DNA of 32,379 nucleotides from NCBI GenBank assembly GCA_945787635.1, contig CALZIK010000203.1, positions 1 to 32,379 of the forward strand, read 5' to 3'. The position numbers were made by a program, and so were the translations under genes. Within the stretch, counting starts at the first letter, position 1. The number at the start of each line of letters is the position of its first letter. Below the pieces are notes generated by a model, which did no database searches, was not told the origin of the DNA, and was given only the letters and a program-made list of their open reading frames with translations. The stretch is from Thermoanaerobaculia bacterium (GTDB lineage Bacteria > Acidobacteriota > Thermoanaerobaculia > Multivoradales > JAHEKO01). Below are positions 1-32,379 of this stretch, one piece after another.

Positions 1-1
1 A

Positions 2-298
2 CTCGAGGCGGCCGCGGCCGCCGGTGCCCTTCGGGCCGTCGGCGTCGGCCGGCACCGCGTGCTCACGGTGAAGCCGATCGCGGGCGCCGCCGTGCTCCGG
101 GATCTGCTGCGAGAGCATTTCGCGGGCTGCAGGGTGGTCATCGTTCGAGGAACCATCGAGGCGCCGGTTATCGAGCCGGCAAAGGCTGGCTGGGCGATCC
201 GTGAGGAGGGCGGCGCCGAGAGGCCCTGGACCTCGCGGGGCCTGGCGGAGGCCCTGCGCAAGCCGCGCCTCCCGGGCTCGAGCGGCGACAGCCGATGA
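2..298 (+). CDS. C-terminal fragment of an unidentified protein
   Basis: This reading frame is open from the left edge (base 2) to a TGA at 296-298, so only about 98 C-terminal residues are visible. They begin Ala-rich, continue with a segment that looks like alternating strand and helix (VLTVKPIAGAAVLRDLL, then CRVVIVRGTIEAPVI), and end in a basic, probably disordered tail. I do not recognise the family and assign no function. The stop overlaps the next start as ATGA (295-298), the usual arrangement of translationally coupled genes, so it probably shares an operon with the aminotransferase and serA. The GTG at 57-59 is unlikely to be a true start because the coding pattern continues upstream of it. 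Confidence 0.5.
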   Translation, partial: LEAAAAAGALRAVGVGRHRVLTVKPIAGAAVLRDLLREHFAGCRVVIVRGTIEAPVIEPAKAGWAIREEGGAERPWTSRGLAEALRKPRLPGSSGDSR

Positions 299-1368
299 GA
301 CTGCCCGTTCGGTACTTCGTTCCCGGGCCGGTCTGGGTGGCGCCGGCGGTGCGCAAGGCGATGACCCGCCCGATCGTCCCTCACCGCAGCGCGGAGTTCA
401 AAAGTCTATGGACCTCGATCGCGGAGCGCCTGCAGCAAGTGTTTCGAACTCGCCAAAAAGTCCTGATCGCCACTTCGAGCGCCACCTTCGCGCTCGAGGC
501 GGCGCTGGTGTCGCTCGCGCCCGAACGATTGCTGTGCCTGACCAACGGAGCCTTCTCGGAGCGCTGGCTCGCGATCGCCCGCTCACACGGGATCGAAGCC
601 GCTCAGCTGGCGGTGGAATGGGGCTCGGCAGTGGATGGCGACCGCCTCGCGGCGGCGCTTCGCGAGCATCGGCCCGACGTCGTGACCGTGGTGCATTGCG
701 AGACCTCCACCGGAGTTCTCAATCCGATCGAAGAGCTGGCTCGGGTGGTGCGCGAAGAAAGCGCGAGCCTGGTTCTGGTCGACGCTGTGTCGTCTCTGGC
801 TGGAGCGCAGGTCGAGCCCGAGGCTTGGGGCCTCGATGTGGTCGTCACGGCGTCGCAGAAAGCCCTGGGTCTGCCCCCGGGTCTGTCTTTCTTCAGCGTG
901 TCCGAGCGCGCCTGGGAACGAGTCGACCGGGTCGAGCGGAGAGGTTTCTACACGGACTTTCGCAGATATCGGGACAAGCATGCGCTGGCCGGTCCCATCA
1001 CGACGCCGGCGATCCCGCTGGTGTACGCTTTGGACGAGCAGCTTGACCACATCCTGGCCGAGGGAATAGAGGCGCGCTGGCGCCGGCATCACAAGCTGCA
1101 GAAGAAAACCGAGGAATGGGCCGCCCGGACGGGATTCGGGTATGCTTCGCAGGAAGGAGCGAGGTCGCCGACGGTGAGTTGTCTGACGACTCCTTCCGGC
1201 GTGGCGGCCGCGGACCTCGTAGACAACTTGGCGCGCCAGGGGTTCCTGGTCGGCGGCGGCTACGGCCGGCTCAGAGATTCGACCTTTCGTATTGGGCACA
1301 TGGGTGACATCGGAAGCTCGGATCTGGAGCTGCTTTTCGAGGCCATTGTCGCTTCGGCCGGATCGTGA
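295..1368 (+). CDS. Class V aminotransferase (phosphoserine / serine-glyoxylate type)
   Basis: This is a 357-residue PLP-dependent aminotransferase of the class V fold. It opens with the FVPGP motif typical of alanine-glyoxylate and serine-glyoxylate aminotransferases and of the related phosphoserine aminotransferases of archaea and some bacteria. Visible active-site features are the cofactor Asp in LVDAVSSLAG (Asp163) and the Schiff-base lysine in VTASQKALGLPPG (Lys189). The full length fits the family (about 350-390 residues). It overlaps the upstream gene by ATGA and is followed directly by serA, so the likely role is transamination of 3-phosphohydroxypyruvate to phosphoserine. Substrate choice cannot be read from the sequence, and a serine-glyoxylate or alanine-glyoxylate enzyme remains possible. 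It does not look like the classical E. coli SerC. Confidence 0.85.
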   Translation: MRLPVRYFVPGPVWVAPAVRKAMTRPIVPHRSAEFKSLWTSIAERLQQVFRTRQKVLIATSSATFALEAALVSLAPERLLCLTNGAFSERWLAIARSHGIEAAQLAVEWGSAVDGDRLAAALREHRPDVVTVVHCETSTGVLNPIEELARVVREESASLVLVDAVSSLAGAQVEPEAWGLDVVVTASQKALGLPPGLSFFSVSERAWERVDRVERRGFYTDFRRYRDKHALAGPITTPAIPLVYALDEQLDHILAEGIEARWRRHHKLQKKTEEWAARTGFGYASQEGARSPTVSCLTTPSGVAAADLVDNLARQGFLVGGGYGRLRDSTFRIGHMGDIGSSDLELLFEAIVASAGS

Positions 1369-1403
1369 CTGCGCGGGAATGGGCAAAGCCCCCGGGGAAA
1401 CAC

Positions 1404-2990
1404 ATGCACAGAATCCTTCTCTGCGATCCGCTCGATGAATCGGGACTCGAGATCTTCCGAGCCGCTGGCGCCGAGCTTCATCAGCTTGCCGACGACGAGC
1501 GCGAACGGCTGTCGGAGCTGATCGAGAACTTCGACTCGATCGTCGTCCGCAGCCGAACCAAGGTGACCGGCGACCTCTTGCGCCGCGGCCGCAACCTCAA
1601 GGTGGTGGGCCGCGCTGGAATCGGCGTCGACAACGTGGACATCCAAACCGCCACGGATCTCGGCATTCTGGTGGTGAACGCCCCGACGGCGAACTTGATC
1701 TCGGCCACCGAGCACACCTTTGCCCTGCTGCTCGCGCTGGCTCGGAACGTGCCGGCGGCCGATCGGTCGCTGCGCGACGGCGAGTGGAATCGCAAGAGGT
1801 TTCTGGGTCGAGAGCTCGACGGCAAGACCCTGGGAGTCGTCGGGCTCGGCCGCATCGGCCAGGCCGTGGCGCATCGCGCCCGAGGCTTCGGCATGACGGT
1901 TGTCGCCTACGACCCCTACCTCGACGCCTCGGTTGCGAAGCGCCTGGAGATCGAGATGGACAGCCTCGAGGGCGTGCTCGCGGTCGCGGACGTGGTCACC
2001 CTGCACATGCCGCTGACCGACGAGACCAGGAACCTGATCTCCGCCGAACGGATCGCGCTCATGAAGCCGGGTGCGTTGCTGGTCAACTGTGCGCGGGGAG
2101 GCATCGTGGACGACAAGGCGCTTTTCGCGGCGCTCGAATCGGGGCACCTAGCGGGCGCGGCGCTCGATGTCTTCGAGGTCGAGCCGCCCGAGGACACTCG
2201 ACTGGTCCATCACCCGAACGTGGTCGGAACACCCCACATCGGTGCGCAGACTCGCGAAGCCCAGGAGCGTGTGGCGACCCAGACGGCTCGCATGGTGCTG
2301 GCCGCGCTCGACGGCTCTCTGGCCGTGACCGCCGTCAATCTACCGTTTCGGGCCGCGGGGCCCGCCGCGGAGCCGTTTCTACGGCTCGGCGAGCAGCTCG
2401 GCCGGCTCGCAAGCACCCTTCTCGGCGGGAGCCTGAAAAAGGTGCAGATCGACCTCTGGGCGGTCGAGGAAGCGGTGCGGGTTCCGGTTTCGATCGCCGC
2501 CGTCCGGGGCGCTCTGAGGCCGTTCCTGGGCGAGACCGTCAACTTCGTCAATGCCGAGAAGCTCGCGGAAGATCGCGGCGTCGAGGTCGTCCGCGCGACG
2601 CACCGCAAGACCAGCGAGTACCCGCAGCTGGTCGGAGTCACAGTGAGCGGCGAGGGCGGCGCGGTCGAGATCGCCGGCACGGTCTTCGGAGAGGCCGATC
2701 TGCGCGTGGTCCGCTACGATTCCTACCGGCTGGAGTTTCGACCAGAAGGCTGCCTGCTGATGTTGAGAAACAGCGACGTGCCTGGGGTCGTCGGTCGCGT
2801 GGGAACTCTTCTCGGAGAGGCCGCGGTCAACATCGCCGACATCCACCTGGCTCGAGGCCCGGCAGAGCCGTCCGGAGCGGTCGATGCCGTCGCGGTGATT
2901 CGTCTGGATCAGCGGCCCGCCGAGGAAGTTCTCGACCGGTTGCGGGCGCTGCCCGAGGTTAGCCGAGCCCAGCTGGTCGATCTCGAGTAG
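1404..2990 (+). CDS. serA: D-3-phosphoglycerate dehydrogenase, long form with ACT domain
   Basis: SerA oxidises 3-phosphoglycerate to 3-phosphohydroxypyruvate with NAD+, the first committed step of serine synthesis. The 528-residue protein has the long bacterial layout: catalytic and NAD domains (residues 1-315), an intervening domain (about 320-450) and a C-terminal ACT domain (about 455-528) that usually senses serine. Visible motifs are GLGRIG (147-152) for NAD, NCARGG with catalytic Arg231, DVFEVEPP with Glu260, and TPHIGA with His278. I chose the ATG at 1404 because a purine-rich GGGGAAA lies just upstream and the protein then starts like its relatives (HRILLCDPL). An in-frame GTG at 1365 would add 13 unconserved residues and overlap the aminotransferase stop. 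Confidence 0.95.
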   Translation: MHRILLCDPLDESGLEIFRAAGAELHQLADDERERLSELIENFDSIVVRSRTKVTGDLLRRGRNLKVVGRAGIGVDNVDIQTATDLGILVVNAPTANLISATEHTFALLLALARNVPAADRSLRDGEWNRKRFLGRELDGKTLGVVGLGRIGQAVAHRARGFGMTVVAYDPYLDASVAKRLEIEMDSLEGVLAVADVVTLHMPLTDETRNLISAERIALMKPGALLVNCARGGIVDDKALFAALESGHLAGAALDVFEVEPPEDTRLVHHPNVVGTPHIGAQTREAQERVATQTARMVLAALDGSLAVTAVNLPFRAAGPAAEPFLRLGEQLGRLASTLLGGSLKKVQIDLWAVEEAVRVPVSIAAVRGALRPFLGETVNFVNAEKLAEDRGVEVVRATHRKTSEYPQLVGVTVSGEGGAVEIAGTVFGEADLRVVRYDSYRLEFRPEGCLLMLRNSDVPGVVGRVGTLLGEAAVNIADIHLARGPAEPSGAVDAVAVIRLDQRPAEEVLDRLRALPEVSRAQLVDLE

Positions 2991-3024
2991 CGTTGGTCGG
3001 CGACGGGTCTCGGGCCGAGCCCGC

Positions 3025-3858
3025 TCAGCCCTTCGTGAGCACGCCTCGAAAGGCGACGACGGTCAGATCGTCGGGCTTGCCGTCGGAGGTGTCCATCCGC
3101 GCCCTGGCGCGATCGGTGAGCTCGTCGAGCGCATCGGTCAATCTCCGACTACCGGTCAGACCGTCTCGAATCTCGTCCACAGAGAGGTTGTCGGTGAGGC
3201 CGTCACTCGCCACCAGGACGACGTCTCGCTGGGCGAGAGCGATCTCCGGGCCGACCTCGATACGCATTTCGGGCGATCCCAGGTAGTTCGACACCACTTG
3301 CGCTTCGTCGTGCTCGCGGGCGTCGCTTTCATCCACCCAACCGGAAGCCACCGCGTAGCCGGCCGGGGAGTGCGAGACGCTCTGGAACTTTATCTTGCCT
3401 CGGCCGCCGAAAATCAGGATAGCCGAGTCCCCACTGTGGAACGGTCGCGCGATGCCCTCTTCGATGCCGACCACCGCCAGGGTGGTGGCCGCTCCGATCC
3501 CGAGCTCGAGGATGTTCCGATTCGCGGTCTCGAACCCGTCGAGCACCGCGGCACGCAGCGAACGGCCGTCCTGGCGAGCTTCCTCGGCCGCGGCCGTGAT
3601 GCCCGCGATCGCGATTGCAGCCGCGCGCTCTCCCGCCGGCGCTCCGCCGAACCCGTCGGCGACTGCCAGGATCGCACCTTGTTCGGGGAGCTCGACCACG
3701 GCCGCGGCGTCCTCGTTGTCGCCGGTTCGAATCGGCGACGTACGGGTGATCACGGCGATCTCGGATCCGGCGAGCGGTGACGAGTAGGCGGCAACCAGAT
3801 TCGTGGCCTGATAGATGCGGCTCGGGTCACCGGAGGGTAAATCGGGATTCCTGGTCAT
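3025..3858 (-). CDS. PP2C-family Ser/Thr protein phosphatase
   Basis: This is a 277-residue PPM/PP2C metal-dependent phosphatase that probably removes phosphate from Ser/Thr residues of proteins. The metal-binding motifs are visible: RTGDNEDA (44-51), VADGFGG (66-72; Asp68 with the adjacent Gly), GDS (143-145), ASDGLTDN (218-225) and PDDLTVVAF near the C-terminus (Asp263/Asp264). There is no signal peptide or membrane segment, so it should be cytoplasmic. The start at 3858 lies 4 bp after the stop of the kinase gene upstream on the same strand. A longer open frame back to 4038 exists but would overlap the kinase by about 175 bp and adds no domain. Context suggests that it reverses the work of the neighbouring kinase. 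It converges on serA across a 34-bp gap. Confidence 0.9.
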   Translation of the reverse strand: MTRNPDLPSGDPSRIYQATNLVAAYSSPLAGSEIAVITRTSPIRTGDNEDAAAVVELPEQGAILAVADGFGGAPAGERAAAIAIAGITAAAEEARQDGRSLRAAVLDGFETANRNILELGIGAATTLAVVGIEEGIARPFHSGDSAILIFGGRGKIKFQSVSHSPAGYAVASGWVDESDAREHDEAQVVSNYLGSPEMRIEVGPEIALAQRDVVLVASDGLTDNLSVDEIRDGLTGSRRLTDALDELTDRARARMDTSDGKPDDLTVVAFRGVLTKG

Positions 3859-3862
3859 TGGA

Positions 3863-5221
3863 TCATGGCTTTCGTACCGGACGGCCGCACCATGGGCAGA
3901 AGCTCCAGAACTCGGAGGCGATACCCCAATGGCATTTCGGGCAAGCCTCCCGAGTGCCGGCGAGGCGCCATGGCTTGCGGACTTTTTGATGACACCACGG
4001 GCAGTAGCGCATGAACAGCATGAGGTCTTTTCGGTCACAGGCGCGATTGGCGCATTTCGACTGGTAGCGACGGTCCGAGTATTCTCGGTTGCCGTCGCTT
4101 TCGAATCCCGATCCGTAGCACCACGGACAGAAGCGCCAGTCGAGCTTCATGCCGCGGTTGCAGCGCGGACAGTGCACGGGAAACGTCGTCTCCGAGCGGT
4201 GTGACTTGCGGTCCGTGCCACACCAGGGACAGTGGGTCATCGGCTCCGACACCGGTCCCTTGCAGCGAGTGCAGGAATAGCGAGGCTCTAGCTGCTTGCC
4301 GAAGCGGCGCTTGAACTCCCGCTTTTGCACCGACTGCCATGCCGGACGCGACGGGTTCGGCGAGCGCACAGTGCGTTTCCTCCGCGCGGAGCTGGCGCTC
4401 TTCCGCCGGGCTCGCTGAAACGCGAGCAGCATCGCGTTCCCGTCGGCGAAGCGTCGTCGCGGGTCGATCGCCAGTGCGCGCTCCAGAACCTTCAGGGTCG
4501 GATCGCCGACCTTCCTTCGAAGCCGGCGGTGTCCGCGGGGCGGCCAATCGAACGGCCACTCGGGCAGACACCCGGAGAGCGTCTTGTAGATGACCAGTCC
4601 GAGAGAGAAAACGTCCGATCGCCGGGACGGTTTTCCCATGGCCTGCTCGGGAGCGACGTAACCCACCGTGCCCGAACCGGAGGCGTGCACGGTCTGCATC
4701 GCGATCTTGGCGATGCCGAAGTCGGTCAGCCGGACCTCGTTGCCGTTGAACAAGATGAAGTTCTCCGGCTTGATGTCGCAATGAATCACCCCCTGGTCGT
4801 GGGCGAACGAGACGGCCGCGAGAGCCTGTTCAGCGAAGTTGAGCGCCTTGGCGGTGGCCAGCCGGCGGGTGAGCCTCTCACCCAGGGTCTCTTCGCCGAG
4901 CGCGGTCACTGCGACAAAGTGCCCGTTGATGAAGTCTGCCGTCTTCAGGCTGAGAATGTTGGGATGATCCAGGCGCGCGGCGAGTCGTACTTCGGCGCGA
5001 AAGCTGTCGAGTACTTCCCGGGTGAGCAGGCTGCCGTAGGGGACTTTGAGGGCCACGCGCACGCCCTCAATAGTGTCCTGCGCCGCGTAGACACGAGCGA
5101 ATCCGCCCTCGCCGAGTCGCCGGATGATCTTGTACTTGCCGAGCCTGTGGCCGCGTCGGAAGAGGTTCGAGCGATCCGGGCTCACCGGGCGGATCGGATG
5201 ATGTTTGTCCGAGCGAGTCAT
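3863..5221 (-). CDS. Soluble Ser/Thr protein kinase with four C-terminal zinc ribbons
   Basis: This is a Hanks-type kinase of 452 residues. The kinase domain (about 28-270) shows the glycine loop GEGGFARV (37-44), the ATP lysine (Lys59, VALKV), the catalytic loop HCDIKPEN (147-154), DFG (167-169) and APE (190-192), so it should be active; the HCD variant replaces the Arg of HRD. A basic linker (about 270-315) leads to eight Cys pairs forming four zinc-ribbon-like units: C317/C320 with CPWC 331-334, C351/C354 with CPWC 365-368, C390/C395 with CPWC 407-410, and C427/C430 with CPWC 442-445. There is no transmembrane helix or PASTA domain. I chose ATG 5221 because the kinase homology begins shortly after it; the frame is open to 5395 but that extension looks non-coding. 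It is followed 4 bp later by the PP2C gene. Confidence 0.9.
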   Translation of the reverse strand: MTRSDKHHPIRPVSPDRSNLFRRGHRLGKYKIIRRLGEGGFARVYAAQDTIEGVRVALKVPYGSLLTREVLDSFRAEVRLAARLDHPNILSLKTADFINGHFVAVTALGEETLGERLTRRLATAKALNFAEQALAAVSFAHDQGVIHCDIKPENFILFNGNEVRLTDFGIAKIAMQTVHASGSGTVGYVAPEQAMGKPSRRSDVFSLGLVIYKTLSGCLPEWPFDWPPRGHRRLRRKVGDPTLKVLERALAIDPRRRFADGNAMLLAFQRARRKSASSARRKRTVRSPNPSRPAWQSVQKREFKRRFGKQLEPRYSCTRCKGPVSEPMTHCPWCGTDRKSHRSETTFPVHCPRCNRGMKLDWRFCPWCYGSGFESDGNREYSDRRYQSKCANRACDRKDLMLFMRYCPWCHQKVRKPWRLAGTREACPKCHWGIASEFWSFCPWCGRPVRKP

Positions 5222-5400
5222 CGAAAGGCTTTCGAGGCCAGATCCTAGCCGTCTCGGTCGCCGGCGGGAAGCGCGGGCGCTGAGAAAAGGACTATTGACA
5301 GAGCCCTGAAAATGGGTGAGCGTTTGCTTCAGAAACCGCCAGAGGTCTACCGAGAGTCCAGAACAGCCCGAAACAGGACACCTTTTTGGGAGCACTTGCG

Positions 5401-5853
5401 ATGGGTGCCAGACTATTCGTTGGAAACCTGAACCCGCAAACCACCAAGGATCGGCTGGTGCGGTTCTTCTCTCCCGCCGGCAAAGTCGTTTCGGTCAGCG
5501 TGCCCGTGGATCGGGCGACCGGCCGCTCCCGCGGATTCGCCTTCATCGAGCTCGAGGATCGAGAGGCTGCGCAGCAGGCCTTCGAGGTCTGCGACGGTCG
5601 CGAGCTCGATGGCCAGGAGGTGCGCCTCAGTTGGGCGCGAGATCGAGACGGCGGCGGGCGACCGAGGGCCGCGAGCGGAGCGCGTCCGCCGCTGAGCGAT
5701 GAGCCCGAGGCGGTCGACGAACGCAGGGGCGAGGCCCGCTCGGTACGATCGATCGACGACTACGTGGACGAGCGCTCGGAAAGGCCGCGCGGACACGGCA
5801 AGCACGGTTGCGATCGAAAGCGCGGGCGGGGCACGCGCCGATGGATCGAATGA
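5401..5853 (+). CDS. RRM-domain RNA-binding protein
   Basis: This is a 150-residue protein with one N-terminal RNA-recognition motif (residues 3-80). The RNP2 motif LFVGNL (5-10) and the RNP1 motif RGFAFIEL (44-51) are intact, including the aromatic residues that stack on RNA bases. The rest is a low-complexity Arg/Gly/Asp/Glu-rich tail (about 80-150) of the kind often seen on bacterial and cyanobacterial RRM proteins. Such proteins bind single-stranded RNA; the target here is unknown. The start is ATG 5401, preceded by GGGAG at 5388-5392 with 8-nt spacing. It diverges from the kinase gene across 179 bp and is followed 38 bp later by the ankyrin gene on the same strand. Confidence 0.9.
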   Translation: MGARLFVGNLNPQTTKDRLVRFFSPAGKVVSVSVPVDRATGRSRGFAFIELEDREAAQQAFEVCDGRELDGQEVRLSWARDRDGGGRPRAASGARPPLSDEPEAVDERRGEARSVRSIDDYVDERSERPRGHGKHGCDRKRGRGTRRWIE

Positions 5854-5891
5854 ACTCCGGGCTGTAACCATGTAATCACGGAGGGTTGGTC

Positions 5892-6380
5892 ATGACGGAT
5901 CCTTTTTCGCTGATACTGGGTTGCTCTCTGATCGTGGCGGTGATGACCGTCCAAAGGCCGGTCGCCGGACGCAAGCGGATCGACGCCGCGCTTTGCGACG
6001 CCGCCTCCATCGGTGACCTGCGAGCCATCAAGCGTCTGTTGGCGGACGGGGTGAGTGAGGACAGCGCCGACGAGGACGGCATGACCGCGCTCATGGCCGC
6101 CTCGTTTTGCGGCCAGGTGAAGGCGGTGCAGGCGTTGCTCGATGCCGGCGCCGATCCGGACACCCAGGACGTCTCCGGAACGACCGCCCTGATGAACGCA
6201 GTCCTCGCCAGCGGGGAAATGGATCAGGGCGAGACCCATCCGATCTTCTTCGAGATCGTCGAGCTCCTGCTCGACGCCGACGCCGATGTCGAGATCGAGG
6301 ACGAGGACGGTTTGACCGCGCGCGACCACGCCCTCGCCTACAGTTTGATGGACGCCGCGGAGCGGCTCGCCGAGAGGTAG
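5892..6380 (+). CDS. Ankyrin-repeat protein with N-terminal membrane anchor
   Basis: This 162-residue protein starts with a hydrophobic segment (about residues 4-21) that could be a membrane anchor or uncleaved signal, followed by a short basic stretch. Residues 30-160 form about four ankyrin repeats, seen as GDLRAIKRLLADG, DGMTALMAASFCGQVKAVQ, SGTTALMNAVL and DGLTARDHALAY. Ankyrin repeats mediate protein-protein contacts, so a binding or scaffold role is likely, but no partner is evident. The start is ATG 5892, preceded by a strong Shine-Dalgarno GGAGGG (5880-5885) with 6-nt spacing. It ends 13 bp before the stop of the convergent M14 gene. Confidence 0.8.
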   Translation: MTDPFSLILGCSLIVAVMTVQRPVAGRKRIDAALCDAASIGDLRAIKRLLADGVSEDSADEDGMTALMAASFCGQVKAVQALLDAGADPDTQDVSGTTALMNAVLASGEMDQGETHPIFFEIVELLLDADADVEIEDEDGLTARDHALAYSLMDAAERLAER

Positions 6381-6393
6381 GAGAAACGGGCGG

Positions 6394-7410
6394 CTAGCTG
6401 CCGCGCCAGTCTTCGGGCAGCAGCTCTTGCTCGAGGAGCATGCCCTCGGGCAGCCGCTCATCGAGGCAGGCTAGATGAAACAGGGCGTCGCCCTGATGCA
6501 CCAGCGGGAGGTTGAGCCGGCCGATGACGATGCCGTGGACCGGGCTCTTGACCGCTGTCGCCCCCTCGCCGAAGGGGTCCGAGATGACTCCCAGGGTTTC
6601 GCCCTCTTCGACGTTCGCGCCCAGGCGGATCGCGCCGTGGTGGACGCCGGAGATGGGAGCACGGACCCAGGTGCTGGCTTCGGCCACGAGGGACCTCGAG
6701 CTCGTCGTGGTGTTTCGTCGCGGCGGTAGCATGCCGATCGCCCGCATCACCGCGTTGACGCCCTTCAAACCGAAGCGAATGGCCTCTTCGCTGTAGCGCA
6801 AGGCCTCACCGCCCTCGTAGACGAGTATCGGAATGCCTCGATCGACGCCCTCTTGGCGCAGTGAACCGTCGCGCATGTTCGAGTTGATGATCACCGGTGC
6901 TCCGAAGGCACGCGCGAGTCTCGCGGTCTCGGGATCTTCCATCGCGGCTCGGATCTGAGGCAGGTTGCCGCGGTGGTTGGAGCCCGTGTGGAGGTCTATG
7001 CCGTGGGTGGAGGAGGTCACGACCTCTCTCATGAAGGTCTGGGCCAGTCTCGACGCCAGCGATCCGCCGCCGCTGCCGGGGAAGCTCCGGTTCAGATCCC
7101 TGCGATCGGGGAGATATCTGGATTGGTTGACGAAGCCGAAGACGTTGACGACCGGAATCGCCAGCAGGGTGCCCTTGAGGCGGCCCAGGTTCTTGCGGGC
7201 AAGCAGTCGCCGGATGATCTCGATGCCGCAGATCTCGTCGCCGTGAATCGCCGCGCTCACGAAAAGGCACGGGCCCGGCCGGCGGCCGTGAACCACGTGC
7301 ACCAACAGGTCGATCTCAGAGTGGTTGTAGAGGCGCGCGACGGGCAGGTTGACCGTGGCCCGCTGCCCGGGATCGACCTGCGCTCCGCCGAGTCTGATCG
7401 GCTTCTGCAC
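6394..7410 (-). CDS. M14-type succinylglutamate desuccinylase/aspartoacylase family protein
   Basis: This is a 338-residue zinc carboxypeptidase-fold hydrolase of the AstE/AspA group. Zinc and catalytic residues are visible: AIHGDE (His56, Glu59), RDLNRSFPG (104-112, substrate carboxylate binding), DLHTG (His141) and VYEGGE (catalytic Glu near 199). A C-terminal beta-rich domain (about 240-325) ends the protein, as in relatives. Members remove acyl groups from amino acids or cut terminal amide bonds. Here the gene is the last of a run with rimK and an RimK-associated protease, so the substrate may be a glutamylated protein or a glutamyl compound rather than succinylglutamate; that is inference. 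It begins with GTG 3 bp after the rimK stop. Confidence 0.88.
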   Translation of the reverse strand: MQKPIRLGGAQVDPGQRATVNLPVARLYNHSEIDLLVHVVHGRRPGPCLFVSAAIHGDEICGIEIIRRLLARKNLGRLKGTLLAIPVVNVFGFVNQSRYLPDRRDLNRSFPGSGGGSLASRLAQTFMREVVTSSTHGIDLHTGSNHRGNLPQIRAAMEDPETARLARAFGAPVIINSNMRDGSLRQEGVDRGIPILVYEGGEALRYSEEAIRFGLKGVNAVMRAIGMLPPRRNTTTSSRSLVAEASTWVRAPISGVHHGAIRLGANVEEGETLGVISDPFGEGATAVKSPVHGIVIGRLNLPLVHQGDALFHLACLDERLPEGMLLEQELLPEDWRGS

Positions 7411-7413
7411 GCT

Positions 7414-8319
7414 CTAGCCGCGCCCTCGGGTCTTGGTCTTGCCCGCGGCGGCGTTCGCCTCGATGAACTCGACGACCTTGCCCGCGATGTCCTGGCCGCT
7501 CGCAGTCTCTATTCCTTCGAGCCCGGGTGAAGAGTTGACCTCCATGACCACCGGACCGTGGTTGGATCGCAAGAGATCGACGCCCGCCACGTTGAGTCCC
7601 ATGATCCCGGCCGCGCGCACTGCAGTGGACCTCTCCTCGGGGCTGATCTTGGCGATCGACGCCTTGCCGCCGCGATGCAGGTTGGACCGAAACTCACCTT
7701 CTTTTCCCTGGCGGCTCATCACCGCCGCGACCTTGCCGCCGATGACGAAGCAACGCAGGTCCCGGCCGCCGGCTTCCTTGATGAACTCCTGCACCAGGAT
7801 GTTGGCCTCGAGTCCTCGGAAGGCCTCGATCACGCTATGGGCCGCGGACTGCGTCTCCGCCAGGACGACGCCGATGCCCTGGGTTCCCTCGAGGAGCTTG
7901 ACGACCAGGGGCGCGCCGCCGACCATGTCGATCAAGTCGTCGGTGTACCTGGTCGAGTGGGCGAAACCGGTGACCGGAAGGCCGATACCCTTGCGTGCCA
8001 GCAACTGAAACGATCGCAGCTTGTCCCGCGAGCGGCTGATCGCGACGGACTCGTTGAGGCAGTAGACTCCCATCATCTCGAACTGGCGCACGACGGCGGT
8101 TCCGAAGAAGGTCACCGAGGCGCCGACCCTGGGAATGATCGCGTCGAAACCGTCCAGGTTCTTTCCGGCGTAGTGGATCGAGGGGCGGTGGGTGGTGATA
8201 TTCATGTAGCAGCGCAGGGGGTCGATCACTTCGGCCGTATGACCGCGCTCCCCAGCCGCCTCGACGAGGCGTCGAGTCGAGTAGAGCTGTGCGTTGCGGG
8301 AGAGTATTCCGATCTTCAA
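7414..8319 (-). CDS. rimK: RimK-family ATP-grasp alpha-L-glutamate ligase
   Basis: RimK uses ATP to add glutamate residues, classically to the C-terminus of ribosomal protein S6. The 301-residue protein has the E. coli length, a pre-ATP-grasp domain with [10 protein letters not shown], and ATP-grasp motifs including [30 protein letters not shown] and the metal-binding [13 protein letters not shown]. The start is a TTG at 8319, supported by AGGAG 8 nt upstream, by the family N-terminus KIGILSRN and by a TTGA overlap with the stop of the protease gene (8316-8319). A much longer open frame reaching back to 8769 only reads the protease gene in the wrong frame. The basic KTKTRGRG tail is unremarkable. 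Confidence 0.93.
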
Positions 8320-8810
8320 AATGTAGGCTCCTGAGGTTGTTTCGATTTCTTCCTGGGGTACGATCGGCCCAGGGCGCGCCCCAGGGTATACGACCGCGAG
8401 GGGTCTACGAGGGCCAAGCCGTCGAGTGCGCTGCGGCCAAGGAGCATCCGAAACAGCATGTCCTCGCGGTTGGTGAGAGTGATCTCGATCGGCCATAGGG
8501 CGTCCCCGATCTGGACGCGACTTTCGATTACGTAGCGATCTTCGCGATGGCCGCCCGAATCGGTAACGGTGCGCCGGTCGCGGATCTCGGCGATGCAGAC
8601 AGTCTCGATCTCGGGGCGGCGACGCAGCGGGTGGACGCCGAAGCGCACCTTCGCCACACCTTCCTCTTCGACGGGCTCGACGAAGAAGGCATGCAGGGCC
8701 GAGGTTCGGGCGCCGGTGTCGATCTTGGCCTTGACCGCGGGAATGCCGAGATCGGGAAGCCCCACCCATTCGCGCCAGCCGAGCGTCAGGAGATCGTTAG
8801 AGTTCGGCAT
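8316..8810 (-). CDS. RimK-associated retropepsin-like zinc protease
   Basis: This is a 164-residue member of the small 'ATP-dependent zinc protease' family (PF05618), which has a retropepsin-like fold. The aspartate motif is visible as [13 protein letters not shown] (DTGA at 31-34), followed by the second half of the fold ending in [20 protein letters not shown]. In Pseudomonas the homologue RimB is encoded with rimK and modulates RimK-dependent modification. Here the stop overlaps the rimK TTG start, which suggests coupled, roughly equimolar production. It starts with ATG 8810, 3 bp after the rlpA stop. No signal peptide is seen, so it should be cytoplasmic. Confidence 0.88.
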
Positions 8811-8813
8811 GGG

Positions 8814-9446
8814 TCAGTCCTGGCGCCGAACCACCGCTTCGATGCCTTGGCGCTCGAGAGAGCGCGCGGCTTGGTCGGCGGCGCGTTTAGAGAGCCCGAC
8901 GATCACCACCCGGTGGATGCCGGTCGAAGAATCGATCCGCGCGGCCGGGTACTGCTTGCGCAGGGCCGCCAAGCGAGCATCCGCCCGGGCGGGATCGCCG
9001 AACGCTCCGGCTTGCACGGTGTACCACGCCCTGGCGTCGCCGGTCGATGACGTCCCGACGACACGGATGCGGACCCGGGCGGTGCCGGGCCCGAGCATGC
9101 CGATCTCGCGGGCAGCGGCTTTGGAGAGATCGATGATTCGCCTTCGCGCGAACGGCCCTCGATCGTTGATCCGGACCGTTGTGGTTCTTCCGTTGTCCCG
9201 GTTCCTGACCTCGACCATCGATCCGAACGGCAGCTTCTTGTGCGCCGCGGTCATGGCTTCCATGTCGTAGGTCTCGCCGTTTGCGGTGCTCTTCCCGTGA
9301 AAGCCGGGGCCGTACCAGGACGCGACTCCGGACTGCTCGAACCCCCGTCGGCCCCGTTCGGCACGGTGAGCGCCGGTGCAGCCCGTGGCGAGGGTCCAGC
9401 CGGCGACCACGAACAAGGCCAGAGGGCGAATGACTCGGCGCCTCAT
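8814..9446 (-). CDS. rlpA: RlpA-like lipoprotein lytic transglycosylase with SPOR domain
   Basis: This 210-residue protein has a lipoprotein signal ending in the lipobox LATGC (lipidated Cys23). A double-psi beta-barrel domain (about 36-115) carries GVASWYGPGFHGKSTANGE, His69 and VRINDRGPF with Asp95, which match the catalytic residues of RlpA. A SPOR-like domain follows (about 130-208, AWYTVQAGAFG), which in relatives binds denuded glycan strands at the septum. RlpA cleaves such strands and helps daughter-cell separation. The ATG at 9446 shares one base with the purB stop (TGATG), so translation is probably coupled. The preceding in-frame TTG at 9449 is an alternative start. Confidence 0.9.
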   Translation of the reverse strand: MRRRVIRPLALFVVAGWTLATGCTGAHRAERGRRGFEQSGVASWYGPGFHGKSTANGETYDMEAMTAAHKKLPFGSMVEVRNRDNGRTTTVRINDRGPFARRRIIDLSKAAAREIGMLGPGTARVRIRVVGTSSTGDARAWYTVQAGAFGDPARADARLAALRKQYPAARIDSSTGIHRVVIVGLSKRAADQAARSLERQGIEAVVRRQD

Positions 9447-10891
9447 CAAACGCTAATCAGCTCAGGGTCGAGCACCGGGAGTCTCTTGGGTAGCTTGGCG
9501 CGGACGATCACCAGGAACTCCTCGACCTGCCGTGTCGAGCGCCCGACGAAGTTCCGCGGGGTCAGGAACGACTCGGCCTGGTCTCGATCGAGCGGGAAAT
9601 CCGCGTCCGCGAGGAGCAGATCGACCAGTGGGTTCTCCTCGCCGCGCTCGACAGAGGCATGCGCCCTCATCGAGTAGTCGCGAATGCGTTCGTGAAGGAT
9701 CTGCCGATCACCGCCGGCTCGGGTCGCTTGCATGAGCAGATTCTCGGTGGCCATGAACGGCAGCTCACGCCGAACGAGGGTTTTCGCAGCTTCTTCTTTG
9801 ACGCGCAGGCCGCCGCCGATGTTCGTGGCCAGAACCAGAATCGCGTCGGCGGTCAGGAACGCGTCCGGGAGCACCAGGCGCCGATTGGCGGAGTCGTCGA
9901 GACTACGCTCGAGCCATTGGTTGGCGGCGTTGAGCGATCCGTTCCACGAATCGGTGATGAGCTTCCTGGCCAGCGCGCACATCCGTTCCGATCGGATCGG
10001 ATTGCGTTTGTAGGCCATCGCCGAAGACCCGACCTGTCTGGACTCGAACGGCTCCGACAACACGCCCAGACCCTGCAGCAGCCGGACGTCGGTGCCGAGC
10101 TTGTGAAGCGATTCGGCGATCCCGGCCAGAGCCCCGAGGACGCGCGAGTCCTGTTTGCGCGGGTAGGTCTGGCCGGTGATCGGCCAGCTCTCTTCGAAGC
10201 CCAGCTTGCGCGCGATCAAATGATCGAGGCGAAGTACCTTGTCATGGTCACCGTCGAACAAAGAGAGATAGCTGGCCTGAGTGCCGGTCGTCCCTTTGGC
10301 TCCCCGGCAGCGAAGCGAGTTCTTGATGTCACCGACCGCATCGAAATCGGTCAGCAAATCCTGCACCCAGAGGCAGGCTCGCTTGCCGAAGGTGGTGAGC
10401 TGGGCCGGTTGGAGGTGGGTGTAGGCGAGCGTGGGGATCTCCCGCGTGGCCTCTGCGAAGGCGGACAGACCCTCGATCGACGCTGCGAGCCTTTGCTCGG
10501 TGAGCTCCAGCGCCTCCCGGATGAGCAGGGCGTCCGTGTTGTCGGTTACGAACGCGCTGGTTGCTCCCATATGGAGAACGCCCCCGGCCCCAGCGCAGAG
10601 GCGGTCGGCGAGCTCAGCGAAATGCCGCAGGTGAGCCACGACGTCATGCCGGGTGTCGGCCTCGATCCGGGCCACGCGGTCGAAGTCGATCTCGTCCTGG
10701 ACGGCTCGAAGAGCCTCGAGTTGGGCGTCCGAGATCGGTATTCCCAACTCGGCCTCCGATTCGGCCAGGGCGATCCAAAGCCGGCGCCAGAGCCGGTAGC
10801 GGTGCTCGCGCCTAAACACGCGCGCCATCTGGCGAGAGGCGTAGCGCTCGTGAAGTGGATTCTGCGGCGAGCCGTGTTCTTCGGGGGACAT
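9446..10891 (-). CDS. purB: Adenylosuccinate lyase
   Basis: PurB splits SAICAR and adenylosuccinate, releasing fumarate, in two steps of purine synthesis. The 481-residue protein belongs to the fumarase/aspartase superfamily, with conserved regions RHDVVAHL (the His region), GATSAFVTDN, YTHLQPAQ and the signature loop GSSAMAYKRNP. It is somewhat long for bacterial PurB and resembles the vertebrate-like form also found in many bacteria. It is the first gene of the minus-strand run that continues through rlpA and rimK. It diverges from the NlpC/P60 gene across only 57 bp, so the two promoters must lie back to back. Confidence 0.95.
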   Translation of the reverse strand: MSPEEHGSPQNPLHERYASRQMARVFRREHRYRLWRRLWIALAESEAELGIPISDAQLEALRAVQDEIDFDRVARIEADTRHDVVAHLRHFAELADRLCAGAGGVLHMGATSAFVTDNTDALLIREALELTEQRLAASIEGLSAFAEATREIPTLAYTHLQPAQLTTFGKRACLWVQDLLTDFDAVGDIKNSLRCRGAKGTTGTQASYLSLFDGDHDKVLRLDHLIARKLGFEESWPITGQTYPRKQDSRVLGALAGIAESLHKLGTDVRLLQGLGVLSEPFESRQVGSSAMAYKRNPIRSERMCALARKLITDSWNGSLNAANQWLERSLDDSANRRLVLPDAFLTADAILVLATNIGGGLRVKEEAAKTLVRRELPFMATENLLMQATRAGGDRQILHERIRDYSMRAHASVERGEENPLVDLLLADADFPLDRDQAESFLTPRNFVGRSTRQVEEFLVIVRAKLPKRLPVLDPELISV

Positions 10892-10934
10892 CTACGCGGG
10901 AAGTCTAGCAGCCCGTTCAGGCAAGATCGCTCGG

Positions 10935-10940
10935 TATGAT
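10935..10940 (+). promoter_or_regulatory. -10-like TATGAT, possible leaderless promoter
   Basis: TATGAT lies 8 nt before the ATG of the NlpC/P60 gene. If used, transcription would begin at or next to the start codon. The GGGAG between them directly abuts the ATG, too close to act as a normal Shine-Dalgarno. No good -35 is seen, so this is tentative. Confidence 0.35.
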
Positions 10941-10948
10941 GGCGGGAG

Positions 10949-11491
10949 ATGCGCTACGGATGGGTCGTTCTCCTGGTCGCTGCGGTCGGTCTTTCCACAG
11001 CATGTGGCTCGGTGCCGTTGACCTCGCCACCCGAGCGAACGCCCCGGCCGTTGCCTCGACCGGAACGTGAGCCGGTTGGGCCGACTGAGGCCCCGGGAAG
11101 AAGCCCGGTTGCCGAGCAGGTCGTGCGAATCGCCCGCTCACTTCTGGCGACTCCTTATCGCTACGCCGGCTCGGATTTGAGCGGATTCGATTGCTCGGGC
11201 CTGACCGCGTTCGTTTTTGGCAAGGTCGGTCTCGATCTTCCGAGGACCGCCCGCAACCAAGGAACGATTGGCCATTGGGTGGCTCCCGACGAGCTCGCGC
11301 GGGGTGATCTGGTGTTCTTCGGCGAAGACCGCGCCAAGCCATTCCATGTCGGGTTGGTGGTCTCGGACCCCGGCGCTCCGCTGACCATGATCCATTCCTC
11401 GTCCTCGCGAGGGGTGATCGAAACAGAGATCGTCTCGAGCTCCTACTGGCTCGAGCGCTTGAGATTCGGCCGCAGGGTGCTGAGACACTAG
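10949..11491 (+). CDS. NlpC/P60 family lipoprotein (cell-wall endopeptidase)
   Basis: This is a 180-residue lipoprotein with lipobox LSTAC (Cys19), a Pro/Arg-rich linker (about 25-50) and a C-terminal NlpC/P60 domain (about 55-178). The catalytic cysteine is in FDCSGL (Cys82) and a catalytic histidine in PFHVGLVV (His133). His149 in MIHSSSS may be the third residue, or only a neighbour of it. Enzymes of this family cut gamma-D-glutamyl-diaminopimelate or related bonds in peptidoglycan stem peptides. It diverges from purB and is separated by 116 bp from arcA. Confidence 0.92.
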   Translation: MRYGWVVLLVAAVGLSTACGSVPLTSPPERTPRPLPRPEREPVGPTEAPGRSPVAEQVVRIARSLLATPYRYAGSDLSGFDCSGLTAFVFGKVGLDLPRTARNQGTIGHWVAPDELARGDLVFFGEDRAKPFHVGLVVSDPGAPLTMIHSSSSRGVIETEIVSSSYWLERLRFGRRVLRH

Positions 11492-11552
11492 GTGCGCGGA
11501 AGCGATCTCGCCGCGGCGAGGCAGCGAGTGGTGTCCGCCGACCTTCCTCTCG

Positions 11553-11558
11553 TACAAT
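11553..11558 (+). promoter_or_regulatory. Candidate -10 element for arcA
   Basis: TACAAT lies 50 bp before the arcA ATG in the 116-bp gap after the NlpC gene. Positions 17 nt further upstream do not resemble TTGACA, so the promoter call rests on the -10 alone. A GGAGGAG Shine-Dalgarno sits at 11581-11587, but 20 nt from the ATG, unusually far. Confidence 0.3.
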
Positions 11559-11607
11559 GCCGTCGCTCCAGCGCTTTGCGGGAGGAGCACGTCGTGTGTG
11601 AAATCCA

Positions 11608-12888
11608 ATGACTATTCGCGTCGACTCCGAGATAGGCAAACTTCGCCGGGTTCTCGTTCACGGACCGGGTCGAGAGATCGACTGGATGGTGCCACGGATG
11701 ATGGAGCAGCTGCTTTTCGACGACATCCTCTACGCCGACGAGGCGAAAGCCGAGCACGAAGGCTTTTGCGAAGTGCTGCGAAATGCAGGCGTCGAGACGC
11801 TCGACGCCGAGGACCTTCTGGTCGAGGTGCTCTCGAAAGGCGCGGTGCGGGAGCAGCTCATCGAAGATCTGGACCGGCGCGGCGAGCTGCCGGCTTCGGC
11901 TCGCCGAGGCCTCGAGGAGCTCGAAGGCGCCGAGCTGGCCAGAGCCCTGGTCGCCGGGGTTCGCAAGCGCGACGGCTATCGCAACGTCGACAGCCTGCTC
12001 TTCGATCTGGCTCCCCTTCCGAACTACTTCTTTCAACGCGACCCGCAATCGGTGCTCGGAGACTGGGTGATGATCTCCTCCATGGCGACGGCGGCTCGCC
12101 GGCGCGAGGCGTTTCTGGCTGGGGCGATCTTCACCCATCACCCGGCGCTGGCTGGGCACCGAGGGTTGTTCCCGATCGCGGAAAACCCTCCGGGCTCGGG
12201 TTTCCTGGCCAGCGGGCAACCGCCCACGATCGAGGGAGGCGACGTAATCATCGCCAGCAGGGAGGTGCTGCTGGTCGGCATCAGCGAGCGCACGAATCGC
12301 CGCGGAGCCGAGCGCCTGGCGGAGTACCTCCGGATCACCGACACGACCTTTCGTCATCTCGTCATGGTCGATCTACCCGCCCGGCGCTCCTACATGCATC
12401 TCGATACGGTCTTCACGTTCATCGACGAGGGGACCTGCCTGGCCTATCCGCCGGTCATCGAGCCCGGCCATCAGCTCACCGGGCGCGCTTACTATGTCGA
12501 TCTCGACGCCCGTGAGCTGTCTTTTGTATTGCGTCCGTCCCTGATCGAGGCGCTCGACCGATTGGGCATCTCGCTCGATGTCGTGCCCTGTGGCGGCGCC
12601 GGCGACGTTCTGTTTCAAGAACGGGAGCAATGGACCGATGGAGCCAACGCCTTTGCGATCGGACCGGGGGTGATCATTCTTTACCGGCGCAACCGGCGCA
12701 CCGTTGACGAGCTGGCCCGGCGAGGCTGGAGAGTGATCGGCGAGGAAGAGGTGATTTCGGGCCGGCAGGCTGTGCTCGGGCAGGGAAGGACGGTCGTTAC
12801 CGTCGAGGGCGACGAACTGTCTCGAGCGCGCGGCGGGCCGCGTTGCATGACCATGCCGATCGAACGCGATCCGTTTCCAGCATCATGA
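11608..12888 (+). CDS. arcA: Arginine deiminase
   Basis: ArcA hydrolyses L-arginine to citrulline and ammonia. The 426-residue protein shows the guanidino-modifying-enzyme features: an N-terminal region LRRVLVHGPG, FFQRDP, GGDVIIAS, HLDTVFTFID with the catalytic His and Asp, and the nucleophile Cys in CMTMPI near the C-terminus. Length and motifs fit true arginine deiminase rather than dimethylargininase. An in-frame stop at 11599 limits the start to ATG 11608. Its stop overlaps the arcC start as ATGA. With arcC and the carbamoyltransferase it makes a complete ATP-yielding arginine deiminase pathway, which can also raise pH through ammonia. Confidence 0.95.
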   Translation: MTIRVDSEIGKLRRVLVHGPGREIDWMVPRMMEQLLFDDILYADEAKAEHEGFCEVLRNAGVETLDAEDLLVEVLSKGAVREQLIEDLDRRGELPASARRGLEELEGAELARALVAGVRKRDGYRNVDSLLFDLAPLPNYFFQRDPQSVLGDWVMISSMATAARRREAFLAGAIFTHHPALAGHRGLFPIAENPPGSGFLASGQPPTIEGGDVIIASREVLLVGISERTNRRGAERLAEYLRITDTTFRHLVMVDLPARRSYMHLDTVFTFIDEGTCLAYPPVIEPGHQLTGRAYYVDLDARELSFVLRPSLIEALDRLGISLDVVPCGGAGDVLFQEREQWTDGANAFAIGPGVIILYRRNRRTVDELARRGWRVIGEEEVISGRQAVLGQGRTVVTVEGDELSRARGGPRCMTMPIERDPFPAS

Positions 12889-13853
12889 GCCCCACGCAGT
12901 CATCTTTGTTGCGGCCACTGACGGTGGTGGCTTTTGGCGGCAACGCGTTGTTGACCGCCGAGGATGACGGTCGCGTGGAGGAGCAGCAGCGCCGCGCTGC
13001 CGAGGCCGCGGTCTGGCTGGTCGAGTTGGCGAGGCGCGGCGACGATCTCTTGCTCGTGCACGGCAACGGCCCCCAGGTCGGTCAGGTCATGATCCAGATG
13101 GAGGAGGGCGCGACCAAGGTGCCTCCGGGAACCCTCGACGCGGCCGTGGCGCAGACCCAAGGCAGCATCGGTTTTCTGCTCTCGCTTGCCCTCCGCAATC
13201 GCCTTCACGAGACCGGCCTCCAGCGGCAGGTGAACACCGTTCTGTCGTTGACCGTGGTGGATGCCGAAGATCCCGGCTTCGCCAACCCGACCAAGCCCGT
13301 CGGTCCGTTTTTTTCGCGCTACCGCGCTCGTATGCTGCAGGACGAGCACGATTGGGCCATGATCGAAGACTCGGGGCGCGGCTGGCGCAAGGTGGTGGCG
13401 AGCCCGCGACCGGTGGAAGTACTCGGCATCGAGACCATTCGCACCCTGCTTTCGCACCGGGGGGTCGTGATCGCCGGCGGAGGGGGTGGAGTGCCGGTCG
13501 TCCGGCGCGCCGACGGACGCCTTGCCGGTGTCGAGGCGGTGATCGACAAGGACTGGACCGCCGCCATTCTCGCCCGCGAGCTCAAGGCCGACACGCTGGC
13601 GATCGTGACCGGAGTTCCGAACATCTATCGAAACTTCGGCAAGAAGAACCAGCGGGCCGTCGAAGAGCTCAAGGTGACCGCCGCGCGCAAGATGCTCGAC
13701 CGCGGCGACTTTCCACCAGGTAGCATGGGTCCCAAGGTGGCGGCGGCTCTGGGCTTCGTCGAGGCGACATCGCGACCGGTGATCATCTCGAACTCGACGC
13801 AGCTTCCCGCCGCGCTGGGCGGCAACGGTGGCACGCGAATCGTGCCCGACTGA
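12885..13853 (+). CDS. arcC: Carbamate kinase
   Basis: ArcC transfers phosphate from carbamoyl phosphate to ADP, giving ATP, CO2 and ammonia, the energy-yielding step of the arginine deiminase pathway. The 322-residue protein has the amino-acid-kinase fold with VAFGGNAL, HGNGPQVGQV, VIAGGGGGVPVV, VIDKDWTAA and a C-terminal GSMGPKVAAAL. The start is ATG 12885, which overlaps the arcA stop (ATGA). An in-frame ATG at 12843 would add 14 residues inside arcA and is less likely. The carbamoyltransferase gene follows after 6 bp. Confidence 0.95.
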   Translation: MSPTQSSLLRPLTVVAFGGNALLTAEDDGRVEEQQRRAAEAAVWLVELARRGDDLLLVHGNGPQVGQVMIQMEEGATKVPPGTLDAAVAQTQGSIGFLLSLALRNRLHETGLQRQVNTVLSLTVVDAEDPGFANPTKPVGPFFSRYRARMLQDEHDWAMIEDSGRGWRKVVASPRPVEVLGIETIRTLLSHRGVVIAGGGGGVPVVRRADGRLAGVEAVIDKDWTAAILARELKADTLAIVTGVPNIYRNFGKKNQRAVEELKVTAARKMLDRGDFPPGSMGPKVAAALGFVEATSRPVIISNSTQLPAALGGNGGTRIVPD

Positions 13854-13859
13854 CACTGG

Positions 13860-14804
13860 ATGGGAGATCGAACGCGCTTGAAAGCCAATCACCTGATCTC
13901 GCTGCACGACCTGAGCGGCGAAGACTTCCACGGACTGTTGGACCTTGCGGCCAGGGTCAAGATCGCGCCGTCGAGCTTCGCTGACGCTCTGGCGGGCAAG
14001 AGCCTCGGGATGATCTTCGAGAAGTCATCCACCCGGACCCGGGTCAGCTTCGAAGTCGGCATGTTCCAGCTCGGTGGCCAGGCCCTGTTCCTGTCGTCTC
14101 GTGACATTCAACTTGGACGCGGAGAGCCGATTTCGGACACCGCCAAGGTCCTGTCGCGCTACGTCCATGGCGTGATGGCGCGGACCTTCGCCCATCAGAC
14201 GGTCGTGGAACTCGCAAGGCACGGTTCGGTGCCGGTGATCAACGGTCTCACCGACGATCTTCACCCCTGCCAGGCGCTTGCCGACTACTTCACGCTGAGC
14301 GAGATCTTCGGCGGGGCCGGTGAGCTCAAGGGCCGCAAGATCGCCTACATCGGCGACGGCAACAACATGGCGCACTCGCTGATGCACGGCGCGCCCAAGG
14401 TGGGCATGGACATCGCGGTGGCGTCACCGAAGGGCTACCAGGTGCGCGACTCGTACCTCGCTTCGGCCCGAGAGGACGCTGCTGCGGCGGGCACACGGGT
14501 CGAGGTGACCGATGACCCCGAGGCAGCCGCTTCCGGAGCAAGCTGCGTGTACACCGATGTCTGGGCCTCCATGGGTCAGGAGGAGGAAGCTCGGGAACGG
14601 GTACGCGCCTTCGAGAGCTTCACCGTGGATGGCGCGATCATGGCCCGGGCAGAGTCCGACGCCGTCTTTCTTCATTGCCTGCCCGCCCATCGGGGGGAGG
14701 AGGTGGCCGCCGAGGTAGCCGACGGCGCCCAGAGTCGGATCTTCGATCAGGCCGAAAACCGGCTCCACGCGCAGAAGGCGATCATGATCGAGCTCATCGG
14801 CTGA
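13860..14804 (+). CDS. argF: Ornithine carbamoyltransferase (probably catabolic ArcB role)
   Basis: This enzyme interconverts carbamoyl phosphate plus ornithine with citrulline plus phosphate. The 314-residue protein has the carbamoyl-phosphate loop SSTRTR, HPCQALADYF, a DGNNMAHSL segment for ornithine recognition and HCLPAHRG with the catalytic Cys. Anabolic and catabolic forms cannot be told apart by these motifs. Its place after arcA and arcC argues for phosphorolysis of citrulline, the middle step of the deiminase pathway. ATG 13860 lacks a Shine-Dalgarno; a TTG at 13878, 11 nt after GGGAG (13862-13866), would give 308 residues and is a fair alternative. Confidence 0.93.
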   Translation: MGDRTRLKANHLISLHDLSGEDFHGLLDLAARVKIAPSSFADALAGKSLGMIFEKSSTRTRVSFEVGMFQLGGQALFLSSRDIQLGRGEPISDTAKVLSRYVHGVMARTFAHQTVVELARHGSVPVINGLTDDLHPCQALADYFTLSEIFGGAGELKGRKIAYIGDGNNMAHSLMHGAPKVGMDIAVASPKGYQVRDSYLASAREDAAAAGTRVEVTDDPEAAASGASCVYTDVWASMGQEEEARERVRAFESFTVDGAIMARAESDAVFLHCLPAHRGEEVAAEVADGAQSRIFDQAENRLHAQKAIMIELIG

Positions 14805-14835
14805 GCTTCGCACCCGGATTCGCTTGGTTCTCGGC

Positions 14836-14841
14836 TAGACT
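14836..14841 (+). promoter_or_regulatory. Candidate -10 element before the beta-helix lipoprotein gene
   Basis: TAGACT lies 29 nt before the ATG at 14871, in the 66-bp gap after the carbamoyltransferase gene. No convincing -35 and no Shine-Dalgarno are visible, so this remains tentative. Confidence 0.3.
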
Positions 14842-14870
14842 CTCCCCGCTCGTTTCGGGCCCCTCCCCAG

Positions 14871-16499
14871 ATGCTCCATTCCGTCGTCAAGAATCTGATC
14901 GTCAGTAGCGCGCTCATGGCCGCGGTGCTCACGGCGGCGTGCGGCAAGCCGAACCTCGGTCCGGTGCCCGAGAATACCTCGCGTCTCTGGGGCGTGAACG
15001 GTGAGCGCTGGGACCCGGCGGGCCGGCTACCCGACTTTTCACACGCCGGTTACCACGCCGGCGACCGGCCCATTCCCCGTGTCGGCGAGGTGGCCAGCGT
15101 CCACGATTTCGGCGCGGTTGGAGACGGAGTCACCGACGACACCCAGGCCTTTCTCGATGCCATCGCGGCGACGGAGAAGGGAGCGATCCTGATTCCGAAC
15201 GGCCGTTACCTGATCACGAAGCCACTTTTCATTGGCAAGAGCAACATCGTGTTGCGCGGCGAGAGTCGGGACTCGACGGTGCTCTATTTCCCCAAGACCC
15301 TCACCCAGGCTCTGGGACGCGGGCGCGACGGCAAGCCGAGCACCTGGTCCTGGGGAGGCGCATGGATCTGGGCGAACCCCGACCGCAAGCGCGGCGACTC
15401 GAACGGACCCGTGTGGGAGAAGGGCAGCGTGCTGGCGGAGGTGACCGGCGACGCTCCCAAAGGCCAGACCTGGATCCGCGTGTCCGACACGAGCGGTCTC
15501 GAGCCGGGTCAGATGGTTCGCCTGGTGCAGCACGAGAGCGACGGCTCGCTTACCTTGGCGATGCACGACGGGCACCAGATCCGAGGCAAGTGCATTGTCG
15601 ACATTCCGGGGTTCCAGATCATCAACTGGTTGGTCGAGATCAAGCGGGTGGAAGGCAAGAAGGTTTTCTTTGACCGGCCATTGCGCCTCGATGTTAGGCG
15701 GGAATGGAAAGCCCAGCTCCGGGAGGCGGTGATCGAGGTCGAGGAAGTGGGCATCGAGAGGATGACGATCGAGTTCCCGGTCGTGCCCTATGCCGGTCAC
15801 CACGCCGAGCCGGGCCACAACGCCATCAGCTTGGGCAACACCTTCAATAGCTGGATTCGTGATGTGGCGATTCTGAACGCCGACAACGGCGTTTTCTTCT
15901 GGTACGCGCGCTACGCCACGGCCGAGAACATTGTGATCGCCGGGCGCGGAGGGCACTACGGCTTCAACCTCGGGGGCGCCCAGGACAGTTTGGTGACGCG
16001 GTTCCGGATCGAGAACCGGAACCTGCACGACACTTCGTTCTCCAACATGGCCAACGGTAACGTCTACTCCTGGGGCAAGGGCCGGAACATCAACTTCGAC
16101 CACCATCGGGGCGCGTCCTTTCAGAACCTGAGCTCGCGCATCGACGTGGGTCTACCGAACCGGCAGTGGGTCTCGAGCGGCACCAGGTCGGGCCATTACA
16201 CCGCGGCCTTCGAGACCTACTGGAACCTCCGGCCCAAGGCTCGAGCGGACCTGGTCCAGACCTGGCCCGCCCAGAACATCATTGGTCGGATCCACGGTTC
16301 GAAGGACGACTGGTTCGATCTCTACGTCGAGCGGGTGGACCAGCTCGAGCCCGCGGACCTGCACCTCGCGCAGTGGCATCTAAGGACCGGTCTCGAGATG
16401 CCCAAGCGGCCGCGGCATCCGAGGCAGCTCCCCGAGGGCCGGGTGGTCAACACCAGCGTCGGGCCGGGCAAGCCGCCGCCCGACCTGGTCCAGCCATGA
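14871..16499 (+). CDS. Pectate-lyase-superfamily right-handed beta-helix lipoprotein
   Basis: This is a 542-residue exported lipoprotein with lipobox LTAAC (Cys24, followed by GKP). The segment VHDFGAVGDGVTDDTQAF (about 77-94) is the hallmark of the pectate-lyase/GH28-like superfamily domain (PF12708), and the rest has the irregular Asn/Gly-rich strand pattern of a parallel beta-helix. Relatives include pectate lyases, epimerases and other polysaccharide-active enzymes; I cannot name a substrate or catalytic residues. The stop overlaps the start of the sulfatase-fold lipoprotein gene by ATGA, so the two are probably made together and act at the cell surface on the same polymer or glycan. Confidence 0.8.
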   Translation: MLHSVVKNLIVSSALMAAVLTAACGKPNLGPVPENTSRLWGVNGERWDPAGRLPDFSHAGYHAGDRPIPRVGEVASVHDFGAVGDGVTDDTQAFLDAIAATEKGAILIPNGRYLITKPLFIGKSNIVLRGESRDSTVLYFPKTLTQALGRGRDGKPSTWSWGGAWIWANPDRKRGDSNGPVWEKGSVLAEVTGDAPKGQTWIRVSDTSGLEPGQMVRLVQHESDGSLTLAMHDGHQIRGKCIVDIPGFQIINWLVEIKRVEGKKVFFDRPLRLDVRREWKAQLREAVIEVEEVGIERMTIEFPVVPYAGHHAEPGHNAISLGNTFNSWIRDVAILNADNGVFFWYARYATAENIVIAGRGGHYGFNLGGAQDSLVTRFRIENRNLHDTSFSNMANGNVYSWGKGRNINFDHHRGASFQNLSSRIDVGLPNRQWVSSGTRSGHYTAAFETYWNLRPKARADLVQTWPAQNIIGRIHGSKDDWFDLYVERVDQLEPADLHLAQWHLRTGLEMPKRPRHPRQLPEGRVVNTSVGPGKPPPDLVQP

Positions 16500-17893
16500 G
16501 GCCCACATCGAGATCGAGAGCGCGCGGCCTCGCCGCGGCAGTGACGTTCGTCGCGTTGGCCGCGGCTGCCTGCGGCAAGCCAGCCCCCGAGGGCTTCCCC
16601 GATTTTTCGGCGGACTCGGGGCTCGCCCGCCCGAATGTCCTGATCGTCCTGATCGACGCGTTGCGCCGCGACCATGTCGGAGCGTACGGCTACCAGCTGC
16701 CGACGACCCCCGCCATAGACGCTTTCGCCGCGGAGAGCACCTTGTTCGAGCGGGGCTACAGCCATTCGACCTGGACCAAGCCGTCGGTCGCAACCCTGTT
16801 CACCTCTCTCTATCCCGATCAGCATGGCCTCGGCCGCGTCGGGTTCGAGGACGACGCCGGATTTCAGACCGACGTACTTCCCGAAGGGCTCGTGACCCTT
16901 GCCGAGGCGTTCAAAGCGGCCGGCTACCGGACCGGCGCGATCGGAACCAACGTTCACATTCTCAAGAAGACCGGCTTCGCTCAGGGCTTCGACCGGTTCT
17001 TCAACCAGAGGTTGGTCACGGCCTACAAAGTCAATCGCCTGCTCCGTGAGTGGGTCGAGCACGGCAGCTCGAAGGCACCGTTCTTTGCCTACGCCCACTA
17101 CATGGACGTGCACTTTCCCTACAACCGCAGGCTGCCGGACGAGTCCGGGCGGTTCGGCAACAGCCGGACGAGTCCGCCGGCGCCGGAGCATTGGACGCGC
17201 GTGCCGGAGTGGGCCGAAAAACACATGAGCCCGGAGAACCTGGCCGCCCTGGTGGCGAGCTACGACGAGGAGATAGCCTATTCCGACGAAGCCTTCGGCC
17301 AGCTGACCCAGTGGCTGCGCGAGTCCGGACTGCTCGACAACACGATCGTGGTGCTGGTCGCCGATCACGGCGAGGGCTTCAACGAGCACGGCGAGTTGCA
17401 GCACGGCTACGCGCCCTACGAAGAGGTCACCGCGGTGCCGATGATGGTGAGATTGCCCCCCGTCTACCGGAGCGAGGTGCGTTCGAGCGGCGAGATCGTG
17501 GGACTGGTCGACGTCCTGCCGACCGTTCTCGACCTGGTGGGCATCGAGCCGCCAAGCCTGGCGCAGGGGCGCAGCCTGGTGCCGCTGCTGCTCGGCAAAG
17601 CGCTTCGTGAGCGACCGATCTACGTCGAGGGGCCGGGGATGCGCGGCTTGCGCGGCTCGACCCACACGCTGCTGTCCTCAGAGAGCGGCGAGCAGCTGTG
17701 CTTCGACAACCGGGCCGACCCGGCGGAGCTTGCGCCGCTCGCGGAGCCGCTTCCGGAGATGTGCGGCCGGCTGGCCTCCGGGCTGGCTGGGTTGGTTGCC
17801 CAGTTCCAGCTGGTCAGCGAGGGCGACGAAGCGACGATCGCGCTCGATGCGGACGAGGTCGAGGCGCTGCGCGCCTTGGGTTATCTGGACTGA
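16496..17893 (+). CDS. Sulfatase-fold (alkaline phosphatase superfamily) lipoprotein with Thr nucleophile
   Basis: This is a 465-residue lipoprotein (lipobox AAAAC, Cys26, then GKP). The sulfatase fold is shown by NVLIVLIDALRRDHVGAYGY (metal Asp54), HYMDVHFPY (201-209) and VADHGEGFNEHG (Asp290, His291). In arylsulfatases the nucleophile is the first residue of C/S-x-P-S-R, matured to formylglycine; here that site reads TWTKPSV, with Thr94 in place of Cys or Ser. A Thr nucleophile is known in LtaS-type phosphoglycerol transferases and some phosphodiesterases of this superfamily, so a phospho-transfer or phosphodiesterase role is at least as likely as desulfation. The start at ATG 16496 overlaps the upstream stop; the frame is open further back to 16166, but that is coding sequence of the neighbour. 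Confidence 0.85.
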   Translation: MRPTSRSRARGLAAAVTFVALAAAACGKPAPEGFPDFSADSGLARPNVLIVLIDALRRDHVGAYGYQLPTTPAIDAFAAESTLFERGYSHSTWTKPSVATLFTSLYPDQHGLGRVGFEDDAGFQTDVLPEGLVTLAEAFKAAGYRTGAIGTNVHILKKTGFAQGFDRFFNQRLVTAYKVNRLLREWVEHGSSKAPFFAYAHYMDVHFPYNRRLPDESGRFGNSRTSPPAPEHWTRVPEWAEKHMSPENLAALVASYDEEIAYSDEAFGQLTQWLRESGLLDNTIVVLVADHGEGFNEHGELQHGYAPYEEVTAVPMMVRLPPVYRSEVRSSGEIVGLVDVLPTVLDLVGIEPPSLAQGRSLVPLLLGKALRERPIYVEGPGMRGLRGSTHTLLSSESGEQLCFDNRADPAELAPLAEPLPEMCGRLASGLAGLVAQFQLVSEGDEATIALDADEVEALRALGYLD

Positions 17894-17909
17894 CGGGCCG
17901 TTCTCGCGC

Positions 17910-17926
17910 CGCGTCGAGCCGACGCG
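17910..17926. terminator. Short hairpin between convergent genes
   Basis: CGCGTC (17910-17915) and GACGCG (17921-17926) form a perfect 6-bp stem with a 5-nt loop in the 37-bp gap between the convergent sulfatase-fold and rdgB genes. No T-run follows on either strand, so it is a weak terminator candidate only. Confidence 0.3.
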
Positions 17927-17930
17927 CCGG

Positions 17931-18527
17931 TCAAGCCATCCGGCTCAAGAGCGCGCGCCAGGCCCGACCGCGGTGGCCGATCTCGTCCTTACGTCCCTGT
18001 GCCAACTGCGCGTAGGTCTCGATCTCGCCGATGGCTTGAAACACCGGGTCCCAGCCAAAACCGTTGTCGCCACGGGGAGGCCTGACCAGAACGCCCTCCG
18101 TGCGGCCTTCGCCCGTACAGTGAGCGGAGCCGTCGTAGTAGGCCAGCATGCAGACCGCAGCCGCGCGAGGATCGCCGAGGGCGCTCACGGTCCGAGCAAT
18201 ACCGTCCGGGCCGATGGCGTCGAGCATCCACTTGACCAGCGGCCCCGGGAAGCCGTTCATCGAAGCGAGCTCGAGTCCGGTCTCATCGACGATCACGGGA
18301 CTTTTGATCTGGCGCCATGCTTCTCTGGCTTTCTCGTTGGCTACCTCGGCGAGAAGGGCAGACTGGATCTCTGGCAGGTCGATTTGGGCGTGCTGGATCG
18401 AGAAGCCGCAGATGCGCTCGGCCTCCAGCACCTTGTTGGGGTTACCGGTGACCAGAGTCGCGGCCTCGATCCGCCGGCGGGCGGTCTGGGAGCCGGCACT
18501 TGAAGTTCCCTTCGAGTCCGGCGTCAC
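17931..18527 (-). CDS. rdgB: RdgB/HAM1 family XTP/dITP diphosphatase
   Basis: This 198-residue enzyme hydrolyses non-canonical purine nucleoside triphosphates such as dITP and XTP to monophosphates, keeping them out of DNA and RNA. Motifs are VTGNPNKVLEAERI (26-39, substrate binding), PVIVDETGLELASMNGFPG (77-95, metal and catalytic Asp81) and GDNGFGWDPVF. It resembles the eukaryotic/archaeal ITPA subgroup as much as E. coli RdgB. I chose GTG 18527 because it overlaps the coaE stop as GTGA; the open frame extends to 18812 but only shadows coaE. The first 20 residues look unstructured, so a slightly later start is possible. Confidence 0.9.
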   Translation of the reverse strand: MTPDSKGTSSAGSQTARRRIEAATLVTGNPNKVLEAERICGFSIQHAQIDLPEIQSALLAEVANEKAREAWRQIKSPVIVDETGLELASMNGFPGPLVKWMLDAIGPDGIARTVSALGDPRAAAVCMLAYYDGSAHCTGEGRTEGVLVRPPRGDNGFGWDPVFQAIGEIETYAQLAQGRKDEIGHRGRAWRALLSRMA

Positions 18528-19132
18528 CGCTGGGCCTCGGCTCCGGCCAATGACAAAATCTCGGCGATCAGGGTGTCGGTCGCGCGCCGGAGATCGTCGA
18601 GGGTGCCGTCGTTTCGCAGCACACGATGTGCGGCGCGGCTGCGAAACTCGCTGTCGGCCTGCGCTTCGAGCCGGGCCCTGGCGTCGTCTTCCGGGAGTCC
18701 CCGCCCGACCGCGCGCGCGAGCCGAGTCTGGGGGTCGGCCTCGACGGTCACGACCAGGTCGAACTCGGGAGCGTAGCCGGCCTCGACCAGGAGGGTCGCC
18801 TCGAGGACACACGGGCGGGAGGCGCTGGCGGCGCTGGCTGCGATGTCCGCGAACGCCTCACGCACCATCGGATGAACCCGGGCCTCCAGGCGGTCGAGAG
18901 CCTCGGGATCGGAGAAGACGCGCTTGGCGAGGGCCAGGTGATCGACGGCGCCGGTTGCGTCGAGAGCCGTTGGGCCGAACAGCTCGCGCACCGCCGCGGC
19001 GCCCGGCCGCCCGGCCCGGTAGAGATCCTCGACCAGCCGGTCGGCGTCGACGACCTCGAAGCCAGCCTCGGCGAGCCAACCTGCGACGGTGGACTTGCCC
19101 GAGGCGAGGCCGCCGGTCAGTCCCACCTTCAT
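18524..19132 (-). CDS. coaE: Dephospho-CoA kinase
   Basis: CoaE phosphorylates the 3'-hydroxyl of dephospho-CoA, the last step of coenzyme A synthesis. The 202-residue protein starts KVGLTGGLASGKST with the Walker A loop (7-15), followed by VVDADRLVEDLY (substrate Asp), VHPMVREAF and a lid region rich in Arg. Length matches the family. It lies 79 bp downstream of folD on the same strand, and its stop overlaps the rdgB start, so menG-folD-coaE-rdgB may form one operon. Confidence 0.95.
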   Translation of the reverse strand: MKVGLTGGLASGKSTVAGWLAEAGFEVVDADRLVEDLYRAGRPGAAAVRELFGPTALDATGAVDHLALAKRVFSDPEALDRLEARVHPMVREAFADIAASAASASRPCVLEATLLVEAGYAPEFDLVVTVEADPQTRLARAVGRGLPEDDARARLEAQADSEFRSRAAHRVLRNDGTLDDLRRATDTLIAEILSLAGAEAQR

Positions 19133-19211
19133 TTGCTGCCGATCATGGGTCGATTGTCATTTGGCTCGCCCTCATGGGCTGATCTTCGTTCACGTGGCAC
19201 AGAGCGGATCT

Positions 19212-20135
19212 TCACTCGAGTCCCTGGCGTCGTTTGGAGGCCAGCAGGGTGTTCGACAGCAGCATCGCCACGGTCAGGGGGCCGACGCCGCCCGGCACCG
19301 GGGTTATCGCCCCTGCCAGGGGCGCGACACGGTGAAAATCGACGTCGCCGGTGACGATTCGGCCCTTGCGCTCGAAGTCCGCGCGGCGGCGGGAGTCGCC
19401 GGGAAAGAGCCTTTCGACCGTGGCCGCATCTTCGATCCGGTGGATGCCGACGTCGACCACGACAGCGCCGGGGCGGACGTGCTCGGGTCCGATCAACGCG
19501 AGTCTCCCCACCGCCGCCACCAGAAGGTCTGCTTCGCGGGTGATCGCCGCCAGATCGCCGGACCGTGAATGGCATATCGTGACGGTGGCGTGCTGTTGGA
19601 GCAGCAGTCCCGCCAGCGGCTTTCCCACCAAGTGGCTTCTGCCGACGATGACCGCGCGCATCCCCTCGACATCGATCTCCGAGCGCGCCAGCAGCTCTAT
19701 GATGCCCATCGGAGTGGCGGGGAAGAGCCCAGGCTCGGCGAGCCAGAGACGGCCGACGTTGACCGCGTGAAGGCCGTCCACATCCTTGGTCGGGTCGAGG
19801 CGGTCGAGAACCGCTCTGGGCGCGAGCCGCGCGGGCAGCGGCAGTTGAACCAGAACGCCGTCGATCGAATCGTCTTGGTTGAGCTCGTCGATCGTCGAGT
19901 CGAGCCTGGCTTGGGAGGCGTCGGCGGGCAGTTCGACGGTGCGGTGCACGAAGCCCGCGGTCTCCGCGGCCCTGGCTTTGCTGCCGACGTAGATCTGCGA
20001 CGCGGGGTCGCTGCCCACGAGGACCGCGGCCAGGCCCGGTGGTCGGGCTCCTCGCGCCACGAGCCGGCCGACCTCTTCCGCGACCTCCAAGCGGATGGCC
20101 CGCGCGACGGCGGCCCCGTCGAGGATTCGGGTCAC
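19212..20135 (-). CDS. folD: Bifunctional methylenetetrahydrofolate dehydrogenase/cyclohydrolase
   Basis: FolD oxidises 5,10-methylene-THF to methenyl-THF with NADP+ and hydrolyses that to 10-formyl-THF, supplying one-carbon units. The 307-residue protein has the active-site Tyr49 and Lys53 in SQIYVGSK, GVLVQLPLP (93-101), VGRSHLVGKPLAGLLL (164-179, dinucleotide binding) and the C-terminal PVPGGVGPLTVAML. The usual PCTP motif reads PATP here (Ala140). The start is GTG 20135, overlapping the menG stop as GTGA; the open frame continues to 20609 but there it is a shadow of menG. Confidence 0.93.
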   Translation of the reverse strand: MTRILDGAAVARAIRLEVAEEVGRLVARGARPPGLAAVLVGSDPASQIYVGSKARAAETAGFVHRTVELPADASQARLDSTIDELNQDDSIDGVLVQLPLPARLAPRAVLDRLDPTKDVDGLHAVNVGRLWLAEPGLFPATPMGIIELLARSEIDVEGMRAVIVGRSHLVGKPLAGLLLQQHATVTICHSRSGDLAAITREADLLVAAVGRLALIGPEHVRPGAVVVDVGIHRIEDAATVERLFPGDSRRRADFERKGRIVTGDVDFHRVAPLAGAITPVPGGVGPLTVAMLLSNTLLASKRRQGLE

Positions 20136-20857
20136 GGTCCGGCTCCGCCCGCGGTGCCTGTGTAGAGGCAGACCGTTCCGCCGGTCAGGTCGCGACTCTG
20201 CGCGGCGGTGAAGCCGGTGCGATGCATGACCTCGACGAAGTCGGCTCGCTGCGGAAACTCGAGCACCGACGAGGGAAGGTACGCATACGCCGAGCCTCTG
20301 GAAGACACCATTCGGCCCAGGGCCGGCAAAACTCGGCGGAAGTAGAAGAGATACGGTGTGCGCAGCCAGGCGGCCTCGGGGACGGCGAACTCGAGAATGG
20401 CGATTCGCGCGCCGGGCTCGAGCACCCGGTGGAGCTCGCGCAGAGCCTGCTCGAGATCGGCGACATTGCGTAAGCCGAAGGACACCGTTGCCGCGTCGAA
20501 GCGCCGGTCGCCGAACGGCAGACCCAGCGCATCGGCCGCCAGCCCTCTGGGGCGTCGCGACTCGTGTCGGCGGTACTTTCTTTCGGCGAGCGCGAGCATC
20601 GGGAGGCAAAAATCGCCTGCGATGACGTTGCCTCCGCGCTTGCGCACCGCGAGCGCCTGATCACCGGTCCCGCAGCACAGGTCGAGAACTCTCGCTCCGC
20701 GCGGCAGGTTCAGGGCGGCGGCGGACCGGCGGCGCCAGGAAACGTCGAGGGCGCCGGAGAGAAGGTGGTTGAGAAAATCGTACCGAGGGGCCACCCCGGC
20801 GAACATCTCCCGGATGGCGCGGCCGCTCTTGTCGAGTTCTGCGCGGGATTGACTCAC
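20132..20857 (-). CDS. menG: Demethylmenaquinone methyltransferase (UbiE/MenG family)
   Basis: This 241-residue SAM-dependent methyltransferase performs the C-methylation that ends menaquinone synthesis (or an equivalent ubiquinone step). UbiE family features are the N-terminal FAGVAPRYDFLNHLLSG (19-35), the SAM-binding VLDLCCGTGDQAL (57-69), FDAATVSFGLRNV and LEFAVPEAAWLR. Choice between menaquinone and ubiquinone is not visible; menaquinone is more likely if the host is an acidobacterium. It starts with GTG 20857 without a Shine-Dalgarno. A TAAACT hexamer on the same strand (20871-20866) sits 8 nt before the start, so the transcript may be leaderless. The menG and rplM genes diverge across 195 bp. 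Confidence 0.9.
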   Translation of the reverse strand: MSQSRAELDKSGRAIREMFAGVAPRYDFLNHLLSGALDVSWRRRSAAALNLPRGARVLDLCCGTGDQALAVRKRGGNVIAGDFCLPMLALAERKYRRHESRRPRGLAADALGLPFGDRRFDAATVSFGLRNVADLEQALRELHRVLEPGARIAILEFAVPEAAWLRTPYLFYFRRVLPALGRMVSSRGSAYAYLPSSVLEFPQRADFVEVMHRTGFTAAQSRDLTGGTVCLYTGTAGGAGP

Positions 20858-20865
20858 GGCAGGGC

Positions 20866-20871
20866 AGTTTA
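20866..20871 (-). promoter_or_regulatory. -10-like TAAACT, possible leaderless promoter
   Basis: Read on the minus strand, TAAACT lies 8 nt before the menG GTG. No good -35 is seen at the matching distance. The same hexamer occurs in the candidate tRNA-Thr promoter in this window, which lends mild support. Confidence 0.35.
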
Positions 20872-20953
20872 CCCCGCGATGCGCCCTCGAAAGGCGCTCG
20901 CAAGCCGGCTCTCGCAGGCCGGAATTCTGCCCACGAATCGGGGCTCGGGCTCC

Positions 20954-20982
20954 TTGACAGCCGCGGACGGCTTGCCTAAGAT
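20954..20982 (+). promoter_or_regulatory. Sigma-70-type promoter of the rplM operon
   Basis: TTGACA (20954-20959), a 17-bp spacer and TAAGAT (20977-20982) make a near-consensus housekeeping promoter, the best in the window. Transcription would start near 20989, giving a leader of about 64 nt before rplM. Strong expression fits ribosomal-protein genes. Confidence 0.8.
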
Positions 20983-20993
20983 CATGGGCCGCC

Positions 20994-21011
20994 TACCCGG
21001 CAGATCGGGTA
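20994..21011 (+). promoter_or_regulatory. Leader hairpin before rplM
   Basis: TACCCG (20994-20999) and CGGGTA (21006-21011) form a perfect 6-bp stem with loop GCAGAT, within a few nucleotides of the predicted transcript 5' end. The leader has no clear Shine-Dalgarno. The hairpin may stabilise the message or take part in autogenous control, as rplM leaders do in other bacteria; here that is inference. Confidence 0.45.
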
Positions 21012-21052
21012 AGCACCGTCCAATTGTGCCTTCAAGCAGTGAGTGAAAGACA

Positions 21053-21493
21053 ATGAACCCCCGCACCTACAGCCCCAAGGGCGGTGAAGTAGAACGCCGC
21101 TGGTATGTGGTCGACGCAGACGGCCAAACCCTGGGTCGCCTGTCGACCAAGATCGCGCGCGTTCTCACCGGCAAGCACAAGCCGCAGTATGCGCCCCACA
21201 TCGACACCGGTGATTTCGTCGTCGTGGTCAACGCCGAGAAGACCGTGCTCACCGGAAACAAAGAGCAGGCCAAGATGTACTACAGCCACAGCACGTATCC
21301 CGGTGGCCTGAAGGAAGAGAATGCAGCTCGCTTGCGCGCTCGCCGGCCCCAACAGCTGATCGAGAAGAGCGTCTGGGGCATGCTTCCCAAGAACAAAATG
21401 GGTCGGGCGCAGCTCAAGAAGCTCAAGGTCTACGCGGGACCGGAGCATCCCCATGCCGCCCAGCAGCCCGAAGAGCTGAGCCTGATCAACTAA
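21053..21493 (+). CDS. rplM: 50S ribosomal protein L13
   Basis: L13 is an early-assembling protein of the large subunit. The 146-residue product has the conserved [49 protein letters not shown] and [12 protein letters not shown] segments. It is the first gene of the translation operon and is driven by the strong promoter upstream. No clear Shine-Dalgarno precedes the ATG. rpsI follows after 12 bp, the pairing seen in most bacteria. Confidence 0.97.
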
Positions 21494-21505
21494 GGAGCCG
21501 ATGAG

Positions 21506-21898
21506 TTGAGCGATTTGCAGTACTACGGAACCGGCCGACGCAAGACGGCGGCGGCACGGGTGTTCTTACGGCCGGGAGCGGGCAGCATCAAGGTCAACGG
21601 ACGCGAGTTTGAGGACTTTCTCCCGAATCCGGCATTGCGCATGATCGTGCGCCAGCCGTTGCTCCTGACCGAAACCACTGAGAAATTCGACATCGCGATC
21701 ACCGTGACCGGAGGGGGCTCGGCGGGTCAGGCCGGCGCGATTCGGCATGGCATCACCAGGGCTCTGATCGAGTACAACGGCGAGCTTCGAGAGCGGCTCA
21801 AGGCCGGCGGCTTCGTCACCCGCGACCCACGAAAGAAAGAGCGCAAGAAGTACGGCCTCAAGGGGGCCCGCGCGCGCTTTCAGTTCAGCAAGAGATAG
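21506..21898 (+). CDS. rpsI: 30S ribosomal protein S9
   Basis: S9 binds 16S rRNA in the small-subunit head, and its C-terminal tail reaches the P-site tRNA. The 130-residue product begins [19 protein letters not shown], matching the family N-terminus, and ends with the conserved [16 protein letters not shown]. The start is TTG 21506, placed 8 nt after AAGGAG (21492-21497). An ATG at 21501 is out of frame and reads only ATG-AGT-TGA. rpsB follows after 14 bp. Confidence 0.97.
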
Positions 21899-21912
21899 CC
21901 GGAGGTATTGCA

Positions 21913-22809
21913 TTGGTTCAAGTAAGCATGCAGGAACTGCTCGAAGCGGGCGTTCACTTCGGCCATCAGACTCGGCGCTGGAATCCGAAGATGAGGCGAT
22001 ACATCTTCGGCAAGCGCAACGGTATCTACATCATCGATCTCCAGAAGAGCCGCGAGCTCTTTCTGGAGGCTGTCGACTACGTTCGCGATTTGGGGCGTAC
22101 CGGTCGGCGACTTCTATTCGTCGGCACCAAGCGCCAGGCGCGAGAGGTGATCGCGGAAGAGGCGAGCCGCTGCAAACAGTACTACGTCACGAGCCGCTGG
22201 CTGGGGGGTACCCTCACCAACTTCATCACTATCCGCGCGTCGATCGAGCGCTTGGCCGAGATCGAGAACCGCATGGCGGATGAGGCCAACCCGCTGACCA
22301 AGAAAGAGCGACTGCGCCTCGACCGCGAGCGCGAGAAGATGGAGAAGAACCTTTCCGGAATTCGAAAGCTCGATTCGTTGCCCGACGCGGTATTCCTGGT
22401 GGATCCCAAGAAAGAGTCGATCGCGGTGGCCGAAGCCAACAAGCTCGGAATCCCGGTGATCGCGATCGTCGACACCAATTGCGACCCGGAGGCCGTGGAA
22501 TTTCCGATTCCCGGCAACGACGACGCGATCCGGACCATCCGCCTCTTTTCCCAGAAGATCGCCGACGCCTACCTCGAAGGCGCGGACGCTCTCAACAAGG
22601 AGGTCGAAGCGGCGGCGATGGCGGCGGCCAAGAAGGCCGAAGCGGCTGCCAAGGCCAAGGCTGAGGCGCTCGCGCTGGAAGAGAAGGCCCAAGCCGCCGC
22701 GGAGCTGAGCCAGCAGGCCGAGATCGCGGCGGAATCGGCAGAGGCCTCGGAGCCGATCGATGACTCTGCGCAGGCGACGGACGAGTCCGACGGCGAATCC
22801 GTCAACTAG
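21913..22809 (+). CDS. rpsB: 30S ribosomal protein S2 with Ala/Glu-rich C-terminal extension
   Basis: S2 is a late-joining small-subunit protein. The first about 235 residues are canonical: [42 protein letters not shown], and [20 protein letters not shown]. The start is TTG 21913, 7 nt after GGAGG (21901-21905), which aligns with the family N-terminus. At 298 residues it exceeds the usual 240-255. The extra tail (about 232-298) is rich in Ala, Lys and Glu, likely a charged helix, and ends in an acidic stretch. The product could be a target for binding or modification, but no function is known to me. Confidence 0.96.
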
Positions 22810-22849
22810 GGCTTGCGCCCTTCGGGGTGAAGCTGCGCGAGGGCCAAGG

Positions 22850-22865
22850 CAGGGCACTTGCCCTG
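22850..22865 (+). terminator. Hairpin in the rpsB-tsf gap
   Basis: CAGGGC (22850-22855) and GCCCTG (22860-22865) form a perfect stem around the tetraloop ACTT in the 117-bp gap between rpsB and tsf. No T-run follows, so it is more likely a pause, processing or partial attenuation site than a full terminator. Confidence 0.4.
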
Positions 22866-22926
22866 GGCGACACCTCGAGTTGCGTGGCCCTTTCTGTACT
22901 CAAGGCAAGAGAGGAGAATCAAGCTA

Positions 22927-23577
22927 ATGGCGATCACAGCAGCAATGGTCAAGGAGCTTCGGGAGCTAACCGGGGCCGGCATGATGGACTGCAAGAAGGC
23001 CCTGCAGGAGGCCGACGGCGACCTCGACAAGGCCGTGGACATTCTCAGGAAGAGCGGCGCTGCTGCGGCGGCCAAGAAGGCGGGCCGGATCGCCGCCGAG
23101 GGAACCGTCCTTTCTTACATTCACGCCGGCGGCAAGATCGGAGTACTCGTCGAGGTCAACTGCGAGACCGACTTCGTCGCGCGTACCGACGACTTCCAGA
23201 ATCTGGTCAAGGACATCGCCATGCATATCGCCGCCGCGGACCCTCGCTTCGTCGAGCGCGCGGAGGTCTCCGAAGCGATGTTGGCGAAGGAACGCGAGAT
23301 CTATCGTGACCAGGCTCTCCAGTCCGGCAAGCCCGAGAACGTGGTCGACCGCATCGTCGATGGCAAGATGGAGAAGTTCTTCACGGAGAACGTTCTCACC
23401 GAACAGTCCTTCGTCAAGGACCCCGACAAGTCGGTTGGCGAGTTGGTGACCGATGCGATCGCCGCGATGGGCGAGAACATTCGAGTTCGTCGTTTCACGC
23501 GGTTCGTGCTGGGCGAAGGACTCGAGAGGCGCTCAGATGATTTTGTCGATGAGGTTCGCAAGCAGGCGGCGGGTTAA
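22927..23577 (+). CDS. tsf: Elongation factor Ts
   Basis: EF-Ts exchanges GDP for GTP on EF-Tu. The 216-residue product is the short form found in many bacteria (E. coli has 283 residues). It shows the UBA-like N-terminal domain [22 protein letters not shown], the core signature [12 protein letters not shown], and [18 protein letters not shown] chose ATG 22927 because it matches the family N-terminus and has GAGGAG at 22911-22916; the frame is open to 22858 upstream but without homology. It sits between rpsB and pyrH as in most bacteria. Confidence 0.97.
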
Positions 23578-23603
23578 CATCTGGAGCCAGAAGGGCGATC
23601 CCG

Positions 23604-24344
<741 letters not shown>

Positions 24345-24434
24345 CGGTGGGCTCTTCGGCGCTTGGTGGTGTTGACACGCCTGCCGAACGAGCGCGAAAC
24401 TTGAACTTTGGACACTCGACCAGGGAGAGGTGAA

Positions 24435-24989
24435 ATGCAAGAGTTGTTTCTCGAAATCGAGATCAAGATGAAGCACACGCTGGATCATTTCCACGACGAG
24501 CTCAAGCACTTGCGCACCGGGCGGGCGTCACTACTGATGCTGGACGGGGTCATGGTGGACTACTACGGGAACTCCACGCCGCTCAACCAGCTCGCCAACC
24601 TCTCGGTGCCCGAGGCCACGATGATCGTGGCGCAGCCCTTCGATCCCTCATCGATCGCGGCGATCGAGAAGGCCATTCTGCAAGCGGATCTGGGGCTCAA
24701 TCCCGCCAACGACGGCAAGCTGATCCGGATCCCGGTGCCGCAGCTGACCGAAGAGCGCCGCAAGGAGATCGTCAAGCGCGCGCACGACCTTGCCGAGGCG
24801 TCGCGCAACGCGGTTCGTCAGTGCCGTCGGGACGGCAACGATGCGCTCAAAGAGATGGAAAAGGAGAAGGCGATCGGCAAGGACGAGGAGCATCGCGGCC
24901 ACGACGAGATGCAGCGCCTTCACGACCACTACATCGCCGAGATCAACTCGTCGCTCGAGACCAAAGAAAAAGACATCATGGTCGGGTAG
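24435..24989 (+). CDS. frr: Ribosome recycling factor
   Basis: Frr, with EF-G, splits post-termination ribosomes. The 184-residue product has LRTGRASLLMLDGVMVDYYGNSTPL split over the first 60 residues, then TMIVAQPFDPSSIAAIEKAI and the C-terminal helical region VKRAHDLAEASRNAVRQCRRD. I chose ATG 24435, which has GGGAGAGG just upstream and gives the normal length (about 185); a TTG at 24408 would add 9 residues. It is the last gene of the translation operon before the 371-bp structured gap. Confidence 0.97.
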   Translation: MQELFLEIEIKMKHTLDHFHDELKHLRTGRASLLMLDGVMVDYYGNSTPLNQLANLSVPEATMIVAQPFDPSSIAAIEKAILQADLGLNPANDGKLIRIPVPQLTEERRKEIVKRAHDLAEASRNAVRQCRRDGNDALKEMEKEKAIGKDEEHRGHDEMQRLHDHYIAEINSSLETKEKDIMVG

Positions 24990-25078
24990 CGTCGGGCCAC
25001 GACTCCTTCGTGTCGCCTTCCCATCTGGGGAGACCATTTCTTGGCGTGCCCTTCCGACCGGTCTTGCCTGGGATGTAG

Positions 25079-25100
25079 CGGTCGACGCCCCTGTCGACCG
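25079..25100. repeat. 22-nt palindrome, copy 1
   Basis: CGGTCGAC and GTCGACCG (8-bp perfect stem, 6-nt loop). It matches copy 2 at 25291-25312 in 18 of 22 positions; the differences lie only in the central part. The two copies bound the hairpin array. Confidence 0.7.
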
Positions 25101-25141
25101 TCTGGTCTCTGAGGCGCCAGCACCGATAGTGTCGCGCCGGT

Positions 25142-25181
25142 GTGTCTCTCCGCGAGCAAAGAGAGGCTCGCTGCGAGACAC
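25142..25181. repeat. 40-nt strong hairpin
   Basis: Outer stem GTGTCTC (25142-25148) with GAGACAC (25175-25181), a 3x3 internal loop, then inner stem GCGAGC (25152-25157) with GCTCGC (25166-25171) and loop AAAGAGAG. Thirteen pairs of perfect complementarity in 40 nt are unlikely by chance. No T-run follows. Confidence 0.6.
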
Positions 25182-25290
25182 CTCGGCGTTCCTTCAGGTA
25201 CAGGACCGGGTTGGGTGGAGCGCGCCACGGCGACGCTGAGTGGCATCGCCGTTGTGGAGTCGATCTCCGCATGGACGATTCTTGCTGGAG

Positions 25291-25312
25291 CGGTCGATCC
25301 CGGTGTCGACCG
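25291..25312. repeat. 22-nt palindrome, copy 2
   Basis: CGGTCGA (25291-25297) pairs with TCGACCG (25306-25312). It repeats copy 1 at 25079-25100 in direct orientation 212 bp away and ends 48 bp before the rlmB start. Confidence 0.7.
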
Positions 25313-25360
25313 GCGCTTGCCGCCAGACGACGGAAGGAAGGACGCGCTACTCTCTATATC

Positions 25361-26083
25361 GTGCTGATCTACGGCTTCCACCCGGTGCGCGAAGCGCTGC
25401 GAAACCGTCCCGCGCAGCTCGAACGCGTGGTCTTCGGCGAGCGCGCCCAGCGGGCGCGGGTGCTCGAGCTCGAGAAGCTCTGCAGGAAGGCCGGAATCGC
25501 GGTGGAGTCGGTTCCGGTGGAGTCGCTCGACAAGCTCACCTCGGGAGCGGTGCACAACGGCTTCGTGGCCGAGATTCGAGGTGGAGCCATCGCCTCGGCG
25601 GCTTCTCGAGCCGGGGCCGATCCCGGTCTCGTGGTGCTGCTCGAAGACGTGCAGGATCCCCGCAATCTGGGCGCCATCCTGCGGGTCTGTGAAGGCGCCG
25701 GCGTCGGTCGAGTGCTGATTCGCGACCGGGGCAGCGCGCCGCTTTCGGCGGCGGCGGTCAAGACCTCGGCCGGGGCCTCTGAGCATCTCGACATCGAGCG
25801 CGTGACCAGCTCGGCGCGCGAGATCGAGCAGCTCCAGAAGGACGGATTCTGGGTCTACGGCGCCGATGGCGAAGGCGAGCCCGTCTGGGACGTGGATCTC
25901 ACCGGCAACGTCTGCCTCTGCCTGGGCGGCGAGGAAAAGGGGTTGCGCCCGCGCACCCGGCAGCTCTGCGACCGGCTGGTGTCCTTGCCGATGCGGGGCC
26001 GGGTCGAGTCGCTCAACGTCGCGACGGCTTCCGCGGCTCTGCTCTACGAGGCGCTTCGGCAGCGGCTGGCGTCCGGTGGCTAG
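25361..26083 (+). CDS. rlmB: TrmH-family 23S rRNA (guanosine-2'-O-)-methyltransferase
   Basis: This 240-residue SpoU/TrmH enzyme probably 2'-O-methylates a guanosine of 23S rRNA (G2251 in E. coli) using SAM. It has the RlmB N-terminal substrate-binding domain (YGFHPVREALRN and following, about 1-75) and the SPOUT knot with VLLEDVQDPRNLGAILRVCE, CLCLGGEEKGLRP and RGRVESLNVATASAALLYE. I chose GTG 25361 because it gives the family start IYGFHPV; the open frame runs back to 25142 through the hairpin region. No Shine-Dalgarno lies at normal spacing (GGAAGGAAGG is about 20 nt away). Two tRNA genes follow. Confidence 0.92.
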   Translation: MLIYGFHPVREALRNRPAQLERVVFGERAQRARVLELEKLCRKAGIAVESVPVESLDKLTSGAVHNGFVAEIRGGAIASAASRAGADPGLVVLLEDVQDPRNLGAILRVCEGAGVGRVLIRDRGSAPLSAAAVKTSAGASEHLDIERVTSSAREIEQLQKDGFWVYGADGEGEPVWDVDLTGNVCLCLGGEEKGLRPRTRQLCDRLVSLPMRGRVESLNVATASAALLYEALRQRLASGG

Positions 26084-26099
26084 GTCGCCGGAGCCAGCC

Positions 26100-26128
26100 T
26101 TGCGCGCCCGCGACCGAGCGGCTAAACT
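26100..26128 (+). promoter_or_regulatory. Candidate tRNA promoter
   Basis: TTGCGC (26100-26105), a 17-bp spacer and TAAACT (26123-26128) end 22 nt before tRNA-Thr, a normal distance for a short tRNA leader. Confidence 0.5.
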
Positions 26129-26150
26129 CCCGCCCCGCGGCGCGGTTCTC

Positions 26151-26226
26151 GCCGGCATAGCTCAGGGGCTAGAGCAGCTGACTTGTAATCAGCAGGTCGT
26201 CGGTTCGAATCCGACTGCCGGCTCCA
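26151..26226 (+). tRNA. tRNA-Thr (anticodon TGT)
   Basis: The 76-nt gene folds as a class I tRNA: acceptor GCCGGCA/TGCCGGC, D-arm GCTC/GAGC, anticodon stem GCTGA/TCAGC with loop CTTGTAA (anticodon TGT, reading ACA), T-stem GTCGG/CCGAC with TTCGAAT. The discriminator is T, and CCA is encoded (26224-26226). Confidence 0.96.
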
Positions 26227-26268
26227 GAGCTTCGTTTGGCCCCTGAGACGCGCTAGGATTGACAATCT

Positions 26269-26355
26269 GGAGGTGTGGCCGAGTGGTCAATGGCAGCAGA
26301 CTGTAAATCTGCCGGGCTAAGCCCTACGGTGGTTCAAATCCATCCACCTCCACCA
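26269..26355 (+). tRNA. tRNA-Tyr (anticodon GTA)
   Basis: The 87-nt gene is a class II tRNA: acceptor GGAGGTG/CACCTCC, anticodon stem GCAGA/TCTGC with loop CTGTAAA (anticodon GTA), a long variable arm with GGGC/GCCC, and T-arm loop TTCAAAT. CCA is encoded (26353-26355). It lies 42 nt after tRNA-Thr and is probably co-transcribed. Confidence 0.96.
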
Positions 26356-26395
26356 TCGTCTCAGCTCCTCGGTTGGCCTCCCGGGCCCCTGCAAT

Positions 26396-26433
26396 GAGAA
26401 GAAACCGCGCGTCGGCGGCTCGCGTCTCTTCTC
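26396..26433. terminator. Hairpin between tRNA-Tyr and the convergent GGDEF/EAL gene
   Basis: GAGAAGA (26396-26402) pairs perfectly with TCTTCTC (26427-26433), with an inner CGCG/CGCG pair (26406-26409 with 26421-26424). It lies in the 99-bp gap between convergent units, where a bidirectional terminator is expected. T-runs are lacking, so the call is moderate. Confidence 0.45.
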
Positions 26434-26454
26434 TGCTTGCCCTGATACCCGCCC

Positions 26455-29400
26455 CTAGGAGACGGGCGGGAAGCGCAAGAGCTGATTCTTCTGGGATTCA
26501 CGGGCACCGATCAGCAGCGACCTCAGCTCGGCGGACCGCATCGGCTTGGTGAAGAAGTTCCCCTGCCCGAAGTCGCAGCCCTCCTCTCGTAACGCCGCGA
26601 GCTGGGGCTGGGACTCGACCGCCTCGGCGACGATGCCCAGGTCGAGTTTCTTGCCGAGGGCGATCACCGCGCGGACCAGCGGCGGGCACCCGTCCTCGGC
26701 GTTCGAGGCTCGGATGTGGCGTCCATCTACCTTGAGTTTGCTGAACGGTAGATGGGTGAGATCCTCGATCGAGAAAGGGCTGGTTCCGAAGTCGTCGATG
26801 CTCATTGTCACACCCAGCGAGTCGAGCTCGCGGGTGAGCTTGTCGATGTCGTTTTCGAGGCGAAGCAGCATCCGCTGGGTAAGCTCGAGCTCGAGCAGAC
26901 CGGGTCGCAGACCGGTTTCGTCGAGGATTCGCTCCACCGCTTGCGGGAATCCCTGAAGCCGGAACTGGACGTACGAAAGGTTGACCGAGACCGGGAGCTC
27001 GATTCCGAGCTTTGATCGCCAGGAGACCGCTTCGGAGCACGCCCGGCGCAGAATCCACTCGCCAATGCTGATGATTTCGCCGCTGTCTTCGGCAATGGGA
27101 ATGAAGGTGCTGGGTGGAATCAGGCCGCGCTTCGGATGGTTCCAACGTACCAGGGCTTCGGCGGCGACTATCGACCGATCGGCCAGAGCGAACTGCGGCT
27201 GAAAGACCAGGTGCAACTCGTCCCGGTCGATCGCTCGCTTGAGATCTCGCGACAGTTGTATCTTGTGCTGCACTTGGCGATCCATCTCGTGAGCGTGGAA
27301 GTGGAAGCAGGCGCCGCCCTGCTCCTTGGCTTTGTAGAGCGCTAGGTCAGCCTGCCTATAGAACCGTTTCGGGTCGGAGTCTCCAGGCGGAAAGACCGCG
27401 ATGCCGGTGCTTGCAGAGACGTTTACCTCGTTGGAACCCAGCCGGACCGGTTTCGCGATCTCGTCTCCGAGCCTCTGGGCGAGCGTCGCGACGCCGTCGA
27501 GACTCTTGAACTCACTGTGAATCAGCGCGAACTCGTCACCACCCAGTCTCGCGAGCGGGTCCACCTGCCTGACGATACGTCGCATTCGGTGGGCGAGGGT
27601 GGCCAGCAGCTCATCGCCGGCGGAGTGGCCATAGGTGTCGTTGATCTCCTTGAACTGATCCAAGTCGAACAGCAGCAGGGCAACTTTGTGGCCGAATCTC
27701 TCGGCGCGGGCCAGTGTCGCCTCGAGAGCCTGCTCGAACGAATATCGATTGAGGAGGTCGGTCAGAAAATCGACATGCGCGAGGCGGAAAAGCTCGTCTT
27801 GCGAGGACTCGCGCGGAGAGACCGCGAACCCGGGAAACGGCTCCGCGTCGTGGGCCGGACGAGTTTCGGATGGGGCTGGCAGGACCTGTCGCTTGGGGAC
27901 CCCGGGGAGGCCTTCGGCCTGATCGGCCAGAAGCTGCCGGACCTGGTCCGCCGGAAGTGCCCGGTGAAACAAGAAGCCCTGAAGTTTGTCGCAGTTGAGT
28001 CCCCGCAGGAGCTCCGCCTGCCGTTCGGTCTCGACACCTTCTCCGACGACCCTGAGATCGAGCTCGTGAGACATCGCGACCATGGCTCGGATGATCGCTT
28101 CGGTCGCCGGATCGTAGTCGACTCGAGCCACAAACGAGCGATCGATCTTGAGTACGCTCAGCGGGAAGCTCTGGAGATAGGCAAGAGTCGTCTGGCCGGT
28201 ACCGAAGTCGTCGATCGCCAGTGATACCCCGAGCTTCTTCAGCCGGCGCAGCTTCTCGATGGTCAACGGGTCGTCTCGGAAGACACCTCGTTCGCTCAGC
28301 TCGAGCTCCAGGTACTGCGGTTTGATCGCAGCTTCCTGTACCGCACTCTCGATTTTCTCGACGAAGGTCGCCTCTTCGAGTTGGGCGCGGGCGACGTTGA
28401 TCGCGATGCGTACCGGAGGCAGGCCCCGCGCGGTCCACTCGCTCAATTGGCGCAGGGCCCGCTTGAGGACCCAGTCGCCGATCGCGACGACCAGGCCGCC
28501 GTCCTCCGCGACCGGGATGAAGATCGCCGGCGAGATCGCTCCGCGCTCGGGTTCGGTCCAGCGGACCAGCCCCTCCAGACCGGTGATGAGTCCGGTCCGC
28601 GCGTCGACGATCGGCTGGTAGTGCAGCCGGAGCTCGTTGTTGTCGATGGCCCGGCGCAACCGCTCCTGCAATTCGAGCTTTTCGATGACCTCGTCCTTCA
28701 TCGACTCCGTGTACACGCAGATGGTCTTGCCACCCGCCCTCTTTGCGTGTTTGGTCGCGGTCTCCGCGCACTGCAGCACCGCTTCACCCTCACTCTCGGA
28801 AGCTACGGCGACGCCGATACTGGCCGACACGAAGACGTCTCGTCCGTTCACGCTGTAGGGCGCCATGACCGCGGCCAGGATCTCCTCCGCGGTTCTGACC
28901 ACCTCGGAGGTGTTCTCGACCCGGTCCAAAAGGATGGCGAACTCGTCGGCGTGGATGCGGGCCAGTGAGCCACGAAGCTCTCCGGCTATCTCTTCCGATC
29001 GGGTGACCCTTTGTTCGAGCACCGACTCCAGCCTGCCGGCGATTGCCCGCAGCAGGGCGTCGCCGCTTTCCCGACCCAGGGAATCATTGAAGTGCTTGAA
29101 TCGGTCGATGTCGATGAACAGAACCGCGATCTCGCCGCGACGGTTCTTCATCTGAGCCGCCGCCATGGCCACGATCTCGCTGAAGGTGGATCGATTCGGG
29201 AGGCCGGTGAGCTCATCGAAGTTGCGAAGCTTGAGAGCCTCGGTGCTCGCCGACCGGGCCGCGTCCTTAGCCTGCTCCAGGTACTCCTGATACTGACTCA
29301 GCTCGGCGACCGACCGGCCGACAACGACCGCCTGACGGAAACGGTGGGGAAGGACGAGCCAGTTGATCGGTTTGGGGAGGAACTCGGAGAACGGGTCCTC

Positions 29401-29715
29401 ATAGACCTTCGCGATGAGCCCTGGATCAAAGAGGTCCGACATCACGAAGACTGGAGCGCTGTGGCAGCGGGGCAGCTCGCGCAGCGCCGATCGCAAGCTC
29501 AACGCGTCGACATCGTCGACCAGCAGGTCGAGGAGGATCACGTCCGGAGCCGACTTCGTGGCCAGGACAATGGCCTCAGTCGCGCTGGCCGTGGCGGAAA
29601 CCCGAAAACCGGACCCTTCGAGCGCCTGCAAGCCAAGCGCGCGAAGCACCTGATCGGCGGTGATCAGGAGGATCCGGGGCTCGGCCGGGGTCCGATCTGG
29701 GCTCGCTTGGCGCAT
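26455..29715 (-). CDS. REC-GGDEF-EAL-GGDEF-EAL cyclic-di-GMP signalling protein
   Basis: This 1086-residue cytoplasmic protein has a receiver domain (about 14-135; likely phospho-acceptor Asp63, Lys115), then two GGDEF-EAL cassettes. GGDEF-1 (about 164-335) has IHADEF at 254-259 in place of the active GGDEF signature and is probably inactive. EAL-1 (about 345-600) reads EGL at 381-383 but keeps Asn440, DDFGTGQ, KIDRSFV, GEGVE and QGF. GGDEF-2 (about 643-808) has the canonical LGGDEF (724-729). EAL-2 (about 820-1072) has EAL (853-855), but the loop after DDFG reads TSPFSIED rather than TGYSSL. It could make and degrade c-di-GMP under control of a histidine kinase; no kinase gene is nearby. No Shine-Dalgarno is evident before ATG 29715. 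Confidence 0.93.
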   Translation of the reverse strand: MRQASPDRTPAEPRILLITADQVLRALGLQALEGSGFRVSATASATEAIVLATKSAPDVILLDLLVDDVDALSLRSALRELPRCHSAPVFVMSDLFDPGLIAKVYEDPFSEFLPKPINWLVLPHRFRQAVVVGRSVAELSQYQEYLEQAKDAARSASTEALKLRNFDELTGLPNRSTFSEIVAMAAAQMKNRRGEIAVLFIDIDRFKHFNDSLGRESGDALLRAIAGRLESVLEQRVTRSEEIAGELRGSLARIHADEFAILLDRVENTSEVVRTAEEILAAVMAPYSVNGRDVFVSASIGVAVASESEGEAVLQCAETATKHAKRAGGKTICVYTESMKDEVIEKLELQERLRRAIDNNELRLHYQPIVDARTGLITGLEGLVRWTEPERGAISPAIFIPVAEDGGLVVAIGDWVLKRALRQLSEWTARGLPPVRIAINVARAQLEEATFVEKIESAVQEAAIKPQYLELELSERGVFRDDPLTIEKLRRLKKLGVSLAIDDFGTGQTTLAYLQSFPLSVLKIDRSFVARVDYDPATEAIIRAMVAMSHELDLRVVGEGVETERQAELLRGLNCDKLQGFLFHRALPADQVRQLLADQAEGLPGVPKRQVLPAPSETRPAHDAEPFPGFAVSPRESSQDELFRLAHVDFLTDLLNRYSFEQALEATLARAERFGHKVALLLFDLDQFKEINDTYGHSAGDELLATLAHRMRRIVRQVDPLARLGGDEFALIHSEFKSLDGVATLAQRLGDEIAKPVRLGSNEVNVSASTGIAVFPPGDSDPKRFYRQADLALYKAKEQGGACFHFHAHEMDRQVQHKIQLSRDLKRAIDRDELHLVFQPQFALADRSIVAAEALVRWNHPKRGLIPPSTFIPIAEDSGEIISIGEWILRRACSEAVSWRSKLGIELPVSVNLSYVQFRLQGFPQAVERILDETGLRPGLLELELTQRMLLRLENDIDKLTRELDSLGVTMSIDDFGTSPFSIEDLTHLPFSKLKVDGRHIRASNAEDGCPPLVRAVIALGKKLDLGIVAEAVESQPQLAALREEGCDFGQGNFFTKPMRSAELRSLLIGARESQKNQLLRFPPVS

Positions 29716-29807
29716 TGCACTGTGGGCGTAACAGCCCGAGGAATTCTGCTGGTCGAGGCGAAGGTACCGCTATGGAACCTCAACAGGCGCCGCTTCGGTT
29801 CCGATTC

Positions 29808-29840
29808 CGGAATGATCTTGCCGAGCCGTGGATCATTCCG
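29808..29840. promoter_or_regulatory. Perfect 10-bp inverted repeat, candidate operator
   Basis: CGGAATGATC (29808-29817) is repeated in inverse as GATCATTCCG (29831-29840), with a 13-nt spacer. It lies in the 218-bp divergent gap and ends 2 bp before a TAGAAT hexamer, so a dimeric regulator bound here would cover the -35 region. As RNA it would also form a hairpin. Confidence 0.55.
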
Positions 29841-29842
29841 TG

Positions 29843-29848
29843 TAGAAT
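29843..29848 (+). promoter_or_regulatory. Candidate -10 element of the secreted-protein gene
   Basis: TAGAAT lies in an unusually AT-rich patch 85 nt before the ATG at 29934. The best upstream match, TTGCCG (29818-29823), is 19 bp away and inside the inverted repeat, so the promoter may depend on an activator. Confidence 0.45.
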
Positions 29849-29886
29849 TAACCCGTCAATTAAGCCAGCAGCCCGGAGGTGCCACC

Positions 29887-29910
29887 GTGGTCGGCTTCCG
29901 GTCCAACTGA
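29887..29910 (+). CDS. Seven-codon upstream ORF (possible leader peptide)
   Basis: A perfect GGAGGT (29875-29880) stands 6 nt before GTG 29887, which opens a frame of seven codons (M V G F R S N) ended by TGA at 29908-29910. The main gene has its own GGAGGAG (29924-29930) and ATG 24 nt later. Such a short, well-initiated ORF in a leader can act in translational control; its function here is unproven, and it could be chance. Confidence 0.35.
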   Translation: MVGFRSN

Positions 29911-29933
29911 TTCCGAGTTCGAAGGAGGAGTGC

Positions 29934-31268
29934 ATGAAGCTATCCGGTTCTCTGGTTGCGTTCGTGGCCGTGATCGGCCTTTCAGTTGCACCGGCTGCCG
30001 CCGAGCTGTGCGTGATCGACGCCGTTCCGGCTGCCACGGTCCTGGTCCCGTACTTCGAGGTCGATCTGCGCAACGTCGGCAGGACCAAGTTCGAGCGCAC
30101 CAAGGTCACGTTGATCAACACGCAGCCGGCGCCGGCGATCGCCCACGTGATTCTGTGGACCGATCTCTCCGTACCGACCTTGAATTTCGACATATTTCTC
30201 ACTGGTTACGATGTCCAGGAGTTCGATGTCGATCTCCTGTTCACCAACGGCTTCCTTCCAATTCCAGCCAGCCAACCCAATGGCAACAGTGGCTGTACAT
30301 CGTGCGACTCGAGCGGCTGCGTCAACATCAGTCCGGGCAATGACTTCTCCCTCGGAGACCTGATCAGCGCCCACACCGGCAGCTCGGTGAGCTTCTACGA
30401 TGGGCAATGCATGGCGCGGCCGAGCGGCAGGGTGGCTCGGGGTTACATCACCTTCGACAACGTCAGCGCCTGCACGCGGCTCTACCCCGGCGACAGCGGG
30501 TACTTCGAGAACGGGGGACTCGGAATCGCCAACAACCTCAATGCGCTCAAGGCGACGATTACGACCTACTCGAACAAGTTCCTTCGTGAGGTACCGGCGA
30601 TTGCGATCGAGGCGGGCACGAGTGACGGTCTTTCGACCGCCGGCAACTACACCTTCTACGGTCGCTACACGGGCTTCGACGCCAGCGACAATCGCGAGTG
30701 TGGTGGCGCACTATGGGCCATGCCGTTCCGGAAACGCGACAGATTCAAAACCGAGGCGATCGTCTGGCGTGACTCGGGTGTCGCCCAGGGTCCTTTCGAT
30801 TGCGGCAGCCTGCCCGAGTGGTATCCGCTCGACGAGACGCAGGTCGTCGTGTTCGACCAGCAGGAAGAGGCTTTGGAAATCGGCAACGGCACGGGGCTTT
30901 TCCCGGCGGAGACCCAGCTCGTCTCGGTCGGCAAGAGCCCGGTCAGAACGGGGTCCTTCGACGCCGGGTGGGCCTACTTCAATCTGAACACTTCGGCTTC
31001 CGCTGGATCGACCGACGAGTTTGTGGGCCACGGCTACGTTATAGCGCGCCAGAGATATCGCTCGCGGGAGGGAGATGCCTGGGCGGCGCTCTATGGAACG
31101 GAATTCGACCCGGCTTCGACGATTTGCGGGGAGCCGGTTTCTCCGAGCGTTCGTGCTCGAGCTCTTCAGTCGCGGAAAGCCGCGATCAGCGGAAAGGAAG
31201 CAGGCCGTGGCAAACAGAGGATCCGTCTGGATTCCGACGGTCCTCGTCCTTCTCAGCGGCCCGAATAG
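29934..31268 (+). CDS. Secreted Cys-containing protein of unknown function
   Basis: This 444-residue protein has a Sec signal peptide (about 1-23, cleavage after APAAA). The mature part begins ELCVIDAVPAATVLVPYFEVDL. It contains a Cys cluster (SGCTSCDSSGCVN), further Cys residues that could form disulfides, and repeated beta-type segments such as AHVILWTDLSVPTLNFDIFL. I recall similar openings in uncharacterised exported proteins of acidobacteria, but know no function. The last about 45 residues are polar and basic and overlap the next gene. The start has GGAGGAG at 29924-29930. Upstream lie an inverted repeat and a small upstream ORF. The gene diverges from the GGDEF/EAL gene. Confidence 0.8.
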   Translation: MKLSGSLVAFVAVIGLSVAPAAAELCVIDAVPAATVLVPYFEVDLRNVGRTKFERTKVTLINTQPAPAIAHVILWTDLSVPTLNFDIFLTGYDVQEFDVDLLFTNGFLPIPASQPNGNSGCTSCDSSGCVNISPGNDFSLGDLISAHTGSSVSFYDGQCMARPSGRVARGYITFDNVSACTRLYPGDSGYFENGGLGIANNLNALKATITTYSNKFLREVPAIAIEAGTSDGLSTAGNYTFYGRYTGFDASDNRECGGALWAMPFRKRDRFKTEAIVWRDSGVAQGPFDCGSLPEWYPLDETQVVVFDQQEEALEIGNGTGLFPAETQLVSVGKSPVRTGSFDAGWAYFNLNTSASAGSTDEFVGHGYVIARQRYRSREGDAWAALYGTEFDPASTICGEPVSPSVRARALQSRKAAISGKEAGRGKQRIRLDSDGPRPSQRPE

Positions 31269-32379
31269 CCCGCTCGCGCGCGGCGCCGAGTCCCCGGGTT
31301 GGGTCGAGGTCGACTCCGGCTTGCCCAGGGCGGGCCAGTGGCGAAACGGCTTCGACCTCGGCGACTTGAACGGAGACGGCCGCCTCGATCTCGTGCACGG
31401 AGCGCCTAGAAGGGGGCAAGGCGGGCCGGCCCTCTTCCTGGGTGGGTCGGGATTCGAGTTTTCGCGATGGGACGACGCGTCGTTTCCCGATCTGCCGCTC
31501 GACTACGGCGATGCCGCCGTGGCGGACTTCGACGGGGATGGTCACGCAGACGTGGCTCTGGGGGTGCATCTTCGGGGCCTGGGCGTTTTCGCCGGCAACG
31601 GCCGAGGAGGCTTTCGAGAGCTGTCGAGTTTCTCTGACTCGGCATCAAAGTGGGCCGGTTTCTCCTCCCGAGCACTCGCGGTAGGCGATTTGAACGGCGA
31701 CGACCGGCCGGACATCGTTGCCCTGGGCGAGGGGCCGCACCCCGGTCGGGTGCTGTCTGCGGGCTCATATGGCCTGCGTGCGCTGATCAACCGCCTCCCG
31801 GCGCCCTGGGTTTGGCGAGAGCTCTATCCGGCCTCGGGGCGCCTGTTCGGCGACGACGTCGCGCTCGGCGACTTCGACAACGATGGCAATCTCGACATCG
31901 CCGTCGCTTCGGCCGTGCAGAACCAGCGCGGGGTCGTGTTTTGGGGCGACGGCCTGGGTGGTTTTCTGTCAGGAGAGCTCGGCGCAGGGGGCGGGCGGAG
32001 CTTCATTGGGGCCGTCGCTGTCGCTGATTTCGACGGCGACCGCGACGACGACCTCGTGATCGCCTACAGTGATCTCGACGGAGTTCGGGAGCGGTGCGGT
32101 ATCGATCTGCTCGTAGCCTCCGGAGATCGAACCTGGCAGCGATTCGAGCTGGTCCTGCCTGAGGCGACCGGACGCCCAACCGCGCTCTCCGCGGGCGACC
32201 CCGACGGCGACGAAGACATGGACCTCGTCTACCTGACCGACAGCGGTGCGTTAGGCGTCTTTTTCAACCAGAGCGGACGTCTCGCGCCGGGGCCCGGACT
32301 GGGCGCTCTCCAAGCCGGGCGGGGCTGTCGAGCCCGCCACGCGCGACTCGCGGACCTCGACGGCGACGGCCGCGACGAG
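31207..32379 (+). CDS. FG-GAP/VCBS repeat exported protein, 5' part
   Basis: The frame is open from GTG 31207 to the right edge (391 codons visible, C-terminus missing). A signal peptide (about 1-26, hydrophobic VWIPTVLVLLSG) is followed by at least seven Asp-rich calcium-loop motifs spaced 52-61 residues apart: DLNGDGRLD (53-61), DFDGDGHAD (107-115), DLNGDDRPD (161-169), DFDNDGNLD (222-230), DFDGDRDDD (274-282), DPDGDEDMD (331-339) and DLDGDGRDE (383-391). This is the pattern of FG-GAP/VCBS beta-propeller repeats, typical of extracellular binding proteins. GGAAAGGAAG (31191-31200) is a good Shine-Dalgarno. The gene overlaps the previous one by 62 bp in another frame. A GTG at 31153 is an alternative start. 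Confidence 0.85.
   Translation, partial: MANRGSVWIPTVLVLLSGPNSPLARGAESPGWVEVDSGLPRAGQWRNGFDLGDLNGDGRLDLVHGAPRRGQGGPALFLGGSGFEFSRWDDASFPDLPLDYGDAAVADFDGDGHADVALGVHLRGLGVFAGNGRGGFRELSSFSDSASKWAGFSSRALAVGDLNGDDRPDIVALGEGPHPGRVLSAGSYGLRALINRLPAPWVWRELYPASGRLFGDDVALGDFDNDGNLDIAVASAVQNQRGVVFWGDGLGGFLSGELGAGGGRSFIGAVAVADFDGDRDDDLVIAYSDLDGVRERCGIDLLVASGDRTWQRFELVLPEATGRPTALSAGDPDGDEDMDLVYLTDSGALGVFFNQSGRLAPGPGLGALQAGRGCRARHARLADLDGDGRDE

Follow-up and report, generated by a model that had tools for sequence, protein, structure and literature searches.

The closest described counterparts of the repeat array between frr and rlmB are the GTAG REP/RAYT systems (TnpA-REP, REPtron). Features of these systems that recur in the present array are a GC-rich hairpin preceded on its 5' side by a GTAG foot, intergenic copies in the hundreds, a cognate RAYT gene flanked by the same REPs, tandem clusters, and co-variation of REP and RAYT between species (PMC2817692, PMC3733652, PMC6006769). 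REPs favor the gaps between convergent genes (PMC3733652), and the cleavage and rejoining of single-stranded REPs by the TnpA-REP of Escherichia coli is established (PMC6006769). BIME/REPIN clusters are likewise mosaic arrays of REPs and repeated spacers, and for Pseudomonas fluorescens, units repeated in tandem together with flanking sequence have been reported (PMC3116915). With a probability of about 0.84, the array is considered here to be a BIME/REPIN-like mosaic of dispersed palindromic DNA repeats that was spread by a RAYT and inserted between the conserved hairpin following frr and the start of rlmB.

The frr-rlmB gap

The window, which is the whole stretch of 32,379 nucleotides that was analyzed, contains frr for ribosome recycling factor (24408 to 24989, + strand; Pfam RRF, 9.3e-65) and rlmB for a SpoU 2'-O-methyltransferase (25361 to 26083, + strand; Pfam SpoU, 7.9e-39). 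The stop of frr at 24989 and the GTG start of rlmB at 25361, which aligns with the starts in the congeners, enclose a gap without genes. A promoter scan of this gap found no promoter, and a terminator scan found one weak terminator-like site at 25017 to 25032. Further downstream, the window encodes on the - strand (26455 to 29715) a 1086-aa protein with a response-regulator domain, GGDEF and EAL; GGDEF and EAL each have two matched stretches.

The original prediction placed five separate stem-loops in this gap. Three of them, the two boundary REPs and the hairpin of element B between them, are conserved. Of the others, the stem at 25227 to 25252 and the GGAGTCGATCTCC stem are not retained in the other copies of the unit, and the stem at 25111 to 25139 shares sequence with the base of the hairpin of B. 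The RNA fold of the segment had a z score of -2.78 relative to shuffled sequences, 2 of 200 of which folded as well, and the segment contains four perfect stems of at least 6 bp where 1.36 are expected (P = 0.022). On their own, these values are modest evidence, and it is the recurrence in the genome that is decisive.

The array extends beyond the coordinates originally given, since two degenerate GGGACAC..GTGTCCC hairpins (hairpin A) are located at 24994 to 25017 and at 25027 to 25051. The second of these, together with CCGACC (25027 to 25059), aligns with the single hairpin A that follows frr in both congeners and, judging from this alignment, is the ancestral part of the gap. With an exact stem, hairpin A was found at 20 sites in this genome, and the two congeners had 66 and 69 such sites; the control gave 0. 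The gap is 371 bp long here and 67 bp in congener G002, where it holds hairpin A alone (GGGACACCATTCCTTGGTGTCCC). In G001, a diverged copy of B (24 bits) comes after hairpin A, and there are no REPs. In the window, the two degenerate A hairpins are followed by REP, B, a tail and a second REP. The array was interpreted as an insertion because the congener gap is only 67 bp. As hairpin A is also a genus-wide repeat, three families of palindromes are layered in the gap to form a mosaic. The GGGACAC hairpins may be a further REP type with a RAYT group of its own, since in a related genus a Y1_Tnp gene (locus L204, G009:C199) is flanked on both sides, at 1052 to 1127 and 1769 to 1844, by GGGGACACAAACC..GGTTTGTGTCCCC hairpin repeats.

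The boundary palindromes are GTAG-tagged REPs

The palindromes bounding the array are direct copies of each other, as had been proposed: CGGTCGACGCCCCTGTCGACCG (25079 to 25100) and CGGTCGATCCCGGTGTCGACCG (25291 to 25312) are identical at 18 of 22 positions, and all four mismatches lie in the center. The duplicated repeat is longer than noted before and comprises 27 nt (25074 to 25100 and 25286 to 25312, both + strand), including an unpaired TGTAG or TGGAG foot. TGTAG immediately precedes the CGGTCGAC..GTCGACCG hairpin both in the left copy and at 218 sites of the genome, giving an unpaired GT[A/G]G foot 5' of a short GC-rich hairpin. The foot of the right copy has degenerated to GGAG, with loss of the T. 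The assignment of these palindromes to the GTAG REP class was made because the foot, the hairpin and the arrays fit its description (PMC2817692, PMC3733652).

When the host genome was searched with the segment, 63 matches were obtained, consisting of about five near-full copies and dozens covering its first 22 to 30 bases. The exact core, GTAGCGGTCG-N7-12-CGACCG, had 218 matches in the host genome and none in the reversed control; this is the figure used, as the 326 matches found with up to three mismatches may include sites that were counted twice, once per strand. Among the relatives, the core occurred 116 times in G002, 162 times in G009 and 21 times in G001 (reversed controls of G002 and G009, 0), and it was absent from nearly all of the 26 other relatives searched (at most 4 matches; reversed controls, 0 to 2). 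In the sampled loci, none of 81 REPs lay inside a predicted gene and 40 were at locus edges, with gene contexts, here and for element B, being approximate, as they come from a codon-usage gene finder made for the purpose. Mispairs in the REP stems were divided roughly equally between G-U (43) and A-C (44), as expected of DNA hairpins.

The REPs of the unit in the window are direct, whereas a REPIN is an inverted REP doublet, of which G002 has many, with the two REPs about 47 bp apart. The direct orientation counts against a RAYT-spread mosaic, as do the GGAG foot of the right REP and a unit on contig C59 that has no left REP.

A cognate RAYT gene

The host genome contains one RAYT gene (G000:C112), which encodes a 157-aa protein and has arrays of the same REP on both sides. 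Its Pfam family is Y1_Tnp, and in the PDB it matched a single entry, 4ER8 (2.5e-6), the TnpA-REP of E. coli. The protein carries the HUH motif as HLH (residues 70 to 72), the catalytic tyrosine (Tyr128) and the NP(L/V)(R/K)xG motif as NPVRAG (132 to 137). These three elements are conserved in three RAYTs from two species, with L or F as the middle residue of HUH. The N-terminal threonine is present as Thr33 in HIVTCTRY of the host RAYT; the two other RAYTs have V or I in the same column. An alignment with E. coli TnpA-REP showed that the host protein has W, Q, H and R, and an E-to-D exchange, at the sites for which contacts with GTAG have been reported.

Congener G002 has two related RAYTs, 59% and 57% identical to that of the host, each beside its own REP variant, and 25-nt REP variants exist in this congener. 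The stem variants at the RAYT loci are compensatory (GCG/CGC, GTG/CAC, GGC/GCC, GAC/GTC and GAG/CTC). Further copies in the host and related genomes and compensatory base changes, whose absence would have spoken for chance complementarity, were both found. In view of the hundreds of copies, the GTAG foot, the cognate RAYT and the near-empty congener gap, the first alternative of the original prediction, a REP- or MITE-like miniature repeat with palindromic ends, was borne out. From sequence evidence, this RAYT is probably the mover of these REPs.

G009 has 162 core REPs, but all of its Y1_Tnp genes are distant, at about 34% identity; a close RAYT was lost or the MAG is incomplete. The host genome also encodes a second, long Y1_Tnp-like protein of 345 aa (G000:C97; L010:1243-2280) with no REPs nearby.

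Element B

Between the REPs, a lead-in, CTCTGAGG (25107 to 25116, + strand), which is common to many B copies, is followed by element B (25117 to 25212, + strand; model R1, 94.5 bits). B was also found without REPs and is a separate, independently dispersed repeat. Its hairpin, at about 25134 to 25189, consists of a 21-bp imperfect stem with a symmetric 3-nt internal loop and the apical loop AAAGAGAG. The alignment of 38 copies gave a two-part hairpin in which 11 of 21 pairs had changed on both sides and 93.6% of the cells were paired, compared with 34 to 55% in slid controls. The covariance model detected 70 copies in G001, 19 in the host, 12 in G009, 8 in G004 and 2 in G002, with E values down to 1e-21, and its matches were confined to 5 of the 149 genomes of the class.

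This strong covariation and the conservation of both loops are what would be expected if B were the core of a structured RNA, either cis-acting or a small RNA, transcribed in the gap together with frr or ahead of rlmB, which was the second alternative originally proposed. The gene contexts partly agree with such an RNA. Among the 56 copies for which both neighbors were known, half were in convergent gaps and only 3 in divergent, promoter-containing gaps, and the same-strand gene was the nearer one in 24 of the 28 convergent cases (P = 0.00018). However, a preference for convergent gaps is also known for REPs (PMC3733652). Between tandem genes, B was nearly as often antisense (11) as sense (14), the downstream gene was not consistent, and there were up to 70 copies in a genome but in few genomes of the class. 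Rfam gave no match to 24980 to 25400 even at E values up to 1; over the window, it returned two tRNAs only, at gathering and at permissive thresholds. In an RNA, G-U pairs should be tolerated and A-C pairs avoided. The B stems had 17 G-U and 34 A-C mispairs, whereas tRNAs from the same loci had 32 and 0, a control that is slightly biased, since ARAGORN itself disfavors A-C pairs, while the detection of REPs and B has no bias towards A-C. Because G-U mispairs did not exceed A-C mispairs, which is also the case in the REPs, and both orientations occurred between tandem genes, B was read as a DNA element. It looks like a DNA hairpin rather than a conserved RNA, and an RNA in the gap is improbable.

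None of 71 B copies was inside a predicted gene. Pairs of B less than 300 bp apart in G001 (model R1) were arranged plus-minus in seven cases, plus-plus in four and minus-plus in none. B copies with an extra small hairpin, CATCAGCAGATG, inside the apical loop were found at L019:1563-1668 and at L064 (G001:C409). There is also a diverged subtype with the base GGCCGCCGG..CGGCCGGCC (L103:1133-1229, L015:451-544 and L024:1382-1476), one copy of which occupies the frr-rlmB position of G001.

The possibility that B is a REP served by a separate RAYT was considered and rejected. It starts with CCGATAGTGTCG instead of a GTAG foot, and no convincing B match was found near 12 Y1_Tnp loci. B itself may spread by another mover, because it lacks the foot and none is beside the Y1 transposases examined. 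The statement that no known family could be recognized was incorrect as regards the ends, since these are GTAG REPs; as far as tested, it holds for B, a family that is apparently undescribed.

The composite unit

The 234-bp composite of REP, B, tail and REP recurs about five times at 78 to 81% identity, with copies on contigs C111, C121, C165 and C59. The similarity begins at TGTAG and stops at the REP. The 73-bp tail (25213 to 25285, + strand) is common to composite copies only. The number of composites may be underestimated, as several copies are at contig ends and MAG contigs break at these repeats. On C59 and C165, the units are in tandem, and neighboring units share one REP. Tandem Repeats Finder reported nothing at C165 because the copies have diverged.

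That the stem at 25227 to 25252, which is located in the tail, and the GGAGTCGATCTCC stem are not conserved would agree with chance complementarity in GC-rich non-coding DNA. For the REPs and B, this explanation is already refuted by the hundreds of REP copies against zero in the control, the dozens of significant B copies and the compensatory changes, and as an account of the array it can practically be dismissed.

The recurrence of a unit bounded by REPs on one strand, in a genome with a RAYT, raises the question of whether the composite is itself a non-autonomous transposon. The direct REPs would then act as left and right ends, like the end hairpins of IS200/IS605 on one strand, and the RAYT would mobilize everything between them as one single-stranded cargo. 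This would be a special case of the RAYT-spread mosaic. However, recombination between REPs would yield identical boundaries, and the tandems with a shared REP as well as the loss of the left REP on C59 could also result from unequal REP recombination. A transposon of this kind is thus doubtful, although we infer that the composite moved in one piece and not through recombination between REPs. It is also conceivable, as a tentative extension, that B is an undescribed mobile DNA hairpin family of about 95 bp without a GTAG foot that inserts in the sense orientation directly behind stop codons, was captured between two direct REPs, and is now RAYT cargo in a composite single-stranded element.

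Proposed mechanism

For the mosaic of dispersed repeats, the most likely mechanism is that the RAYT, an HUH tyrosine transposase, recognizes the GTAG foot and the hairpin in single-stranded DNA, the predicted substrate being single-stranded TGTAGCGGTCGAC..GTCGACCG. Cleavage and rejoining at REPs would spread the REPs and possibly REP-bounded units. The composite has been copied several times and amplified in tandem through the shared REP, and tandem arrays would grow by REP-REP recombination. The observations that underlie this proposal are the copy number, the foot, the linkage of RAYT and REP in two species, the catalytic and GTAG-contact residues, the recurrence of the composite and the near-empty congener gap. 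Any effect on the frr or rlmB mRNA would probably be a side effect, and a function for either gene is not indicated.

Comparison with known systems

The REP and RAYT variants change together across sister species, and the near-empty site is available for comparison. For B, strong covariation was accompanied by failure of a simple test for RNA, the ratio of G-U to A-C mispairs, indicating that covariation alone is not proof of an RNA. B is a candidate hairpin DNA element.

By description, B resembles the longer imperfect palindromes of the ERIC, RUP and Correia type, being an imperfect hairpin of about 95 bp that is intergenic and present in tens of copies in a few related genera. What sets it apart from these, again by description only, is that its apical loop is conserved and its internal loop symmetric. 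In BIME/REPIN clusters, the spacer is usually 20 to 100 bp and the REPs are inverted, whereas the spacer here is 185 bp, holds an independently dispersed hairpin family and lies between direct REPs. Relative to the described GTAG REP/RAYT systems, this array has a new REP sequence, CGGTCGA..TCGACCG, and a host in a genus of Acidobacteria, to which a REP-RAYT system is thereby added; direct tandem REPs are common here, unlike the classical inverted pairs, and a separate hairpin repeat lies between the REPs. The whole array is a known kind of element, a REP/BIME mosaic with a RAYT, in a new lineage, and the one hairpin repeat that it encloses is well defined and apparently undescribed.
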